Positions 1 through 64,000 of a stretch of 64,000 nucleotides of DNA are shown one piece after another (the first letter of the stretch is position 1; each line of letters opens with the position of its first letter). This DNA comes from Microbacterium halotolerans (lineage in GTDB: Bacteria; Actinomycetota; Actinomycetes; Actinomycetales; Microbacteriaceae). Position numbers and translations under genes: made by a program. The notes under the pieces are model-generated. The model was not told the origin of the DNA. It saw nothing but the letters and a program-made list of their open reading frames with translations, and ran no database searches. Where the stretch lies: the NCBI RefSeq assembly GCF_003569805.1, contig NZ_KZ984051.1:1281606-1345605 (forward strand). Reading direction: 5' to 3'.

Positions 1-1
1 G

Positions 2-574
2 ATCGGTCTGCGCGCCTTCATCGGAATGCGCAATCGTGCGCGCGAGCGTCGTGACGGCACGCACACGCGTCGCGAGGACGGTGCGCCACTGCGGGTGCGC
101 AGGATCCCGACGCTGATCGTCGGCATCGTCGGCGGCCTGATGGTCGGGCTGACCTCCGTCGGGTCGGGCTCGCTCATCATCATCGCCCTGATGCTGCTGT
201 ACCCCCTGCTCCCGATGGGGCGGCTCGTCGGCACCGATCTCGTGCAGGCCGTTCCGCTCGTGGTCGCGGCGGCCATCGGGCATCTGCTGTTCGGCGAGGT
301 CGACTGGTCGATCGTGCTGCCGCTGATCATCGGCAGCGTACCCGGCACGATCATCGGCGCGCGCCTGTCGTCGACGCTGCCCAGCGGCATCGTGCGCCGT
401 GCCCTCGCGCTGGTGCTGCTGGCCTCGGGGCTGCGCATGCTCGACGTGGACATCCCGTGGACGATCGCCGCGGTCTCGCTCGCCTTCGTCGCCGCAACCC
501 TCGGCTGGATGGGGCTGCGGTCCGTGTACGGAATCCCGCCCGCCGCGCGTCGCGAGCGAAAGGCATCGGAGTGA
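2..574 (+). CDS. TauE/SafE family exporter, C-terminal part
   Basis: The reading frame is open from the first bases, so the true start and the N-terminal half lie outside the window. Several hydrophobic helices follow a basic cytoplasmic loop. The second-half signature of the family, the glycine-rich segment GLTSVGSGSLIIIALML near the start of the visible part, is clear. TauE/SafE proteins are membrane exporters or permeases for sulfite, sulfonates or other small organic anions; the substrate here cannot be told. It converges on the APS kinase gene, so a shared sulfur role is possible but is not shown by operon structure. Family assignment is fairly sure; the gene is incomplete only because of the window edge. 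Confidence 0.85.
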   Translation: MGLRAFIGMRNRARERRDGTHTRREDGAPLRVRRIPTLIVGIVGGLMVGLTSVGSGSLIIIALMLLYPLLPMGRLVGTDLVQAVPLVVAAAIGHLLFGEVDWSIVLPLIIGSVPGTIIGARLSSTLPSGIVRRALALVLLASGLRMLDVDIPWTIAAVSLAFVAATLGWMGLRSVYGIPPAARRERKASE

Positions 575-610
575 GAACGCCCCGCTGCCGGACTGATCTG
601 CGCACCCGCC

Positions 611-682
611 GCCGAGATGCGCACTTCTGCGACATCCGGGCGTAAAAGCCGGCGCATCTCGACGAAAGGTGCGCATCTCGGC
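611..682. repeat. Dispersed palindromic repeat A, copy 1
   Basis: Begins with GCCGAGATGCGCAC and ends with its reverse complement, with a second internal arm GGCGCATCTCGACGA next to the right end. It sits between two convergent genes. Four more copies occur at 20819, 36743, 38639 and 51894. Confidence 0.8.
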
Positions 683-696
683 AGCCAGGCGTGGGG

Positions 697-1809
697 TCAG
701 GGGCGCATGGCTTCCAGGATCTGCGTGACCGCGTCACCGGGTGCGACGACGGAAGCATCGATGGTGAGATCCGCGTCCGAGGGGATCTGGTACGGGTCGC
801 TGATACCGGTGAACTCGGCGATCTCACCGGCGGCGGCCTTGGCGTACAGCCCCTTGCGGTCGCGCTCGGCGCAGACGGACAGCGGGGTGGATACGTGCAC
901 GAGCAGGAGACGACCGTGCTGCTCGACGCGCTCGCGCATCTCGCGCCGCATCGCCTCGTACGGCGCGATCGGCGCGCAGACGGCGATGCCGCCGTGCCGC
1001 GCGATCAGGGACGCGACCCAGCCGATCCGCTGCACGTTGAGCATCCGGTCCTCGCGTGAGAAGCCGAGGCCCTTCGACAGGATGAGTCTGACCTCGTCGC
1101 CGTCGAGCAGTGTGGTCGTGCGCTCATCGGTCTCGGCGAGGCGTTCGACGAGCAGCTTCGAGATGGTGGACTTGCCGGAGCCGGAGAGCCCCGTCAGCAG
1201 GATCGCACAGCCGGGGGAGGCGGGGATCGCGGTCTCCCAGACATCGACGCGGTCGGCGACGAGCTGCTCGGCGATGTCGCGCGCGGACGCCGGATCGCTC
1301 GGCGATGGCATCACCACGACGCGGCGCCCCGCTGCCTCGACCCGGGCGATGGCTGAGGCCAGGGCGGAGGTGTCGTCGCGGTCCAGCACGATCACGGGGT
1401 CGGCGTCATCCCATCCGGCGTCCTCCGGCTCCGGCACGGTCCCGGTGATCAGCATGGCCAGGGGAACGCGGGCGAAACCGGCGGTCACACGCAGGTCCGT
1501 GCGGTCGCGGTGCCCGAGCGACCTGCGCGCCGACACCGCGCCGGACACCAGCGTCTCGCCAGGCAGATCCGGCGCCGTTCCCGCGCCGATCTGTGCGACC
1601 TCGGCCGGGTGCGGCGCAACGACGGCGACGTCATCGGCGCGGAGCTGCGCGACATCCGTGCCCTCGGCATCGTGCAGCACGATCGTCTCGCCCTGCACCA
1701 TCTCGACATCGCGAAGGCGCAGCCGAGCGCAGCCACCGTTCGCGCCGGCCAGGGCGAGCTCCACGTCGCGCAGCTGCGCGGACGACAGGGTTGCATGCAC
1801 ATCAGTCAC
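697..1809 (-). CDS. cysC: Adenylyl-sulfate kinase with N-terminal extension
   Basis: Phosphorylates adenosine 5'-phosphosulfate to PAPS in sulfate assimilation or sulfation. Of 370 residues, the last ~175 are a typical APS kinase: P-loop GLSGSGKST at about 207-215, then GDEVRLILSKGLGFS, the RMLNVQRIGWVA helix and the DPYQIP segment near the C terminus. The first ~190 residues are not a kinase. They show only vague resemblance to the PUA-like N domain of ATP sulfurylase (as in bifunctional sulfurylase/kinase proteins), with no HxxH-type sulfurylase motif that I can see. I chose the GTG at 1809, which follows a purine-rich stretch; another GTG lies seven codons upstream at 1830. It is transcribed away from rplM. 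The kinase call is firm; the N-terminal function is unknown. Confidence 0.88.
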   Translation of the reverse strand: MTDVHATLSSAQLRDVELALAGANGGCARLRLRDVEMVQGETIVLHDAEGTDVAQLRADDVAVVAPHPAEVAQIGAGTAPDLPGETLVSGAVSARRSLGHRDRTDLRVTAGFARVPLAMLITGTVPEPEDAGWDDADPVIVLDRDDTSALASAIARVEAAGRRVVVMPSPSDPASARDIAEQLVADRVDVWETAIPASPGCAILLTGLSGSGKSTISKLLVERLAETDERTTTLLDGDEVRLILSKGLGFSREDRMLNVQRIGWVASLIARHGGIAVCAPIAPYEAMRREMRERVEQHGRLLLVHVSTPLSVCAERDRKGLYAKAAAGEIAEFTGISDPYQIPSDADLTIDASVVAPGDAVTQILEAMRP

Positions 1810-1858
1810 CCGCCCATCCTGCCCTCTCACGCTCCCCGCACAACCTTCGTTCTCGTTC

Positions 1859-1944
1859 CGCGCGGAATCCAGGAGAATCCGCGTCGCCTCGGATGATTCC
1901 TGGGCAGGGAGCTTGGAGTCCGCGCATTCTCCTGGTTTCTGCGG
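1859..1944. repeat. Palindromic repeat F, copy 1
   Basis: An 86-bp imperfect palindrome with arms CCAGGAGAATCCGCG and CGCGCATTCTCCTGG. A related copy with changes in both arms lies at 57800-57889. It occupies most of the space between the divergent cysC and rplM genes. Confidence 0.7.
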
Positions 1945-2035
1945 GGTCTGCAGGCGGCGCCGGATGAGCGGTGCGGTCGATCCTGCGCTGAGCAGGCGGC
2001 ATGAACGCGGTGATGTGTCGGCCCGGGAGTCGTGC

Positions 2036-2173
2036 TAAGCTATCTCGTTGGTGCGCGACTGCGCGCACTGCGAACGTGAGCCCTCCAACGTCTGCATTCC
2101 GGATCTTCGACCCGGAATCGGCACCGGAGCGGGATTCACGAACGTCTCCGTTCGAATAGAAAGCAGCACAACT
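2036..2173 (+). promoter_or_regulatory. rplM promoter and structured leader
   Basis: A TAAGCT hexamer at 2036-2041 is a plausible -10 box. The transcript leader would then contain two hairpins: GTGCGC/GCGCAC at about 2051-2068, and ATTCCGG/CCGGAAT at about 2096-2117 around a TTCGA loop. Such leaders often carry autoregulation by a ribosomal protein, but I do not recognise a named L13 leader class. Confidence 0.4.
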
Positions 2174-2620
2174 GTGACTCGCACTTATTCCCCGAAGGCT
2201 GGCGACGCCCAGCGCGAGTGGCTCGTCATCGACGCCACCGACGTCGTTCTCGGCCGCCTCGCCTCGCACGCGGCCGCGCTTCTGCGCGGCAAGCACAAGG
2301 TGACCTTCGCTCCGCACATGGACATGGGCGACTTCGTCGTCGTCGTGAACGCCGACAAGGTGGCGCTCACGGGCAACAAGCTCCAGAACAAGCGTGCATA
2401 CCGCCACTCGGGCTACCCCGGCGGCCTGAGCTCGGTCTCCTACGAGGAGCTCCTCGACAAGAACCCCGTGCGCGCCGTCGAGAAGGCGATCCGCGGCATG
2501 CTCCCCAAGAACAGCCTTGGCCGTCAGCAGCTCTCGAAGCTGAAGGTGTACACGGGTGCCGAGCACCCCCACGCCGCGCAGCAGCCCAAGACGTACACCC
2601 TCGACCAGGTCGCGCAGTAA
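2174..2620 (+). CDS. rplM: Large ribosomal subunit protein uL13
   Basis: A 148-residue structural protein of the 50S subunit that binds 23S rRNA early in assembly. It runs from [16 protein letters not shown] through the conserved GRLAS, the TGNK block and the family signature [16 protein letters not shown]. The GTG at 2174 is chosen because it is preceded by a GAAAG ribosome-binding site and gives the usual length and N terminus; the upstream in-frame extension looks like untranslated leader. rpsI follows after 21 bp, the standard L13-S9 pairing, and glmM after that. Confidence 0.97.
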
Positions 2621-2641
2621 GCGCGAAGCTAAGGATTCATC

Positions 2642-3118
2642 GTGGCGAACGACACTACCGACTTCCCGCAGAACTACAGCACCGAGTCCGAGGCCGCTGA
2701 GACCGTCGAGGCCGCCCGCCCCGTCGTCAGCGTTCCCGGCGCCGCTGTTGGCCGCCGTAAGCAGGCCATCGCACGCGTGCGTCTGGTGCCGGGCAACGGC
2801 ACCATCACGGTCAACGGGCGCACGCTCGAGGACTACTTCCCGAACAAGCTGCACCAGCAGCTGATCAACGATCCGTTCACGCTCCTCTCGCTGAACGGCG
2901 CGTACGACGTGATCGCCCGCATCACCGGCGGCGGCCCGTCCGGTCAGGCCGGCGCGCTTCGCCTCGGCATCGCGCGTTCGCTCAACGGCATCGACGTCGA
3001 GAACAACCGACCGACCCTCAAGAAGGCCGGGTTCCTCTCGCGCGACGCTCGCGTCAAGGAGCGCAAGAAGGCTGGTCTCAAGAAGGCCCGCAAGGCCCCG
3101 CAGTACTCGAAGCGCTAA
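2642..3118 (+). CDS. rpsI: Small ribosomal subunit protein uS9
   Basis: A 158-residue 30S protein whose C-terminal tail reaches the P-site tRNA. The core starts near residue 37 ([15 protein letters not shown]). The signature [19 protein letters not shown] is present and the protein ends in the invariant SKR. The ~35 acidic residues at the N terminus are an actinobacterial-type extension. It starts at GTG after a GCTAAGGATTC ribosome-binding region, 21 bp downstream of rplM, and is almost certainly co-transcribed with it and with glmM 16 bp further on. Confidence 0.97.
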
Positions 3119-3134
3119 AGCGAGCGCTCTTCCG

Positions 3135-4490
3135 ATGCCGCTGTTTGGCACGGACGGCGTGAGGGGGCTGGCCAACGGCTCCCTCACCGCCGACCTCGCT
3201 CTGTCCCTGGCCCAGGCGACTGCCGTCGTCCTGGGCCAGGGCCGTTCCGCCGAGGCGCGTCGTGCGGAAGGTCGCCGCGCCTCCGCGGTGATCGCGCACG
3301 ACCCGCGCATCTCCGGCGAGTTCCTCTCCGCCGCTGTCGCTGCCGGGCTCGCCTCCTCCGGCGTCGACGTCTACGACGCAGGTGTGATCCCGACGCCGGC
3401 GCTCGCCTACCTGATCGCCGACTTCGATGCCGACTTCGGCATCATGATCTCCGCATCGCACAACCCCGCTCCCGACAACGGGATCAAGGTGTTCGCGCGC
3501 GGAGGCGTGAAGCTTCCCGACGTCGTCGAACGGCGCATCGAGGAGCACATGCACGGGGAGAGGTGGCTCCCGACCGGATCGCAGGTCGGCCGCATCCGGC
3601 GCTTCTCCGACGCCGAGGACCGCTACCTCGTGCACCTGCTGTCGACGATGCCGCACCGGCTCGACGGGCTGCACGTCGTGCTCGACTGCGCGCACGGTGC
3701 CGCGGCCGGGGTGTCTCCCGATGCCTTCCGCGACGCTGGAGCGGAACTCACCGTCATCGGCGCGGAACCGGATGGCCTCAACATCAACGACGGCGTGGGC
3801 TCCACCCACCTCGATCATCTCGCCGAAGCCGTCGTGCGTCTCGGCGCAGACATGGGCATCGCCCACGACGGCGATGCCGACCGCTGCCTGGCGATCGATG
3901 CGCAGGGCAACCAGATCGACGGCGACCGGATCATGGCGATCCTCGCGGCCTCCATGCATGAGCGCGGCGTGCTGGCGAACAACACCCTGGTCGCCACGGT
4001 GATGAGCAATCTCGGTCTGCACCGCGCCATGGGGGAACGCGGCATCGAGGTGCTGCAGACCGCCGTGGGCGACCGCTATGTGCTCGAGGGCATGAACGCC
4101 GGCGGACACTCGCTGGGTGGTGAGCAGTCCGGTCACGTCATCATGAGCGAGCACGCGACCACCGGTGACGGCGTGCTCACCGGCCTGCACCTCGCCGCCG
4201 AGGTGGCGCGCACGGGCAAGCCGCTCGCCGAGCTGGCTGCGATCATGACCGTGTACCCGCAGGTGCTGATCAACGTGACCGGCGTCGACAAGGACCGCAC
4301 CGATGACGAGCCGCTCGTCGCCGCTGTGAATGCCGTGGCGGCCGAGCTGGGGGAGACCGGCCGTGTGCTGCTGCGTCCGTCCGGCACGGAACAGCTCGTG
4401 CGCGTCATGGTCGAAGCCGCCGACAGCGAGACCGCGCGGCGCCATGCCGATCACCTCGCGAAGGTCGTCCAGGAGCGACTCGGGCGCTGA
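3135..4490 (+). CDS. glmM: Phosphoglucosamine mutase
   Basis: Interconverts glucosamine-6-phosphate and glucosamine-1-phosphate on the way to UDP-GlcNAc and peptidoglycan. The 451 residues carry all four active-site loops of the phosphohexomutase fold: the phosphoserine loop SASHNP with the catalytic Ser at about 108, the metal loop DGDADR at 245-250, the sugar loop GGEQSG at 328-333, and the phosphate loop RPSGTEQ at 414-420. It lies 16 bp after rpsI in the same direction, so it is probably read from the ribosomal-protein promoter. glmS, which makes its substrate, is at 13.4 kb. Confidence 0.97.
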
Positions 4491-4515
4491 CAGCGATTCG
4501 ACTATCCGTTTCTTC

Positions 4516-4552
4516 GGCACGCCTCCGCTCGGAATGCCGACGGAGGCGTGCC
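4516..4552 (+). terminator. Terminator-like hairpin after glmM
   Basis: A perfect 12-bp stem, GGCACGCCTCCG with CGGAGGCGTGCC, around a 13-nt loop, 25 bp after the glmM stop. There is no U-tract, which is common for actinobacterial terminators. Confidence 0.7.
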
Positions 4553-4793
4553 AGTGGGGCGTGCATATGTGAACAAGAAGAAGTGTACTTGTATATTAGC
4601 ATTTTGGGATGAGTGCACACAGGTAGGACTCGGTTGACTCCGCCTCGAATACCGGTCAGACTCTGAAGTCGGCAGTGGGAATCCGAATCCCGATCGATCC
4701 GGCCAGCACGTCTCGGAGGCGTGCGGGTGGGTTGTGCCGTCCCGGCTATCGGAAGCCGGGGAGGAAACTTCCGACCAGCCTGGAGTCATACAG
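4553..4793 (+). promoter_or_regulatory. Promoter and long 5' leader of the surface-protein gene
   Basis: The gap contains an unusually AT-rich stretch around 4565-4610. It has a TATATT hexamer at 4592-4597 that makes a good -10 box. Transcription from there would give a leader of nearly 190 nt with several short inverted segments (for example GCCGTCCCGGC and GCCGGGGAGG near 4735-4765) before a TGGAG ribosome-binding site. The length suggests a regulatory leader, but I cannot match it to a known riboswitch. Confidence 0.4.
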
Positions 4794-7700
4794 ATGAAGC
4801 GCGCCCTCGCGGGCGCGGCCACCGTATCCACCGTCGCCGCGCTCGCGGCGTTCGGCGGAGCAGCCGCGCATGCAGAGACCACGGACGGCACGATCATCGT
4901 GCACGTCACAGAAGACAGAAACCTGAACGGTCAACGTGACGCCGTCGATGCGATGATCGACGGCGCGACCGTGACGGTCACCGATTCGGAGGGCGCCTCG
5001 GCGACCGCCGTCACGGTCGCGGGCGCGGCCGAAATCGACAGCACCGCGCTGACCGGCGGCACGTACCGCGTCGAGGTCACCAATCCCGACCCGGCGACCT
5101 ACACCGAATCCACGGTTGATCCCGCGGCGACCGACGAGACTGCCTTCGGCCCGGCGGTGTCGTTCGCCGATGTAGCGGACGGCGCAGATGCAACGGTCGA
5201 AGTCGGCTACGTCGATCTCTCGAAGCTCGGTGTCGAGAACGGACAGGTCTTCTCAGCGCTCCAGGACAACATGGCATCCGATGCCCAGGAGACGGAGCTG
5301 TACTCGCTGCCGGCGAACCTCCAGGGCTCGCAGGCCGAGCTGACCGGTCGCGGTTCGTACGGCACTGTGTACGGGATCGGCGTCGACTCCGGCTACCGCG
5401 AGATCTACGCCGGCGCCTACGCAAAGCGCGCAGCGGAATACGGGCCGGGCGGCGCCGGTGGCATCTACCGCTATGACGCACTCGACGGCGAAGACGACGG
5501 CCTGTGGGCAGTGGTTCGGGACGCCGGATCGACGACGCACGACTGGGACGCAGACCAGGACTTCGACTTCCGCGACCGCGTCAGCCGCGAAGGCCTCGGG
5601 GACATCGAGGTGACCGAGGACAACGCGTTCCTCACGACGGTCAACCTCGCCAGGGACATGCTCGTCACCTACGACCTGAGCGACCGCGACACAGCGGCGG
5701 CCGATCGTGTGCCGGTTCAGGAGCTCGCCGTTCCTGCGAGTCTCGCCGGCGTCGACTCCGATGCCGATTTCTGGACTCCCTTCGCCCTCGAGGAGCACGA
5801 CGGCGAGCTGTACGTCGGTGCGACCGACGGCGAGACGATGGACGTCTATCTGCTGAACTTCACGCGCGCCGCTGACGGATCGCTCTCGTTCGCCGGTGTG
5901 GTCGCCTCCGGCAATGCGGGCGATGTGCTCGAGCGCCAGGGCCAGGAGACCGCAGACCGCTACGTCAACGAGGCGTGCCGCTACGTCGACTGGAACGAGT
6001 GGCACGATGACGTCCCCGATGCGTGCATCAACGACCGCGCATCCGGCTGGAACAACGGCAACGGCTACCAGCTCAACTACGCGCAGCCGCTGCTGGCCGA
6101 CATCGAAGTCATCGCTGACGGCGAGTTCGCGTTCTCGTTCCGCGACCGCTCCAGCGACCAGTACGGCACGGCGATGATCTACGGTTTCAACGCCGACGGC
6201 GAGCCAGAGTCAGGCGACTACATCCTCACCGGAGACCTCGTGCAGGTGACGCTCGCCGACGATCAGATCCAGTGGGCACCCGACTTCGACTACGTGGATC
6301 GCGCGGGTTCGAATGCGGATCTTGTGCATGCGCAGGGCTCGTTCTCTGGCATCGCATACGTTCCCGAGCTCGACTACGTGCTCACCAACCAGCTCGACGC
6401 GAACCAGTACTTCACGCAGGGCCTGCGGGTGCTGCACGCCACCGGAGACTCGGCAGGCCAGGTCGTCCGCAATGACGACGTGCCGACGGGCAACATCGAT
6501 CTCACCGGCGATTTCGGCAAGAACACCGGTCTCGCCGATGTCGAGGTCCTCGTCGCCGCGGCGACGCAGCAGATCGGCAACTACGTCTGGATCGATTCCG
6601 ACAAGGACGGCGTGCAGGATCCGGATGAGGCACCCGTCGAGGGCGTGACGGTCACTCTGCGCGACACCGACGGCAATGTCGTCGCCACCACGGTGACCGA
6701 TGCTGATGGCGCGTACTACTTCGGCGCGGTCGACGGGCTCGAGCCCGATACGGAGTACGACGTCGTCATCGACGCGTCCAACTTCACCGACGGCGCACTC
6801 GTCGGCTACCACGCGACAGAGCCGCAGGCAGATGGCGCCACGGACGTCAACGACAGCAATGGCGTGCAGGCCGAGAGCTCGGACGAGACGGTCGCCCGCA
6901 TCACAACCCCCGCCGCGAACGTCAACGATCACTCGATCGACTTCGGCTTCGTGGAGGACCCGACGGTGTCGGTGGGTGACTATGTGTGGTTCGACTCGAA
7001 CCGCGACGGTCGTCAGGGCGATGATGAGTCGGGCATCGAGGGCGTCGAGCTGACGCTGACGGGCCCGGATGGCAATCCGGTGACCGATGTGTTCGGCAAC
7101 CCGGTCGAGCCGACCTCCACCGACGAGGACGGGAAGTACTCGTTCGATGATCTGCCGGTGCTGCCGGAGGGCGAGCACTACACGGTCACGGTCACCCCGC
7201 CGAACGGCTTCGAGCCGACTGAGCCCGACGTCGGTGACGGCGAGGGCGACTCCTCGACGGGTTCGGCCGAGTCAGGCGATCTCACCGAGGACGGCGCTCG
7301 CGATGACACGCTCGACTTCGGCTTCGTGAAGCCGACGGTCTCGGTGGGTGACTACGTGTGGTTCGACTCGAACCGCGACGGTCGTCAGGACGATGACGAG
7401 TCGGGCATCGAGGGCGTCGAGCTGACGCTGACGGGCCCGGATGGCAAGCCGGTGACCGATGTGTTCGGCGACCCGGTCGAGCCGACCTCCACCGACGAGG
7501 ACGGGAAGTACTCGTTCGACGACCTGCCCGTGCTGCCGGAGGGTGAGCACTACACGGTCACGGTCACCCCGCCGAATGGCTTCGAGTCGACCGAGCCCGG
7601 CGTCGGTGACGGCGAGGGCGACTCCTCGACGGGTTCGGCCGAGTCAGGCGATCTCACCGAGGACGGCGCGCGCGATGACACGCTCGACTTCGGCTTCGTC

Positions 7701-7892
7701 GTCATCGAGGAGCCGACGGACGCGGACGGCACCGACGGCACGGACGGCACGACGTCGCCGAACGGATCCGACGATGATCTCGCTGTCACGGGCGGGACGA
7801 TCTCGCTCGCTGCAGGGGCCGCGGCACTCCTGCTGCTCCTGATCGGCGGCGGTCTCATCACTGCGCGTCGCCGCAGCGCCATGCAGGACTGA
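4794..7892 (+). CDS. Sortase-anchored surface protein with SdrD-B-like repeats
   Basis: A 1,032-residue secreted wall protein. It has a signal peptide (MKRALAGAATVSTV... ending AAAHA, about residue 27), a short Cna-B-like domain opening with Asn/Asp-rich NGQRDAVDAM, and a ~480-residue region probably folding as a beta-propeller. Three SdrD-B-type domains start near residues 598, 724 and 848, each with a GNYVWIDSDKDG or GDYVWFDSNRDG calcium-loop motif. Then come an Asp/Thr/Gly linker, the sorting motif LAVTG at 996-1000, a hydrophobic helix and a basic tail. LAxTG fits class E sortases of actinobacteria. Domains two and three differ at only five residues. The ATG at 4794 is preferred over an upstream in-frame ATG because it starts the signal peptide and follows TGGAG. 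The ligand is unknown; adhesion is inferred from family only. Confidence 0.85.
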   Translation: MKRALAGAATVSTVAALAAFGGAAAHAETTDGTIIVHVTEDRNLNGQRDAVDAMIDGATVTVTDSEGASATAVTVAGAAEIDSTALTGGTYRVEVTNPDPATYTESTVDPAATDETAFGPAVSFADVADGADATVEVGYVDLSKLGVENGQVFSALQDNMASDAQETELYSLPANLQGSQAELTGRGSYGTVYGIGVDSGYREIYAGAYAKRAAEYGPGGAGGIYRYDALDGEDDGLWAVVRDAGSTTHDWDADQDFDFRDRVSREGLGDIEVTEDNAFLTTVNLARDMLVTYDLSDRDTAAADRVPVQELAVPASLAGVDSDADFWTPFALEEHDGELYVGATDGETMDVYLLNFTRAADGSLSFAGVVASGNAGDVLERQGQETADRYVNEACRYVDWNEWHDDVPDACINDRASGWNNGNGYQLNYAQPLLADIEVIADGEFAFSFRDRSSDQYGTAMIYGFNADGEPESGDYILTGDLVQVTLADDQIQWAPDFDYVDRAGSNADLVHAQGSFSGIAYVPELDYVLTNQLDANQYFTQGLRVLHATGDSAGQVVRNDDVPTGNIDLTGDFGKNTGLADVEVLVAAATQQIGNYVWIDSDKDGVQDPDEAPVEGVTVTLRDTDGNVVATTVTDADGAYYFGAVDGLEPDTEYDVVIDASNFTDGALVGYHATEPQADGATDVNDSNGVQAESSDETVARITTPAANVNDHSIDFGFVEDPTVSVGDYVWFDSNRDGRQGDDESGIEGVELTLTGPDGNPVTDVFGNPVEPTSTDEDGKYSFDDLPVLPEGEHYTVTVTPPNGFEPTEPDVGDGEGDSSTGSAESGDLTEDGARDDTLDFGFVKPTVSVGDYVWFDSNRDGRQDDDESGIEGVELTLTGPDGKPVTDVFGDPVEPTSTDEDGKYSFDDLPVLPEGEHYTVTVTPPNGFESTEPGVGDGEGDSSTGSAESGDLTEDGARDDTLDFGFVVIEEPTDADGTDGTDGTTSPNGSDDDLAVTGGTISLAAGAAALLLLLIGGGLITARRRSAMQD
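6961..7704 (+). repeat. Near-identical 372-bp tandem duplication inside the surface-protein gene
   Basis: Two adjacent units of about 372 bp (roughly 6961-7332 and 7333-7704) encode the second and third SdrD-B-like domains. The DNA is almost the same and the translations differ at five positions, so the duplication is recent or kept alike by recombination. Confidence 0.9.
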
Positions 7893-7906
7893 TCGAGCCG
7901 CTGGAG

Positions 7907-7953
7907 ACGACGCTGCCCGCATTCGCCCTCCGGGGAGGTGCGGGCAGCGTCGT
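7907..7953 (+). terminator. Terminator-like hairpin
   Basis: A perfect 15-bp stem (ACGACGCTGCCCGCA and its complement) around a 17-nt loop, 14 bp after the surface-protein stop. It separates that gene from the beta-helix/DyP operon. Confidence 0.75.
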
Positions 7954-8012
7954 GTCATATGCGAAAGTGGAACCGCCCGGGTGGTTCGGGCGGCGCCAGA
8001 GAGGGACATCCA

Positions 8013-9284
8013 GTGCAACGCAGACTGACACCGCTCGCAGGAGCAGTCGCGATAGGCCTCACCATGCTCGGGCTCGCCGGCTGCGTGTCCGAGCCCGACG
8101 CACTCGACATCGTGCACGTGCCGGATGACGCTTCGCTCGCCGATGCGGGTGATCTCGTGGCGGACGGCGGCGTGATCCTGATCGCGCCTGGTACGTACAC
8201 CGGGACGCTCGAGGTCTCTGCCGATGATGTCACCGTGCGCGGCGAGGACCGCAACGGCGTCGTGATCGACGGAGAACTCACCCGCTCCAGCGGGGTCGTC
8301 GGCAGCGGCGAGCGGATCACGGTCGAGAATCTCACCGTGAAGAACTTCCTGCAGAACGGCGTGCTGATCACGGGCGTCACCGACGAGAACGGAGCGGGCC
8401 TCGGCCGCGGCCCCGACGGCTATCTGCCGGAGGACGTGCCCGATCCCGTCCCCGGCTACCTCGTTCAGGCGGTCACGGCGGAGAACAACGGTCTCTACGG
8501 CATCTACGCGTTCAACCGCACCGGCGGCATCATCCGGAACAACCTCGCCTCCGGCGGCTCCGATGCGGGCATCTACGTCGGCCAGTGCGAGGACTGCAAC
8601 GCGTGGGTCGACTCCAACGTCACGATCTCCAACGCCGTCGGCATCGAACTCGCGAACGCATCAGGCGTCTCCATCACGGGAAACCGAGTCGTCGACAATC
8701 GCATCGGGCTGAGCGTGCTGTCGAACTATCTCGAGGCGCACGGCCCGACCGTGAACCTGACGGTGGCGGGCAACGTCATCTCCGACAACAACAACGCGGA
8801 CACACCCGAGCAGGCCGGCGGCGCGTTCGGCGTCGGCGTCGGCCTCGCAGGCACGGTCGATGCCGAGATCTTCGCGAACCGCGTCACCGGCAACGGAAGC
8901 GTCGGCGTCTGGGTGACCTCATCGGAGGACTTCGCACCGTCCGGCACGAACGTGCACGACAACACCTGGGGCGACGGGCTCGCCGTCGCCTACGCACCCG
9001 CTCCGGACGCGGTGGGAGACGGCAACTGCTTCGCACTGGACGGTGCGACCTCGGCCGAACCGGAGGCGCTGCTCGACGACGGATGCGATGCACCCGCTCC
9101 CGGCGCGTACTCCCAGCCGCCGGCTCCCGCTGGCATCTCGTTCGCCGACGTGCCCTCGCCGCCGCAGCGGCCAGGGCTGGACACGGTCGACGAGAAGCCG
9201 CGCGAACTTCCCGACAGCGTCGACATGCCTGACACCGCCGGAATCGATGTGCCGTCGGCCGACCTGCTCGAGGACGCCTCATGA
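8013..9284 (+). CDS. Right-handed parallel beta-helix lipoprotein
   Basis: A 423-residue exported lipoprotein with lipobox LAGC (lipidated Cys at about 24). The mature part is built of short repeating beta-helix rungs typical of pectate-lyase/NosD-like folds (NGLYGIYAFNRTGGIIRNN, GIELANASGVSITGNRV). One rung has a CxxC pair (C192, C195 in YVGQCEDCNAW). The last ~90 residues are Pro/Asp-rich. The GTG at 8013 is chosen because it follows GAGAGGG and gives a normal lipoprotein signal; an upstream in-frame ATG at 7938 lies within the terminator stem. Its stop overlaps the next start by 4 bp, so it is the first gene of a three-gene operon ending in a DyP peroxidase. Its role could be a polysaccharide lyase or a metal-handling scaffold; neither is shown. 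Confidence 0.8.
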   Translation: MQRRLTPLAGAVAIGLTMLGLAGCVSEPDALDIVHVPDDASLADAGDLVADGGVILIAPGTYTGTLEVSADDVTVRGEDRNGVVIDGELTRSSGVVGSGERITVENLTVKNFLQNGVLITGVTDENGAGLGRGPDGYLPEDVPDPVPGYLVQAVTAENNGLYGIYAFNRTGGIIRNNLASGGSDAGIYVGQCEDCNAWVDSNVTISNAVGIELANASGVSITGNRVVDNRIGLSVLSNYLEAHGPTVNLTVAGNVISDNNNADTPEQAGGAFGVGVGLAGTVDAEIFANRVTGNGSVGVWVTSSEDFAPSGTNVHDNTWGDGLAVAYAPAPDAVGDGNCFALDGATSAEPEALLDDGCDAPAPGAYSQPPAPAGISFADVPSPPQRPGLDTVDEKPRELPDSVDMPDTAGIDVPSADLLEDAS

Positions 9285-9946
9285 CGCGGCGCCGGGCGAG
9301 CGTGCTCGCCGCGTCGCTGGCCATCGCAGCGCTGCTGACCGGATGCGCGTCGGGTCTCAGCGAAGACGGTGAGCCGCTCGATGCGGAGCAGGCCGAAGCG
9401 CTGGCGCAGACGCGCTTCCAACTGTCGACGACGGACGAGTTCGGTGCGGAGATCACGGTCGGTGCCGCTGACGATGTCGACCACTATGTCGTCCACGCCA
9501 CGGTGTCGCACGACGACGGCGTCGCATGGGGCACGCTCGAACGCGGACCGGAGGGGCTAGCAGTGAGCGAGCAGATCGCGTTCGGCTCGCAGACCGTCGC
9601 AATCGATGCGGGATCCGGATGGCAGGTCTCGGCACTCGAAGGCCAGTACGCCGAGCTCGCCGTCGTCTTCTCGCTCGTTGCGGATCGGCCGGAGAACTCT
9701 GAGCTGCTGCGCCAGTCCGACGCGCGTTTCCTCGGGGTCGAGAGCAGCGACGATGTCGAGTACGAGGTGTACCGGCTGCCCAGCGACGACGGTGCGGGAG
9801 CGACCACGCGGATGTGGCTGAACGAGGGAAGACTGGGGCGACTCGATGACGGCGGCGACGAGTTCGTCGTCGCGATCAAAGAGGCCGCGGGCGACGAGCG
9901 CCCGGAAGGTCTGCTCGAGATGCTCGGAGCAGGCGCAGATGAGTGA
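9281..9946 (+). CDS. Small lipoprotein of unknown function
   Basis: A 221-residue lipoprotein with basic start MTRRR and lipobox LTGC (Cys22). The remainder is acidic and rich in predicted beta strands. I do not recognise the family; the overall layout recalls actinobacterial LppX/LprG-like lipoproteins, but no motif proves this. It overlaps the beta-helix gene by 4 bp (ATGA) and the DyP gene by 8 bp. Translation of the three is therefore coupled and the products probably act together outside the membrane. Confidence 0.7.
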   Translation: MTRRRASVLAASLAIAALLTGCASGLSEDGEPLDAEQAEALAQTRFQLSTTDEFGAEITVGAADDVDHYVVHATVSHDDGVAWGTLERGPEGLAVSEQIAFGSQTVAIDAGSGWQVSALEGQYAELAVVFSLVADRPENSELLRQSDARFLGVESSDDVEYEVYRLPSDDGAGATTRMWLNEGRLGRLDDGGDEFVVAIKEAAGDERPEGLLEMLGAGADE

Positions 9947-11102
9947 CCGCGAAGACGACCCGCGCGCGGTGGCAGGGCACGGCTCCGATGTTCTCGGTCA
10001 CGGCGACGATGTGAGTGCCGACCCCGAGAGCGGTCAGGTCGCGCCCGCGCGCCGCGGGGTCGGCCGACGCGACCTGTTCACCGCCGCCGGGGCAGCGGTC
10101 GTGGGCGGCGCAGCGGGCTGGGGGCTGGCCGGTCTCGTCGACCGCGATGACGAGTCCGAGCCGACTCCCGCGGCGTCCGATTCGCCCTCGCTGCCATCGG
10201 CCGATCTCGTCTCGGGCATCACCCATCCGGCCGTCCCGCAGCGGCACATGCTGGTCACGGTGCTCGACGTCGACCTCGAACCGGATGCCCTGCTCGAGGC
10301 CGTGCGGAACGCATCGGCGGGCGAGCACTCAGACGACTCGGGCGTCGTGACGGTCACGTTCGGCTTCTCACCCGAGGCCGCCCGCGCGCTGTGGCCCGAC
10401 AGGGCGACCGCCGACATGACCGTGCCGTCGTTCGCAGGCGACACCGCCCACATCCGGTCCGGCGGCGACCTGAGCGTGCAGGTGTGTGCCGAGACAGCGG
10501 CCGCGGTGAGTGACGCCACTGCTGTGATCGTGCAGGCGCTCGGCCAGGCGACCGTGCGCTGGCAGGCCGCTGGCAGCCGTGACGCTCCTACGCCCGAGGG
10601 CACGACGCGCACCTCGGCCGGGTTCATCGACGGCATCGCGAACCCCCGCACCGCGGAGGAACTCGCCGAGGGCGTGTGGACCGGTGACTCCCGCGACACG
10701 TACGTCGTCTACCGCCGGATGAGCATCGACCGCGCCTTCCTCTCGCTGTCGCACGGAGACCAGGAGGCCGCGATCGGCCGCCGCCGCGACACCGGTGCGC
10801 CGCTTTCCGGAGGCGACACGATGGACGACATCGACCTGTTCGCCAAGAGCGACGACGGGCGCCGGCTCGTGCCGAACGAAGCCCACGCCAGGCGCGCGCA
10901 TCCGGCCAATCTCGGGCTTGCGCTGATGCTGCGCCGCAGCTATTCGTACGCCGCGCCGACGGGCCCAGGAGTGATGTTCACGGCGTTCATGAACGACCCG
11001 CAGACTTTCGTCGCCACCCAGCGACGACTGGACGAACAGGATGCGTTCATCGCGCACACCTCGACCGACGCGGGCGGAATGTTCTTCGTGCCGGCGCTGT
11101 AG
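9939..11102 (+). CDS. Tat-exported DyP-type heme peroxidase
   Basis: A dye-decolorizing peroxidase of 387 residues. The N terminus is long and acidic and leads into a twin-arginine signal, GRRDLFTAAGAAVVGG (R43-R44), so the heme protein is folded before export. The family signature GFIDG at 228-232 supplies the distal Asp (about 231). The proximal heme His is in NEAHARRAHP (about 316), and IGRRRDTGAPLSGG is also conserved. The ATG at 9939 is used because it overlaps the preceding gene and gives the Tat signal. No efeU or efeO partner is nearby, so this is not an EfeUOB iron-uptake locus. The partners are two lipoproteins; the natural substrate is unknown. Confidence 0.9.
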   Translation: MSDREDDPRAVAGHGSDVLGHGDDVSADPESGQVAPARRGVGRRDLFTAAGAAVVGGAAGWGLAGLVDRDDESEPTPAASDSPSLPSADLVSGITHPAVPQRHMLVTVLDVDLEPDALLEAVRNASAGEHSDDSGVVTVTFGFSPEAARALWPDRATADMTVPSFAGDTAHIRSGGDLSVQVCAETAAAVSDATAVIVQALGQATVRWQAAGSRDAPTPEGTTRTSAGFIDGIANPRTAEELAEGVWTGDSRDTYVVYRRMSIDRAFLSLSHGDQEAAIGRRRDTGAPLSGGDTMDDIDLFAKSDDGRRLVPNEAHARRAHPANLGLALMLRRSYSYAAPTGPGVMFTAFMNDPQTFVATQRRLDEQDAFIAHTSTDAGGMFFVPAL

Positions 11103-11119
11103 GGCGACAACGCATATCC

Positions 11120-11176
11120 CTTCATTTCTGGCACAACTCCGGGCTGCGATGCCACCGGAGATGTGCCAGAAATGAA
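11120..11176. repeat. Palindromic repeat B, copy 1
   Basis: Two 23-bp arms starting CTTCATTTCTGGCACA and ending TGTGCCAGAAATGAAG, with one mismatch, around an 11-nt loop. It lies between the convergent DyP and Ppx genes and probably acts as a bidirectional terminator. A perfect copy is at 37198-37255. Confidence 0.85.
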
Positions 11177-11189
11177 GAGTTGCGGCGTC

Positions 11190-12131
11190 CTACGCGCCGC
11201 GCTCCCAGCCGAGCTGCTCGATGTAGCGGAGCATGACGCCCTCGCGCAGGGCCCACGGGCTGACCTCGAGTTCGTCGACGCCGAGCGCCTTCATCGCCTC
11301 GTGCAGGACCACGGCACCGGCCGTGATCTGGAACGTGCGGTCGGCGGTGATGCCCGGCAGCTCCTGGCGCGCCTCGGCGGGGATGCGCGCCAGGACCGGG
11401 ATCCACGCGCCCAGCGCTGCCCGCGGCAGGCGCCAGCGCTCGTCTCCCGCCCATCCGGGCTGCGCGAAGCCGGCGAGTTTCGCCAGCGACCGGATGGTCT
11501 TCGACGAGCCGACCACGAAATCCGGTCTCGGCGATGCCTTGAAGCGTTTGGCGAGAGGCTTCAGAACGCCGCGGGCATGCTCGCGGAGCGCGGCGACCTC
11601 ATCGTCGCCCGCCGGATCATCCGGAAGGTGCTCGATCGTCATCCGGCCCGCGCCCAGCGGCACCGACTCGGCGATCTGGGGCAGCTCCTCGCTGCCTCCA
11701 GCGACTTCGAGCGATCCGCCGCCGATGTCGAACATCAGGATCTGACCGGCCGACCACCCGAACCAGCGCCGGATGGCGAGGAACGTCAGCCGCGCCTCGT
11801 CCGTGCCGCCGAGCACCTGCAGCGGCTGGCCGAGCGCATCCTCGACCCTGGCGATGATGTCGCCGCCGTTGGTCGCTTCCCGCATCGCCGACGTCGCGGT
11901 GGCGAGCAGTTCCACGACGCCCTCCTCATCGGCCACGGCCTTCGCCCGGTGCACGGCGGCGACGATCGCCTCCGCGCCCTCGCGTGAGATCGACCCGTCC
12001 GGCGTGAGGTACCGCATCAGGCGCAGCACGCTCTTGTCACTCGTGGTGGCCAACGGCCGACCACCCGGATGCGCGTCGGCGACGAGCAGGTGCACCGTGT
12101 TCGAACCGATATCGAGAACGCCGAGTCGCAT
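11190..12131 (-). CDS. Ppx/GppA family phosphatase
   Basis: A 313-residue exopolyphosphatase/guanosine-pentaphosphatase-type enzyme of the ASKHA fold. It starts MRLGVLDIGSNTVHLLV (phosphate-1 loop) and has DIGGGSLE as the phosphate-2 loop. Single-domain actinobacterial members hydrolyse polyphosphate, and some act on pppGpp; the substrate here is not settled by sequence. The ATG at 12131 gives the canonical N terminus and sits 6 nt after a TATCGT hexamer, a leaderless arrangement. Further upstream codons are in frame but do not look coding. Confidence 0.9.
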   Translation of the reverse strand: MRLGVLDIGSNTVHLLVADAHPGGRPLATTSDKSVLRLMRYLTPDGSISREGAEAIVAAVHRAKAVADEEGVVELLATATSAMREATNGGDIIARVEDALGQPLQVLGGTDEARLTFLAIRRWFGWSAGQILMFDIGGGSLEVAGGSEELPQIAESVPLGAGRMTIEHLPDDPAGDDEVAALREHARGVLKPLAKRFKASPRPDFVVGSSKTIRSLAKLAGFAQPGWAGDERWRLPRAALGAWIPVLARIPAEARQELPGITADRTFQITAGAVVLHEAMKALGVDELEVSPWALREGVMLRYIEQLGWERGA

Positions 12132-12137
12132 GGGGAC

Positions 12138-12143
12138 ACGATA
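12138..12143 (-). promoter_or_regulatory. -10 box of ppx (leaderless type)
   Basis: TATCGT on the minus strand, 6 nt before the ATG, with no Shine-Dalgarno sequence between them. Confidence 0.5.
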
Positions 12144-12261
12144 GCGCCGTCCGTTGCGTGTGCAGGTACGACGGAGCGATCGAGCTCGCACAGCCCAGGA
12201 GATCAGGTGCTGCGGCGCGTGCGCTCCCGCAGGAATCCGCATGCACCGACCGCGTATCCGG

Positions 12262-12281
12262 GCGAATCGACTGCGTTGTGT
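12262..12281. repeat. Repeat C half-site, single copy
   Basis: GCGAATCGACTGCGTTGTGT matches the arms of the two palindromic C units at 28864-28960 and 29024-29121. Here it stands alone, over the expected -35 region of the coaA promoter. Confidence 0.7.
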
Positions 12282-12288
12282 GCGCCGG

Positions 12289-12294
12289 TAGAAT
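12289..12294 (+). promoter_or_regulatory. -10 box of coaA (leaderless type)
   Basis: TAGAAT, then 7 nt, then GTG at 12302. The hexamer overlaps the alternative ATG at 12293, which argues that translation starts at the GTG. Confidence 0.6.
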
Positions 12295-12301
12295 GTCGCG
12301 G

Positions 12302-13240
12302 GTGACTTCCGATCCGCAGCTCTCGCTGTACCGCCAGATCGCGCGGTCCGACTGGTCTCGGCTCGCAGCGGACATGGACCAGCCGCTGACCGAGGCCGAG
12401 GTGGTGCAGATCCGCGGCATCGGCGATCGGCTCGACGTCGACGAGATCCGCGAGGTCTACCTGCCGCTGAGTCGGTTGCTGTCGATCTGGGCGAACGCGT
12501 ACCAGCGCATCGGAACGGACGTCTCCGACTTCCTCGGGCGCAGCCAGGACATCCGCACGCCCTTCGTCGTCGCCGTGGCCGGATCGGTGTCGGTCGGCAA
12601 GTCGACCATCGCGCGGCTGCTCCGCGAGCTGATGAGTCGGTGGTCGACGACGCCGCGCGTCGACCTCGTCACGACCGACGGGTTCCTGCTTCCGAACGCC
12701 GAGCTCGAGCGCCGCGGACTGATGACCCGCAAGGGGTTCCCCGAGTCGTATGACCGGCGGGCGCTGGTCGACTTCCTCACGAAGGTGAAGAGCGGCGAGG
12801 AAGTCGTGCACGCGCCGTTCTACTCGCACGTGCGCTACGACATCGTTCCGGATGCCCAGGTCACGGTGCGCAGGCCGGATGTCGTGATCGTCGAAGGGCT
12901 GAACGTGCTGCAGCCGCCTCCCGCGCCGCACGATGTCGCGGTCAGCGATCTGTTCGACTTCTCGATCTACGTCGACGCCGACACCGATCACATCGAACGG
13001 TGGTTCGTCGACCGGTTCCTCAAACTGCGCGCCGGTGCCTTCGCGAACCCCGCGTCGTACTTCAACGTGTTCGCCGGACTGAGCGACGCCGAAGCCGAAC
13101 AGACCGCCCTGGGCTTCTGGCGCGACATCAACATGCCGAATCTCGTCGAGAACGTGCTCCCGACGAAGCACCGCGCGACGCTGGTGCTGCAGAAGGGGGC
13201 GTCGCACGCCGTCGAGTCCGTCCTCCTCCGCAAGGCATAG
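12302..13240 (+). CDS. coaA: Pantothenate kinase, type I
   Basis: ATP-dependent phosphorylation of pantothenate, the first and controlling step of coenzyme A synthesis. The 312 residues show the P-loop AGSVSVGKST (about 93-102), the VTTDGFLLPN block, KGFPESYD, the YSHVRYDIVP segment and the VIVEGLNVLQ strand of the bacterial type I family. The GTG at 12302 is chosen because a TAGAAT -10 box ends exactly 7 nt before it; an ATG three codons upstream is also in frame. It is a single-gene unit ending before palindrome E. Confidence 0.96.
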   Translation: MTSDPQLSLYRQIARSDWSRLAADMDQPLTEAEVVQIRGIGDRLDVDEIREVYLPLSRLLSIWANAYQRIGTDVSDFLGRSQDIRTPFVVAVAGSVSVGKSTIARLLRELMSRWSTTPRVDLVTTDGFLLPNAELERRGLMTRKGFPESYDRRALVDFLTKVKSGEEVVHAPFYSHVRYDIVPDAQVTVRRPDVVIVEGLNVLQPPPAPHDVAVSDLFDFSIYVDADTDHIERWFVDRFLKLRAGAFANPASYFNVFAGLSDAEAEQTALGFWRDINMPNLVENVLPTKHRATLVLQKGASHAVESVLLRKA

Positions 13241-13261
13241 CCGCCGGCGGGTGCTGCCGGG

Positions 13262-13325
13262 CCGTTCCGGTTCCCCATATTGCGGCTGCCGCCGCATGGT
13301 TGTGCGGCTCGGGAAACCGGAACGG
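13262..13325. repeat. Palindrome E
   Basis: Arms CCGTTCCGGTTCCC and GGGAAACCGGAACGG (one extra base in the right arm) enclose a further TGCGGC/GCCGCA hairpin. It lies 21 bp after coaA and probably acts as its terminator. No second copy was seen in this window. Confidence 0.65.
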
Positions 13326-13400
13326 TGGGCGCCTGGCCGGCCCGCGCCGTCTGCACCGGGAGAGCCCGCACGCCTGCGCGGTTCCCCAGGAACGCCGTCC

Positions 13401-13406
13401 TAGACT
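13401..13406 (+). promoter_or_regulatory. -10 box of glmS (leaderless type)
   Basis: TAGACT, then CATACCT, then the ATG. The 7-nt spacing places the transcription start at the initiation codon. Confidence 0.65.
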
Positions 13407-13413
13407 CATACCT

Positions 13414-15267
13414 ATGTGTGGAATCGTCGGATACGTCGGCCAGCGCGAGAGCCAGGACATCCTGCTGGCGGGCCTTGCGCGCCTGGAGTACAGGGGGTAC
13501 GACTCGGCGGGGATCGCCGTCATCGACAGCGCGGGCGATCTGCACGCCGAGAAGAAGGCGGGCAAGCTGGCGAAGCTGCGTGAGCGGTTGGAGGCTGCGC
13601 CGATCGCTGCAGGCACGACCGGAATCGGGCACACTCGCTGGGCGACCCACGGCGGCCCGACCGACCTGAACGCGCACCCGCACCTCGCCGACGACGATCG
13701 CCTCGCGGTGATCCACAACGGCATCATCGAGAACTTCGCCGCACTCCGCGCCGAGCTGACCGACCAGGGCTTCGAGCTGCGCAGCCAGACCGACACCGAG
13801 GTCGCCGCGGTGCTGCTCGGCCGCGAGTACCGGGCCAACGACGGCGATCTCGTCGCCGCGTTCCGCGCTGTCGCCGCGCGACTCGAGGGTGCGTTCACGA
13901 TCCTCGCCATGCACGAGGACCACCCTGGCCTCGTCGTCGGCGCTCGACGCAACTCGCCCCTCGTGATCGGGCTGGGCGAGGGCGAGAACTTCCTCGGCAG
14001 CGATGTCGCGGCGTTCGTCGAGCACACCCGCAGCGCGCTCGCGATCGGCCAGGACCAGATCGTGGCCATCACCCCCGACGAGGTGCGCGTCACCGACTTC
14101 GACGGCAATGAGGTCGAGACCAGCCCCTTCGAAGTGATGTGGGACGCCGCGGCCGCAGAGAAGGGCGGATGGTCGAGCTTCATGGCCAAGGAGGTCTCGG
14201 AGGAGCCGGAGGCCGTGGCGAACACGGTGCGCGGCCGCGTCAGGAACGGCGCCGTCGCGATCTCCGAACTCGACGGTCTCGACGAACTCTTCGCCGACGT
14301 CAGCCGCATCATCGTCATCGCGTGCGGAACGGCCAGCTATGCAGGCCAGGTCGGCAAGTACGCGCTCGAGAAGTGGGCGCGCGTGCCCGTCGACGTCGAG
14401 CTGGCGCACGAGTTCCGCTATCGCGACCCGATCGTCGGCCCTGACACGCTCGTCGTCTCGATCAGCCAGTCGGGCGAGACGATGGACACTCTGATGGCGG
14501 TCAAGGAGGCCGCGCGCCTCGGTGCCAGGACGCTGTCGATCTGCAACACCCAGGGCGCGACGATACCGCGCGAGTCCGACGCGATCGTCTACACGCATGC
14601 AGGACCCGAGGTGGCCGTCGCGTCCACGAAGGCCTTCGTCGCGCAGATCACTGCCCTCTACCTGCTGGCGCTGCACATCGGTCGCGTGCGCGGCACGATC
14701 AGCACCGAGGCCATCGCTGATGCCGTGGCGGAGCTCGAGACGCTGCCCGAGAAGATCCAGTGGATCCTCGACAACGAGCAGGAGCGCATCGAGCAGCTCG
14801 CGCACTGGATGGCCGACACCCGTTCCGTCCTGTTCCTCGGTCGCCACGTGGGCTTCCCGATCGCGCTCGAGGGTGCGCTGAAGCTCAAGGAGATCTCGTA
14901 CATCCACGCGGAGGGCTTCGCGGCAGGCGAGCTCAAGCACGGACCGATCGCGCTGATCGAGCCGGGCCAGCCCGTGTTCGTGATGGTGCCGTCGCCGCGC
15001 GGAGCGGCGACCCTGCACGCGAAGGTCGTCTCGAACATCGAGGAGATCCGTGCACGCGGCGCCCGCGTCATCGCCGTGGCGGAGCAGGGCGACACCGCCG
15101 TGCTGCCGCATGCCGACGAGATGCTGCGGGTGCCGCTGGCCGGCCCGCTGTTCGAAGCGATCCTCGCGGTCGTGCCGCTGCACATCTTCGCGATGGGCCT
15201 GGCCACGGCGAAGGGACTCGACGTCGACCAGCCGCGCAACCTCGCGAAGTCCGTCACGGTCGAGTGA
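13414..15267 (+). CDS. glmS: Glutamine--fructose-6-phosphate aminotransferase
   Basis: Makes glucosamine-6-phosphate from fructose-6-phosphate and glutamine, the entry to amino-sugar and wall synthesis. The 617 residues open with MCGIVGYVG, so Cys2 becomes the N-terminal nucleophile of the glutaminase domain (about 1-240) after Met removal; HTRWATHG and HNGIIEN follow. Two SIS sugar-isomerase domains (about 285-610) contain the CGTASYAG and SQSGETMDT motifs. The C terminus DVDQPRNLAKSVTVE is canonical. Start fixed by MCGIVG and by the TAGACT box 7 nt upstream. acpS lies downstream beyond palindrome D. Confidence 0.98.
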   Translation: MCGIVGYVGQRESQDILLAGLARLEYRGYDSAGIAVIDSAGDLHAEKKAGKLAKLRERLEAAPIAAGTTGIGHTRWATHGGPTDLNAHPHLADDDRLAVIHNGIIENFAALRAELTDQGFELRSQTDTEVAAVLLGREYRANDGDLVAAFRAVAARLEGAFTILAMHEDHPGLVVGARRNSPLVIGLGEGENFLGSDVAAFVEHTRSALAIGQDQIVAITPDEVRVTDFDGNEVETSPFEVMWDAAAAEKGGWSSFMAKEVSEEPEAVANTVRGRVRNGAVAISELDGLDELFADVSRIIVIACGTASYAGQVGKYALEKWARVPVDVELAHEFRYRDPIVGPDTLVVSISQSGETMDTLMAVKEAARLGARTLSICNTQGATIPRESDAIVYTHAGPEVAVASTKAFVAQITALYLLALHIGRVRGTISTEAIADAVAELETLPEKIQWILDNEQERIEQLAHWMADTRSVLFLGRHVGFPIALEGALKLKEISYIHAEGFAAGELKHGPIALIEPGQPVFVMVPSPRGAATLHAKVVSNIEEIRARGARVIAVAEQGDTAVLPHADEMLRVPLAGPLFEAILAVVPLHIFAMGLATAKGLDVDQPRNLAKSVTVE

Positions 15268-15281
15268 TGCCAGCTGCAGCT

Positions 15282-15338
15282 CTTCACGTCTCCTGCAAGT
15301 CCGCTGCGGACAGCTGCGGACTTGCAGGAGACGTGAAG
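15282..15338. repeat. Palindrome D
   Basis: Perfect 23-bp arms beginning CTTCACGTCTCCTGCAAG and ending CTTGCAGGAGACGTGAAG, with an 11-nt loop. It lies 14 bp after the glmS stop and 23 bp before acpS, both on the plus strand. It probably terminates or attenuates between them. Confidence 0.8.
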
Positions 15339-15361
15339 ACGTGTCTCGGCGCGGTGGCGGC

Positions 15362-15748
15362 GTGATCATCGGGATCGGGGTCGACATGGTCGACGTCGAG
15401 CGATTTCAGCAGCAGATCGACGGGTCGCCGCGGCTCGCCGAGCGACTGTTCAGCACCCACGAGCGAGAGCTGCCGCTTCGGTCGCTCGCCGCGCGCTACG
15501 CCGCGAAAGAAGCGCTGATCAAGGCGCTCGGCGGCAGCGAGGGTGTGAACTGGCGCGACATCGAGGTGCCGCGGCTCGGCGAGCGCCAGGCCCCGAGCTA
15601 CGTGATCGACGGTGAGACGGCCGCGACGGTCACCGCCCGTGGTGTGACGCGTCTGCACCTGTCGCTCTCGCACGACGCCGGCCTCGCGATCGCGTACACC
15701 GTGCTCGAGGGTGATGCCCCGGACGGGCGGGGTGAGCCGGATGAGTGA
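15362..15748 (+). CDS. acpS: Holo-[acyl-carrier-protein] synthase
   Basis: Transfers 4'-phosphopantetheine from CoA to the acyl carrier protein. A compact 128-residue enzyme with the two family motifs: GIGVDMVDVERF, whose Asp (about 8) binds Mg, and ARYAAKEALIKAL, whose Glu completes the metal site. HLSLSHDAGLAIAYTVLE closes the fold. The GTG at 15362 is the only start that gives the normal N terminus. It stands between glmS and alr, a common actinobacterial order. Confidence 0.95.
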   Translation: MIIGIGVDMVDVERFQQQIDGSPRLAERLFSTHERELPLRSLAARYAAKEALIKALGGSEGVNWRDIEVPRLGERQAPSYVIDGETAATVTARGVTRLHLSLSHDAGLAIAYTVLEGDAPDGRGEPDE

Positions 15749-15957
15749 GGCCCGGATGATCGGAGAGCCGGCTGGTGTCGTGCGCTCGCCGGATGCGATT
15801 CCGAGGGGCGCCCCTGTGGGGTGTGGGACGAGGGCGAGCCTCGGCCGTGCGCGGACCCGAACTGAGGCCATTGCGGCAGGGCGGTCCAGCCGGCGCCCCA
15901 CTCGGGCTTGGAGCAGCACCCGCCGCAGTGTCGTACTCGAGCGAGCAGGAGACCGGA

Positions 15958-17124
15958 ATGCGTGAGAACGACGCGACTGCGCCCCCGCGCGAGGCGCTCG
16001 TCGACGCCTCGGCGATCGAGCACAACGTCCGTGTGCTGCGCGAGATCACAGGCACGCCGGAATGCATCGCGGTGGTCAAGGCGAACGGCTACGGCCACGG
16101 CGCGCTGACGGCGGCGCGTGCGGCGCTAGCCGGGGGAGCGACTCGCCTCGGCGTCGCCGACGTCAGAGAGGCGCTCGCCCTGCGCGAGGCGGGCATCACC
16201 GCCCCGGTCATCGCGTGGCTGCACGCGCCCGACGTCGACTTCACCGAGGCGGTGCGCTCGGGCGTCGAGATCGGGCTGTCGAGTCTCGAGCAGGTGCGGG
16301 CTGCGGCGGATGCGGGTGCGCGCACCAGCCGTCGCGCCGACGTGCACCTGAAGCTCGAGACGGGTCTCGGTCGGAACGGCGCCCACCGCAGCGAGTGGCA
16401 CGACCTGTTCGCGGCCGCCGCGGCAGAGGAGGCCGAGGGGCACCTCCGCGTCATCGGCATCTTCAGCCACCTCAGCGGCACGAGCCGTGCGGATGATCTC
16501 GCGCAGGCGGAGGCGTTCCACGACGGGATCGCGCTCGCCGAACGGCACGGTCTCGACGGGCGGCTGCGTCACATCGCTGCCACGGCGGCGGCCATCGACA
16601 TTCCCGAGGCCAGGCTCGACGCCGTGCGGGTCGGCATCGGCATCTATGGCGTCTCGCCCCTCGCCGACCGCACACCGTCCGACCTCGGGCTGCGCCCCGC
16701 GATGACGGTGCGCTCCAGGGTCGCTGCGGTGCGCAGAGTCGCCGCCGGTCACGGTGCCTCTTACGGATACCGCTACCGAGCACCACGGGAGACGACCTAT
16801 GCGTTGGTGCCGCTCGGCTACGCCGACGGCATGCCGCGGCAGGCATCGAACGCAGGCCCCGTCGCCATCCGGGGCGAGCGCTTCCGCGTCGCCGGCACGA
16901 TCGCGATGGACCAGTTCGTCGTCGACGTCGGTGATCTCCCCGTCGAGGTCGGCGACGAGGTGCTGGTGTTCGGCGACCCGTCGCATGGCGCGCCGCTCGC
17001 GGAGGAGTGGGCGGAGGCAGCAGGCACGATCGGCTATGAGATCGTCACTCGCATCGGCCCGCGCGTCGAGCGGACCGTGGTCGGCGACCAGAGGGACGGG
17101 CCGGCCAGGGAGCGCAGAGCATGA
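15958..17124 (+). CDS. alr: Alanine racemase
   Basis: PLP-dependent interconversion of L- and D-alanine for peptidoglycan. Of 388 residues, Lys41 in VVKANGYGHG forms the PLP Schiff base and Tyr269 in ASYGYRYRAP is the second catalytic base. LGYADGMPR and GTIAMDQFVVDV are typical of the C-terminal beta domain. The ATG at 15958 follows a good AGGAGA ribosome-binding site; the ~200 bp between acpS and this start look non-coding. The stop overlaps the start of a 35-codon ORF that links it to tsaE. Confidence 0.97.
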   Translation: MRENDATAPPREALVDASAIEHNVRVLREITGTPECIAVVKANGYGHGALTAARAALAGGATRLGVADVREALALREAGITAPVIAWLHAPDVDFTEAVRSGVEIGLSSLEQVRAAADAGARTSRRADVHLKLETGLGRNGAHRSEWHDLFAAAAAEEAEGHLRVIGIFSHLSGTSRADDLAQAEAFHDGIALAERHGLDGRLRHIAATAAAIDIPEARLDAVRVGIGIYGVSPLADRTPSDLGLRPAMTVRSRVAAVRRVAAGHGASYGYRYRAPRETTYALVPLGYADGMPRQASNAGPVAIRGERFRVAGTIAMDQFVVDVGDLPVEVGDEVLVFGDPSHGAPLAEEWAEAAGTIGYEIVTRIGPRVERTVVGDQRDGPARERRA

Positions 17125-17228
17125 ACGCCGCGGTCGAAGGCGCACGCCCGGCCGCATCGCGTGCGGTCGGGTGCGGGCATCGTCCGGTGCGGCGTGCATC
17201 CGGAGTCCCGCTCGGAGGAACGGCATGA
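17121..17228 (+). CDS. 35-codon ORF overlapping both alr and tsaE
   Basis: ATG at 17121 overlaps the alr stop (ATGA), and the TGA at 17226-17228 overlaps the tsaE ATG (ATGA). AGGGAGC lies about 8 nt before the start. The predicted peptide is basic (MNAAVEGARPAAS near its start) with no recognisable domain. GC at third codon positions is clearly lower than in the neighbours. It may serve only to carry ribosomes from alr to tsaE rather than to make a stable protein. The layout is certain; translation is an inference. Confidence 0.4.
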   Translation: MNAAVEGARPAASRAVGCGHRPVRRASGVPLGGTA

Positions 17229-17725
17229 TTCCGGATGACCTGCTCGGCACGCACGAGGTCCCATCCGCCGCGGCGATGGAAGAGCTCGGCCACCGGATCG
17301 GCGAAGGGCTCGTCGCAGGGGACCTGCTGGTGCTGACCGGTCCGCTCGGCGCGGGCAAGACGACCTTCACCCGCGGCCTCGCTGAGGGGCTGGGAGTGCG
17401 GGGCCCGATCCAGAGCCCCACGTTCGTGATCGCACGCACCCATCCGTCGCTCACCGGCGGGGCGCCGCTCGTGCACGCCGACGCCTACCGCGTCGGCGAC
17501 GCGATGGAGCTCGACGACCTCGATATCGATGCCGATGCCTCGGTCGTCGTCATGGAATGGGGCAGAGGCAAGGTGGAGGGCCTGCGCGAGACGTGGTGGG
17601 ACGTTGAGATCGCCCGCCCCATCGGCGGACGCGGTGCCGACACGATGTGCGGCGACCTCTCCCGCTCCGCTGAAGAACTCGACGCCGACGCCCCGCGCAT
17701 CGTCACCATCACCCGGTCGCACTGA
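17225..17725 (+). CDS. tsaE: tRNA t6A37 biosynthesis ATPase TsaE
   Basis: ATPase that works with TsaB and TsaD to put threonylcarbamoyl on A37 of ANN-decoding tRNAs. A 166-residue protein with Walker A GPLGAGKTT (39-47), a QSPTFVIARTH strand (switch region), VHADAYRV and VVMEWG as in the family. The C-terminal ~40 residues are longer than in the E. coli protein. The ATG at 17225 has GGAGGAA upstream and overlaps the 35-codon ORF. tsaB, rimI and tsaD follow on the same strand, so the pathway is clustered here; tsaB has its own promoter. Confidence 0.93.
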   Translation: MIPDDLLGTHEVPSAAAMEELGHRIGEGLVAGDLLVLTGPLGAGKTTFTRGLAEGLGVRGPIQSPTFVIARTHPSLTGGAPLVHADAYRVGDAMELDDLDIDADASVVVMEWGRGKVEGLRETWWDVEIARPIGGRGADTMCGDLSRSAEELDADAPRIVTITRSH

Positions 17726-17888
17726 TCGCACGCACGTCCGCTCGTCCATCTGCGCCGTCCGCAGTCTCTGACGGCTCACGACCGGTGGAAGGCGCAGACC
17801 GACCTCACGGCGAACGCCGCGGTACCGGGCGGATAACGGTCCCGGTGCAATCAAGCGTCCTCCAGGTACGCGTCGATACGCTGGGAGC
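17726..17888 (+). other. Gap between tsaE and tsaB
   Basis: It contains a weak inverted pair (TCTGCGCC near 17749 and GGCGCAGA near 17789) that could end the alr-tsaE transcript, and the tsaB -10 box at its right end. Confidence 0.35.
17877..17882 (+). promoter_or_regulatory. -10 box of tsaB (leaderless type)
   Basis: TACGCT followed by 6 nt and the GTG start, with no ribosome-binding sequence of its own. Confidence 0.5.
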
Positions 17889-18635
17889 GTGATCCTCGCC
17901 GTCGATACGTCGATCGGGTCGACCGCAGCCGTGGTCGACCCGGATGGCGTCGTGCTCGGCCACTCCGAGAGCGCCAGCCCGAGGGGGCATGCCGAGGTGA
18001 TCGGCGATCTGCTCGTCGCGGCGCTCGAGGACGCTGGCGTCTCGGCCGATGAGATCACACATGTGGCAACCGGCATGGGGCCAGGGCCGTTCACCGGTCT
18101 GCGCATCGGCATCGCGGCAGGGCGCGCGTTCGCCGTGGGGCGGGGAATCGGCGTCATGCCCGTGGTGAGCCATGACGCCGCGGCGCTCGCCCACATCGAA
18201 CGCACGGATGACGGCGGCGCGTTCGCGATCGTGACCGACGCGCGACGCAGGGAGAACGCCGTCTCGGTGTACCGCGGTCTCGACGCACACGGTCTGCCGT
18301 TCAGGCTCTCCGGACCGGAGCTGCACCCGCAGACAGCCGACCTCGCAGCGATCCTGCCCAGCGCGACCGTGATCGTGCCCACCGGCACCGCTCGCCCGGC
18401 CGCGGCAACAGGCACGGCGAGCGGCGCTCTGGACGCAGCCGCGTCGTCACCCGGTGCCACCGCTGAGGATTCGAACGCAGCGGAGGCGCCCACCTCGATC
18501 ATCCGGGCTGCCGACCTCGGCCGGATCGCGGCCCGCACGCTCGCCGCCGGTGTCGCACCGGCGGCGGATGAGCCCCTCTACCTGCGCTCGCCCGACGTGA
18601 CGGTCGGCCATGTCCGCAAGCGGGTGAGCACGTGA
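17889..18635 (+). CDS. tsaB: tRNA t6A37 biosynthesis protein TsaB
   Basis: Partner and scaffold of TsaD in the threonylcarbamoyl-transfer complex. The 248 residues start MILAVDTSIGSTAAVV (ASKHA fold) and contain the family GPGPFTGLRIGIAAGRAFA helix. An Ala/Thr-rich insertion (about residues 160-200) is not part of the conserved fold. GTG start at 17889, 6 nt after TACGCT. The stop overlaps the rimI start by 4 bp, so tsaB-rimI-tsaD and the next gene form one operon. Confidence 0.93.
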   Translation: MILAVDTSIGSTAAVVDPDGVVLGHSESASPRGHAEVIGDLLVAALEDAGVSADEITHVATGMGPGPFTGLRIGIAAGRAFAVGRGIGVMPVVSHDAAALAHIERTDDGGAFAIVTDARRRENAVSVYRGLDAHGLPFRLSGPELHPQTADLAAILPSATVIVPTGTARPAAATGTASGALDAAASSPGATAEDSNAAEAPTSIIRAADLGRIAARTLAAGVAPAADEPLYLRSPDVTVGHVRKRVST

Positions 18636-19252
18636 CGGGCCTGGCCGACGCGCGAGACGCCGCCGGCGCGGACACGGCCGCGATCGACGCAGACGAGCCG
18701 ACGCTCGCGGCTGTCGCGGACGATCGCGCGGAGGCGACCGGAGCGAGCCATCTCGCCGCCGCAGCCGACATCCGCATCGCAACTCCCGACGACCTCACCG
18801 CGATCATGACGATCGAGCGGGACTCGTTCGCGACCGACGCATGGAACGAGTCGTCGATGGCGGCGGAGCTGGCCAGCCCGCACGGTCGCTACCTCGTCGT
18901 AGAACGCGCGGGAGACGTGATCGGGTACGGCGGACTGCGAGCGCTCCCCGGCGCCAGGGACGGCGACATCCAGACGATTGCGCTCGCCGCAGTCGCGCGC
19001 GGCTCCGGACAGGGCAGAGCCCTGCTGCGCGCACTGATCGACGCCGCAGCGCAGCGCCGCGTGCGCGAGGTGTTCCTCGAGGTGCGCGCCGACAACCCGA
19101 CGGCGCACGGGCTGTACGTCTCCGAAGGCTTCGAGGAGATCGGCAGGCGGCCGAGGTACTACCAGCCGGATGACGTCGATGCGATCGTGATGAAGCTCGA
19201 CGTGCGCAGATGGCAGGAGCGAAAGATTCCGGATGAGGGGGTGCGCCGATGA
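18632..19252 (+). CDS. rimI: Ribosomal protein alanine N-acetyltransferase RimI-like
   Basis: GNAT-fold acetyltransferase of 206 residues. The domain runs from [20 protein letters not shown] (about 47) to the C terminus, with the acetyl-CoA loop [15 protein letters not shown], then [30 protein letters not shown] as in RimI. The first ~45 residues are an acidic low-complexity extension, possibly dispensable. A downstream ATG is not excluded, but the GTG at 18632 overlaps the tsaB stop. RimI acetylates the ribosomal protein S18 N terminus in E. coli; linkage with tsaB/tsaD is widespread. Confidence 0.88.
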
Positions 19253-20343
19253 CGGAACCGACCGTCGCCGACGCGACCGCGTCATCCGGGCCCCTCGTGC
19301 TGGGCATCGAGACCAGCTGCGACGAGACCGGCATCGGCATCGTGCGGGGACGCTCGCTGCTGAGCAACACGATCGCCAGCAGCATGGATGAGCACGCGCG
19401 CTTCGGCGGCGTGGTGCCCGAGGTCGCCGCACGTGCGCACCTGGAGGCGCTGCAGCCGGCGATCGAGCACGCGGTCGCTGAGGCGGGCATCCGGCTGCGA
19501 GACCTCGACGCGGTCGCGGTGACGAGCGGGCCGGGGCTGGCCGGAGCGCTGATGATCGGCGTCGGCGCGGCGAAGGCGCTCGCCGTCTCCCTCGGGAAGC
19601 CGCTGTACGCCGTGAACCACCTGGTCGGGCACATCGCCGCGGACATCCTGACGGAGGGCACCGAGCCGCTCGAGTACCCGACGATCGCGCTGCTCGTCTC
19701 CGGCGGGCACACGTCGCTGCTGCACGTGCGCGATCTCACGACCGACGTCGAGATGCTCGGTGAGACGATCGACGACGCCGCAGGGGAGGCGTTCGACAAG
19801 GTCGCGCGCATCCTCGGCCTGCCGTATCCGGGCGGTCCGCAGATCGACAAGGCGGCTCTGGATGGCGACCCCGACGCCATCCGGTTCCCCCGCGGGCTGT
19901 CGCGGGCGAGTGACCGGGATAAGCACAGGTGGGATTTCTCGTTCTCCGGCCTGAAGACCTCGGTGGCCAGGTGGATCGAACAGCGCGAAGCGGTGGATGA
20001 GCCGATTCCGGTCGCGGACGTAGCGGCGAGCTTTCGCGAGGCTGTCGTCGACGTGCTCGTCACCAAAGCTCTCGACGCGTGCGAGGAACGGGGCGTTCCG
20101 CGCCTGCTGCTCGGCGGGGGCGTCATCGCGAACAAGCGGCTGCGCGACGTGGCGACCCGGCGCGCGACTGAGCGCGGCGTGACCGTGCGGATCCCCCCGC
20201 TGAGCCTGTGCACCGACAACGGCGCCATGATCGCCGGGCTCGCGGCCGAGCTGATCGCGTCGGGTCGAAGGCCGTCGACCCTGGCGTTCGGCGCCGACTC
20301 GACACTGCCCGTCACCGAGATCCACGTGGCCGAGGCGCCATGA
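19249..20343 (+). CDS. tsaD: tRNA N6-adenosine threonylcarbamoyltransferase
   Basis: Catalyses transfer of threonylcarbamoyl to A37 of tRNA. A 364-residue Kae1/Qri7 family protein. Residues 17-25 (VLGIETSCD) start the fold, the metal-binding histidines are H124 and H128 in NHLVGH, and [24 protein letters not shown] and [10 protein letters not shown] are all conserved. It overlaps rimI by 4 bp and the following membrane-protein gene by 4 bp. Confidence 0.97.
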
Positions 20344-20774
20344 GCACGCCCTCGCGTGCCGACGACCCGGCGAAGCTGATCGAAGAGCTCACCGGCGATC
20401 AGCCGAGCGCTGCTGATCCGCGCGTCGATCCACGGGGGGCCGCCGGATCGCGCGCGGAGCAGCGCGCGGCACGCGAGCGCGAGGGGAAGCGTCGCCACGA
20501 TCCCCGCGAACCGAAGCGCTGGAAGCCGCCGCAGCCGCTGGCCGGTTGGGCGCTGATGTGCGCGATGTTCGGTCTGTCGATGTCGTGGTTCATGCCGTGG
20601 GCGATGCCCGCGTCGGTTCTGGGCGTGATCCTCGGCTCTGTCGCGCTGTCCCGCCGCTGGGAGGACCGCGCTTCAGCAGGCTGGGCCCTCGGTCTCGGCA
20701 TCGTCGGCACCGCGTCCGCCGCCTTCTGGATCGTCTGGATCTACAACGCACTCCAGACCGTCCCCGCCGCCTGA
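20340..20774 (+). CDS. Small membrane protein with basic cytoplasmic N terminus
   Basis: 144 residues: a charged first half ([17 protein letters not shown]), then two hydrophobic helices (about 68-98 and 110-138) separated by a short RRWEDRAS loop. This resembles DUF4190-type small membrane proteins, though the match is loose. The start overlaps the tsaD stop by 4 bp, so it is the last gene of the tsaB-rimI-tsaD operon. Function unknown; a link to t6A synthesis is not implied. Confidence 0.75.
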
Positions 20775-20818
20775 CGCCGCGTCTCCCGCCCCGCGCAGCG
20801 CGGCCTCGGGCCCAGCTC

Positions 20819-20893
20819 GTGAGATGCGCACTTCTCGTCGAGATGCGCACCTCTGGACGTGATTTCGTCGTAAAAGTGCGCATCTCGGCAGCC
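20819..20893. repeat. Dispersed palindromic repeat A, copy 2
   Basis: Same element as at 611 but inverted: the double arm (GAGATGCGCACTTCTCGTCG then AGATGCGCAC) is on the left and the single arm GTGCGCATCTCGGCAGCC on the right. It lies between the tsaD operon and proC, 14 bp before the proC -10 box. Confidence 0.85.
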
Positions 20894-20906
20894 TGAGACC
20901 CGCACC

Positions 20907-20912
20907 TAGACT
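20907..20912 (+). promoter_or_regulatory. -10 box of proC (leaderless type)
   Basis: TAGACT, a 7-nt spacer, then the ATG, the same layout as glmS. Confidence 0.65.
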
Positions 20913-20919
20913 GGGACGC

Positions 20920-21759
20920 ATGACGGAAGAGCTGCCATCGATCGCATTTCTCGGAGCCGGTTCGATGGGAGGGGCGATCCTGCGCGGCCTCGTCGCCAGC
21001 GCTGTTCCCGTCTCGGGCGGCATCCGGGTCACGAACCGAACCGTCGAGAAGGCCGCAGCTCTGGCCGAGCTCGACGGCGTCGAATCGATTGCGCTGTCGG
21101 AGCGTCCTGACGGCAATCTCGTCGCCGCCGCCGCATCGCGGGTGGTCGTCGTCGGAGTGAAGCCGCAGATGGTCGGTGATCTGCTGCCGCAGCTCGCGCC
21201 GCACCTGCGCGACGACGCGATCGTGGTCAGCATCGCCGCAGGCGTGACGCTCGAGACGTTCGAGCAGCACCTGCCGGGCACTGCTGTGGTGCGCTCCATG
21301 CCGAACACGCCGTCGACGGTCGGCAAGGGCGTCACCGGCGTCGCCGGCGGCGCTCATGCGACCGATGAGGACATCCGGATCGTACGCCGTCTGTTCGAAA
21401 CCGTCGGCGACGTCTTCGAGGTGGTCGGCGATGACGGCATCGACGCCATCTCGACGATCACCGGTTCCGGCCCCGCATACGTTTTCCTGCTCATCGAGGA
21501 GTTCACGAAGGCGGCGAAGCACCAGGGCTTCGGCGACGAGGACGCCGCGCGGCTGGCCGCTGCGACGTTCGCCGGTGCGACCGCGCTGCTCGACGCGTCA
21601 GGCGACGACCCCGCTGAACTGCGCCGCCGCGTCACGAGCCCCAAGGGCACGACGGAACGCGCGATCGAGGTGCTGCAGGCGGCTGGTCTCGGCGACACGT
21701 TCTCGGCTGCGACCGACGCCGCCTACGCCCGCGCGAAGGAGCTCGCCGCCGGGGCATAG
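20920..21759 (+). CDS. proC: Pyrroline-5-carboxylate reductase
   Basis: NADPH-dependent last step of proline synthesis. The 279 residues start with a Rossmann fold (IAFLGAGSMGGAILRGL) and include the VVVVGVKPQMV strand and VVRSMPNTPSTVGKGVTG. The dimerisation domain has TGSGPAYVFLLIEEF and the signature helix region RRRVTSPKGTTERAI. ATG 7 nt after TAGACT. It stands alone between repeat A and the trkH gene. Confidence 0.97.
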   Translation: MTEELPSIAFLGAGSMGGAILRGLVASAVPVSGGIRVTNRTVEKAAALAELDGVESIALSERPDGNLVAAAASRVVVVGVKPQMVGDLLPQLAPHLRDDAIVVSIAAGVTLETFEQHLPGTAVVRSMPNTPSTVGKGVTGVAGGAHATDEDIRIVRRLFETVGDVFEVVGDDGIDAISTITGSGPAYVFLLIEEFTKAAKHQGFGDEDAARLAAATFAGATALLDASGDDPAELRRRVTSPKGTTERAIEVLQAAGLGDTFSAATDAAYARAKELAAGA

Positions 21760-21857
21760 CGACCGCGGCACGTGACTCGCGGCTCGTTCGCCGGCCCGAC
21801 GATGCGGCGACTCTGCAGGGTGCGACGGCGCCGAGTTGCGCGGCGGCGGAATGGGCG

Positions 21858-21863
21858 TACGCT
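21858..21863 (+). promoter_or_regulatory. -10 box of the first trkH gene
   Basis: TACGCT ends 8 nt before the GTG at 21872. The spacing is slightly longer than in the other leaderless-type promoters here. Confidence 0.45.
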
Positions 21864-21871
21864 CGACCTTC

Positions 21872-23248
21872 GTGACGCGAAAAGCGCAGAGGCGCGAGCG
21901 AACGTTCCGGCATCGGGCACGATTCACTCTGGCGCTCGCTCCCGCGCAGATGATCGTCATCGGCTTCGGCCTCACGGCACTGATCGGCGCGAGCCTGCTG
22001 TGGCTGCCGATCTCGAGCGTCGGCGGCTCCGCGAGCGTCGTCGAGGCGCTGTTCACCGCGGTCTCCGCGCTGTGCGTGACGGGTCTGGTCGTCGTAGACA
22101 CGGCGGTGCACTGGAGTCCGTTCGGCCTCGGCGTGATCCTCACCCTCATTCAGCTCGGCGGTCTCGGCATCATGGTGTTCGCCGCGATGGTCGGCATCGT
22201 GCTGGCCAGGCGGGTGTCGGTCAGAACCCGGATGAACACGGCGCTCGAGACGAAGTCCGCCGGCCTGCCCGATGTGGGGCGGCTGGTGCGGAACATCGTG
22301 AGGACGTCGCTGACGATCGAGGCCGTGCTGGCGGCGCTGCTGGCCGCGCGGTTCGCCTTCGGCTACGGATACGATGCGCCGAAGGCCGTGTGGCACGGTG
22401 TGTTCCACTCGGTCTCGGCGTTCAACAACGCCGGCTTCGCACTGTACAGCGACAGCATGGAGCGCTTCGTCACCGACCCTTGGGTCGCGCTGCCGATGTG
22501 CGCCGCGATCGTGCTCGGCGGGCTCGGGTTCCCCGTGCTGCGCGAGCTCGCTCGCGAGTGGCGCAAGCCGCTGCACTGGTCGATGAACACACGGATCGTG
22601 CTGCCCGTCACCGCGGCGCTGCTGCTGATCGGATGGCTCGCGATCGCGGTGATCGAATGGAACAACTCGCGCACGCTCGGCGCCGAGAGCCCGTGGACTC
22701 GCGTGCTTGCGGCGCTGTTCCACTCCGTGCAGACGAGAACGGCGGGCTTCAACTCGATCGACGTCGGTTCGATGCATGACGAGACCTGGCTGATCATGGA
22801 CGTGCTGATGTTCATCGGCGGCGGCCCCGGCGGAACGGCAGGCGGCATAAAGGTCACCACGTTCGCGGTGCTGTTCTTCATCCTCGTCACCGAGCTGCGC
22901 GGCGGAACGGCCGTGAACATCTTCGGCAAGCGGCTGGCCCGCTCGGTGCACCGCGAGGCGATCGCCGTCGTGCTGCTGTCGCTGGCAGCGGTGATGGGCG
23001 CAACGGTGGCGATCCTCGCCATGACCGACTTCGATCTCGACCGGGTGCTGTTCGAGACGATCTCCGCGTTTGCGACGGTTGGGCTGTCCACCGGCATCAC
23101 GGGTGATCTTCCGGCCGCGGGTCAGCTGTGCCTCGTCGTGCTGATGTTCCTCGGCCGGATCGGCCCGCTCACTCTCGGTTCGGCGCTCGCGCTGCGCGAA
23201 CGCCGAATCTCCTACGAACTTCCGAAGGAGCGACCGGTCATCGGCTGA
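21872..23248 (+). CDS. TrkH family potassium channel subunit (first system)
   Basis: Ion-conducting subunit of a Trk/Ktr potassium uptake system, 458 residues with about eight to ten membrane helices. The four P-loop selectivity segments are visible: VSALCVTGLVV, FNNAGFALY, QTRTAGFNSI and FATVGLSTGIT. GPGGTAGGIKVTT is also typical. The GTG at 21872 is preferred, giving a basic cytoplasmic start (VTRKAQRRERTFRHR); an earlier in-frame ATG lies upstream of the -10 box. The matching regulatory gene follows after 23 bp. Confidence 0.92.
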   Translation: MTRKAQRRERTFRHRARFTLALAPAQMIVIGFGLTALIGASLLWLPISSVGGSASVVEALFTAVSALCVTGLVVVDTAVHWSPFGLGVILTLIQLGGLGIMVFAAMVGIVLARRVSVRTRMNTALETKSAGLPDVGRLVRNIVRTSLTIEAVLAALLAARFAFGYGYDAPKAVWHGVFHSVSAFNNAGFALYSDSMERFVTDPWVALPMCAAIVLGGLGFPVLRELAREWRKPLHWSMNTRIVLPVTAALLLIGWLAIAVIEWNNSRTLGAESPWTRVLAALFHSVQTRTAGFNSIDVGSMHDETWLIMDVLMFIGGGPGGTAGGIKVTTFAVLFFILVTELRGGTAVNIFGKRLARSVHREAIAVVLLSLAAVMGATVAILAMTDFDLDRVLFETISAFATVGLSTGITGDLPAAGQLCLVVLMFLGRIGPLTLGSALALRERRISYELPKERPVIG

Positions 23249-23271
23249 CCGGCGCAGAAAGGACGGCATTC

Positions 23272-23967
23272 ATGGGCTCATTCCTCTCGTTCGGGGAGAA
23301 GTCCCGCCATATCGCCGAGGCCGATTCGGTCGCCGTGATCGGGCTCGGACGGTTCGGGCGCTCCGTTGCGCTCGAGCTGATGGCGTCGGGGACGGAGGTG
23401 CTGGGCATCGACTCCGATCCGGATACGGTGCAGGCGCTGAACGGGCAGCTCACACAGGTCGTGCGAGCCGACGCCTCGAAGGAGGACGTGCTGCGGCAGC
23501 TGGCCGTGCACGACTTCGATCGAGTGGTGGTGGCGATCACCGGCGACCTGAAGGCGTCGATCCTCGTCACGTCGATGCTGCTCAAACTCGGCGGACCGGT
23601 CGTCTGGGCCAAGGCCACGGATGAGCAGCACGGCACGATCCTGGAGCAGCTCGGCGTGCACCACACCGTGTATCCGGAGGCGGACATGGGGCGTCGCGTG
23701 GCTCATCTCGTACGCGGCGCGGCCAAGGACTACCTCGAGATCGACCACGGCTACGCGCTCGTCAAGGTCGCCGCCCCGAGCGAGATCCAGGGCACGCCGC
23801 TGGGTCAGACGGAGCTGCGCAAGCGCCGCGGCGTCACCATCGCCGCATGGCGCTCTGGCGACGGCGAATGGCAGTACGCCGACAGCGCTACGGTGCTGGG
23901 CCCGGATGACACGGTGCTCGCCGTCGGCCCCTCCAAGCGCGTGGAGGGGTTCGCGCAGCTGCAGTAG
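23272..23967 (+). CDS. TrkA/KtrA potassium channel regulatory subunit (first system)
   Basis: Cytoplasmic gating ring subunit of 231 residues. An RCK N domain binds nucleotide (VAVIGLGRFGRSVALEL, then GIDSDPDTVQ and VVRADASKEDVL), and a C-terminal RCK-C domain begins near residue 155 (DHGYALVKVAAPSEI). It starts at ATG 23272 after AGAAAGGA. Co-transcribed with the trkH gene just upstream. Confidence 0.92.
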   Translation: MGSFLSFGEKSRHIAEADSVAVIGLGRFGRSVALELMASGTEVLGIDSDPDTVQALNGQLTQVVRADASKEDVLRQLAVHDFDRVVVAITGDLKASILVTSMLLKLGGPVVWAKATDEQHGTILEQLGVHHTVYPEADMGRRVAHLVRGAAKDYLEIDHGYALVKVAAPSEIQGTPLGQTELRKRRGVTIAAWRSGDGEWQYADSATVLGPDDTVLAVGPSKRVEGFAQLQ

Positions 23968-24168
23968 GGCCGTTCGCCTGCGTCGTGCGCCGGGTCCCCG
24001 ACGCACACGCCGACACAGGCACAAGCGAAGCGCACAACTGCAGCGGGGGCGTGCCCTCAGTGCGTCAGGAACTGAGCGGTGTCGAGGGTGTGCGTGGCAA
24101 GGCGGAGGAGGAATGCGTGCTTCGCACGCTGACGACGACAACGCCGCCAGGCGCTCGCTCGGCGACGC
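23968..24168. repeat. Intergenic region with repeat G, copy 1
   Basis: The space between the two convergent potassium systems. Positions 24096-24147, read on the minus strand, give a repeat-G sequence (GGCGGCGTTGTCGTCGTCAG and then TGCGAAGCACGCATTC) that recurs at 26.9, 36.3 and 57.7 kb. The first ~125 bp hold nothing I recognise. Confidence 0.6.
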
Positions 24169-24840
24169 TCAGCGGTCCAAGCTTGCGAAGCGTTCGACGT
24201 CGTCGGACGTCCCAGACACGATGATCAGATCGTGGTTGGTCACCACGGTGCTGGCCTCGGCGTAGCGGAACGGTTTGCCTGGGCTCTTCACACCGACGAT
24301 CGTGACACGGTACTTCGTCCGCACGCCCGACTCGTTCAGACCACGGCCCCGGATGAACTTGGGCGGGTACATCTTCGTGAGAACGAAATCATCGTCGAAC
24401 CGGATGAAGTCGAGCATCCGGCCGCCGACGAGGTGAGCGACGCGCTCTCCCGCCTCGCGCTCGGGGTAGACGATGTGGTTGGCGCCGACGCGGGCGAGGA
24501 TCTTGCCGTGCGAATGGGAGACGGCCTTCGCCCAGATCTGCGGGATGCCGAGGTCGACGAGGTTCGCGGTGATCAGCACAGACGCCTCGATGGACGAGCC
24601 GATCGCGACGACCGCCACCTGGAAGTCGCCCGCACCGATCTGCTTCAGCGCGTCGAGATTGCGTGCGTCGGCCTGCACGGTGTGGGTGACGCGCTCGGAC
24701 CACTTCTGCACGAGGTCGAGATCCGCATCGATTGCGAGCACGTCGCGGTCGAGCCGGTCGAGCTCGCCCGAGCACGCGGCGCCGAACCGACCGAGACCGA
24801 TCACGAGGACGGGTGCGTCACCCCGAATCTGCTCAACCAT
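24169..24840 (-). CDS. TrkA/KtrA potassium channel regulatory subunit (second system)
   Basis: A 223-residue RCK protein: nucleotide-binding VLVIGLGRFGAACSGEL, acidic AIDADLDLVQ, VQADARNLDAL, then an RCK-C domain with TKYRVTIVGVKSPG. It is clearly related to the first TrkA but well diverged. The ATG at 24840 sits 7 nt after a TAGGCT -10 box, so besides read-through from its trkH 33 bp upstream it can be transcribed alone. Confidence 0.92.
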   Translation of the reverse strand: MVEQIRGDAPVLVIGLGRFGAACSGELDRLDRDVLAIDADLDLVQKWSERVTHTVQADARNLDALKQIGAGDFQVAVVAIGSSIEASVLITANLVDLGIPQIWAKAVSHSHGKILARVGANHIVYPEREAGERVAHLVGGRMLDFIRFDDDFVLTKMYPPKFIRGRGLNESGVRTKYRVTIVGVKSPGKPFRYAEASTVVTNHDLIIVSGTSDDVERFASLDR

Positions 24841-24847
24841 GCTGACC

Positions 24848-24853
24848 AGCCTA
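24848..24853 (-). promoter_or_regulatory. -10 box of the second trkA gene (leaderless type)
   Basis: TAGGCT on the minus strand, 7 nt before the ATG, inside the short gap between trkH and trkA. Confidence 0.55.
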
Positions 24854-24873
24854 CGTCGAACGTGCCGCGACCG

Positions 24874-26346
24874 TCAGCCGACGATCGGGCGTTCGACCGG
24901 GAAAGCAAAGTGCTGCTGGCGAGACGTCGCGGCGACAGCGGCAGCCAGCGTCACGGTGCCGACGCGCCCCATGAAGATGACCACGGCCATGACGATCAGC
25001 GCCGGTGTCGGCAGGTTCTCGGTCAGGCCGGTCGACAGGCCGACGGTGCCGAAGCCGCTGATGACGTCGAACAGCACCTCGGCGATCGGTTCGTGTGTGA
25101 TCTGCGCGATGACGATCGTGCCGAGTGCGACGATCGTGGCACCCCATGCGAGCACCGCGACGGCTACGCGCTGCACGTCCGACGGGACCCGGCGCCCGTA
25201 CGCCTGCACTGAGACGCGCCCTCGCGCCTCCGACCACACGGCCAGTGCGAGCACCGCGAGGGTGGTGACCTTGATGCCGCCGGCGGTCGATGCCGACCCG
25301 CCGCCGATGAACATGAGCATCGAGCCGACGATCATTCCCGAGCCGTACAGCTCTCCCTGGTCGACGACGGAGAAGCCGCCCGACCGAGTCATGGTCGACA
25401 TGAACAGGGACTGGAAGACGGTTTCCCCCGCGGGCATCGCGCCGAATGTGCCTGGGTTGCCGTACTCCAGGAGGAGAAACGCCCCTGCGCCGCCGAACAG
25501 CAGAATCACGCTCGTGACGATCGTCAGCTTCACGTGCAGCGACCACGTGCTCGGCCTGACCAGGTGCGCCTTGCGCGGGCTCTTCAGGTTGCGCGACAGC
25601 GCAAGCAGCACGGGGAAGCCGAGGCTCCCGATGAACACGCTGATCATCACCACCGTGAGGAAGTAGAAGTCGCTCGCGAACACCTCGAGGCCGCCGGAAT
25701 TCAGAGTGAAGCCCGTGTTGGTGAACGACATCGCGGCGTATGTCATGGCGTTCCACGTTCCCTCGACCCAGTGCACGTTCTGCGCGAGGGTCGAGGGCAG
25801 GATGAGCAGCGCGACGACCAGCTCGACGATGAGCGTCGACAGCGCCACGGTGCGCAGCAGCATGCCGACGTCGCCGAGACGCACCGCCTGCGACTCCGAG
25901 ACGGCACCGCCGTGCGCGCGCAGCGGGTTCGTGTCGCCTGCAGCGATCAGCTTCGCGCGCAGACCCATGCGCTTGGAGATGATCAGCCCGAGCATCGACG
26001 CGAGTGTGAGCGCCCCCATCCCGCCGATGTTCACGCCGACGAAGATGACGATCTCGCCGAAGAGCGACCAATGCGCGGTCATATCGACGCTGACCAGGCC
26101 GGTGACGCAGATCGTCGACACCGCGGTGAAGAGAGCATCGGGCAGCGAGGTGGCCGTGCCGTCCGCCGCTGCGATCGGCAGCGCCAGCAGGGTAGTGAAC
26201 ACCAGAATCAGCGCAGCGAACACCAGAATCGCGAAGCGTGCGGGCGATCTGGTGGTGATGACGCGGAACCAGTGCCACATCGCTCGCATGATCGGTCGCA
26301 TGCGCCCCGCGGCATCGGACGGCGCGGAAGAAGCGCCAGTCGGCAT
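24874..26346 (-). CDS. TrkH family potassium channel subunit (second system)
   Basis: A 490-residue TrkH/KtrB-type channel with selectivity loops VSTICVTGLVS, SFTNTGFTL, MTRSGGFSVV and FGTVGLSTGLT and the GGGSASTAGGIKVTT segment. Loop 3 has SGG where the first system has TAG, so ion preference or affinity may differ. The ATG at 26346 follows GAGGGGG. Two ~22-bp direct repeats (each containing CCTCAGACGAG) lie just upstream at about 26352-26398, a possible control site. Confidence 0.92.
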   Translation of the reverse strand: MPTGASSAPSDAAGRMRPIMRAMWHWFRVITTRSPARFAILVFAALILVFTTLLALPIAAADGTATSLPDALFTAVSTICVTGLVSVDMTAHWSLFGEIVIFVGVNIGGMGALTLASMLGLIISKRMGLRAKLIAAGDTNPLRAHGGAVSESQAVRLGDVGMLLRTVALSTLIVELVVALLILPSTLAQNVHWVEGTWNAMTYAAMSFTNTGFTLNSGGLEVFASDFYFLTVVMISVFIGSLGFPVLLALSRNLKSPRKAHLVRPSTWSLHVKLTIVTSVILLFGGAGAFLLLEYGNPGTFGAMPAGETVFQSLFMSTMTRSGGFSVVDQGELYGSGMIVGSMLMFIGGGSASTAGGIKVTTLAVLALAVWSEARGRVSVQAYGRRVPSDVQRVAVAVLAWGATIVALGTIVIAQITHEPIAEVLFDVISGFGTVGLSTGLTENLPTPALIVMAVVIFMGRVGTVTLAAAVAATSRQQHFAFPVERPIVG

Positions 26347-26351
26347 GCGAA

Positions 26352-26398
26352 CCCCCTCAGACGAGAACGTCCTCTCCCTCAGACGAGGACTTCCTCAT
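26352..26398. repeat. Short direct repeat upstream of the second trkH
   Basis: Two copies of CCCTCAGACGAG followed by AACGTCCTCT or GACTTCCTCA, about 23 bp apart, between trkH and the divergent ArsR-like gene. The position would suit an operator. Confidence 0.45.
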
Positions 26399-26420
26399 GG
26401 TACTCGGGTCGCGAGGCGGC

Positions 26421-26426
26421 TAACCT
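26421..26426 (+). promoter_or_regulatory. -10 box of the ArsR-like gene (leaderless type)
   Basis: TAACCT, 6 nt, then ATG. Confidence 0.5.
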
Positions 26427-26432
26427 AACCAC

Positions 26433-26852
26433 ATGGCGGACATCTTCGACGTGATTGCGGACGGCACCCGACGCGACATCCTGCGGTTCCTGCTGAGCCG
26501 CTCGTCGGAGTCCGACGACGGCACCAGCGTGTCGCAGATCGTGGGCGAACTCGGCGTGAGCCAGCCGACCGTCTCGAAGCATCTGAAGGTGCTCCGCGAG
26601 AACGATCTCGTGCATGTCAGAGAGGACGGCCAGCGACGGTTCTACAGCCTTGCGCCGCAGCCGCTCGAGGAGATCGACGACTGGCTCGTGCCGTTCTTCG
26701 TCGACGAGTCGGAGATCGCGGATGAGGCGGCCACGATGGCCGCGCCGACCCTGTCGGAGCCCGCGGTGCGTGCCGCCGACTCGCTCGGTCGCGCTGCCGC
26801 AGGTGCGAGGAACGTGGTGCAGTCCGCCCTCAGACGCCTCGGCGCCTCCTGA
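26433..26852 (+). CDS. ArsR-family winged-helix regulator
   Basis: A 139-residue transcription factor. The winged helix occupies about 3-75: MADIFDVIADGTRRDILRFL, recognition helix VSQPTVSKHLKVL, wing DGQRRFYSLAP. No cysteine is present, so it is not a metal sensor of the ArsR/SmtB CxCxxC type. The C-terminal tail is Ala-rich with acidic patches. It is divergent from the second trkH and may act on the intervening direct repeats; that target is inferred from position alone. Confidence 0.88.
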   Translation: MADIFDVIADGTRRDILRFLLSRSSESDDGTSVSQIVGELGVSQPTVSKHLKVLRENDLVHVREDGQRRFYSLAPQPLEEIDDWLVPFFVDESEIADEAATMAAPTLSEPAVRAADSLGRAAAGARNVVQSALRRLGAS

Positions 26853-27137
26853 CTGCTCGCAGGACCCTGAGCACGCACATCGCGGCGTTCTCCTCAGTCG
26901 ACGTGCATTCGCACGCGATTGAGCGAGGAACGAGAACGCTTGCGTTCGTGTGACGAGCGGTTGAGCGTCGGAGGAGCGAAGCTCCGAGCACGCCTCCTTC
27001 GTCGGCCTTGCGCTGCACACGCTCAGCATCCTGCGCTGGGTCTGAGCACGCACTTCGTGGGCGCGTGACATCTGTCATTCCGGATGGGTGACGTGAGGGG
27101 ATCGTGGCGGCGGGGGCGGCCCCGCGATGCTTGGGGT
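26853..27137. repeat. Intergenic region with repeat G, copy 2
   Basis: Non-coding on both strands. About 26871-27040 carries the longest repeat-G copy: GGCGTTCTCCTCAGTCGACG, then TTGAGCGTCGGAGGAGCGAA and GCACGCCTCCTTCGTCGGCC. A GATGCT hexamer 6 nt before the ABC gene start may be its -10 box. Confidence 0.6.
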
Positions 27138-28100
27138 ATGGAGAATCCAGTCAGGGCCGAGGCGGCCGCTACGAGAACCGCGGCATCAGCGCCGCTCGCC
27201 GTGTCGCTGCGCGGCGTCGTGAAGGAGTTCCGGACGGGCGGAGGCACGTTTCGCGCCGTCGACCGTCTCGACCTCGACATCCGGCAGGGAGAGATCGTCG
27301 CGCTGCTCGGGCCGAACGGTGCGGGGAAGACGACGACGCTCGACATAGTGCTCGGCCTCACGACCCCGACCGACGGCGACATCTCGGTTTTCGGCGAAGC
27401 GCCCCGACGCGCAGTGGCCGCGGGGCGCGTGTCCGCTGTGCTGCAGTCGGGCGGTCTGCTGCGCGATCTGACGGTGCGCGAGACCGTGACGCTCATCGCC
27501 TCGACCTTCCCCAACGCGCTGTCCGTCGACGAGGTCATGGAGCGCGCCGGCGTGACGGCGATCGAGGCACGCCGGGTGTCGAAGTGTTCGGGCGGCGAGC
27601 AGCAACGGCTGCGGTTCGCGCTCTCCCTGCTGCCCGACCCCGACCTGCTGATCCTGGATGAGCCCACGGCCGGCATGGATGTGTCGGCTCGCCGGTCGTT
27701 CTGGGACACGATGCGCGAGGATGCGCGCAGCGGGCGCACGGTGATCTTCGCGACGCACTACCTCGAGGAAGCCGACGTGTTCGCTCAGCGCATCGTGATG
27801 ATGGCAGACGGTCGCGTCGCCGCGGACGGTACGACTGCCGAGATCAGGGCGACCGCCACGGGGCGCCGCGTGCAGGCCTACGTCGCCCCTGAGCGCCAGG
27901 CGGAAGCCGTCGCGGCGGTCGAGGCCATGATCGGCGTCTCCGAGGTCATCGCGGATGCCGGGCGCCTCGACATCCGCGCGGCGGATTCCGATGCCGTCGC
28001 CAGGGCGCTGCTGACGGAGATCGGCGCCCATGACCTCGAGATCGCCGCGGGAAGCATGGACGACGCGTTCCGCATGATCACGGAACGGAACGCATCATGA
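27138..28100 (+). CDS. ABC transporter ATP-binding protein
   Basis: Energises an export-type ABC transporter with the following permease. The 320 residues include Walker A GPNGAGKTT (58-66), the Q-loop in LQSGGLL, signature CSGGEQQR, Walker B LLILDEPTAG and the switch His in FATHYLEEAD. The C-terminal ~90 residues form the extra domain of DrrA/CcmA-like exporters. The ATG at 27138 gives a short Ala-rich lead-in. It overlaps the permease gene by 4 bp. A DesK/DesR-like two-component system follows, a frequent pairing for transporters answering membrane or antibiotic stress. Confidence 0.93.
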   Translation: MENPVRAEAAATRTAASAPLAVSLRGVVKEFRTGGGTFRAVDRLDLDIRQGEIVALLGPNGAGKTTTLDIVLGLTTPTDGDISVFGEAPRRAVAAGRVSAVLQSGGLLRDLTVRETVTLIASTFPNALSVDEVMERAGVTAIEARRVSKCSGGEQQRLRFALSLLPDPDLLILDEPTAGMDVSARRSFWDTMREDARSGRTVIFATHYLEEADVFAQRIVMMADGRVAADGTTAEIRATATGRRVQAYVAPERQAEAVAAVEAMIGVSEVIADAGRLDIRAADSDAVARALLTEIGAHDLEIAAGSMDDAFRMITERNAS

Positions 28101-28861
28101 ACGTCACCTACTTCGGCATCGAGCTCAAGCGCGTCATGCGCGACTTCGTCACCATGTTCTTCGTGGCGATCCTGCCCGCGTTCATGTACGTGATCTTCGG
28201 CGCGGCGCAGGACTACGGATCCACCGACATCGGCAACGGCAACGTCGCCGCGTACATCATGATCGGCATGGCAGCGTACGGCGCGGTGACGGCAACGGTG
28301 GGCGTCGGCGGCGCTGCAGCCGTGGAGCAGATGCAGGGCTGGGGGCGCCAGCTCGGGCTGACTCCGATGAGCGACGCACAGCGCGTCGTCACGAAGGCCG
28401 CCGTCGGGTTCGTCATCGCGATCATCCCGGTGGCGCTGATCTACATCATCGGGGCGGCCACCGGCGCGGAAGCCACGGCAGAGGTATGGATCGTCAGCGG
28501 CCTCATCGTGCTCCTGGGCGCTGCGATGTTCTCGTTCTTCGGGCTGCTGGCCGGGCTGATGTTCCGCAGCGAAGGCGCTGTCAGTGCGGCGAGCGGTTCG
28601 CTCGTAATCCTGGCGTTCCTCGGAAACCTGTTCTTCCCGCTCAGCGGCGTGCTGCTCGACATCGCACGATTCACCCCGCTGTACGGCCTCGTGGCACTGG
28701 CGAGGTATCCGCTCACCGACGGCTACCTCGCCTCGACGACGCCCACAACCGAGCCGCCGCACGATGAGATGTGGGTGCTGCTGGTGAACATCGGGGCATG
28801 GGCGGCGGTATTCGTGGCCGCGACGATCCTCATCTCGCGCCGCGGTCGCGCCAGGCAGTAG
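28097..28861 (+). CDS. ABC-2 type transporter permease
   Basis: A 254-residue membrane subunit with about six helices, starting MNVTYFGIELKRVMRDFVTM (cytoplasmic amphipathic lead-in of ABC-2 permeases) and ending in a basic tail after a last helix. FGLLAGLMFRSEGAVSAASG and PLSGVLLDIARFTPLYGL are conserved features of the family. The start overlaps the ATPase stop by 4 bp. Substrate unknown. Confidence 0.9.
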   Translation: MNVTYFGIELKRVMRDFVTMFFVAILPAFMYVIFGAAQDYGSTDIGNGNVAAYIMIGMAAYGAVTATVGVGGAAAVEQMQGWGRQLGLTPMSDAQRVVTKAAVGFVIAIIPVALIYIIGAATGAEATAEVWIVSGLIVLLGAAMFSFFGLLAGLMFRSEGAVSAASGSLVILAFLGNLFFPLSGVLLDIARFTPLYGLVALARYPLTDGYLASTTPTTEPPHDEMWVLLVNIGAWAAVFVAATILISRRGRARQ

Positions 28862-28863
28862 GG

Positions 28864-28960
28864 CGAACACAACGCAGTCGATCCGCGCCGCCGCGCGTGC
28901 CGGGCCGTGGAACAGCGGGGGCGGCCCATAGAGGACATCCGAATCGACTGCGTTGTGTCG
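28864..28960. repeat. Palindromic repeat C, unit 1
   Basis: Arms CGAACACAACGCAGTCGATC and GAATCGACTGCGTTGTGTCG about 55 bp apart. It begins right after the permease stop. A second unit follows at 29024. Confidence 0.8.
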
Positions 28961-29023
28961 TTCGGCGCCTGGTGGGACGGCGGCCCAGCTCGTCCGTCGT
29001 GAGGCGTGCCAGGCAGCGGTCGG

Positions 29024-29121
29024 CGAACACAACGCAGTTAATCGGGGCGGCTGGGGCGGCCGTTCCCTGACGACGGCGGATCCCAGAGGTCGGGGGAGGA
29101 ACGGATTGACTGCGTTGTGTC
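29024..29121. repeat. Palindromic repeat C, unit 2
   Basis: Arms CGAACACAACGCAGTTAATC and GGATTGACTGCGTTGTGTC, again about 60 bp apart and the same total length as unit 1. Arm sequences match unit 1; the inner sequence is different. The gap 28862-29165 is filled mainly by these two units. Confidence 0.8.
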
Positions 29122-29165
29122 TGGGTTGGACTGACACTATGGAGGAGTGGACCTGGTGAGGGCCG

Positions 29166-30347
29166 ATGGCTGACGTGAGCGAGGCGACAGCCGCCGTGGG
29201 CGGCGGGGCTCACGCGCGCCGCGGGGATGCCGTGGACCGTCACGACCAGCGCGACCCTTGGGCGCGGTTCGCGTGGGTGCTCGGCGTCGTGTGGGTCGTC
29301 TTCATGCTGTTCCCGATCAGCGCGGCATCGGAAGCGGCGGTCTCCGAGCCGCGGCGTGCGATCGGTACGGCGCTCCTCATCGCGTACGCACTCGCCTACA
29401 TCGTCGTGTACATGTGGATGATCCGGTCGGAGACCTGGTCCATCGCAAGCCGGCGCGGGTGCGTCGGGCTCGCGGTGATGGTGGCGCTGATGGCGGCGGC
29501 CTCGGTGCTCGTCGGGCCGGGAGCGCTCGGGGCCGGGGCGTTCCTGATCTCGATCGCCATGTTCTCCGGCACCGTCAGACGAGCGATTCCGCTGGCTGTT
29601 GCACTGCTGTTGGCGCAGTACCTCCTGCTCACCGTCGTGCTCGCGCTCACACCGGACGGCTTCATCGAGTACGCGGTGCTGTACATGCCCCCGGCGATCG
29701 TGTTCGTCTCCACCGGCATCATCCGGCTGATCAACGCGGCTCAGGAGCAGCACGACGTCGTGGAGCGGCAGACGGCGCTCGTCGCGGAGCGCGAGCGCGT
29801 GGCCCGCGACGTGCACGACGTGCTCGGCCACAGCCTGACCATCGTGACGGTGAAGTCCGAGCTGGCGGAACGGCTGGTCGACATCGATCCGGATCGTGCG
29901 AAGGCTGAGCTCGCACAGATCCGGAGTCTGTCGCGCGAAGCGCTCGCCGAGGTGCGCGCGACGGTCTCCGGGCTGCGGGTCGCGCGCCTGGGCGACGAGC
30001 TGGTGGCGGCGGACGAGGCGCTGCGTGCCGCAGGCATCGAATCGGCTGTCCCGAAGGAGGCCGACGCGGTCGACCCCAGGTACCGCATCGTGGTGGCGTG
30101 GGTGCTGCGCGAGGCGATCACGAACGTCGTCAGGCACTCGTACGCACGTCGCTGCTCCGTGCGACTGTATGCCGACGGCATCGTGATCGAAGACGACGGG
30201 AAGGGCGTACCCTCGGGGGTCGCGGCAGGCGGTCTGCGCGGCGCCAGGGAGCGCGTCGAGGCCGCGGGAGCCAGGCTCGAGGTGGGTGCTGCGAATGATG
30301 ACGGTGCAGAGTGCGGCCCAGGCACGCGGGTGGAGGTGCGCTGGTGA
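29166..30347 (+). CDS. DesK-like sensor histidine kinase
   Basis: Membrane sensor kinase of the HisKA_3 (NarL partner) class, 393 residues. About five to six membrane helices lie between 35 and 190, with no large extracellular domain. The dimerisation helix carries the phospho-accepting H217 in RDVHDVLGHSL. ATPase N-box EAITNVVRHS and G-box EDDGKGVP follow. The ATG at 29166 follows GGTGAGGG. The stop overlaps the response regulator start (GTGA). Placed after the ABC exporter, it probably controls it. Confidence 0.92.
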   Translation: MADVSEATAAVGGGAHARRGDAVDRHDQRDPWARFAWVLGVVWVVFMLFPISAASEAAVSEPRRAIGTALLIAYALAYIVVYMWMIRSETWSIASRRGCVGLAVMVALMAAASVLVGPGALGAGAFLISIAMFSGTVRRAIPLAVALLLAQYLLLTVVLALTPDGFIEYAVLYMPPAIVFVSTGIIRLINAAQEQHDVVERQTALVAERERVARDVHDVLGHSLTIVTVKSELAERLVDIDPDRAKAELAQIRSLSREALAEVRATVSGLRVARLGDELVAADEALRAAGIESAVPKEADAVDPRYRIVVAWVLREAITNVVRHSYARRCSVRLYADGIVIEDDGKGVPSGVAAGGLRGARERVEAAGARLEVGAANDDGAECGPGTRVEVRW

Positions 30348-30949
30348 TCCGGATCCTTCTGGCAGACGACCAGGCCCTCGTGCGCGGCGCGCTCGCCGCA
30401 CTGCTGGGCCTCGAGCCCGACATCGAGGTCGCCGCTCAGGTCAGTCGGGGCGACGAGGTGATCGATGCGGCGCGAGACGCGGACGTCGGCGTGTGCCTGC
30501 TCGATGTGGAGATGCCGGGATCCGACGGGATCGAGGCGACGGCCGCTCTGCGAGCCGCGCTTCCGCACATCCGGAGCATCATCGTCACCACGTTCGGGCG
30601 GCCCGGCTACGTGCGCAGGGCACTGGACGCGGGCGCGAGCGGCTTCGTCGTGAAGGACACCCCGGCGGGCGAGCTCGCCGAGGCGGTGAGGCGGGTGCAC
30701 GCGGGCGAGCGGGTGATCGATCCCGTGCTGGCGACCGAGTCGCTGCTCGACGGGGCGAATCCGCTGACCGATCGCGAACGGGATGTGCTTCGCGCGTCGG
30801 TCGATGGGGCGCCCGTCGCTCAGGTGGCCGCTGCCGTGCACCTGTCGTCGGGCACGGTGCGCAACTACGCCAGCGCGGCGATCGCGAAGACAGGGGCGGC
30901 CACCCGCGTGGGGGCCGCCCGCATCGCCCGCGACCGCGGTTGGTTGTAA
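30344..30949 (+). CDS. LuxR/NarL-family response regulator
   Basis: 201 residues: receiver domain (acid pocket DD at 8-9, phospho-Asp D54 in CLLDVEMPG, T/S and K switch residues in IVTTF and VVKDTPAGE) and a LuxR-type HTH (TDRERDVLRASVDG to SSGTVRNYASAAIAKTG). GTG start at 30344 overlaps the kinase stop by 4 bp. It forms a DesK/DesR-like pair with the gene before. Confidence 0.94.
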   Translation: MIRILLADDQALVRGALAALLGLEPDIEVAAQVSRGDEVIDAARDADVGVCLLDVEMPGSDGIEATAALRAALPHIRSIIVTTFGRPGYVRRALDAGASGFVVKDTPAGELAEAVRRVHAGERVIDPVLATESLLDGANPLTDRERDVLRASVDGAPVAQVAAAVHLSSGTVRNYASAAIAKTGAATRVGAARIARDRGWL

Positions 30950-30964
30950 GCGCGGTCGCGGGCG
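30925..30964. terminator. Bidirectional terminator-like hairpin
   Basis: A perfect 14-bp stem, CGCCCGCGACCGCG with CGCGGTCGCGGGCG, overlapping the end of the response-regulator gene and facing the convergent fmdA. Confidence 0.65.
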
Positions 30965-30977
30965 GGTGCGCTATGCC

Positions 30978-32237
30978 CTATGCGACATTCGCCGCGCGCG
31001 GAGCGCCGATGCCGGGGTCGATCTGCGTCGGGCCGCTCGCCGACGGGCTCACGTCGAAGTCGAAGATCGCCGTCGGAATGTACACCGTCGAGCACGAGTT
31101 CGGGATGTCGACGACGCCGGACAGGCGCCCCTCGATCGGTGCGGCACCGAGCAGCAGATAGGCCTGCTCCGGGGTGTAGCCGAACTTGGTGAGGTAGTCG
31201 ATGGCGTGCAGGCAGGCGCGCTGGTACGACAGGTGCGAGTCGAGGTACCGCTGCTCACCGTCGAGCGTGACGGAGGTTCCGGAGAACGCGATCCACTCGC
31301 TGAAGCGCGGATCGACGCGGCCCGGCATGAAGATGGCGTTCTCCGTGACGCCGTAGAGCTCCATCCCGTTCGGGATGACGTCGACGTGCAGGTCGATGAA
31401 CCCGCCCATCTCGATCGCGCCGCAGAACGTGATCTCGCCGTCGCCCTGCGAGAAGTGCAGGTCGCCGAGCGACAGGTTCGCCCCGTCGACGAAGACGGGG
31501 TAGAACACGCGGGTGCCCTTCGACAGGTTCTTGATGTCCTGGTTGCCGCCGTTCTCACGCGGGGGAGCGGTGCGGGCGGCCTCGCCGGCGACGCGGTCGT
31601 GCTCCCCCTCCGGCACCGAGCCGAGAAGCGCGCTGATCGGCTGCGGGGGCAGCGCCAGCGGCGGAACACGGCCGGGGTCGGTGGCGATCAGATCGCCCTC
31701 CCGCTTGTTCCATTTCGCCAGCAGCTCCGCCGAGGGCGCCGTGCCCATCAGGCCGGGGTGGATGAGGCCTTCGAACGAGACGCCTGGCACGTGGCGCGAC
31801 GAGGCGACCTGGCCGTGGAAGTCCCAGATCGCCTTGTACGCGTCGGGGAACTGCTCCGTCAGGAAGCCGCCGCCGTTGTTGCGGGAGAAGACGCCGGTAT
31901 AGCCCCAGCCCTGGCCAGCGAGCGGGCCGGAATCCTCGCCGGGAATCGGACCGACGTCGAGGATGTCGACGATGAGCAGGTCGCCCGGCTTCGCCCCTTC
32001 GATGCGGAAGGGACCAGACAGCTTGTGCACATCGTTGAGCGGGGCGTTCAGGATGTCGTCGGCGCTGTCGTCGTTCACGATCGCACCGTCGAACCACTCG
32101 CGACAGTCGACCCGGAACGTGTCTCCCGGCTTCACCGTCGCGACGGGCGGGATGTCCGGGTGCCAGCGGTTGTGCCCCACAAGCTCGTTCTCCTCGAACT
32201 TCTTGGAGGAGTCGAGGGGGAAGATCGTCTTGGGCAT
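30978..32237 (-). CDS. fmdA: Formamidase (acetamidase/formamidase family)
   Basis: Hydrolyses formamide or acetamide to the acid and ammonia in the cytoplasm. The 419 residues are full length for FmdA/AmdA enzymes. They run from MPKTIFPLDSSKKF through VKPGDTFRVDCREWFDG and the GPIPGEDS/WGYTGVF region to FSQGDGEITFCGAIEMGG. A downstream position for FmdB (fmdB lies upstream here, 82 bp away) and an AmiS-type channel gene complete a three-gene nitrogen-scavenging operon read on the minus strand. Confidence 0.93.
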   Translation of the reverse strand: MPKTIFPLDSSKKFEENELVGHNRWHPDIPPVATVKPGDTFRVDCREWFDGAIVNDDSADDILNAPLNDVHKLSGPFRIEGAKPGDLLIVDILDVGPIPGEDSGPLAGQGWGYTGVFSRNNGGGFLTEQFPDAYKAIWDFHGQVASSRHVPGVSFEGLIHPGLMGTAPSAELLAKWNKREGDLIATDPGRVPPLALPPQPISALLGSVPEGEHDRVAGEAARTAPPRENGGNQDIKNLSKGTRVFYPVFVDGANLSLGDLHFSQGDGEITFCGAIEMGGFIDLHVDVIPNGMELYGVTENAIFMPGRVDPRFSEWIAFSGTSVTLDGEQRYLDSHLSYQRACLHAIDYLTKFGYTPEQAYLLLGAAPIEGRLSGVVDIPNSCSTVYIPTAIFDFDVSPSASGPTQIDPGIGAPRAANVA

Positions 32238-32319
32238 GGTCGTTCTCCTTGTTCTGCGCGTCGTCCGGATGCGCGGATCCTGCGGATGGGGAGTGTTCAG
32301 TTGTGAGGGAATCGTCCGC

Positions 32320-32610
32320 TCACGGACGGGGCAGCTTGGCGTGCAGCGGGTTCGTCGTGACGGGCGTGCCGGGCGATCGGCGCGCCCCGGGCACGGAGCC
32401 GCTGACGATCTGAGGCTCGTGCGCTGAGCGCGCGGCTCGGTCCATCAGGCCGTAGGTGGCGCTCGACGTGCGGCCGAGGTGCGGTGACGAGACGCCGCGA
32501 CGGGCCGCGTTGCCGCAGTCGGGGCACGCTGCCGTGTCCGGCACGGACGCGAGCGGGTAACCGGCGACGAAGGCCGTTCCGCAGCCGCATCGGAAGTCGT
32601 AGCGGGGCAT
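32320..32610 (-). CDS. fmdB: FmdB-family zinc-ribbon protein
   Basis: A 96-residue protein with a putative regulatory zinc ribbon in the first ~40 residues: MPRYDFRCGCG and, ~20 residues later, ACPDCG. The first knuckle is C-x-C rather than the usual C-x-x-C. The rest is basic, Ser/Pro-rich and probably disordered. FmdB accompanies formamidase genes and is suspected of regulating them; its molecular role is not settled. It lies 10 bp downstream of the amiS-like gene. Confidence 0.85.
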   Translation of the reverse strand: MPRYDFRCGCGTAFVAGYPLASVPDTAACPDCGNAARRGVSSPHLGRTSSATYGLMDRAARSAHEPQIVSGSVPGARRSPGTPVTTNPLHAKLPRP

Positions 32611-32620
32611 GATGCTCTCC

Positions 32621-33241
32621 TCAGCTCTCGGCAGGCGCGGGGTCGGTCGCGGGCACAGGGCTGCCGCGCAGAACGACTGCGACGACGAAGGATGCCACCC
32701 CGACGACGGCCAGCACGGCGGCCCACATCGGATCATCCGGAAGCGTTCCCGTCAGCGCGAGCAGCGCCGGGATCGTCGCGGTGATGAACGAGACGAAGAT
32801 GGTGAACCAGCCGGTCATGCGTCCTATTCGGTCGACCTTCAGCCCGAGCAGCACGAAGAACAGCGACCACAGCACGGCCCACAGCAGCCAGATCACGCCG
32901 AAGAGCGGGTCGGCGTAGATCGCGAACTGCGCGAGGGCGATCACGACGGCGCTGATCGCGACGAAGAGCGAGAACCAGCCGAGCCCCTCGCCGCCGTGGC
33001 CGGTCCACTGGATGAGGCCGACGTACAGGTAAGTGAACCCGAACAGATAGATGCCGGCAGCTGCGAAGACCGCATCCGGATCGCCCTGGGCCTGCATCAG
33101 CGCGATGGTCGGGAAGACCACCTGCATGCCGCCGACGAAGAAGTTCAGGATCCCTGCGGCCTTGCCCGATACGACGCCCAGGAGCATCAGGCCGTTCAGG
33201 AAGAGCACTGCTCCGACGTACAGGAGTCCGACGTTCGCCAT
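32621..33241 (-). CDS. amiS: AmiS/UreI-family amide or urea channel
   Basis: A 206-residue membrane protein with six to seven helices, starting MANVGLLYVGAVLFLNGLML. It carries the family features GGMQVVFPTIALM and FGFTYLYVGLIQW. AmiS/UreI proteins let short amides or urea across the membrane. First gene of the operon; its ATG has a TGGAGAAC ribosome-binding site. The ~190 bp upstream (33242-33428) hold the promoter region and inverted GC-rich segments but no motif I can name. Confidence 0.92.
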   Translation of the reverse strand: MANVGLLYVGAVLFLNGLMLLGVVSGKAAGILNFFVGGMQVVFPTIALMQAQGDPDAVFAAAGIYLFGFTYLYVGLIQWTGHGGEGLGWFSLFVAISAVVIALAQFAIYADPLFGVIWLLWAVLWSLFFVLLGLKVDRIGRMTGWFTIFVSFITATIPALLALTGTLPDDPMWAAVLAVVGVASFVVAVVLRGSPVPATDPAPAES

Positions 33242-33428
33242 GGTGTTCTCCAGTCGTCCGGCGCGATCACCCAGGGCGGCGTGTGCGCCCAGGGCTCTCG
33301 CGCTGTCATCGATCGGTTCCCGGCGTCGCTGCCGGGAGCGGCCCACAGGGGCGGACCGCCGTGCTATGACGCTATCCTCGCGCCGATGCGCCCACAAGAG
33401 GGAGTGCTGTATCGGTGCTCTGCACCTC

Positions 33429-34250
33429 TCACCGACGCGCGGACTTGCGGGCGAAGAGCCATCCGCCCCACGCCACGGCGACGATCAGGATGCCGAGGCA
33501 CCACGCCACAGCCCATATCGGCTGCATCGCGGCATCTGTATCCATCAGCGCGCCCCGTATCGTGTCGCTCACGGGTGTGGCCGGCTGGAACTCGGCCACG
33601 GGGCGCAGCCAGTCCGGAAGCGTGTTCAGCTGCACGAACCCGCTGGACAGGTAGGGCAGGAACAGCAGGATGAATCCGTATCCGGTGGCCGCTTCCGGTG
33701 AGCCGGCCGCCAGGCCGATCGCGGCGAACAGGTAGGTGATCGCGAGGATCCACAGCGCGATGATGCCGAATGCGGCAAGCCAGCCTCCCAGGTCGGCCTC
33801 GGGCCGGAAGCCGATCGCCAGTGCGACGACGATCACCACGCCAGTGGCGAGCAGATTGCGCACCAGGCTCGCGACCACGTGTCCCGTGAGCACCGCGCTG
33901 GCTCTGACCGGCATCGTCCGGAACCTGTCGATGATGCCTCGGCGCATGTCGTTCGCCACGAAGGTCGCCGTCGTTGCGGCACCGAAGCCGGCGCACGTGA
34001 GGATCGTGCCCGGCACGACGAAGTTCACGTACTCGCCCGTCGGGTCGATGGCGCCGCCGAAGACATAGGTGAACAGCAGCATCAGCATCACGGGAAGCAG
34101 GATCGACATCAGCACAGACTCGGTGTCGCGGAACGAATGCCTCATGGCGCGGCCGACGAACACGAGCTCGGCGGTGAGGCCGGGCGGCCTGTGCCGAACG
34201 GAGGTCGCCGGCGCGGCTTCGGGAACGACAGCTGCGGTGAGAGAGGTCAT
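33429..34250 (-). CDS. ABC-2 transporter permease, DrrB-like
   Basis: Membrane subunit of a daunorubicin-resistance-type (DrrAB) exporter, 273 residues with six helices. It includes the conserved VLMSILLPVMLMLLFTYVFGG, GIIDRFRTMPVRASAVL (the E-loop-like segment) and PYLSSGFVQLNTLPDWLR. Its start overlaps the ATPase gene by 4 bp. The pair sits divergently from a TetR regulator, the usual layout of a drug-induced efflux pump; the drug is unknown. Confidence 0.92.
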   Translation of the reverse strand: MTSLTAAVVPEAAPATSVRHRPPGLTAELVFVGRAMRHSFRDTESVLMSILLPVMLMLLFTYVFGGAIDPTGEYVNFVVPGTILTCAGFGAATTATFVANDMRRGIIDRFRTMPVRASAVLTGHVVASLVRNLLATGVVIVVALAIGFRPEADLGGWLAAFGIIALWILAITYLFAAIGLAAGSPEAATGYGFILLFLPYLSSGFVQLNTLPDWLRPVAEFQPATPVSDTIRGALMDTDAAMQPIWAVAWCLGILIVAVAWGGWLFARKSARR

Positions 34251-35188
34251 GCGGTCGGCTCCTTCGTGAGGTCAGTGCGGGAATCGGTGATGCTGTGCCC
34301 GGCGGAACGGGCATCCGGATCAGTCAGAGCGAGGAACACGTCGTCGAGCGTGGGGCGACGCAGGGAGACGGCGGCATCGGCCAGGCGCGTGTCGGCGGTC
34401 GCGGTGTCGAGCGCTTCGAGGGCGCGTCGCACGCCAGAGGTCGTGCCGTCGGTCGATGCCTCGCGCAGGAGAGCGCCGTCGTCGCCGTGGAGCTCGATGG
34501 TGGCGCCACCTACGCGCTGCTTCAGTTCGCGAGCCGTACCCAGCGCGACGATCGCTCCGTTTGAGAGCACGGCGATCCGGTCGGCGAGCTCGTCTGCCTC
34601 CTCGAGATACTGGGTGGTGAGGAAGACGGTTGTGCCGTTCGCCGCGAACGAGGAGATCATGCCCCACAGCTCGCGTCGGCTGCGCGTGTCGAGCCCGGTC
34701 GTCGGCTCGTCGAGGAACAGCACCTCTGGCTGAACGACGAGGCTCAGTGCGAGGTCGAGGCGGCGGCGCATGCCGCCGGAGAATGTGGCGACGCGACGCC
34801 GAGCGGCATCGGTGAGGCCGAAATCAGCGAGGAGGTCGTCGGCGCGGGCGCGCGCCGCGCTGCGGCCGAGGCCGGACAGGCGGCTGAACATGACGAGGTT
34901 CTCGTGCGCGCCGAGCGCCTCGTCAACCGCGGCCGACTGCCCGGTGAGTGCGATGCGGGCACGAACGGCATCCGGCGAGCGGAGCACGTCGTGGCCGGCG
35001 ACGGAGACTGTCCCCGAGTCGGGCCGTGCCAGCGTCGTCAGCACATTGATCATGGTGGTCTTGCCTGCGCCGTTCGGGCCGAGCAGGGCGAAGATCTCTC
35101 CGGGGGCGACGTGCAGGTCGATCCCGTCGAGCACGGTGTGCGGCCCGAAGCTCTTGCGCAGGGCGTGCACATCGATGACGGCGGTCAT
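34247..35188 (-). CDS. ABC transporter ATP-binding protein, DrrA-like
   Basis: 313 residues: Walker A GPNGAGKTT at about 38-46, TGQSAAVDEALGAHENL (Q-loop and DrrA-type region), signature FSGGMRRRLDLA, Walker B VLFLDEPTTGLD and LTTQYLEEADELAD. It ends with the DrrA C-terminal extension (LRRPTLDDVFLALT). The ATG at 35188 has AAAGGA upstream; further in-frame codons upstream run through the operator and are not coding. Controlled by the divergent TetR regulator. Confidence 0.94.
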   Translation of the reverse strand: MTAVIDVHALRKSFGPHTVLDGIDLHVAPGEIFALLGPNGAGKTTMINVLTTLARPDSGTVSVAGHDVLRSPDAVRARIALTGQSAAVDEALGAHENLVMFSRLSGLGRSAARARADDLLADFGLTDAARRRVATFSGGMRRRLDLALSLVVQPEVLFLDEPTTGLDTRSRRELWGMISSFAANGTTVFLTTQYLEEADELADRIAVLSNGAIVALGTARELKQRVGGATIELHGDDGALLREASTDGTTSGVRRALEALDTATADTRLADAAVSLRRPTLDDVFLALTDPDARSAGHSITDSRTDLTKEPTA

Positions 35189-35205
35189 GAGGATCCTTTC
35201 GTTCT

Positions 35206-35256
35206 GTGTACGCATGAAACTGTTTATGACGGTAACACACTGTTTATGCCGTACAC
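35206..35256. promoter_or_regulatory. TetR-type operator with three related 15-bp sites
   Basis: GTGTACGCATGAAAC at 35206-35220 is the inverted form of GTTTATGCCGTACAC at 35242-35256. A third site, GTTTATGACGGTAAC at 35222-35236, is a direct repeat of the latter exactly 20 bp away. They fill the space between drrA and tetR and overlap both promoters. Confidence 0.75.
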
Positions 35257-35260
35257 AACG

Positions 35261-35266
35261 TAAGAT
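35261..35266 (+). promoter_or_regulatory. -10 box of the TetR gene (leaderless type)
   Basis: TAAGAT, 7 nt, then ATG. The operator covers the -35 region, as expected for autorepression. Confidence 0.65.
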
Positions 35267-35273
35267 TCTGAGC

Positions 35274-36212
35274 ATGGATGATTCCGAACCCGTCGAGCTC
35301 CCGCGCGGCATCGCGCTCGCATGGGGCGTGGCAGCGAATCCGCAGCGAGGACCGAAGCGCGAGATGAGCGTGGAGCGCATCGTCGAGACGGCGGTGGAGC
35401 TCGCAGACGCGGAGGGGCTCGGCGCGGTGTCGATGGCCGCGGTGGCCAAGCGGCTCGGGTTCACTCCGATGTCGCTGTACCGCTATGTCAGCGCCAAGGA
35501 CGATCTCCTGCTGCTGATGCAGGAAGAGGCGACAGGCCCGCCGTCCGGCGACTTTCGGGAGGTCGACGGCTGGCGAGAGAAGCTCCTCGTGCTGTTCCGC
35601 GAACAGGTCGGGGTGTTCATCCGGCATCCGTGGCTGCTGTCGCTGCCGATCAGCGGGTCGCCGGTCACGCCGAACGGCTCGCTATGGGTCGAGGCGGGGC
35701 TGACTGCGCTCGAGGGGCTTCCGTTCGAGAGCGACGAGCGCATTGCGATCGTCCTCGCAGTCACCGGGAGCGCGCGCTGGAACGGCATGGTGGTCGCGGG
35801 GTACTCGGATCAGGAGCGGCGCACGGGGCTGTCGGCGCAGGAGCTCGCCGTGCAGGAGAGCGCCATGTTCGACGCGGTCATCTCGGCCGACGAGTACCCG
35901 CGTCTGCGTGCCGCGATCGATGCGGGAGTCTTCGTGTCCGAGCACGATCCGTTTCGCTTCGGTGTGGACAGGCTGCTCGACGGGATCTCCGCGTACCTCG
36001 CCGCCCGCGAAAGCGGCGCGTCGGCCGCGCTCGTTCCCGAATGGACGGAGCCGGATGATGCGGACGTCGCCGAAGACAAGCGGTATCGAGCCGCGGTGAA
36101 GGCGACGGCCGAGGCGGAGAAGGGAGTGCGTCAGGCGGAGAAGCTGCTGCGCCAGGCACGCAAGCAGCAACGGCTGGCGCTGCGCGAGGCGCGGGAGCGC
36201 GCGAAGCCGTAG
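35274..36212 (+). CDS. TetR-family repressor with long coiled C terminus
   Basis: 312 residues, longer than the ~200 of typical TetR proteins. The HTH is at about 32-78 (MSVERIVETAVELADAEGL then AVAKRLGFTPMSLYRYVSAK), followed by a TetR_C ligand domain (DGWREKLLVLFREQVGVFIR to about 245). The tail is charged and probably a coiled coil (AEKGVRQAEKLLRQARK). ATG at 35274, 7 nt after TAAGAT. It most likely represses drrAB and itself through the operator at 35206-35256. Confidence 0.92.
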   Translation: MDDSEPVELPRGIALAWGVAANPQRGPKREMSVERIVETAVELADAEGLGAVSMAAVAKRLGFTPMSLYRYVSAKDDLLLLMQEEATGPPSGDFREVDGWREKLLVLFREQVGVFIRHPWLLSLPISGSPVTPNGSLWVEAGLTALEGLPFESDERIAIVLAVTGSARWNGMVVAGYSDQERRTGLSAQELAVQESAMFDAVISADEYPRLRAAIDAGVFVSEHDPFRFGVDRLLDGISAYLAARESGASAALVPEWTEPDDADVAEDKRYRAAVKATAEAEKGVRQAEKLLRQARKQQRLALREARERAKP

Positions 36213-36216
36213 GGCT

Positions 36217-36413
36217 GGGGTGTGTCTCGCAATTAGTCGCCTACTGCGCAGGTCGCGTGCACGCGCCTCGTCTTCGTTGTCGTCGGTCGACGATGCGGAG
36301 CATCGACTCCCTCCTCCGCCTCGCGAGGCGAGCGATTGAGCGTCGAAGGCGCGAAGCGCCGAGCACGCACCCGCGGCCTTGCTCGCTACGGCTCAAATTA
36401 TGAGACACACCCT
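36217..36413. mobile_element. Possible MITE-like element with 18-bp terminal inverted repeats
   Basis: The ends GGGTGTGTCTCGCAATT and AATTATGAGACACACCCT are near-perfect inverted repeats about 195 bp apart, with 11 identical outer bases. No ORF or transposase lies inside and no target-site duplication is clear. The inside contains repeat G copy 3 (about 36252-36385, with GATTGAGCGTCGAAGGCGCG). The rest of the gap to 36518 holds the next promoter. Confidence 0.4.
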
Positions 36414-36454
36414 AGGAGAAGGCAACGATTCGAGATTCACGCTGGTCACTCGGG

Positions 36455-36506
36455 TTTACATGAGCTGTATTCTGCCCCTAGAGTGAATGGTTAGATCCCG
36501 GGGAGG
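36455..36506 (+). promoter_or_regulatory. Sigma-A-type promoter and ribosome-binding site of the HTH gene
   Basis: TTTACA at 36455-36460, an 18-bp spacer, TAGAGT at 36479-36484, and a strong GGGAGGA at about 36500. It is one of the few leadered promoters in this region. Confidence 0.65.
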
Positions 36507-36518
36507 AATCAAATCAAC

Positions 36519-36722
36519 ATGGCTGAGTTGCCCGACGTGCGCTTTCTCACGGTCGCTGAAGTCGCCGACATCATGCGGGTCTCCAAGATGACCGTGTACC
36601 GTCTTGTGCACTCAGGCGATCTCCCCGCCGTGCGCTTCGGCCGCAGCTACCGTGTTCCCGAGTCGGCGGTCACCGCCGCCCTCGAATCCCCGCTCGACAA
36701 CCGCGACAACCTCGCTGGCTGA
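36519..36722 (+). CDS. Small excisionase/BldC-like helix-turn-helix protein
   Basis: A 67-residue DNA-binding protein made almost wholly of one MerR/excisionase-type winged HTH: FLTVAEVADIMRVSKMTVYRLVHSGDLPAVRFGRSYRV. It lacks any integrase partner. Proteins of this length and sequence are conserved housekeeping genes of actinobacteria, often beside the bS22 gene as here, so it is more likely a BldC-like regulator than a phage relic. Confidence 0.9.
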   Translation: MAELPDVRFLTVAEVADIMRVSKMTVYRLVHSGDLPAVRFGRSYRVPESAVTAALESPLDNRDNLAG

Positions 36723-36742
36723 CCCGACGCGCCCGCGCCCCG

Positions 36743-36816
36743 CTGCCGAGATGCGCACTTCTCGCCGAGAAGCGCCGTTTTCGATGCCGATTCGTCGCGA
36801 ATGTGCGCTGTTCGGT
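36743..36816. repeat. Dispersed palindromic repeat A, copy 3 (degenerate)
   Basis: Starts GCTGCCGAGATGCGCACTTC and ends AATGTGCGCTGTTCGG; the right arm has several changes. It lies between the HTH gene and the bS22 gene. Confidence 0.65.
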
Positions 36817-37014
36817 GTGCGAACATCCGGGCGCAAACGACACGTTCTGGCGCGGGAGATGCTCCGATCATCCGGATGCCTGACCGTCCGGTGACAAGGG
36901 CGGCGGGCGGATGCGCTAGGATCGTCCGAGGCACTTTTTCCTGCCGTGCCCGTTCCCGGATGTCGGCAACTGACGGGTGCCGAGCGTCCAGCCCCTAGAC
37001 ATAGCGAGGTTTCC

Positions 37015-37113
37015 GTGGGTTCAGTCATCAAGAAGCGCCGTAAGCGCATGGCGAAGAAGAAGCACCGCAAGCTGCTTCGCAAGACTCGCCACCAGCGTCG
37101 CAACAAGAAGTAA
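37015..37113 (+). CDS. Mini ribosomal protein bS22 (AURKAIP1/COX24 domain)
   Basis: A 32-residue, extremely basic peptide beginning MGSVIKKRRKRMAKKKHRK and ending RRNKK, almost all Lys, Arg and His. It matches the small actinobacterial 30S protein bS22 seen bound to helix 44 in mycobacterial ribosomes. GTG start with GAGG about 7 nt upstream. A strong intrinsic terminator follows at once, so it is a single-gene unit. It is short enough to be missed by automatic gene calling. Confidence 0.9.
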   Translation: MGSVIKKRRKRMAKKKHRKLLRKTRHQRRNKK

Positions 37114-37130
37114 CTGCGACGAGTCCAATC

Positions 37131-37163
37131 ACGCCGGTGCCCGTTCGGGCCCGGCGTTTTTGG
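37131..37163 (+). terminator. Intrinsic terminator of the bS22 gene
   Basis: Stem ACGCCGG/CCGGCGT with inner GCCCG/CGGGC, then a run of five T. It is the one clear textbook U-tract terminator in the window. Confidence 0.85.
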
Positions 37164-37197
37164 TGCACGCCCGTGCCTGCGCCCGCGCCGACCGTTT

Positions 37198-37255
37198 CTT
37201 CATTTCTGGCACATCTCCGGGTGGGTACGGCACCGGAGATGTGCCAGAAATGAAG
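37198..37255. repeat. Palindromic repeat B, copy 2
   Basis: Perfect 23-bp arms (CTTCATTTCTGGCACATCTC at the left, GAGATGTGCCAGAAATGAAG at the right) with a 12-nt loop, followed by AGTTG as in copy 1. It is placed between the convergent bS22 and M20 genes. Confidence 0.9.
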
Positions 37256-37275
37256 AGTTGTGCGGGTGCGCTGTG

Positions 37276-38586
37276 TTACGCGGTGGTGAGGATTCGGTGC
37301 GTGGTGCGGGCGGCGAAGCGGAGCGCGTCGACGGGAACGCGCTCGTCGGCGGCGTGGAACTGGCCGTACACGTCGAAGTCGTCCGGCACGCGCAGCGGGA
37401 CGAAGCCGTAGCCGCGCACTCCCAGCTTCGCGAAGTGCTTGTTGTCGGTCGACGCGGGCAGCAGGTACGGCACGACCACGCCATCCGGATCCTCCTCGAC
37501 CAGCGCGCGTGAGATCGTCCCGACGAACTCCGCGTCAACGGGAGAGGAGATCGGCGAGATCGAGATGTCCCAGTCGAGGTCGATGTCATCGCCCGCGAGG
37601 CGGGTGAGCTCAGCACGCAGATCGTCCTCACCGCCCGGAAGTGCCCGCACGTCGAGCTCGGCGTGCGCCGCGGCTGGGATCACGTTGAACTTGCCGCCTG
37701 CTCGCAGCACTGTCGGAGCAGCGGTCTGCCGCGCCGACGCCTGGATCAGTCGGCCGGTGAAGCCGAGTCCTTCGAGCTGAGCGTCGAGGTCATCGTCGGT
37801 GAACTCCGTGCCTCGGGCCTCGCCGACGACCCGCAGGAATGCGTCGAGTGCCCGTGTGCGCACGACGGGGAAGCGGTGCTCGCCGATGCGCGCGGCGGCA
37901 CCGGCGAGTCGTGTGACGGCGTCGGTGGGCCTCGGCCGGGACCCGTGACCTGCTTCACCGCGAGCGGTCAGCCCGACGTGCCCGACTCCCTTCTCTGCCG
38001 TCGCGAGCAGGTACGCGCGCCGGTCAGGCAGGATCGGCACGGAGAAGCCGCCGACCTCGCTGATCGCATCGCCTGCCCCGGCGAACAGCTCCGGCCGGTT
38101 CTCCACGAGCCACTTCGCGCCCCAGGTGCCTCCGGCTTCCTCGTCGGCGAGGAAGGCGAAGATGAGATCGCGCCGCGGCAGTGCGTCTGTGCGGGCGAGG
38201 TCGCGCGCGATCGCAAGGATGACGCCGGCGAAGTCCTTCATGTCGACGGCGCCGCGGCCGTAGAGCATGCCGTCGTGGATCTCCGCACCGAACGGCGGAT
38301 GCGTCCAGTTCTCAGCGTCGACGGGAACCACGTCGAGGTGGGCGTGCACGATGAGCGCCTCGGCATCCGGATCGCTGCCCGACATGCGTGCGACGACGCT
38401 TCCCCGACCGGGGACCGGCTCGACGAAAGTCGTGGCGATCCCGACCTCCTCGAGCTTCGCCTGCACGAATCTCGCGGCACGCGTCTCACCGTCGCCGATG
38501 GTGGCAGGGTCGCCCGTGTTGACCGAATCGATCCGGATCAGTTCCCTGACGAGATCGACGGCCTCGTCCTCAACCGAAGTGCGCAT
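37276..38586 (-). CDS. M20-family metallopeptidase
   Basis: A 436-residue two-zinc amidohydrolase/peptidase of the ArgE/DapE/CPG2 group. Metal and catalytic residues: H83 and D85 in HAHLDVVP, D115 in GRGAVDMKDF, catalytic E149 and metal E150 in LADEEAGG, and the last His in GQFHAADERVP. The insertion domain between about 195 and 305 is the usual dimerisation domain. Substrate not determined; uncharacterised actinobacterial members are often called peptidase M20 or dipeptidase. The ATG at 38586 is 6 nt after TACGGT. Confidence 0.92.
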   Translation of the reverse strand: MRTSVEDEAVDLVRELIRIDSVNTGDPATIGDGETRAARFVQAKLEEVGIATTFVEPVPGRGSVVARMSGSDPDAEALIVHAHLDVVPVDAENWTHPPFGAEIHDGMLYGRGAVDMKDFAGVILAIARDLARTDALPRRDLIFAFLADEEAGGTWGAKWLVENRPELFAGAGDAISEVGGFSVPILPDRRAYLLATAEKGVGHVGLTARGEAGHGSRPRPTDAVTRLAGAAARIGEHRFPVVRTRALDAFLRVVGEARGTEFTDDDLDAQLEGLGFTGRLIQASARQTAAPTVLRAGGKFNVIPAAAHAELDVRALPGGEDDLRAELTRLAGDDIDLDWDISISPISSPVDAEFVGTISRALVEEDPDGVVVPYLLPASTDNKHFAKLGVRGYGFVPLRVPDDFDVYGQFHAADERVPVDALRFAARTTHRILTTA

Positions 38587-38592
38587 CCTCCC

Positions 38593-38598
38593 ACCGTA
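38593..38598 (-). promoter_or_regulatory. -10 box of the M20 gene (leaderless type)
   Basis: TACGGT on the minus strand, 6 nt before the ATG. The GGGAGG between them touches the ATG and is too close to act as a ribosome-binding site. Confidence 0.5.
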
Positions 38599-38638
38599 GA
38601 GGCACCCGCGACCCTCGACGGACGGTCAGCGCGGCTCG

Positions 38639-38708
38639 CGAGATGCGCACCTTCTCGACGAACAGGCGTCAGAATCGGCGCATCTCGACGAGGAGTGCGC
38701 ATCTCGGC
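38639..38708. repeat. Dispersed palindromic repeat A, copy 4
   Basis: Left arm CGAGATGCGCACCTTCTCGA, internal arm GGCGCATCTCGACGAGGAG, right arm GTGCGCATCTCGGCATCC. Same orientation as copy 1. It lies between divergent gene starts, so it is not simply a terminator. Confidence 0.85.
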
Positions 38709-38767
38709 ATCCTGGGTGCGGGATGTTTCGAGGCTGTAAGGTTTGAGCCGCCGCGGAGCGGGCGGGG

Positions 38768-38773
38768 TACGTT
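38768..38773 (+). promoter_or_regulatory. -10 box of the molybdopterin oxidoreductase gene (leaderless type)
   Basis: TACGTT, a 7-nt G-rich spacer, then ATG. Confidence 0.5.
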
Positions 38774-38780
38774 CGGGGGC

Positions 38781-40358
38781 ATGAGCGACACGGAGAGCGG
38801 CGTGCAGGAGGCACCGGATGCGCCAGAGGCGGCGCCTGAGGTCGGGCGCGTACGCGCAGCGAGCGGACGAGCCGTGGTCGCAGGGCTCGTGTCGGTCGTC
38901 GCGGCGGCCGGCGTCGGCGAGCTGATCGCCGCGCTGTTCGCCAGCGAGGCGAGCCCGTTCGGCGCGATCGGAGCGGTCGCCGTCGACCTTGCGCCCGCGT
39001 GGGCCAAGGACCTCGCGATCGCGCTGTTCTACACCAACGACAAGAACGCGCTTCTCGTCGGCATCGCGATCGTGCTGCTCCTGGTCGGCGCGGTGGCGGG
39101 CCTCGTCGAGCGGCGCATACCCTTCCTCGGCCGATCGATCGTCGCACTCCTCGGCGTCGCGGGCATCGCGGCCGCAGCCACCCGGGTCAATGCTCCCGAA
39201 CTGTTCTGGGCGCCGTCGCTCGTCGCCGGCGCGCTCGCCTTCGTGACACTCGGGCTGCTGCTGCCGCCCCATCCGGCCGGCGAGACGGGCGATCCGCTGT
39301 CGCGCCGCGGCTTCCTCATCGGCAGCGCCGCAGCCGCCGTCGTCGGTGCGATCGGCACGGCGGTGGCCACGGGCATCCGTGCGGGCGGCCAAGCCGTGAA
39401 GACGCTGCGCGACGCAGTCACGCTTCCCTCGGCGCAGGCGACGGCCACGATCCCGGATGCCGCAGAGCTGGACATCGACGGGCTTGCCAAGGCCGTCACA
39501 CCCAATGCCGACTTCTACCGTATCGACACTGCCATCGTGGTGCCGGAGGTCGACCCGGCCGCGTGGTCGCTGCGCATCCACGGTCTCGTCGAGAACGAGA
39601 TCACCATCACCTGGGACGAACTGCTCGCCCTCCCGCTCTCGGAAAGCGCCGTCACGCTCTCATGCGTGTCGAACCAGGTCGGCGGCTCGCTCGTCGGCAA
39701 CGCCGTGTGGCTGGGGCATCCCATCCGGGAGCTGCTCGCGCGCGCAGTGCCGCTGCCCGAGGCGGACATGGTGCTCTCCCGTTCGCACGACGGTTTCACC
39801 GCAGGCACGCCGCTCGAGGCGCTCACCGACGACCGCGACGCGCTGCTGGCCGTCGGCATGAACGGCGAGCCGCTTCCTCTGGAGCACGGCTTCCCCGTCC
39901 GGATGGTCGTGCCGGGCCTGTACGGCTACGTGTCGGCGACGAAGTGGGTCGTCGAACTCGAGGTGACGCGCTTCGACAGCGCTCGCGCCTATTGGACGGA
40001 TCGCGGCTGGTCGGAGCGCGGACCGATCAAGCTGCAGTCCCGCATCGACGTGCCGCGCGAGCGCGACGTCGCGGCGGGGGAGCAGGTGATCGCGGGCATC
40101 GCATGGCAGCCGCACACCGGCGTGGCCGGGGTCGAGGTGCAGATCGACGACGGGCCGTGGCACGACGCGACATTGGCGACAGCGATCTCCGACGACACGT
40201 GGGTGCAGTGGTCGCTGCCGTGGACGGCGGAGCCAGGCAACCACACGATCCGCTGCCGAGCGACGAGCGCCGAAGGCGAGCGGCAGACCGACGCCCAGGC
40301 CCCGCCCGCGCCGAACGGTGCGACCGGATGGCACAGCATCGTCGTGCAGGCGAGCTGA
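38781..40358 (+). CDS. Membrane-anchored molybdopterin-dependent oxidoreductase (sulfite-oxidase fold)
   Basis: 525 residues. An N-terminal membrane part (about 28-170) has four to five helices, then a twin-arginine-like helix SRRGFLIGSAAAAVVGAIG, then an extracytoplasmic molybdopterin domain (about 250-400) with the Mo-ligand cysteine in TLSCVSNQVGG. A C-terminal Mo-co dimerisation domain (about 420-520, GIAWQPHTGVAGVEVQIDDG) completes it. Sulfite-oxidase-fold enzymes of this layout are common in actinobacteria but mostly uncharacterised; the substrate may be sulfite, a sulfoxide or another small molecule. It converges on a two-component system. Confidence 0.9.
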   Translation: MSDTESGVQEAPDAPEAAPEVGRVRAASGRAVVAGLVSVVAAAGVGELIAALFASEASPFGAIGAVAVDLAPAWAKDLAIALFYTNDKNALLVGIAIVLLLVGAVAGLVERRIPFLGRSIVALLGVAGIAAAATRVNAPELFWAPSLVAGALAFVTLGLLLPPHPAGETGDPLSRRGFLIGSAAAAVVGAIGTAVATGIRAGGQAVKTLRDAVTLPSAQATATIPDAAELDIDGLAKAVTPNADFYRIDTAIVVPEVDPAAWSLRIHGLVENEITITWDELLALPLSESAVTLSCVSNQVGGSLVGNAVWLGHPIRELLARAVPLPEADMVLSRSHDGFTAGTPLEALTDDRDALLAVGMNGEPLPLEHGFPVRMVVPGLYGYVSATKWVVELEVTRFDSARAYWTDRGWSERGPIKLQSRIDVPRERDVAAGEQVIAGIAWQPHTGVAGVEVQIDDGPWHDATLATAISDDTWVQWSLPWTAEPGNHTIRCRATSAEGERQTDAQAPPAPNGATGWHSIVVQAS

Positions 40359-40367
40359 GGGGGCTCT

Positions 40368-40416
40368 GAATGACGATGGGTGGATCCTCGAACTTGGGGA
40401 GCACTTGTCGTCATTC
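40368..40416. terminator. Weak bidirectional hairpin
   Basis: GAATGACGA and TCGTCATTC, 31 nt apart, bridge the 52-bp gap between convergent genes and reach into the kinase stop. Confidence 0.4.
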
Positions 40417-41550
40417 GGGGACGGTCGCGGGCAGCACCAGCGTCATCCGGAATCCGTCGGTGAGGTTCTCGGCACCGACTTCACCGCCGTGTGCCTCGAC
40501 GATTCCCCGCACGATAGCCAGGCCGAGGCCTGCGCCTGCCGCCTCCTGCTCCGCGGAGCGTGCGGTGTTCGCGCGCCAGCCGACGTCGAACATCCGACCG
40601 AGGTCCTCGCTGGCCATGCCGCTGCCGTGATCGAGCACGCTGATCACGAGTCGCTCATCGCTCAGTGTGTGGGCCGAGACCACGATCTCCGACCCTGTCG
40701 GCGCATGCCGCACGCCGTTGGTGAGAAGGTTCCCGATCGCGCGGGTCAGCTCGCGCGGGTCCGCCCAGACCAGGTGCGACTCGATGCCGCTCTGTCGGAT
40801 CCGGATGCTCCTGGCCGCCGCATCCGCCTGCACGTCGACGACGGCGTCGGAGACGAGGTCGAGCAGCACGACCGCCTCACGGTTGAGTCGCATCGTGCCG
40901 CTTTCGAGCTTGGAGAGCTGGAACAGGTCGTCGACCATCCGGTTCACAGTGTCGACTCTGCTCCGGATGATCCGCACAGACTCGACCGGATCGTCGACCA
41001 TGCCGTCCTCGAGCGCCTCGGTGATCGCCCTGATGCCCGCCAAGGGTGTGCGCAGGTCGTGCGAGATCCAGGCGAAGAACTGCCGCCTGGATGCGTCGAG
41101 GCTCGCGATCTCCGCGCGTGCGGCGGCCAGTCTCTCCGATGCGTCGGCGAGCTGGGCCGACACGTCGTCGAACTCCCGCCATCCGGGCCGGGCGTCGTGC
41201 ACGACGGCGCCGTCGCCCACTCGCTGCGCCTTCTCCACGAGAGCGGCGCTGGACGCCCTGGCGGTGCGCCGGATGATGAACCAGGCGGCCGTCAGGCTCA
41301 CGACGGCCGACATCCCGATCACCCAGATCAGCACCGCGAAGTCGTGCGTCGAGAAGAACATCTCGGCGACGATCGCGACGGTGGACCCCACGATGGCGAG
41401 GATCGCCGCGGCCACCACGATCGTGAACTGCGAGGCGATCGAGCCTCGGCGGTTGATCCGCAGCGCGATCAGCGCGAGCGCCATCGCGACGACGGTGCAC
41501 GCGAGGGTCGTCAGTGCGATCGTGGCGAGGTCGCCGGGCGTGAGCATCAT
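40411..41550 (-). CDS. Sensor histidine kinase, HisKA class
   Basis: 379 residues, three membrane helices in the first ~95, a HAMP-like linker (to about 145), a dimerisation helix with H164 in FFAWISHDLRTPLAGI, and an ATPase domain with N-box AIGNLLTNGVRHAP, G1 VLDHGSGM and G2 AGAGLGLAIV. The start overlaps the regulator stop by 4 bp. The signal is unknown. Neighbours are a molybdopterin oxidoreductase and a DM13-like lipoprotein, both extracytoplasmic redox candidates. Confidence 0.93.
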   Translation of the reverse strand: MMLTPGDLATIALTTLACTVVAMALALIALRINRRGSIASQFTIVVAAAILAIVGSTVAIVAEMFFSTHDFAVLIWVIGMSAVVSLTAAWFIIRRTARASSAALVEKAQRVGDGAVVHDARPGWREFDDVSAQLADASERLAAARAEIASLDASRRQFFAWISHDLRTPLAGIRAITEALEDGMVDDPVESVRIIRSRVDTVNRMVDDLFQLSKLESGTMRLNREAVVLLDLVSDAVVDVQADAAARSIRIRQSGIESHLVWADPRELTRAIGNLLTNGVRHAPTGSEIVVSAHTLSDERLVISVLDHGSGMASEDLGRMFDVGWRANTARSAEQEAAGAGLGLAIVRGIVEAHGGEVGAENLTDGFRMTLVLPATVPE

Positions 41551-42293
41551 CTCGTCAATGGCGCATCCCCTCGGTCGGCTCGTGCTGCGGGGTCATCCGG
41601 CGTTCCATCGCCGAGCGGAGTGAAGCGGTACCCTCTGCCCCACTCCGTGCGCAGGAACACGGGGAACCGTGGATCCGGTTCGATCTTCTCGCGCAGACGG
41701 CGTACGTGCACTGTGACCGTCGCCGCGTCGCCCGCGCTCCACTGCCACACGTCGCGCAGGATCTCGTCGCGGGTGAGCGGACGGTCGGGGTGGCGGGCGA
41801 GATACAGGAAGAGCTCGTATTCGCGCGTGGTGAGGGCGAGCTCGCGCCCAGCGACCCAGACGCGGCGGTGGGCGGGATCGACTCGGAAGTCACCCGCTGT
41901 GAACACGGCGACGGGGTCGGCGGCGCTGCGCCGGCGCAGCAGCGCCTGCACCCGCAGCTGCAGCTCGCGCATGGCGAAGGGCTTCGCGAGATAGTCGTCA
42001 GCTCCGTGTTCGAGGCCTTCGATGCGGTCGTCGACGGCGCCGAGAGCGGTGAGCATCAGGATGGGCAGGTCGGACCGGGCGCGCACGTCGCGGGTGAGTT
42101 CGTCACCGCTGACGCCGGGGAGCATCCGATCGACGACGAGCGCGTCCGGCAGCTCTCTGTGCAGGGCGCGCTGGGCGCTGAGTCCGTCGGAGTGCAGTGA
42201 GACGTCGAGCCCGGATACCCGCAGGTAGTCGCCGACGACGGTTCGCACGGTCGGGTCGTCTTCGACCACCATGACCCGCGGTGCGCTCTCCAT
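41547..42293 (-). CDS. OmpR/PhoB-family response regulator
   Basis: 248 residues: receiver with acid pocket EDD (11-13), phospho-Asp D55 in LVVDRMLPG and Lys in LAKPF, then a winged-helix effector domain (VFTAGDFRVDPAHRRVWV to RTEWGRGYRF). The ATG at 42293 lies 6 nt after TAGCCT on the minus strand. First gene of the two-gene operon with the kinase. Confidence 0.95.
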   Translation of the reverse strand: MESAPRVMVVEDDPTVRTVVGDYLRVSGLDVSLHSDGLSAQRALHRELPDALVVDRMLPGVSGDELTRDVRARSDLPILMLTALGAVDDRIEGLEHGADDYLAKPFAMRELQLRVQALLRRRSAADPVAVFTAGDFRVDPAHRRVWVAGRELALTTREYELFLYLARHPDRPLTRDEILRDVWQWSAGDAATVTVHVRRLREKIEPDPRFPVFLRTEWGRGYRFTPLGDGTPDDPAARADRGDAPLTR

Positions 42294-42299
42294 GATCCG

Positions 42300-42305
42300 A
42301 GGCTA
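42300..42305 (-). promoter_or_regulatory. -10 box of the OmpR-type regulator (leaderless type)
   Basis: TAGCCT on the minus strand followed by 6 nt and ATG. Confidence 0.5.
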
Positions 42306-42426
42306 ACCCCGCGCGCGCTCGTGCATCGGTTCCTTACGGCTCTGAAAGATGTGGGGTCACCGGTTGCGACTGTTGGTTCTCTGGGGATGAGCTGCGAAAC
42401 GCAGCGCAACGAGAGGAGTGATCCGG

Positions 42427-42921
42427 ATGCGTAAGACGGTCATGATGGGAACGGCACTGCTCGGACTCTCCGTGCTGCTGGCGGCCTGCGCCGGTGCCGA
42501 CGAGTCGATGGACGACGAGGAGATGGACGGCGCACCGTCCAGCGAGCAGATGGATGGGGAGTCGATGGATTCGGGGGACGAGATGGACGACGAATCCATG
42601 GACGACGAGTCTATGGACGACGAGTCGATGGGCGAGGCGCGCAGCGGAGCGTTCGCCGGCGACATGATGGTGGCGGGATCCGTGACGGTCGCAGACGGCG
42701 AGGTGACGCTCACGGACTTCTCGTCCGACGGCGAGAGCCTGCACCTGTACCTGGCGGAGGGCGACGACCAGATGGCGGTGGAGGCCGGTCTGGACCTCGG
42801 CGAGCTCACGGGCGACGCGGAGCAGAGCTTCGACGCGATGGGGGATACCGCCGACTACACCCACGCGGTCGTCTACGCACCGATGGACGGAGAGGTCTAC
42901 GCAACCGCAGAGCTGATGTAG
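42427..42921 (+). CDS. DM13-like lipoprotein with Met/Asp/Ser repeat
   Basis: A 164-residue lipoprotein, lipobox LAAC (Cys about 21). Residues ~25-70 are an acidic low-complexity stretch in which methionine recurs every five residues (MDDESMDDESMDDES). The remaining ~90 residues (AFAGDMMVAGSVTVADGEVT, then LTDFSSDGESLHLYLAEGDD, ending THAVVYAPMDGEVYATAEL) resemble the DM13 domain, a proposed electron-transfer or redox domain. This is by eye and not certain. The ATG at 42427 has GAGAGGAG upstream. It is divergent from the two-component system, which may regulate it. Confidence 0.7.
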   Translation: MRKTVMMGTALLGLSVLLAACAGADESMDDEEMDGAPSSEQMDGESMDSGDEMDDESMDDESMDDESMGEARSGAFAGDMMVAGSVTVADGEVTLTDFSSDGESLHLYLAEGDDQMAVEAGLDLGELTGDAEQSFDAMGDTADYTHAVVYAPMDGEVYATAELM

Positions 42922-43112
42922 ACCGTCTCCCGCCGCTCCGGTGCTCGGGCTTCGCCCTGCGACCGTCAATCGCTCGTCCTGCGAGCGCGGGCGCTCTCCG
43001 TCCTCGCTCAATCCGGTGCTCGGCGGGGGCTTGGGGCCGTCAATCGACCTCGCATCGCGATCTCAAGTCGATTTTCGGCACCGGAGCGGCGCTCGGGGAG
43101 GACAATAGGGGC
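42922..43112. other. Intergenic region with weak repeat-G-like sequence
   Basis: Contains GTCAATCGCTCGTCCTGCGA and a second GTCAATCG about 70 bp on, plus GGTGCTCGG twice. It looks like a decayed member of the repeat-G group. A GACAAT hexamer at 43101-43106 may be the -10 box of the rhodanese gene. Confidence 0.35.
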
Positions 43113-43403
43113 ATGCAGGAGATCACGGTTGCCGAACTGAAGGCGCGCGAGAACACACCTCTCATCGACGTGCGGGAGGAGCACGAGTTCGTCGCGGGGC
43201 ATGTTCCCGGCGCGATCAACGTGCCGATGTCGCAGATCGCACAGCGAGTCGACGAACTGCCCCGGGAGTTCGACGTCATCTGCCATCTCGGAGGGCGCTC
43301 CGCTCAGGTCGCCCAGGCGCTCGAGCCGCACGGCTACGAGGCGACGAACGTCGCGGGCGGCACGGATGCGTGGATCTCGGCCGGCTACGAGGTCGAGCGG
43401 TGA
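43113..43403 (+). CDS. Single-domain rhodanese
   Basis: A 96-residue sulfurtransferase domain with LIDVREEHEFVAGHVPGAIN and the active-site loop CHLGGRS (C57-S63), which carries the persulfide. GlpE/PspE-like single domains move sulfane sulfur in the cytoplasm. Its stop overlaps the glutaredoxin-like start by 4 bp, so the pair is co-translated, suggesting thiol or persulfide handling. Confidence 0.92.
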   Translation: MQEITVAELKARENTPLIDVREEHEFVAGHVPGAINVPMSQIAQRVDELPREFDVICHLGGRSAQVAQALEPHGYEATNVAGGTDAWISAGYEVER

Positions 43404-43654
43404 CCGAGGTCACCATCATCAGCAAGCCGGACTGTCATCTCTGCGATGTGGCTCGGGACGTCGTCGAGCACACCATCGCCGATCTGCCCGACGCAGTCGC
43501 CGATGGCATCACGGTGACCGAGCGATCGATCATCGACGATGATGAGCTGCACGCACGGTGGTGGGAGAAGATCCCCGTCGTGCTCATCGACGGCGAGCTG
43601 CACGGACACTGGCGCGTTTCACCGGAGCGGCTGCGCGCCGCGCTCATCGGCTGA
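43400..43654 (+). CDS. Glutaredoxin-like protein
   Basis: 84 residues of a DUF836/glutaredoxin-type thioredoxin fold: strand VTIISKP, redox motif CHLC (C12, C15), and KIPVVLIDGE with the cis-proline. GTG start overlapping the rhodanese stop (GTGA). Likely reduces disulfides or persulfides together with the rhodanese. Confidence 0.88.
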   Translation: MTEVTIISKPDCHLCDVARDVVEHTIADLPDAVADGITVTERSIIDDDELHARWWEKIPVVLIDGELHGHWRVSPERLRAALIG

Positions 43655-43705
43655 CACGACCGCACGTACGATGGGTGCCACCGCCCAGACATCCGGAGGA
43701 CCCTC

Positions 43706-44002
43706 ATGATCCGTCACCTTGCGCTGTTCACGGTCGTCGACGAGAAGCAGGCCGAGAAAGATGCGCTGGTCGCGGAGGCGGCGGTGAGGCTCGCGCCGCT
43801 CGTGGGGCAGGTGCCTGGTCTCCGCTCGATCGCGGTGCACACCGACGAGCTGGGCGAGGGCAACTACGACTTCGCGATCATCGCCGACATGGACGACCTC
43901 GAAGCCGTGAAGGCCTACGCCACCCACCCCGCCCATGTCGAGGCCGCGTCGTTCATCGGGACTTTCCGCGGCCAGCGAGCCGTCGTCGACTACGAGATCT
44001 GA
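43706..44002 (+). CDS. Dabb-family alpha/beta-barrel protein
   Basis: A 98-residue ferredoxin-like fold that forms dimeric barrels: MIRHLALFTV, then GLRSIAVHTDELGEGNYDFAIIADMDDLEAVKAY, and HPAHVEAASFI. Members are stress-responsive proteins or small enzymes (polyketide-cyclase-like). No catalytic residue can be assigned. The ATG follows a strong GGAGGA. Not overlapping the genes on either side. Confidence 0.9.
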   Translation: MIRHLALFTVVDEKQAEKDALVAEAAVRLAPLVGQVPGLRSIAVHTDELGEGNYDFAIIADMDDLEAVKAYATHPAHVEAASFIGTFRGQRAVVDYEI

Positions 44003-44133
44003 GACGCGCGCGAACGCACCGAACGCCGCGTCGTCGGCGCTCGCGGCGCAGGGCGCACGCGTGAGGCGCCAGGCGGCACTCGTCGCTGCGGCGAACCCGG
44101 TGTGAGGGACTCCCGAATGTCGCAGGCTCGTCC

Positions 44134-44139
44134 TACTCT
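44134..44139 (+). promoter_or_regulatory. -10 box of the MFS transporter gene (leaderless type)
   Basis: TACTCT, 6 nt, then the ATG at 44146. It argues against the GTG two codons upstream. Confidence 0.5.
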
Positions 44140-44145
44140 GTGATC

Positions 44146-45582
44146 ATGGCAGACGAGGCGCTCGATCCGGGCGGTGCGCACCGGGGCGCGGACGACGCGG
44201 CGAGCGAGGAATCACCGGAGCCGCCGCCCGGCGGTATGCGCACGTTCCTGCACATTCTGCTGAACACGGCGCTCGCCAATGTGACTACGAGCTTCCTGTG
44301 GTTCGCGCTGACGTTCTGGGTGTACCTCGAGACGAAGTCGGTCCTGGCGACCGGCGTGATCGGCGGCGCATATATGCTGCTCGTCGCCGTGTTCAGCATG
44401 TTCTTCGGCACGCTCGTCGATCGCTTCCGCAAGCATTCGGTCATGCTGTGGGCCACGGCGGGCACGTTCGTGATGTTCGCCGTCACCGGTGCGATGTATC
44501 TCACGCTGCCCGAGGCCGCCCTTCTCGATCTGACAGCGCCGTGGTTCTGGCTGTTCGCCGCGATCATGCTCACCGGCGCGGTCGTCGAGCAGCTGCGCAA
44601 CATCGCGCTGTCCACGACCGTGTCGCTGCTCGTGCCGGGTCCGCGGCGGGCGAATGCGAATGGTCTGGTCGGCACAGCGCAGGGACTGGCGTTCATCGTC
44701 ACCAGTGCGCTGAGCGGGCTCGCGATCGGCTTCATCGGCATGGGCTTCACGATTCTGATCGCCGTGGTGTTCATCGGGCTGACGCTCGTCCACCTGATGC
44801 TGCTGCGGATTCCGGAGCCCGTCATCGTGCACGGCGATGGCGGCACGCGGCTGGTCGACATCCGGGGCGGTTGGCGCGCCGTCAGGTCAGCGCCCGGTCT
44901 CGTTGCGCTCGTGCTGTTCACGACGCTGAACAACCTCGTCGGCGGTGTCTACATGGCCCTGATGGACCCGTACGGGCTCGAGGTGTTCGGCGGTGCGAAG
45001 CTGTGGGGCATTGCGCTCGCGATCGCTTCGACCGGCTTCCTCATCGGCGGTGCGCTGGTGGCGAAGTTCGGGCTCGGGCGCAATCCGATTCGCACCATGC
45101 TCGCGCTGGCCGCGCTCGTCGGTGTGCTCGGCGGCACCTTCGCGCTGCGGGAGTGGTGGTGGCTGTACGGCGTGGGCATCCTGCTGTTCATGGTGACGAT
45201 GCCCGCCATCGAGGCGGCGGAGCAGACCGTCATCCAGCGAGTCGTGCCGTTCCGTCAGCAGGGGCGCGTGTTCGGCTTCGCGATGACGTTCGAAGCGGCG
45301 GCGGCTCCGATCACGGCCTTCCTGATCTCCCCGCTCGCCGAGTTCTGGGTCATCCCGTACATGCGCACCGACGCCGGGCGCGGCACGTGGGGCTGGCTGC
45401 TCGGCGACGGCACGGTGCGCGGCATCGCGCTGGTGTTCCTCTTCACCGGTCTGGTCGCCGTCGCACTCGCGCTCGCCGCGTTCATGACGAGGCAGTACCG
45501 GATGCTCTCGGCCCAGTACGCCGAGGTCGCGGCGGCCGACGAGGCGGCTGGTGGAGATGAGGTGACCGGCGAAGAGAGCTGA
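44146..45582 (+). CDS. Major facilitator superfamily transporter
   Basis: 478 residues with about 12 membrane helices and the MFS loop 2-3 motif GTLVDRFRKHSVM. The protein starts with ~30 acidic residues and ends with a short acidic tail. Sequence character is that of the MFS_3/enterobactin-exporter-like group, drug or siderophore efflux; substrate unknown. ATG at 44146, 6 nt after TACTCT. Convergent with aspS across a strong hairpin. Confidence 0.88.
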   Translation: MADEALDPGGAHRGADDAASEESPEPPPGGMRTFLHILLNTALANVTTSFLWFALTFWVYLETKSVLATGVIGGAYMLLVAVFSMFFGTLVDRFRKHSVMLWATAGTFVMFAVTGAMYLTLPEAALLDLTAPWFWLFAAIMLTGAVVEQLRNIALSTTVSLLVPGPRRANANGLVGTAQGLAFIVTSALSGLAIGFIGMGFTILIAVVFIGLTLVHLMLLRIPEPVIVHGDGGTRLVDIRGGWRAVRSAPGLVALVLFTTLNNLVGGVYMALMDPYGLEVFGGAKLWGIALAIASTGFLIGGALVAKFGLGRNPIRTMLALAALVGVLGGTFALREWWWLYGVGILLFMVTMPAIEAAEQTVIQRVVPFRQQGRVFGFAMTFEAAAAPITAFLISPLAEFWVIPYMRTDAGRGTWGWLLGDGTVRGIALVFLFTGLVAVALALAAFMTRQYRMLSAQYAEVAAADEAAGGDEVTGEES

Positions 45583-45636
45583 GCCGCGCCACCACCTGAG
45601 CTGGGCCGTCGGCTGCACGTGCGGAGTGCATGCGAG

Positions 45637-45672
45637 CCGCGAGTGCCTGCGCCGTTGCGGAGGCACTCGCGG
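45637..45672. terminator. Bidirectional terminator-like hairpin
   Basis: A perfect 12-bp stem, CCGCGAGTGCCT with AGGCACTCGCGG, around a 12-nt loop, between the convergent MFS and aspS genes. Confidence 0.75.
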
Positions 45673-45716
45673 AGAAGGGCGGAAGTCGCGGTGGCGACCC
45701 CCCGACGTGTCGAGGG

Positions 45717-47483
45717 CTACTCTTCGTCCGGATCGGCGTCGACGCCGGCCTCGGCGCGCTGCTCCGCGGTGATCGGGGCGGGAGCGGCGGTGAGCGGGTC
45801 GAAGCCGTTGCCGGTCTTCGGGAACGCGATCACCTCGCGGATCGAGTCGGCGCCGGCGAGCAGGGAGACGACGCGATCCCAGCCGAGCGCGATGCCCCCG
45901 TGCGGCGGGGCGCCGAATGCGAACGCGTCGAGCAGGAAGCCGAACTTCTCCTGCGCTTCGGCCTCGCCGATGCCCATCACATCGAAGACGCGCTCCTGGA
46001 TGTCGCGGCGGTGGATGCGGATGGAGCCGCCGCCGATCTCGTTGCCGTTGCAGACCAGGTCGTACGCGTAGGCGAGCGCCTCTCCCGGGTCGGTGTCGAA
46101 CGTGTCGAGGTACTCGGGCTTGGGCGATGTGAACGCGTGATGCACGGCCGTCCACGCCGAATGGCCGAGGTCGACGTCGTCGTCCTCACCCGTGGGCTTG
46201 AACATCGGTGCATCGACGACCCATACGAATGCCCAGTCGCCCTCGGCGATCTGCCCCGTGCGGTGAGCGATCTCGACGCGAGCGGCGCCGAGAAGCGCGC
46301 GCGCTTCCCCTGTGGAGCCTGCGGCGAAGAACACCGCGTCGCCCGGCTGAGCGCCGGTGACCTCGGCGAGGCCCTCGCGCTCGGAATCCGAGAGGTTCTT
46401 GGCGACGGGCCCGCCCAGCGTGCCGTCCTCGGCGACCGTGACGTAGGCCAGGCCCTTGGCCCCGCGCGAGCGCGCCCAGTCCTGCCACGCGTCGAACTGG
46501 CGGCGGGGCAACGACGCGCCGCCAGGCATCACCACGGATCCGACGTACTCCGACTGGAAGACCCGGAACGGGGTGTCGGAGAAGTACTCTCGCAGCTCGA
46601 CGATCGCGTTGCCGAACCGCAGGTCGGGCTTATCCGAGCCGTACAGGCGCATCGCGTCGGCGAACGTGATCCGTTCGATCGGAGTCGGAATCTCCACATC
46701 GATCAGCTGCCACAGCGCCGTGGCGAGCTGCTCGCCGAGCGCGATGACGTCCTCCTGGTCGACGAAGCTCATCTCGATGTCGAGCTGTGTGAACTCCGGC
46801 TGCCGGTCGGCGCGGAAGTCCTCGTCGCGATAGCTGCGGGCCAGCTGGTAGTAGCGCTCCATGCCCGCCACCATCAGCAGCTGTTTGAACAGCTGCGGCG
46901 ACTGCGGCAGGGCGTACCACGATCCGGGGTTCAATCGCGCTGGGACCAGGAAGTCGCGGGCGCCCTCGGGGGTGGAGCGCGTCAGCGTCGGGGTCTCGAT
47001 CTCGACGAAGTCGTGCTCGTCGAGCACGCGGCGGGCGGTCTGGTTGGCCCTGGAACGGAGTCGCATGGCCGCTGCGGGGCCCGGGCGGCGCAGGTCGAGG
47101 TAGCGGTGCTTCAGGCGCGCTTCTTCGCCGACCGTCTCCTGGCCGTCGAGCGCGGTCGAGACCTGGAACGGCAGCGGTGCCGACTCGTTGAGCACCTCGA
47201 CGTCGGTGGCGATGACCTCGATGTCGCCGGTGGGCAGGTTGGCGTTCGCGTTGCCGTCGGGGCGGGCCGAGACCTCGCCGGTGACCTTGAGCACGAACTC
47301 GCTGCGCAGCGGGTGCGCGACCTCTTCGTCCCGGATGACCACCTGGGCGATGCCCGACGCGTCGCGAAGGTCGATGAAGGCGACGCCGCCGTGGTCGCGT
47401 CGGCGATCCACCCACCCCGAAAGGGTGACGGTCTGGCCGATGTGCGAGGCCCTGAGCGAGCCGGCGTCATGAGTGCGGAGCAC
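45717..47483 (-). CDS. aspS: Aspartate--tRNA ligase
   Basis: Class II synthetase of 588 residues, bacterial type. It has an OB-fold anticodon domain (about 1-105, [21 protein letters not shown]), motif 1, the [14 protein letters not shown] and [20 protein letters not shown] (motif 2) region, a bacterial GAD insertion, and motif 3 near the end ([13 protein letters not shown]). The GTG at 47483 is supported by AGGAGG 7 nt upstream. A TAGACT hexamer at 47517-47522 on the minus strand may be the -10 box. Whether it is discriminating or also charges tRNA-Asn cannot be told from this window. Confidence 0.97.
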
Positions 47484-47688
47484 GGATGTTCCTCCTGGTA
47501 GAAACGGGATCGCACCAGTCTATCCTCGGGCCTGCTGCGCTGACCGCGGACGCATGCCTCCCTCCTCGGTCCCGCGATGCACGCGCCCCGGCATCCCCCG
47601 CATCCGCCGTTCTCCCGGGCGCGCTCGATACCCTCGTTCTCGACGTGCGGTCGTCCGATGCCGCACGCCCGAATCGAGACTGAGGCTG

Positions 47689-48639
47689 ATGACTGCACAC
47701 ACCACGCTGACCCGTCCAGCGAAGCCGGTTCACACTCCCATCAACATCGTCCGGGGTTTCCTGGTCGGGCTGGCCGAGCTCGTACCCGGCGTCTCCGGCG
47801 GCACGCTCGCGCTGGTGCTCGGAGTGTACGAGCGGGCGCTGCTGTCGGTGACCGCGCTGGGCCGCGCTGTGAAGGCACTGGTGCGCGGCCCGTCGCGCAC
47901 CGAGGGCTTCCGCACGAACATGCGCGAGGTGGAGTGGTGGCTCGTCGTTCCCGCGCTCGCCGGCATGGCGGCCGCGGTGCTGTTCGCCGCAGGCCCCGTC
48001 TCCGCGCTGGTCGAGGCCCACCCCGAGAACGCGCGCGGGCTGTTCTTCGGTCTCGTCGCGGTGAGCCTGGTGGTACCGATCCGGATGATCCCCGCAGGCG
48101 GCTGGAGGGCGGGCCGCGTCGTCGTCGGTGCGCTGGCGGTCATCGTCTCCGCGGTCGTCTCGTTCGTGCTCGTCGGGTTCGCTTCGAACTCCGACATCGA
48201 GCACCCGCAGTGGTGGTTCGTGCTGCTCGCCGCGGCTGTCGCGGTCTGCGCGCTGGTCGTCCCCGGCGTCTCGGGATCGTTCTTCCTGCTCGCGGTCGGT
48301 CTGTACCACCCGACGCTCGAGGCCGTGGACAGCCGGGATCTCGGGTACATCGGCGTGTTCGCGCTCGGCGCCGTGATCGGTCTGCTCACCGTTGTGCGCG
48401 GAATCACATACCTGCTCTCCACTCACCGATTCGGCACGCTGCTGGTGATGCTCGGGCTGATGCTCGGTTCGCTGCGCGCGCTGTGGCCGTGGCAGGGCGG
48501 CTCAGGCGGCGCCGACGGACACGGGACGCTGCTGGCTCCGACCGATCCGGCCGGCCCGATCCTCTGGGCTCTGCTCGGTGCGGCGCTCGTGGGAACGCTG
48601 ATCATCACGGAGTCCGTGGCCGGACGTCGAGCACGCTGA
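47689..48639 (+). CDS. DUF368 membrane protein (polyprenyl-phosphate transporter, PopT family)
   Basis: 316 residues with eight or more membrane helices and two internally repeated signatures, LAELVPGVSGGTLALVLG near the start and ALVVPGVSGSFFLLAVG in the middle, the hallmark of DUF368. Members were recently shown to return undecaprenyl phosphate across the membrane for reuse in wall synthesis; function here is by family. The ATG at 47689 gives the short N terminus. Divergent from aspS; a LiaS-like kinase operon follows. Confidence 0.9.
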   Translation: MTAHTTLTRPAKPVHTPINIVRGFLVGLAELVPGVSGGTLALVLGVYERALLSVTALGRAVKALVRGPSRTEGFRTNMREVEWWLVVPALAGMAAAVLFAAGPVSALVEAHPENARGLFFGLVAVSLVVPIRMIPAGGWRAGRVVVGALAVIVSAVVSFVLVGFASNSDIEHPQWWFVLLAAAVAVCALVVPGVSGSFFLLAVGLYHPTLEAVDSRDLGYIGVFALGAVIGLLTVVRGITYLLSTHRFGTLLVMLGLMLGSLRALWPWQGGSGGADGHGTLLAPTDPAGPILWALLGAALVGTLIITESVAGRRAR

Positions 48640-48709
48640 CACTCGTCGTCGGGATATCCCCACCGACAACTGACCGGCACGCCCCGATGTGCGTCGGCCT
48701 CCTGGTCCA

Positions 48710-48715
48710 TACCTT
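48710..48715 (+). promoter_or_regulatory. -10 box of the NarL-type kinase gene (leaderless type)
   Basis: TACCTT, 6 nt, then the ATG at 48722. Confidence 0.5.
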
Positions 48716-48721
48716 AGATGT

Positions 48722-50083
48722 ATGACCACGACATCCGTGCCCACCGGGGCCACCCATCCGGTGACGCCGCTCCAGGCCTCGGCGGCGTCCGCCACGGCCT
48801 CACCGCCGAGAAGGCGCTCGATCGCCGGGCCGCTGACGGCGCTGCAGGCCATCTGCCACATGGCGCTGCTGGCCGGCTACGGCCTGGCCGTATTCATCAC
48901 GCTCGGCACCCTGCTCGGCATCGGAGTCGGCCTGGCGATCGCACTGGTCGGTCTCGTGCTGCTGCTCGCGTTCGTCTACCTGCTCTACGGTGCGGCGTTC
49001 CTGGAGACCGCACGCGTCGAGGGTCTGTACCGCTTCGGCTTGCCGACGCTGCTGCCGCGGCGATCGCCGAAGCAGGGGTTCCCGGGATTCCTGCACACCG
49101 TGTGGCTCCAGTTCATCGACGGCGGCACGTGGCGGGCGATCGCGCATCTCGCGATCGGCACGGTGCTCGGCTACGTCGTGTGGTCGTTCGCAATGACCTT
49201 CGTCTGGGCGCTCACCGTCTCCTTCGCCCCGCTCTGGGGCGGCGCCGTGCGGGCGTTCGGGATCGACTTCGACCAGCCGTTCAGCTTCGTCGCCACGGCG
49301 GTCATCGCAATCGTCAGCCTCGCAGCGCTGTACGGCGTGGCTGTGCTGCACGGGGCGATGTCGCGTGTGATCGTCGCACCGATGCGCGAGGCGCAGCTGG
49401 CGGCGCAGGCGCGGGAGGCGTCCTACCGGGCAGAGCAGGCGACGGCCCAGGCGTACAGCGCCGCCAGCCAGCGCGCCGACGCGATCAGGGCGGGGGAGCT
49501 GGAGCGCACCCGCATCGAGCGCGACCTGCACGACGGCGTGCAGCCAAGGCTCGTCTCCGTCGGCATGACCCTCGGGCTCGCGCAGACGAAGATCGAATCG
49601 GACCCGGATCAGGCGAAGGGCCTCGTCGCGGAGGCTCACACCTCCACGAAGGCGGCGATCACGGAACTGCGCCAGCTGGCCAGAGGCATCCACGCATCCG
49701 TGCTCGATGACCGCGGCCTCGACGCCGCGCTGTCGGCGCTCGCCGGCCGCTCGCACATCCCCGTGCACCTCGACGTGCGCGTCGAGGGAAATCCGGGCCG
49801 CGACGAGCAGGCCGCGATGTACTTCGCGATCGCGGAGAGCCTGACCAATGCGGCCAAGCACTCCCGTGCAACCGACTGCCGCGTGGTCGTCCGCTCGCGT
49901 CCGGATGTCGGACAGCTGTGGGCGAGGATCGAGGACAACGGCGTGGGCGGCGCCCGCATCGTTCCGGGTGGAGGCCTTGACGGCATCCGGAGCCGGATCA
50001 CGGCGCTGGGCGGAACCGCCCGGCTGGAGAGCCCCAACGGGGGGCCGACATCGCTGGAAGTGAGCGTGCCATGCGCATTCTGA
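48722..50083 (+). CDS. Sensor histidine kinase with putative-sensor membrane domain
   Basis: 453 residues. A membrane sensor of four helices (about 40-215, the 'putative sensor' module common in actinobacteria) precedes a HisKA_3 domain with H270 in RIERDLHDGVQPRLV. The ATPase has N-box AESLTNAAKHSRA and G-box IEDNGVGGA. ATG at 48722. The last 13 bp overlap the response regulator. Together with the regulator and the DUF4097 gene it resembles a LiaRS-type envelope-stress module. Confidence 0.93.
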   Translation: MTTTSVPTGATHPVTPLQASAASATASPPRRRSIAGPLTALQAICHMALLAGYGLAVFITLGTLLGIGVGLAIALVGLVLLLAFVYLLYGAAFLETARVEGLYRFGLPTLLPRRSPKQGFPGFLHTVWLQFIDGGTWRAIAHLAIGTVLGYVVWSFAMTFVWALTVSFAPLWGGAVRAFGIDFDQPFSFVATAVIAIVSLAALYGVAVLHGAMSRVIVAPMREAQLAAQAREASYRAEQATAQAYSAASQRADAIRAGELERTRIERDLHDGVQPRLVSVGMTLGLAQTKIESDPDQAKGLVAEAHTSTKAAITELRQLARGIHASVLDDRGLDAALSALAGRSHIPVHLDVRVEGNPGRDEQAAMYFAIAESLTNAAKHSRATDCRVVVRSRPDVGQLWARIEDNGVGGARIVPGGGLDGIRSRITALGGTARLESPNGGPTSLEVSVPCAF

Positions 50084-50787
50084 TCGTCGAAGACTCCGTT
50101 CTGCTCCGCGAGGGGCTCACGCGGCTGCTCGCCGACGCCGGCCACGAGGTCGTCGCCGCGCTGGCGGACGCGACGGACGTCACCGCAGCGGTTGCTCGTA
50201 CGGTGCCCGACCTGTGCATCGTCGACGTCCGCCTCCCTCCGACGTTCCGCGATGAGGGCATCCGGGCGGCTCTTGAGCTGCGTCGGCGCGACCCGAGCCT
50301 CGCTGTGCTCGTCTTCTCGCAGTATGTCGAGGAGCGGTACGCGAGCGATCTGATCGCGCAGCACGGCGGGGCCGTCGGGTACCTGCTCAAAGACAGGGTC
50401 ACCGACGTGGCAGAGTTCCTCGAGTCGATCGATCGGATCGCCGAAGGGGCGACCGTGCTCGACCCGGAGGTCGTGGCGCAGCTGCTGACCAGGCGTTCGC
50501 GCGACGAGAAGATGCAGCGACTCACCGAGCGCGAGCGCACCGTGCTCTCACTGATCGCGGAGGGCAAGAACAACGCGGGCATCTCGAAGGTGCTGTTCAT
50601 CAGCGCAGGCGCGGTCGAGAAGCACATCACGTCGATCTTCCAGAAGCTCGACCTGGATCAGGACGACCAGGGCAACCGCCGCGTGCTGGCGGTGCTCGCA
50701 CACATAGAGGCCATGGGGGAGCCGGCCCCCGTGGCACCGCAGGCACCGCGAGCCGGAGAACCGCACCAGACGGGAACGAACTCATGA
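50071..50787 (+). CDS. LuxR/NarL-family response regulator
   Basis: 238 residues: receiver with VEDS acid pocket (about 6-9), D52 in CIVDVRLPP and K in YLLKDRV, then LuxR HTH TERERTVLSLIAEGKNNAGISKVLF. The C-terminal ~25 residues are a Pro-rich tail. It overlaps the kinase by 13 bp and the DUF4097 gene by 4 bp. Confidence 0.95.
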   Translation: MRILIVEDSVLLREGLTRLLADAGHEVVAALADATDVTAAVARTVPDLCIVDVRLPPTFRDEGIRAALELRRRDPSLAVLVFSQYVEERYASDLIAQHGGAVGYLLKDRVTDVAEFLESIDRIAEGATVLDPEVVAQLLTRRSRDEKMQRLTERERTVLSLIAEGKNNAGISKVLFISAGAVEKHITSIFQKLDLDQDDQGNRRVLAVLAHIEAMGEPAPVAPQAPRAGEPHQTGTNS

Positions 50788-51872
50788 CGAATCTCACGCC
50801 ACCGCCGGCAGACGGCGAGAACCAGCAGAACAGCGGAACGGTCGGCGGAGCTCCGGGATCGGTTCCCGGAGGCCAGGACGCCAAGGGAACGGAGCAGCCC
50901 GCTGGTGATCTGCCGCCCGCGGGCGCGGCGACATCCGAGCCGGGGCGGCAGGCGGGCGCCGGAGGGTCGGTGCCGCCGGATGCTCCGACAGGGCCGGGTC
51001 AGCCGGCCGGCGCGGGAGCTCCCGCGCCGGGGCAGAGCGACGCGGCGCGTCTCGGCACCCGAGCGGTCGCGATCACCGCGACCGTGATCGGGGCAGGAGC
51101 GCTCCTGTTCGCGGGAACCGGAGCCGCCTTCAGCGCTGTGAGCGACACGCTGTACGTGGCGCAGGCACAGGACCCCGGTGCCGATGGAACGATCTCCCTC
51201 GACGCGAGCGTGGCCGGTGTCACCGATGTCGACATCGACCACTCCTTCGGCAGCATGCGGGTGCGTTTCGACGACGTCAGCCGAGCCGAGCTGGAAGCCA
51301 CCGGAACGAACACGGAGTGGCGCTTCGAGCGCAAGGGCGACACCCTCGTGGTGCGTCGGCACGCCGACGGCATCGGCTGGGGCGACTGGAGCTGGTTCGG
51401 TTCGGGCTGGGGCGCCGACCGTCGTGCCACGCTGACGCTGCCGGAGAGCATCGCCGGGGTCGATCTCGACATCGACACCGGGGCGGGTGATGTGCTCGCC
51501 ACGGGCGAGTTCGGCGAGGTGGCGTTCGACATGGGCGCGGGGTCGGTCGAGATCGAGGGCACGGCGGAGAGCGTCGAGGGAGAGATCGGTGCTGGACAGG
51601 CCATCCTCGAGCTCGCCGACGTGCGCGCCCTCCGAGTCGACGTCTCGGCGGGGGACCTTCAGGCGAGCCTGACGGGTGAGGCACCGGAGATCGTCCGCCT
51701 CGAAGTGAGCGCGGGCGGCGCGGATGTGACCCTCCCCGACGTGCCGTACGACCTGCGGCAGGACGTGTCAGCCGGCGACATCGAGACGCACGACCTGGAG
51801 GTCTCCAGCCGGTCGGAGAACGTCATCGACGCGCGGGTGTCCGCCGGCGGGATCGAGCTCCGCGCGGACTGA
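50784..51872 (+). CDS. Membrane-anchored DUF4097 (LiaG-like) protein
   Basis: 362 residues: a long Pro/Gly-rich N-terminal cytoplasmic stretch (to about 90), one membrane helix (AVAITATVIGAGALLFAGTGA), and an extracellular repeated beta structure (about 130-362) of the DUF4097 putative-adhesin type. It has recurring VDLDIDTGAGDV, FDMGAGSVEIEG and VDVSAGDLQ rungs. Same operon as the two-component system (4-bp overlap). In Bacillus, LiaG with this domain sits beside liaFSR; a similar link to envelope stress is inferred. Confidence 0.85.
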   Translation: MTNLTPPPADGENQQNSGTVGGAPGSVPGGQDAKGTEQPAGDLPPAGAATSEPGRQAGAGGSVPPDAPTGPGQPAGAGAPAPGQSDAARLGTRAVAITATVIGAGALLFAGTGAAFSAVSDTLYVAQAQDPGADGTISLDASVAGVTDVDIDHSFGSMRVRFDDVSRAELEATGTNTEWRFERKGDTLVVRRHADGIGWGDWSWFGSGWGADRRATLTLPESIAGVDLDIDTGAGDVLATGEFGEVAFDMGAGSVEIEGTAESVEGEIGAGQAILELADVRALRVDVSAGDLQASLTGEAPEIVRLEVSAGGADVTLPDVPYDLRQDVSAGDIETHDLEVSSRSENVIDARVSAGGIELRAD

Positions 51873-51893
51873 CACGGCCGGGGCTCGACCCTG

Positions 51894-51958
51894 CTGCCGG
51901 GATGCGCCGCTGTGGTCCGTGAGGATGACCATGGCGGCGCATCTCGATGGTGCGCGGG
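51894..51958. repeat. Dispersed palindromic repeat A, copy 5 (degenerate)
   Basis: Starts GCTGCCGGGATGCGCCGC and ends GGCGCATCTCGATGGTGCGC. It lies between the convergent DUF4097 and DUF3054 genes. Confidence 0.65.
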
Positions 51959-51978
51959 TTGTGTGCCGGGCGAGAATC

Positions 51979-52350
51979 TCAGCGTGCCTTGGTGCGGCCG
52001 CGGCGGGTGGTGCGAACCCCCGCAGCGATGAGGCGCCAGCCCATCAGGAGGACGAGCAGCGTCAGCGCCGCGACGATGACGAACGCTGCGGCGGTGCCTC
52101 CGCCCGTCGCAGCCCGCAGCAGCAGGCCGCCGCCGACCGTCACGGCCCAGACAGGAAGGCCTGTGCGCACCGGTCTCGACGGGGCCCGCCACGCGAGCGA
52201 GACGACCCAGCCGACCACGAGCGCCGAGAGGAACGGCCACGCCACCTCTGCCAGGCCGACGGCCGAGAAGCCGCCGTGGTGCTGCATCATGCCGACGGCG
52301 GCGAATGCCACCACGGCGACGGCGTCTCCGACGAATGCGAGAGGCTTCAT
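51979..52350 (-). CDS. DUF3054 membrane protein
   Basis: A 123-residue protein with four membrane helices, starting MKPLAFVGDAVAVVAFAAVG and containing FLSALVVGWVVSLAWRAP, as in the actinobacterial DUF3054 family. Function unknown. The ATG at 52350 is 6 nt after TACGCT on the minus strand. Divergent from the histidine phosphatase gene with only 52 bp between, so their promoters are back to back. Confidence 0.88.
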   Translation of the reverse strand: MKPLAFVGDAVAVVAFAAVGMMQHHGGFSAVGLAEVAWPFLSALVVGWVVSLAWRAPSRPVRTGLPVWAVTVGGGLLLRAATGGGTAAAFVIVAALTLLVLLMGWRLIAAGVRTTRRGRTKAR

Positions 52351-52356
52351 GCCTCG

Positions 52357-52362
52357 AGCGTA
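52357..52362 (-). promoter_or_regulatory. -10 box of the DUF3054 gene (leaderless type)
   Basis: TACGCT on the minus strand followed by 6 nt and ATG. Confidence 0.5.
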
Positions 52363-52389
52363 GGAGACGCCCTCTGATCATCCGGACCA

Positions 52390-52395
52390 TACACT
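52390..52395 (+). promoter_or_regulatory. -10 box of the histidine phosphatase gene (leaderless type)
   Basis: TACACT, 7 nt, then GTG at 52403. Confidence 0.55.
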
Positions 52396-52402
52396 GGGGC
52401 AG

Positions 52403-53032
52403 GTGACGGCGAAGCGACTCCATCTCGTGCGGCACGGCGAGGTGCACAACCCCGACCGGGTCCTGTACGAAAGGATCCCCGGCTACGGGCTCAGCGAAGA
52501 CGGGCGCCGGATGGCTCAGGCCGCGGCCGACCACGTCACCGCCCTCGGCCGGGACGTGACGGCACTGGTGCGCTCTCCGCTGCAGCGCACCGCGGAGTCC
52601 GCCGAACCCTTCGAGCGTGCGTTCGGCCTCACGGCGACTCCGGATGAGAGGGTCATCGAGCCGTGGAACGCCTTCGCAGGCAAGGTCATGCGCACCGCCG
52701 TGCTCAACCCGCTCAACTGGCCCAAGCTCATCCGTCCGTCCGTTCCCAGCTGGGGTGAGCCGTACCGGCAGATCGCCGACCGGATGCGCGAGGCGCTCGA
52801 CGACCTGTGGCTGAGCACGCCGGACGGCGATGCCGTGATCGTGTCGCACCAGGCGCCGATCTGGATCACGCACCTCGCCGTCGCCGGGGAGAAGCTGCCG
52901 CACGACCCGCGCACCCGCCGATGCGCACTTTCGAGCGTGACGTCGTTCGAGCGCGGCCGCAGGACATGGCACGAGGTCGACTACGCCGAGCCCGCGGCCA
53001 CCAGCGGTGCCGTCGACGTGGGCGCGGTCTGA
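52403..53032 (+). CDS. Histidine phosphatase family protein
   Basis: A 209-residue phosphoglycerate-mutase-like phosphatase: LHLVRHGEVHNP with the phospho-accepting His, the second Arg in RSPLQRTAESAEP, and VSHQAPIWI with the second active-site His. Substrate unknown. GTG start 7 nt after TACACT. It stands just upstream of the cytochrome c biogenesis genes, an arrangement seen in other actinobacteria, but has no known part in that process. Confidence 0.92.
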   Translation: MTAKRLHLVRHGEVHNPDRVLYERIPGYGLSEDGRRMAQAAADHVTALGRDVTALVRSPLQRTAESAEPFERAFGLTATPDERVIEPWNAFAGKVMRTAVLNPLNWPKLIRPSVPSWGEPYRQIADRMREALDDLWLSTPDGDAVIVSHQAPIWITHLAVAGEKLPHDPRTRRCALSSVTSFERGRRTWHEVDYAEPAATSGAVDVGAV

Positions 53033-53105
53033 TCCGCTTTCGCGAACCAGCGTCCTTCGCCGAGCGGGCTCACCGGGCACCCAGGTCGCACCGAACCTGC
53101 ACTCG

Positions 53106-53111
53106 TAGGAT
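53106..53111 (+). promoter_or_regulatory. -10 box of the tlpA-like gene (leaderless type)
   Basis: TAGGAT, 6 nt, then GTG at 53118. Confidence 0.5.
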
Positions 53112-53117
53112 GACGGC

Positions 53118-53717
53118 GTGACTCGTCGCCTCCGGATTGCCGCCGTCGCGGCTGCGCTCGTCGTCGGCACCGTGCTCGCCGGATGCTCCTCCGACCCGGT
53201 CGCCGATCAGTACCTCAGCGGCGAGAACAAGGGCTACATCGCCGGCGACTTCCGTGTCGAGGAGGTCCCGATCGACCAGCGCGGCGAGCCGGTCGAATGG
53301 TCGGGGGAGACCGAGCACGGCGATGAGCTCTCCAGCGCGGATACCGCGGGAGACGTCACCGTCGTCAACTTCTGGTACGCCGAATGCGGGCCGTGCATCG
53401 CGGAGGCACCGGATCTCGAACAGGTCTGGCAGGAGTACCAGGACGATGACGTGCAGTTCATCGGCGTGAACACCTACAACCAGGCCGCGACGGCCGCGAG
53501 CTTCGCACGGGACAACGACGTGAGCTATCCGAGCATCATCGACGTGAACACCGGTGCGGTGAAGCTCGCCTTCGCGGCCGAGACACCGATCCAGGCGACC
53601 CCCACGACGCTGGTCCTCGACCGGGAGGGCCGCATCGCTGCACGCATCATCGGCCAGCTCGCCGGCCCTAGTGTGCTCTCGACCCTCGTCGGCGACACCC
53701 TCGAAGAGCAGTCGTGA
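53118..53717 (+). CDS. TlpA/ResA-like thioredoxin-fold lipoprotein
   Basis: A 199-residue lipoprotein (lipobox LAGC, Cys23) with an extracytoplasmic thioredoxin fold. The redox motif CGPC (C90-C93) is in NFWYAECGPCIAEAP and the cis-Pro in QATPTTLVLD. It keeps the CxxCH cysteines of apocytochrome c reduced for heme attachment. First of four clustered System II genes; electrons should come from the CcdA homologue immediately downstream. Confidence 0.92.
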   Translation: MTRRLRIAAVAAALVVGTVLAGCSSDPVADQYLSGENKGYIAGDFRVEEVPIDQRGEPVEWSGETEHGDELSSADTAGDVTVVNFWYAECGPCIAEAPDLEQVWQEYQDDDVQFIGVNTYNQAATAASFARDNDVSYPSIIDVNTGAVKLAFAAETPIQATPTTLVLDREGRIAARIIGQLAGPSVLSTLVGDTLEEQS

Positions 53718-53745
53718 TGCGCCGATCGGGATCGGAGACCGCCTG

Positions 53746-54531
53746 ATGGACGCGGGAACCCTCGTCTTCGACGGCGCACTGTGGCTGGCGCTGCCCGTCG
53801 CGCTGCTGGCCGGACTGCTGTCGTTCCTCTCGCCGTGCATCCTTCCGCTCGTGCCCGGCTATCTCGGCTTCATCGCCGGCACCGTCGCGCCGAAGAACCA
53901 GGTGTCGGTGCTGCCAAGCGACAGTGCCACCGATGCCCCGTCGCGGGGTCGGTTGGTCGGAGGGGTGCTGCTGTTCATCGCAGGCTTCACTCTCGTGTTC
54001 GTCACGGTGATCGTGCTCGGCGGAGTGGCAGGCGGCGCCATGAGCCAGTTCAACCTGCAGTACGGCGACCTCGTCACACGCGTCCTCGGCGTCGTCGTGA
54101 TCGCACTCGGCCTGGTGTTCCTCGGTCTGTTCGGCTTCGCGCAGCGAATCGCACGGCCGCAGATCAGGGGCAACATCGGCCTCGTCGGTGCCCCGTTGCT
54201 CGGCATCGCGCTCGGTCTCGGCTGGGCGCCATGCATCGGTCCGACGCTCGCGGCGATCTTCGCCGTCGCCTACAACACCGAAGACGGCCTGCGTGCCGGG
54301 CTGCTCGGTCTGGTCTACTCGCTCGGCCTCGGCATTCCCTTCGTGCTGCTCGCCCTCGGCTTCGGCTGGGCGTCGCGATCTGTCGGATTCCTCCGGCGCC
54401 ACGTGCGAGCGATCAACATCATCGGCGGCGCGCTCCTGGTCGCGCTCGGTGTGCTGATGGTCAGCGGCGTGTGGACCATGCTCATGCTCCACCTGCAGGG
54501 GGTGTTCGCCAGTGTCCCGACCATCCTCTGA
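53746..54531 (+). CDS. ccdA: CcdA-type cytochrome c biogenesis membrane protein
   Basis: A 261-residue thiol-disulfide transporter with six membrane helices and the two cysteines that shuttle electrons across the membrane, C31 in SFLSPCILPLVPGYLGF and C163 in GWAPCIGPTL. It passes reductant from cytoplasmic thioredoxin to the TlpA-like protein. The ATG at 53746 has CGGAGA upstream. The ResB gene start overlaps its end by 20 bp. Confidence 0.94.
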   Translation: MDAGTLVFDGALWLALPVALLAGLLSFLSPCILPLVPGYLGFIAGTVAPKNQVSVLPSDSATDAPSRGRLVGGVLLFIAGFTLVFVTVIVLGGVAGGAMSQFNLQYGDLVTRVLGVVVIALGLVFLGLFGFAQRIARPQIRGNIGLVGAPLLGIALGLGWAPCIGPTLAAIFAVAYNTEDGLRAGLLGLVYSLGLGIPFVLLALGFGWASRSVGFLRRHVRAINIIGGALLVALGVLMVSGVWTMLMLHLQGVFASVPTIL

Positions 54532-56470
54532 CGACGCGGAGAAGGCGACTCCGGATGGCGAAGGGTCGAAAGCGGCTGACCAGTCGAAGATGAACCCCGA
54601 CTCGTCCGACCCCCGTCGGCCCAGCGACCATTTCGATTCGGCCGACCTCTCGGCATCCGGCGCCTCCGAGCCATCCGGCGCCGTCTCTCCCGCATTGGGC
54701 ATCGTCGGCTGGGCGCGCTGGGCGTGGCGCCAGCTCACCAGCATGCGGACCGCGCTGGTGCTCCTGCTCCTGCTCGCCGTCGCGGCCGTGCCAGGTTCGC
54801 TGTTCCCGCAGCGCTCAGCAGATCCGAATGGCGTCACGCAGTATCAGAGCGATCATCCGGACATCTTCGGGTTCCTCGACAGCATCTCGATGTTCGACGT
54901 GTACCACTCGCCATGGTTCTCGGCGATCTACATCCTGCTGTTCGTTTCGCTGATCGGCTGCATCCTGCCTCGCACGAAGCACCATCTGAAGGCGCTGCGC
55001 TCGCGCCCGCCGCGCACGCCGGCGCGGCTCGGCCGACTTGCCGACTTCCGCTCGGAGACGGCGGATGTCGATGCAGAGGAGGCGATCGACGCCGCGGCCA
55101 AGCAGCTGCGCGGCGCCGGCTACAGGATCGAGCGCTACGACTCCCCGGCCCGGGGCAAGCGCCCCGCGACCAGGAGCGTGTCGGCCGAGCGAGGCTATCT
55201 GCGCGAGACCGGGAACCTCGTCTTCCACGCGGCGCTCGTCGGCGTGCTCGTCGCCGTCGGTATCGGCGGCGCCTTCAAGTACACCGGACAGCGGGTCGTC
55301 GTCGAGGGCACCACCTTCGTGAACACGCTGCTCGACTACTCGTCGATGAACCGCGGACAGGCGGTCGCGGAGGACGCGCTCGAACCGTACGCGATGACGC
55401 TCGACAGCTTCGACGTCACCTACCAGCCTCCCGGCAGCAACGCGATGAGCCAGGCGGGCGACTTCGCGGCCAACGTCACGATCCGTCGCCCTGGTGGGGA
55501 CGAGACATCCGGCGTCGTGAAGGTGAACAGCCCGCTGACGATCGGCGGCGACAGCATCTATCTGCTGGGCAACGGCTACGCCCCGACGATCACGATCCGT
55601 GACGTCGACGACGAGATCATCTACCACGATTCTGTGGCCTTTCTCCCTTCGGGCGATGCGCAGATGACGTCGCAGGGAGTCGTCAAGGTCGCAGACGGAC
55701 TGCCGGAGCAGCTGGGCCTCGTCGGCTTCTTCTATCCGACCGTCGCAGAGCTGGATACGGGTGCGTACGCCTCGCAGTACGGCGATCTGCTCAACCCGCT
55801 GCTCACCCTCGACGTGTATGCAGGCGATCTCGGCATCGACGACGGAACGCCTCGCAATGTGTACGCGCTCGACCCGACCGGCATGGACCGGCTCACGGGC
55901 GGCGACACCGGCGTGGAATCGATCGAACTCGCGCCGGGCGACACGGCCGACCTGCCAGACGGCATGGGGACCATCACGTTCGAGGATGAGACGCCGGAGG
56001 GCACCGACTCCGCGCTGGGCTCGACCGAGTCTGTCAAGCGGTTCGCCTCACTGCAGGTGCATCATGACGCCTCAGCGGTATGGGTGCTCGTCTTCGCCGT
56101 GCTCGCTGTGCTCGGCCTGCTCACGGCACTGTTCGTGCCGCGCCGGCGCATGTGGGTCAAGGCCGTCGAGACCGAAGACGGCGTCGAGCTGGAGTACGCA
56201 GGCCTCGCCCGCGGCGAGGACCCGACGCTGGCCGCTGCGGTCGATCAGATGGCGGAGAAGCACCTCGTCGGCCTCGGCGTCACGCCGAAGGAGCCGGATG
56301 CGGCGGCCGAGCCGGCCGAGCCGGATGGCGCGCGGGAGACAGTCGAGCCGGATGGGGCTGCTGTGCCGGACGAGGCATCGGATGCTCCGAAGGAGGCTGC
56401 CGCGCCGGAGACGCCGGATGATGCGTCGGACGGACCGCGGCGGGGCGACGCCGCGGGCTCCGGGCGCTGA
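54512..56470 (+). CDS. resB: ResB-family cytochrome c biogenesis protein
   Basis: 652 residues. One membrane helix near 80 (TALVLLLLLAVAAVPGSLFPQR), a second and third by about 245, a large extracytoplasmic domain (about 255-520), and a fourth helix near 530 (VWVLVFAVLAVLGLLTALFVP). A charged Pro/Ala/Glu-rich tail follows. ResB with CcsB forms the System II heme-delivery and cytochrome c synthase complex. GTG start overlapping ccdA. The first ~60 acidic residues and the tail vary in the family. Confidence 0.92.
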   Translation: MSRPSSDDAEKATPDGEGSKAADQSKMNPDSSDPRRPSDHFDSADLSASGASEPSGAVSPALGIVGWARWAWRQLTSMRTALVLLLLLAVAAVPGSLFPQRSADPNGVTQYQSDHPDIFGFLDSISMFDVYHSPWFSAIYILLFVSLIGCILPRTKHHLKALRSRPPRTPARLGRLADFRSETADVDAEEAIDAAAKQLRGAGYRIERYDSPARGKRPATRSVSAERGYLRETGNLVFHAALVGVLVAVGIGGAFKYTGQRVVVEGTTFVNTLLDYSSMNRGQAVAEDALEPYAMTLDSFDVTYQPPGSNAMSQAGDFAANVTIRRPGGDETSGVVKVNSPLTIGGDSIYLLGNGYAPTITIRDVDDEIIYHDSVAFLPSGDAQMTSQGVVKVADGLPEQLGLVGFFYPTVAELDTGAYASQYGDLLNPLLTLDVYAGDLGIDDGTPRNVYALDPTGMDRLTGGDTGVESIELAPGDTADLPDGMGTITFEDETPEGTDSALGSTESVKRFASLQVHHDASAVWVLVFAVLAVLGLLTALFVPRRRMWVKAVETEDGVELEYAGLARGEDPTLAAAVDQMAEKHLVGLGVTPKEPDAAAEPAEPDGARETVEPDGAAVPDEASDAPKEAAAPETPDDASDGPRRGDAAGSGR

Positions 56471-56530
56471 CACAGCGGCGATATCGCCGAGAGTCACGCG
56501 TCGTTCGCTTCGTCTGCGAGTGCGCTGAGC

Positions 56531-56597
56531 CGCGGCAGAATCGTCGAGGCACTGCAGCATCCGGGAGGAGATGCAGCGTGTCCGTGATTCTGCCGCG
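56531..56597. repeat. Palindrome H between resB and ccsB
   Basis: Perfect 12-bp outer arms CGCGGCAGAATC and GATTCTGCCGCG, and inner arms around GCAGCATC/GATGCAGC. Probably ends the resB transcript; ccsB then has its own promoter. Only one copy seen. Confidence 0.6.
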
Positions 56598-56655
56598 TCT
56601 CGAGGGTCGCCCATCTGCGTGTGACGTTCCCTGCTCAGACGCAGGCGCCGAGGCG

Positions 56656-56661
56656 TAGGCT
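56656..56661 (+). promoter_or_regulatory. -10 box of ccsB (leaderless type)
   Basis: TAGGCT, 7 nt, then ATG at 56669. Confidence 0.6.
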
Positions 56662-56668
56662 TCTGCAC

Positions 56669-57694
56669 ATGCCCGACGTCGCCTCCCTCGACACGTACTC
56701 TGTGATTCTCGTGTGGACCGCGATCGCGATCTACACGCTCGCCTTCATCGCCTACGCGGTCGACCTCTCGAAGCGATCACAGGAGTCGATCGAGCAGCAC
56801 GACGCTGCACATTCGCGTCAGCGCGAGAAGATCGGGGCACTGAGCGCCGCCTCGGCGTCGTCCGTCGACGTCGTCTCGCACGCGGCCGACTCGAGCGCGG
56901 CTCCCGTCGGGGCTGCGAAGGCCCCGCGCCGGGTGTTCAGCCGCGTCGGCACGGCTCTCACCGCGCTCGGCTTCCTCATGCACCTCGGTGGCACCCTGCT
57001 GCGGGGCATCGCTGCTGAGCGGGTGCCCTGGTCGAACATGTGGGAGTTCGCCATGACGGGCACCCTCCTGATCATGGCGGTGTACCTCGGCGTGCAGTTC
57101 TGGAAGGACCTGCGTTTCCTCGGCACGTTCATGACCGGTCTCGTCGTCGTGCTGCTGGGCGCCTCGTCGACCTTCTACGTCGCGATCGTGCCCCTGATGG
57201 ATCCGCTGAAGTCGGTGTGGCTGGTCATCCATGTCTTCGTGGCATCGCTCAGCACAGCGTTCCTCGCGCTCGCTTTCGGCCTCAGCGTGATGCAGCTGCT
57301 GCAGGCGCGTCGCGAACGGCTGGCGCTCGTCGCGGCGGAGAACGGCGACGGCCCCAAGCGAAGCTTCCTGCGCACGCTGCCTTCGGCCGAAGCGCTCGAG
57401 GGTCTCGCGTACCGCCTTGCGATAATCGGCTTCATCCTGTGGACCTTCACGCTCATCGCCGGCGCGATCTGGGCGCAGGAAGCCTGGGGTCGCTACTGGG
57501 GCTTCGACGTGAAGGAAGTGTGGACCTTCATCATCTGGGTGCTCTATGCCGGCTACATCCACGCCCGCGCGACTCGCGGCTGGCGCGGCACGCGCTCCGC
57601 GTGGCTCGCGATCGTCGGCTTCGTCGCCGTGATCTTCAACTTCACGATCGTGAATATGTACTTCGACGGACTCCACGCCTACTCCGGCCTCTGA
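56669..57694 (+). CDS. ccsB: CcsB/ResC-type cytochrome c biogenesis protein
   Basis: Heme-handling channel of System II, 341 residues with eight or so membrane helices. Signatures: VPWSNMWEF before the WWD-type segment, then AQEAWGRYWGFDVKEVW (the tryptophan-rich heme-binding motif, with F-D-V where many have W-D-P). Conserved histidines occur in MHLGGTLL, VIHVFVASLS and IHARATRGWRG. An Ala/Ser-rich cytoplasmic loop lies at about 40-90. Start at ATG 56669, 7 nt after TAGGCT; an earlier ATG lies upstream of the -10 box. It completes the tlpA-ccdA-resB-ccsB set. Confidence 0.94.
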   Translation: MPDVASLDTYSVILVWTAIAIYTLAFIAYAVDLSKRSQESIEQHDAAHSRQREKIGALSAASASSVDVVSHAADSSAAPVGAAKAPRRVFSRVGTALTALGFLMHLGGTLLRGIAAERVPWSNMWEFAMTGTLLIMAVYLGVQFWKDLRFLGTFMTGLVVVLLGASSTFYVAIVPLMDPLKSVWLVIHVFVASLSTAFLALAFGLSVMQLLQARRERLALVAAENGDGPKRSFLRTLPSAEALEGLAYRLAIIGFILWTFTLIAGAIWAQEAWGRYWGFDVKEVWTFIIWVLYAGYIHARATRGWRGTRSAWLAIVGFVAVIFNFTIVNMYFDGLHAYSGL

Positions 57695-57711
57695 GCGGTC
57701 CGCGAGCACTG

Positions 57712-57772
57712 CGCTGGCGGCGTTGTCCTCAGCTGACGTGCGAAGCACGCCTCCTTCGTCCGCCTTGCCATC
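57712..57772. repeat. Repeat G, copy 4
   Basis: GCTGGCGGCGTTGTCCTCAG then TGACGTGCGAAGCACGCCTC and CTTCGTCCGCCTTGCC; matches 24096-24147 read on the other strand. Confidence 0.7.
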
Positions 57773-57799
57773 ACAGCATTCGCGAACTGCTCCGCGGCG

Positions 57800-57889
57800 C
57801 GCGCGGAGCCTAGGAAGATCCGCGATCTCTCGGGTGATCGCTGGGGAATCGTCCTAGATTCTGCGCGACCTCCTAGTTTTCGCGCGCGG
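57800..57889. repeat. Palindromic repeat F, copy 2
   Basis: CGCGCGGAGCCTAGGAAGAT through CCTCCTAGTTTTCGCGCGCG, colinear with the copy at 1859-1944. Confidence 0.65.
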
Positions 57890-57908
57890 TTCCGGATGTC
57901 CGCATGCC

Positions 57909-57988
57909 GCGGATACCGCACTGAGAGGAAGCGGGCGCTGTGGCCGCACCCGCTGCCCCGACGAGGAAGCGGATACCGCGCTGAGGGG
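57909..57988. repeat. 60-bp-spaced direct repeat
   Basis: GCGGATACCGCACTGAGAGG at 57909 and GCGGATACCGCGCTGAGGGG at 57969; each holds the small palindrome GCGGATACCGC. With repeats F and G it fills the gap 57695-58032 upstream of the fusion-enzyme gene. Confidence 0.6.
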
Positions 57989-58032
57989 GACACGGGGGTT
58001 CCGTCGCGGGCGGGATTCTGGCATGGTGACGT

Positions 58033-58048
58033 GTGACAGCGCTGTCAC
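58033..58048. promoter_or_regulatory. LacI-family-type operator
   Basis: GTGACAGCGCTGTCAC, a perfect 16-bp palindrome with the AGCGCT centre typical of LacI/GalR-family operators, 112 bp before the start of the GH92 gene. The regulator is not in this window. Confidence 0.65.
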
Positions 58049-58055
58049 GTTCCGT

Positions 58056-58077
58056 TCATCTGGCGTTCCTATGAAGG
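58056..58077 (+). promoter_or_regulatory. Possible PHO box
   Basis: GTTCATCTGGC followed directly by GTTCCTATGAA. The first 11-mer fits the actinobacterial PhoP direct-repeat unit (GTTCAYYYGG-like) and the second fits only its start. A TAGGTT at 58092-58097, 14 bp on, could be the -10 box. Confidence 0.4.
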
Positions 58078-58159
58078 TCGTGTGGGGCACCTAGGTTCGA
58101 GGTTCCGGCAGGCGTCTGCCCTGACTTCTGTTCCGCCCCCGACCCCTCGGAGATTCCCT

Positions 58160-61100
58160 ATGCCTTCCCCCGAACCAGTGCTGCGCCGTCGCCGCGCTGC
58201 CGTGGCCGCCGGTGTGATCGGCGCGCTCGCCGCTGCATCCGTCGTCACCACCGCTCCCGCTGCGATCGCTGCCGAGGACTCCTCGCTCTCGGCCTTCGAC
58301 GCGGTCGACCAGTTCATCGGAACCGGGATGGACGAGAGCAACAACTCTCGCGGCAACGACCACTACGGCAACACCTTCCCCGGGGCGACCGTGCCGTTCG
58401 GCATGGTGCAGTCGAGCCCGACGACCTACCAGTCGGACAACGGGGAGCAGTTCGGCGGCTACAAGTACGAGGCGGACGAGCTTCGCGGCTTCGGCATGAC
58501 ACGGCTGTCGGGGACCGGCTGCCGCTCCAACTACGGCGGCTTCGACTTCCCCGTCATTCCGTTCACGGGCGAGCTCACGGACGATTCGCTCCCCGTCAAT
58601 CCAGCGAGCGACATCTCCGACTACTTCCTGCCGTTCTCGCATGAGGATGAGACGGCAGAGCCCGGATACTATTCGGTTGCACTCGACTCCGGCGTCGACG
58701 CCGAGCTGACGAGCACAACCCGCACGGCCGTGAGCCGCTACTCGTTCGACGCGGACGCCACCCTGCTCTTCGAGGCGGGAGGGTCCAACAACGAGATCCA
58801 CGCATCCGACATCGCCTTCGATCCGGACACGGGGGAGCTCAGCGGAACGGTCAGCGCGAACATCGTCTGCAACGGCGGCGGGCAGTACACCGCGCACTTC
58901 TCCGCCACCTTCGACCAGCCCGTCGAGTCGTACGGCGTCTGGACACCGGATGGGCTGGAAGCGGGCGGGACCTCGGCCGATGCCTCGTCGAAGCACGGGG
59001 CGGGCGCCTGGGTGAGCTTCGCCGACGGCACCGACGTGACGGCGAAGATCGGTCTCAGCTACGTCTCGGTCGACGGTGCCAGGGCGAACGCGGAGGAGGA
59101 GACCGCCGACCTCACCTTCGAGGAGGTGCGCTCCGACGCAGCGTCGACATGGCAGGAAGCGCTCGGCACGATCGACGCGACAGGGGGCAGCGACGACGAT
59201 CGCATCACCTTCTACACGGCGCTGTACCACGCACTGCTGCATCCGAACACGTTCCAGGACGTCGACGGCACCTACATCGGCTACGACGGCGAGAGCCATA
59301 CGGTCGAGGAAGGGCGCGACTTCTACGTGAACTTCTCCGGCTGGGACACCTACCGCGGGCAGTCGCAGCTCGTGGCGATGGTGTATCCGGATCGCGCGAG
59401 CGACATCAACCAGTCGATCGTCGACATGGTCGAGCAGTCGGGACAATGGACCAGCTGGCCGAGCTACAACCAGGTGCAGACGAAGATGAGCGGCGACTCG
59501 CTGCAGAACATCGTCGCGGCGACCGACGACTTCGGCGCCACCGACTACGACCGCGAGACCGCGCTTTCCACGATGGTCGAGACGCAGACGCTTCCGATGA
59601 CGGACTCCGCCCGTTCCGACGGCGTGATGTACGGCATCCATGGCTGGGTCGACGGCGACCGGCGCGGCGCGGCGACCTCGCGCACCCTGGAGTACACGAG
59701 CAACGACTTCGCCATCGCGCAGCTGGCGCAGCGACTCGGTGACGAGGCGGCGTACGAGACGTTCTCGACGCGCTCGCAGAACTGGAAGAACGTCTTCAAC
59801 TACGCCCGCGAGCACATCGACGCCCGCAACCGCAACGGCTTTCTGAACACCTCCCTCACCACTCAGGGGGCGCAGTTCGAGCAGTCCACAGGGCTGCAGT
59901 ACGGCTTCAACGTGCCGCACAACATGGCGGCGCTGATCGAGGCGCGCGGCGGGACCGATGCGGCCACCGCGGATCTCGACGCACTGCTGGCCGACCTCGA
60001 CGGAGGCGCGTTCAGCGACACCGCCTATCTCGCCAACCAGCCGAGCTTCGGCCTGCCGTGGGTCTACAACTGGCTGCAGGCTCCGCACAAGACGACCGAC
60101 ACGCTGTACCGCGCAGCCGACGAGCTGTTCCGCACCGATCCTGAGGGTCTGTTCGGCAACGACGACCTCGGCTCGCTGAGCGCCTGGTACGTGTGGGCGA
60201 ACCTCGGCATCATGCCGGCGATCTGGGGCACGGCCGACCTCGTCGTGTCCGCCCCCATGTTCGAGCACATCGAGATCTCACCCGTCGGCGCCGAGCGCAC
60301 GATCACGATCGACGCGCCGGGCGCTGGCGAGGACCGCAGGTACACCACCGCGCTCTCGGTGAACGGAGCCCCGCAGACCGCGTCATGGCTCTCGCCCGAG
60401 TTCGCCCGCTCCGGCGGGACGCTCGACTTCACGATGAGCGCAGAGCCCGGAACGTGGGGCACCGGCGCGGACGACGCGCCGCCGTCGTACCCGGCAGGAA
60501 CCGACAGCCCCAACTCGGTCGGGATCACCGACGACGGAGCCGTCAACATGGGCGGCCTCGACGCGGGAGGGATCGGCCTGTCGCGTCAGGACCTCGAGGA
60601 TGCGGGCGTCACCGGCGGCACCCGGCTCCCGATGGGGGAGACCGGGGTCAGCTTCACCTGGCCGGACACGGCCGCAGGCGAGGTCGACCACTGGATCCCC
60701 AGCGGCCAGGTCCTCGAGTTCGGCGACATCGAGGCATCCGGAGTCTCCTTCCTCGGGCTCGCGACGAACGGGCCCTCCCGCGGCACCGCGTCCGTGACGT
60801 ATGCGGACGGCTCGACCCAGGACATCGACGTCCGGTTCACCGACTGGACGTCCGGCAGCATCGAGCCTGGCAACATCCGGATGATCGATCTCACGAAGCG
60901 CAACAAGCTCGACGGCGGATACGACACCGCGGCGCCGACCGTGTACGGCACGGCCGTCGTACCGCTCGACGAGAGCAAGAAGGTGCGCAGCGTCACCCTG
61001 CCGACCGAGGTCAGCCGCGGGATCATGCACGTCTTCGACGTCGCCCTGCAGCCGATCGCCGACGGCGAGGAGCCGACGGATCCGGAGCTCCCGACCAGGC

Positions 61101-63727
61101 CGGACCCGACCGACCCCACGGAGCCGACGACGCCAGACCCTGTCGACATCGACGGCGAGTCGGTCATGGCGGAGGACGCCGAATGGCGCTTCCACGACAC
61201 GGAGGAGGACCCGGCCGCCGGCCTCGATGACAAGACGGCATGGACCGCGGCGGACTTCGACGATTCGGGTTGGAAGACCGGAACGACGAGCTTCGGTGCG
61301 AAGCGCGGAGATATCGCTGATCTCGGCGGCGGCTTCACTCCGAACACGCTGGTGTCGCAGTACAAGGAGGACGGGTCGAACGTCGAGGCGATGTTCTTCC
61401 GCGGCTCGTTCGAGCTGTCGGAGGGCGACCTCGAGCTGGTCACGCAGCTGAACGGCGAGCTCGCCTACGACGACGGCGCCCGCGTGTACGTCAACGGTGA
61501 GATGGTCGGCGGCTTCCGCGACGCGCGCATCGACGACGGCGAAGGGAATATGGTCTACGCGGGCGACAACGAGTCGGCACCGAGCACCGATTCGTTCAGC
61601 GTGCCGGCGGAGCACCTTCAGGCCGGGACCAACGAGATCGCAGTCCAGGTGCACAACACCAACGCCGGCAGCTCCGACATCTACATGCAGCTGCTCTCGC
61701 TCACCGTGGTGGCGAAGGACGCCCCTGCGGCGATCTCCGACGTCGTGCTGAGCCCCGGCATCGACCAGACGCAGCGCAACCTCACCTTCTACACCGACCG
61801 CGAGGTCGACACCCAGGTGCAGATCGCGCCGGTGGACGCGCGCACCGGGGCGGAGTTCCCTGTCGCGGATGCCCGCGTCATCGACGCAGCAACGGAGGCG
61901 ACGCGCGACGGCCGATTCTCCAATCGCGCTGTCCTCGACGCCCTCGACGAGGACACCAGCTACATGTACCGCGTCGGCAGCGACGATTCCGGGTGGTCGC
62001 GCTCCTACGAGCTCTGGACGGGAACGTATGACGACACCCACAGCTTCGTCTTCTTGGCCGACTCGCAGATCGGCGCGTCGGGGAACTGGGAAGCCGACGG
62101 CGAGCGCTGGTCGGCCGCGCTGGATCAGATCGACGCGCACGAGAAGGACGCGTCGATGATCGTCAGCGGGGGCGACCAGGTCAATTCGCACCGGTCGGAG
62201 GACGAGTACCGGGTTCTGCTGGAGCCGGAGCTGCTGACGCAGCTGCCCTTCGCCCCCACGATCGGCAACCACGACAATCAGTCCGACCAGTACAACTCGC
62301 ACTTCTTCACGCCGAATCAGTCGGAGACGCACGGCTACGAGGACGCGGAGGAGCGCGCGGGCGGCGACTACTGGCACATCTACAACGGCGTGCTCTACCT
62401 GAACATCAACTCGAATGCTCGCAGCGAGAACGAGGAGGACCACATCGCCTTCATGCGGGAGGTCGTCGAGGAGCAGGGTGAGAACGCCGACTGGATCGTC
62501 GCCGTCATGCACCATTCGCTGTACTCGGCGGCGTTCCACTCGCTCGAGCAGGATGTGATCGAGCGCCGTGAGGCACTGTCGCCCGCGTTCAGTGAGCTGG
62601 GCGTCGACCTGGTGCTCGCAGGCCACGACCACAGCTACACGCGCAGCTATCTGATGGAGGGCACCTCGCCCGCCGGCGACCTCGAAGCGCAGGAGCAGTC
62701 GGGAGTGACCCTCACAGCCGAAGAGGGGCAGGTGCTCTACGTCACGGGCAACTCGTCGACGGGCAGCAAGTTCTACGGCATCGACGAGAACTCGCCCGAG
62801 GCCGCGGTGAAGTTCCAGTCGAACGAGCCGCAGTACACGGATGTCGACGTCTCGCCGGAGGCGGTCACGCTCACGACGTACAAGACGATGGACCGAACGG
62901 TCGTCGACGAGGTGACGCTGACCCGCGCGGTCGACGACGAGACCGGCCCGGTGCTCTCCGGCGTCGAGGCGACGCAGACGCCGCAGGGCCAGCCGTTCGA
63001 TGCGATGGCAGGCGTGAGCGCGACCGACGAGATCGACGGCGACGTCACGGACGCGATCGAGGTGACCGGCGAGGTCGACACGCGGGTGCCAGGCGAGTAC
63101 GCCATCACGTACCTGGCGGTCGACGGGTCCGGCAACGAGACGCGGGCCGAGCGCACCGTGACGGTGACCGCGGTCGAGCCGACGTTCATGGGCGTTCCGG
63201 ATGCGAGGACGGTCGTCGAGGGCGAGGAGTTCGATGAGATGGAGGGGATCTCGGCGATCGATGCGAACGGGGACGACATCACGGATCTCATCGAGGTCGA
63301 GATGGCGTCTGCGCAGTCCGCAGGCTCGGCCCGACTCGTCGCGCCGACGGCGGGAGACTACGCCCTGGTCTACTCCGTCACGGACGAGTACGGCACGACC
63401 GCGACAGCCGAGACGGCCGTGACGGTCGAAGCGGCTGAGGAGCCGACCGACCCCGGTGACGGTGACGGGACCGATGGTGGGACTGACGGTGACGGAACCG
63501 ATGGCGGAGGCGACGGTGAAGCGACCGACGGCGCCGGAACCGACGGTGACGCGACGGACGCCGGTGACGGCGACACCGACGGTCAGAGCGGCGCCGACGC
63601 TTCGGACGGCATCGACGAGTTGCCTGCAACCGGCGGGACCGTCTCGGCCGTGTGGGGCGTCCTCGGGATCCTCGCCATGCTCACCGGCGCGGGCATCCTG
63701 CTCGGCCGCCGCGTGACGCGCACCTGA
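58160..63727 (+). CDS. Wall-anchored GH92 mannosidase / metallophosphoesterase fusion
   Basis: A 1,855-residue secreted enzyme. Signal peptide to about A38; GH92 domain about 45-765; unassigned beta-sandwich about 780-970; jelly-roll domain about 990-1187; FN3-like domain of purple acid phosphatases about 1190-1290. The metallophosphoesterase, about 1293-1530, has all metal blocks: D1301 in LADSQ, D1339 in GGDQ, N1370-H1371 in GNHD, H1451-H1452, and H1489/H1491 in GHDH. Two DUF5011-like Ig domains lie at about 1594-1760, then an Asp/Gly/Thr linker, LPATG at 1821-1825, a membrane helix and a basic end. In the GH92 part the base motif GNDDLGSLSAWYV is intact, but the catalytic-acid Glu of the usual F-x-E-G motif is Gln575 (FEQSTGLQY). 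GH92 enzymes with Gln there cleave mannose-phospho-mannose. Predicted role: uncapping and dephosphorylating phosphomannan. The ATG at 58160 follows GGAG. Confidence 0.88.
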   Translation: MPSPEPVLRRRRAAVAAGVIGALAAASVVTTAPAAIAAEDSSLSAFDAVDQFIGTGMDESNNSRGNDHYGNTFPGATVPFGMVQSSPTTYQSDNGEQFGGYKYEADELRGFGMTRLSGTGCRSNYGGFDFPVIPFTGELTDDSLPVNPASDISDYFLPFSHEDETAEPGYYSVALDSGVDAELTSTTRTAVSRYSFDADATLLFEAGGSNNEIHASDIAFDPDTGELSGTVSANIVCNGGGQYTAHFSATFDQPVESYGVWTPDGLEAGGTSADASSKHGAGAWVSFADGTDVTAKIGLSYVSVDGARANAEEETADLTFEEVRSDAASTWQEALGTIDATGGSDDDRITFYTALYHALLHPNTFQDVDGTYIGYDGESHTVEEGRDFYVNFSGWDTYRGQSQLVAMVYPDRASDINQSIVDMVEQSGQWTSWPSYNQVQTKMSGDSLQNIVAATDDFGATDYDRETALSTMVETQTLPMTDSARSDGVMYGIHGWVDGDRRGAATSRTLEYTSNDFAIAQLAQRLGDEAAYETFSTRSQNWKNVFNYAREHIDARNRNGFLNTSLTTQGAQFEQSTGLQYGFNVPHNMAALIEARGGTDAATADLDALLADLDGGAFSDTAYLANQPSFGLPWVYNWLQAPHKTTDTLYRAADELFRTDPEGLFGNDDLGSLSAWYVWANLGIMPAIWGTADLVVSAPMFEHIEISPVGAERTITIDAPGAGEDRRYTTALSVNGAPQTASWLSPEFARSGGTLDFTMSAEPGTWGTGADDAPPSYPAGTDSPNSVGITDDGAVNMGGLDAGGIGLSRQDLEDAGVTGGTRLPMGETGVSFTWPDTAAGEVDHWIPSGQVLEFGDIEASGVSFLGLATNGPSRGTASVTYADGSTQDIDVRFTDWTSGSIEPGNIRMIDLTKRNKLDGGYDTAAPTVYGTAVVPLDESKKVRSVTLPTEVSRGIMHVFDVALQPIADGEEPTDPELPTRPDPTDPTEPTTPDPVDIDGESVMAEDAEWRFHDTEEDPAAGLDDKTAWTAADFDDSGWKTGTTSFGAKRGDIADLGGGFTPNTLVSQYKEDGSNVEAMFFRGSFELSEGDLELVTQLNGELAYDDGARVYVNGEMVGGFRDARIDDGEGNMVYAGDNESAPSTDSFSVPAEHLQAGTNEIAVQVHNTNAGSSDIYMQLLSLTVVAKDAPAAISDVVLSPGIDQTQRNLTFYTDREVDTQVQIAPVDARTGAEFPVADARVIDAATEATRDGRFSNRAVLDALDEDTSYMYRVGSDDSGWSRSYELWTGTYDDTHSFVFLADSQIGASGNWEADGERWSAALDQIDAHEKDASMIVSGGDQVNSHRSEDEYRVLLEPELLTQLPFAPTIGNHDNQSDQYNSHFFTPNQSETHGYEDAEERAGGDYWHIYNGVLYLNINSNARSENEEDHIAFMREVVEEQGENADWIVAVMHHSLYSAAFHSLEQDVIERREALSPAFSELGVDLVLAGHDHSYTRSYLMEGTSPAGDLEAQEQSGVTLTAEEGQVLYVTGNSSTGSKFYGIDENSPEAAVKFQSNEPQYTDVDVSPEAVTLTTYKTMDRTVVDEVTLTRAVDDETGPVLSGVEATQTPQGQPFDAMAGVSATDEIDGDVTDAIEVTGEVDTRVPGEYAITYLAVDGSGNETRAERTVTVTAVEPTFMGVPDARTVVEGEEFDEMEGISAIDANGDDITDLIEVEMASAQSAGSARLVAPTAGDYALVYSVTDEYGTTATAETAVTVEAAEEPTDPGDGDGTDGGTDGDGTDGGGDGEATDGAGTDGDATDAGDGDTDGQSGADASDGIDELPATGGTVSAVWGVLGILAMLTGAGILLGRRVTRT

Positions 63728-63735
63728 CACACCAC

Positions 63736-63781
63736 GCACTTCGGCCCCTGGCCCGCGACAGCGGACCAGGGGCCGAAGTGC
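63736..63781. terminator. Bidirectional terminator-like hairpin
   Basis: A perfect 16-bp stem, GCACTTCGGCCCCTGG with its complement, around a 14-nt loop, between the fusion gene and the convergent aldehyde dehydrogenase. Confidence 0.8.
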
Positions 63782-63790
63782 GACCGGCGC

Positions 63791-64000
63791 TCAGTGCGCC
63801 ATCGCGGCGAGAGCCTCCTCGTCGAGGGTGGCGAGCGAGCGCGTGTCCTGGAAGTCGCGCACGCCGTGGATACCCTGCTCACGGCCGTAGCCGGACTGCT
63901 TCACACCGCCGAACGGGGCACGCAGATCGAGGCGGGTGGCGCCGTGGTCGTTGAACCAGACATAGCCGCACTCGAGCTGTGAGCCGATGCGCTGCGCCGT
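63791..64000 (-). CDS. Aldehyde dehydrogenase family protein, C-terminal end
   Basis: Only the last 69 codons are inside the window; the gene continues beyond the right edge. The visible part, GYVWFNDHGATRLDLRAPFG followed by GVKQSGYGREQGIHGVRDF, is the conserved C-terminal block of NAD(P)-dependent aldehyde dehydrogenases (substrate funnel and oligomerisation strand). The stop is at 63791-63793. Substrate cannot be judged from this fragment. Confidence 0.9.
   Translation of the reverse strand, partial: TAQRIGSQLECGYVWFNDHGATRLDLRAPFGGVKQSGYGREQGIHGVRDFQDTRSLATLDEEALAAMAH

Follow-up and report, generated by a model that had tools for sequence, protein, structure and literature searches.

A predicted sortase-anchored GH92-metallophosphoesterase fusion from Microbacterium halotolerans with a proposed two-step action on mannosyl phosphodiesters

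Results

Organization of the fusion gene and its surroundings

The 64,000-nucleotide stretch of Microbacterium halotolerans DNA analysed here (the window) contains a frame that, in the list of open reading frames, is open from GTG 58082 or ATG 58160 through the stop at 63727 with no interruption and that encodes a GH92-phosphatase fusion (Table 1). The combined evidence of the frame and of Pfam searches confirmed the initial annotation, made from the letters alone, in placing a signal peptide, GH92, beta domains, a phosphatase, two Ig-like domains and an LPATG signal in a single frame. The GH92N (199 bits) and GH92 (403.6 bits) matches both exceeded curated Pfam cut-offs. The domain previously described as FN3-like was identified as the purple acid phosphatase (PAP) N-terminal domain Pur_ac_phosph_N (PF16656, 40.5 bits against a cut-off of 30), and the two beta domains could be assigned to the ABD2-like domain, by Pfam, and to residues ~799-975, by the predicted model, the latter having no Pfam match. 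The letters LPATG were read directly at 63620-63634; the LPXTG signal passed NCBIfam TIGR01167 (17.5 bits, cut-off 15.9) and fell short of Pfam PF00746 (17.0 bits, cut-off 20). With the hydrophobic stretch and positive tail that follow, it marks the fusion as a predicted sortase-anchored surface protein.

Table 1 Features of the fusion gene and its upstream region (positions in the window).
Feature	Coordinates	Strand	Basis or remark
18-base near-palindrome, possible operator	58032..58049	+	upstream of fusion gene
Whole gene, GH92-phosphatase fusion	58160..63727	+	1,855 aa counted from ATG 58160; orthologs L273, L028
Signal peptide, residues 1-38 (RRRR, hydrophobic stretch, A-x-A site)	58160..58273	+	by eye from translation
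GH92 N-terminal domain, residues 49-300	58304..59059	+	PF17678, E 1.4e-58
GH92 catalytic domain, residues 306-760	59075..60439	+	PF07971, E 1.6e-120; model resembles solved GH92s, Z 39-45
Lys442, column of Cys399/Cys393 of BT3130/BT3990, beside scissile bond	59483..59485	+	alignment; PMC5930347
Gln575, general-acid column	59882..59884	+	alignment; residue numbers from PMC5930347 
Asp669, general-base column, kept	60164..60166	+	alignment; residue numbers from PMC5930347 
Beta-sandwich domain, residues ~799-975	60554..61084	+	predicted model; VIA-align Z 16.5 to AziU3
ABD2-like (beta-galactosidase second all-beta) domain, residues 1063-1168	61346..61663	+	PF13364, 26.6 bits, cut-off 23
Purple acid phosphatase N-terminal (FN3-like) domain, residues 1194-1284	61739..62011	+	PF16656, E 4e-10
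Metallophosphoesterase (MPE), residues 1296-1493	62045..62638	+	PF00149, E 5.8e-13; D1301-x-Q1303, GD1339, GNH1371D, H1451, GH1489DH1491
Two Bact_surface_Ig domains, first 1599-1669, second's end approximate	62954..63430	+	PF16403, 2 stretches
LPATG sortase signal, hydrophobic stretch and positive tail	63620..63724	+	TIGR01167; sequence

The gene is flanked by a cytochrome c assembly gene on one side and by a convergent gene on the other. The near-palindrome upstream was the only match in the window at up to 3 mismatches, against a chance expectation of 0.02, and is perfect at the aligned place in Frigoribacterium sp. JB110. A Pho-box-like repeat, scanned with the consensus pattern, was rejected as an upstream element: the pattern matched the window 4 times where chance predicts 4.6, and none of the matches lies upstream of the fusion gene. 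No Rfam family matched anywhere in the window at gathering scores.

A search for the same domain order, proposed in the initial annotation, recovered it in Frigoribacterium sp. JB110 (L273; family label Microbacteriaceae), with 94% identity in the best segment and residues 1-1745 matched, and in genome G056, with 71% identity over residues 6-1829. Both repeat the succession GH92N, GH92, Pur_ac_phosph_N, Metallophos and Ig-like, and the ABD2 model matched neither at E 0.01. Because the order recurs in these two genomes, the fusion is not an accident of assembly.

The metallophosphoesterase half

The MPE half matched Metallophos (PF00149) with 50.1 bits against a cut-off of 21.5 and has the GD, GNHD, H and GHDH metal motifs. 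Motif I, which in MPEs is usually Asp-x-His, reads D1301-S-Q1303, with Asp and Gln identical in all five aligned sequences (the window and four relatives), so that the earlier description of the domain as complete and calcineurin-type goes slightly too far. Assignment to the MPE superfamily thus rests on the profile match. The order of a PAP N-domain followed by Metallophos, as well as the four metal motifs, is shared with purple acid and calcineurin-like phosphatases, from which the window protein differs by its Asp-x-Gln motif I and a score of only ~24 bits to plant PAPs. A model built from a 4-sequence alignment had a pLDDT of 40.6.

Active-site residues of the GH92 domain

Specificity within GH92 is hard to read from sequence. 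PMC5930347 gives Glu535, Glu531 and Glu533 as the general acids of BT3130, BT3965 and BT3990, respectively, and Asp637 and Asp633 as the general bases of BT3130 and BT3965, and places Cys399/Cys393 of BT3130/BT3990 between the -1 and +1 subsites. In our alignment, residue 531 of the BT3965 chain is Glu and residue 633 is Asp, and this fixes the acid and base columns. The Glu of the TLEY motif, considered as a candidate general acid, was ruled out by setting these residue numbers (BT3965 Glu531, Asp633) against the alignments. The acid column of the window protein holds Gln575 in place of the Glu of Glu-type GH92 alpha-mannosidases, a feature that it shares with the CcMan5 type of mannosyl-phosphodiester GH92.

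In CcMan5 of Cellulosimicrobium cellulans (2xsg), the column of Gln575 is likewise occupied by Gln (chain position 536), a correspondence reached through L025, which scores 854 bits against CcMan5 and was also aligned to the window. CcMan5 is active on a mannosyl phosphodiester, according to PMC5930347. Acid-to-Gln variants of other GH92s are described in PMC10167667 as strongly impaired, though not always dead, on alpha-1,2-mannobiose, which is in line with Gln being a poor residue for ordinary alpha-mannosides.

The GH92 model (pLDDT 77, poor exactly around Lys442 and Gln575) adopted the two-subdomain GH92 fold, with Z scores of 44.6 to 2wvy and 39.0 to 2xsg and a best Foldseek E of 2.2e-51. 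Fold (Z ~39-45), base Asp and the Met under the sugar are common to the window protein and BT3130, BT3965, BT3990, BT2199, NnGH92 and EfMan-I. It differs in its Gln from BT3130, BT3965 and BT3990 (PMC5930347) and from NnGH92 (PMC10167667), whose general acid is Glu, and the three BT enzymes have Cys where the window has Lys442, which directly precedes Met443. The likeness to CcMan5/CcGH92 (2xsg, 4aq0) extends from the fold and the Gln at the acid column to an Arg of CcMan5 near the place of Lys442; on the other hand, CcMan5 scores only ~135 bits against the window's GH92, falls in a separate tree clade and reads N-D, not D-D, before the base region. Its solved construct is without a phosphatase, and its relatives in G118, G173 and G210 carry PAP2.

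In the clade of the window gene, 18 of the 19 sequences aligned have a cation (Lys or Arg) at column 442, and the remaining one (L355) has Phe with an adjoining Arg. All 12 rows of the CcMan5 clade have Arg one column beyond, and a third Gln clade has Val at column 442 in 10/10, like its Glu-type neighbours. Among Glu-type rows, five of 76 carry the cation: one Lys, in the nearest Glu-type relative of the window's clade (L035:9390), and four Arg, in proteins of the short kind with an otherwise different motif. Since Lys or Arg already occurs in these Glu-type proteins, the cation alone is not diagnostic, and the alignment suggests that it may predate the Gln.

Phosphatases linked to Gln-type GH92 genes

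GH92 was present in 78 of the 299 genomes of the window's family, in 121 distinct domains of which 100 have Glu and 21 have Gln as the acid-column residue; none of the 121 has lost the base Asp. Gln-type domains were fused to MPE in three cases (window, G056, G048) and to PAP2 in three others (G118, G173, G210), and in five more (G033, G108, G165, G216, G280) a neighbouring gene on the same strand encodes an MPE. A fused or adjacent same-strand phosphatase thus accompanied 11/21 Gln-type domains against 0/64 of the Glu-type loci scanned (Fisher p 1.7e-8, kinship ignored), the phosphatases sought being MPE and PAP2. The other 10 of the 21 Gln-type domains had neither MPE nor PAP2 within the scanned flanks. 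The PAP2 probe matched only four among 6,965 frames, two of them the source of the probe itself and every one a Gln-type GH92, and their PAP2 domains bear, by eye, the KX6RP, PSGH and RX5H motifs of that family. The GH92 adjoining MPE in genus g34 is of the CcMan5 type (854 bits, the next kind of structure scoring 221).

The Glu-type scan covered 64 of 100 loci with flanks up to ~9 kb (curtailed on one side in L212, L230 and L247), within which no fused or same-strand MPE was detected; one of them (L227) had a weak opposite-strand match of 26 bits at 4.5 kb. The 36 loci outside the scan comprise 35 of the short (~722-residue) kind and L156, a locus from one of three genomes of genus g36 in which a single-domain MPE gene lies beside a Glu-type GH92 on the opposite strand. 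The other two g36 loci are among the 64, and entering all three cases as 3/64 gives p 4e-6.

Named relatives numbered 585, and the 80 best of them comprised 12 of Gln type and 68 of Glu type. Five of these 12 Gln-type proteins were fused to a phosphatase, namely to PAP2 in Actinomyces polynesiensis and to MPE in JB110, Streptomyces ruber, S. sedi and, with a run of N in between, Phytoactinopolyspora endophytica, and the DNA examined around the 68 Glu-type loci contained no MPE. Two further MPE fusions (G522, G490) were recovered from a class sample in which 79 of 296 genomes matched and the 30 best loci were examined with 1.5 kb flanks.

MPEs scoring at least 200 bits with the window probe were present in 47/299 genomes of the family, up to four candidates being scored per genome. 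A CcMan5-type GH92 occurred in 11 genomes, each of which also had such an MPE (p 5e-10, kinship ignored, with the same ceiling of four candidates per genome), and the MPEs beside CcMan5-type genes shared 42-44% identity with the MPE half of the window protein. In a tree of 35 MPEs the fused proteins fell into two groups, with the window's type nested among MPEs that stand alone or adjoin a CcMan5-type gene, and supported branches required at least two changes of the label 'fused'.

Repeated gain of Gln on the GH92 tree

The GH92 tree comprised 88 rows, 31 with Gln (21 from the family and 10 of the 12 named) and 57 chosen with Glu, and omitted L278, whose start coincides with the end of a contig, and L281, which is interrupted by a run of N. 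On this quick tree, made without bootstrap and with flagged long branches that include the CcMan5 clade, Gln was gained three times: in the CcMan5 clade, in the clade of the window and in a third clade. On this tree the GH92 of the window lies outside the CcMan5 clade; having gained its Gln separately there, it may work like CcMan5 and yet not be filed with it. Linkage to a phosphatase accounted for seven changes, with every linked row inside the CcMan5 clade or the window's clade. No phosphatase was found in the third clade, which is the same Gln clade that has no cation near the scissile bond. An independent-pairs (sign) test had three pairs only, a number at which significance is unreachable. 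That phosphatases of two unrelated families came together with Gln lineages of two separate origins looks, from these comparisons, like convergence.

Genomic context of Gln-type genes and of the host

Pfam searches of a few neighbours of Gln-type genes placed a gene without fused phosphatase next to GH76 in Streptomyces sp. SPB074 (L280) and another, from S. althioticus (L275), close to GH64 and a GH16-like gene. These are families whose substrates, mannan and beta-glucan, occur in fungal walls. Proteins of the CcMan5 clade carry CBM6 by Pfam. In PMC5798181, CBM6 modules of a C. cellulans GH92 were tested and one bound yeast mannan.

Neither GH76 nor GH125 had a match in the host genome, which rules out the host as a full degrader of yeast mannan and makes trimming of side chains only its likely role. 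A CcMan5-clade enzyme elsewhere in the host was likewise not found, the best matches being the fusion gene (125 bits) and a second GH92, of Glu type (78 bits). A full-text literature search, to which most subscription papers were out of reach, returned no paper with a GH92-phosphatase fusion in its title or the opening of its abstract; PMC10434189, the one paper in which both GH92 and metallophosphoesterase are mentioned, concerns iron deficiency.

Discussion

We consider it probable, if by some distance short of certain, that the fusion is a secreted, sortase-anchored bifunctional enzyme acting as a mannosyl-phosphodiester hydrolase and then as a phosphomonoesterase. The GH92 domain with Gln at the acid column would hydrolyse alpha-mannosyl phosphodiesters (Man-alpha-1-P-R), for which a phosphate leaving group would need no proton donor and Lys442 could bind the phosphate; the authors of Tiels et al. 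2012 are said to have tied the Gln of CcMan5 to the phosphate leaving group. As inverting hydrolysis by a GH92 would leave R-phosphate, the products would be mannose and a phosphomonoester exposed on the glycan, from which the MPE would take off the phosphate. That PAP2 stands in the place of the MPE in some of these proteins argues for monoester hydrolysis as the shared second step. The host would gain mannose and phosphate, and the glycan would be unblocked for further trimming. By analogy with CcMan5, the natural substrate is likely to be fungal or yeast phosphomannan. Action of the fusion in both steps had been suggested in the initial annotation, and this part has since gained strong comparative support from the Gln shared with CcMan5, the neighbouring cation, the repeated joining to two phosphatase families and the absence of such joining, fused or on the same strand, from the 64 scanned Glu-type loci.

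Other readings of the same architecture deserve consideration. Actinobacterial surface proteins commonly undergo domain shuffling, and halves serving general scavenging could have been joined by chance in module-rich proteins, as the wide occurrence of this MPE kind and the Gln-type domains lacking a linked phosphatase, nearly half of those in the family, might suggest. We regard such loose association as very improbable, given that the 64 scanned Glu-type loci were devoid of fused or same-strand MPE and that two unrelated phosphatases became linked in two separate Gln clades. Alternatively, the two domains could act on different parts of one polymer and not sequentially on one group, with GH92 cleaving ordinary alpha-mannosides or another mannosyl ester and the MPE cleaving other phosphodiesters (e.g. 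ethanolamine phosphate or cyclic nucleotides). MPEs are versatile, and the best NCBIfam match of the MPE region is, weakly, a cyclic-nucleotide phosphodiesterase (28 bits, cut-off 400); the Gln at the acid column speaks against ordinary alpha-mannosides, and the replacement of MPE by PAP2 in A. polynesiensis and the fusion of PAP2 in three CcMan5-clade proteins point to a monoester as shared second substrate, PAP2 being a family known mainly for phosphomonoesterases. Such a division of labour appears unlikely to us, if worth keeping in mind.

A Gln-type GH92 that is weak or dead could also serve as a mannan-binding module that brings a general phosphatase to fungal walls, where phosphate would be scavenged. 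The E494Q mutant from E. faecalis, solved in complex according to the title of entry 7fe2, and a host without GH76 or GH125 would fit such a role. The base Asp retained throughout the family census and the many GH92-domain positions invariant among the window's relatives count against it, as does CcMan5, which also has Gln and is active on a mannosyl phosphodiester (PMC5930347), and we rate the binding module as quite unlikely.

A functional parallel to the two-step action proposed here is the yeast-mannan pathway of Bacteroides thetaiotaomicron, in which, according to the review PMC10154615, a GH38 enzyme removes phosphate-linked mannose and phosphatases remove the phosphate. There, separate enzymes act on imported fragments inside the cell, whereas the fusion would combine both activities, with GH92 as the glycosidase, in one wall-anchored protein.

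On a broader scale, we lean slightly towards the view that GH92 lineages with Gln (at least two replacements) and a phosphate-binding cation are mannosyl-phosphodiester hydrolases that each recruited phosphomonoesterases, comprising two kinds of MPE and, in both lineages, PAP2, within the protein or in the next gene, and that would thus be convergent 'phosphomannan erasers'. If this is true, Gln together with Lys/Arg would be a sequence signature predicting phosphodiester specificity across GH92. The comparison offers a testable residue signature for phosphodiester-cutting GH92s and a second lineage that evolved apart from that of CcMan5. The work of Tiels et al. 2012, reportedly on a bacterial glycosidase that exposes mannose-6-phosphate on yeast-made lysosomal enzymes, sets a precedent by which other GH92s that remove such caps and whose phosphatase domains are separable could have practical use. 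For the organisms themselves, a single protein that both uncaps and dephosphorylates would explain the uptake of mannose and phosphate from fungal glycans in some actinobacteria.

Metallophosphoesterase genes and GH92 variants beyond the fusion

A third clade of GH92 proteins (L295, L217, L218, L373-L378 and L380), distinct from the Gln-type clades of CcMan5 and of the fusion protein, carries the motif GFAQG, with Gln at the general-acid column and Val at column 442, the place of Lys442 in the fusion protein. A search of the flanks of these genes found neither a metallophosphoesterase (MPE) nor a PAP2 phosphatase gene. In genus g36 (L154, L155 and L156), a GH92 gene of the Glu type is adjoined by an MPE gene on the opposite strand, coding for 325 amino acids where complete. 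Elsewhere (L023-L026, L040 and L041), the MPE gene is adjoined by a small gene whose product, inspected by eye, is a putative lipoprotein; in L025, from genus g34, the gene that follows codes for a HupE/UreJ_2 protein.

The host also encodes a large protein with Metallophos stretches and a second GH92, which are listed below with features of the window.

Features of the host genome and of the window
Feature	Location	Strand	Description
2,626-aa protein	L211:3327-11207 (contig C5)	-	Purple-acid-phosphatase N-domain, FN3, DUF2341, two Metallophos stretches
Second GH92, 2,007 aa	L036:6914-12937	-	Glu-type; F5/8C and PKD domains
Cytochrome c biogenesis cluster	window 53671-57694		DsbD_TM, ResB and Cytochrom_C_asm proteins
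Near-palindrome	window 58032-58049		TGTGACAGCGCTGTCACG
Beta-sandwich of the fusion protein	window 60554-61084 (residues 799-975)		No Pfam match

The predicted model of the beta-sandwich resembles AziU3 from Streptomyces sahachiroi (Z 16.5, 22% identity). Upstream of the fusion gene lies a near-palindrome, whose counterpart in Frigoribacterium sp. JB110 is a perfect palindrome; the element in the window is a possible repressor site.
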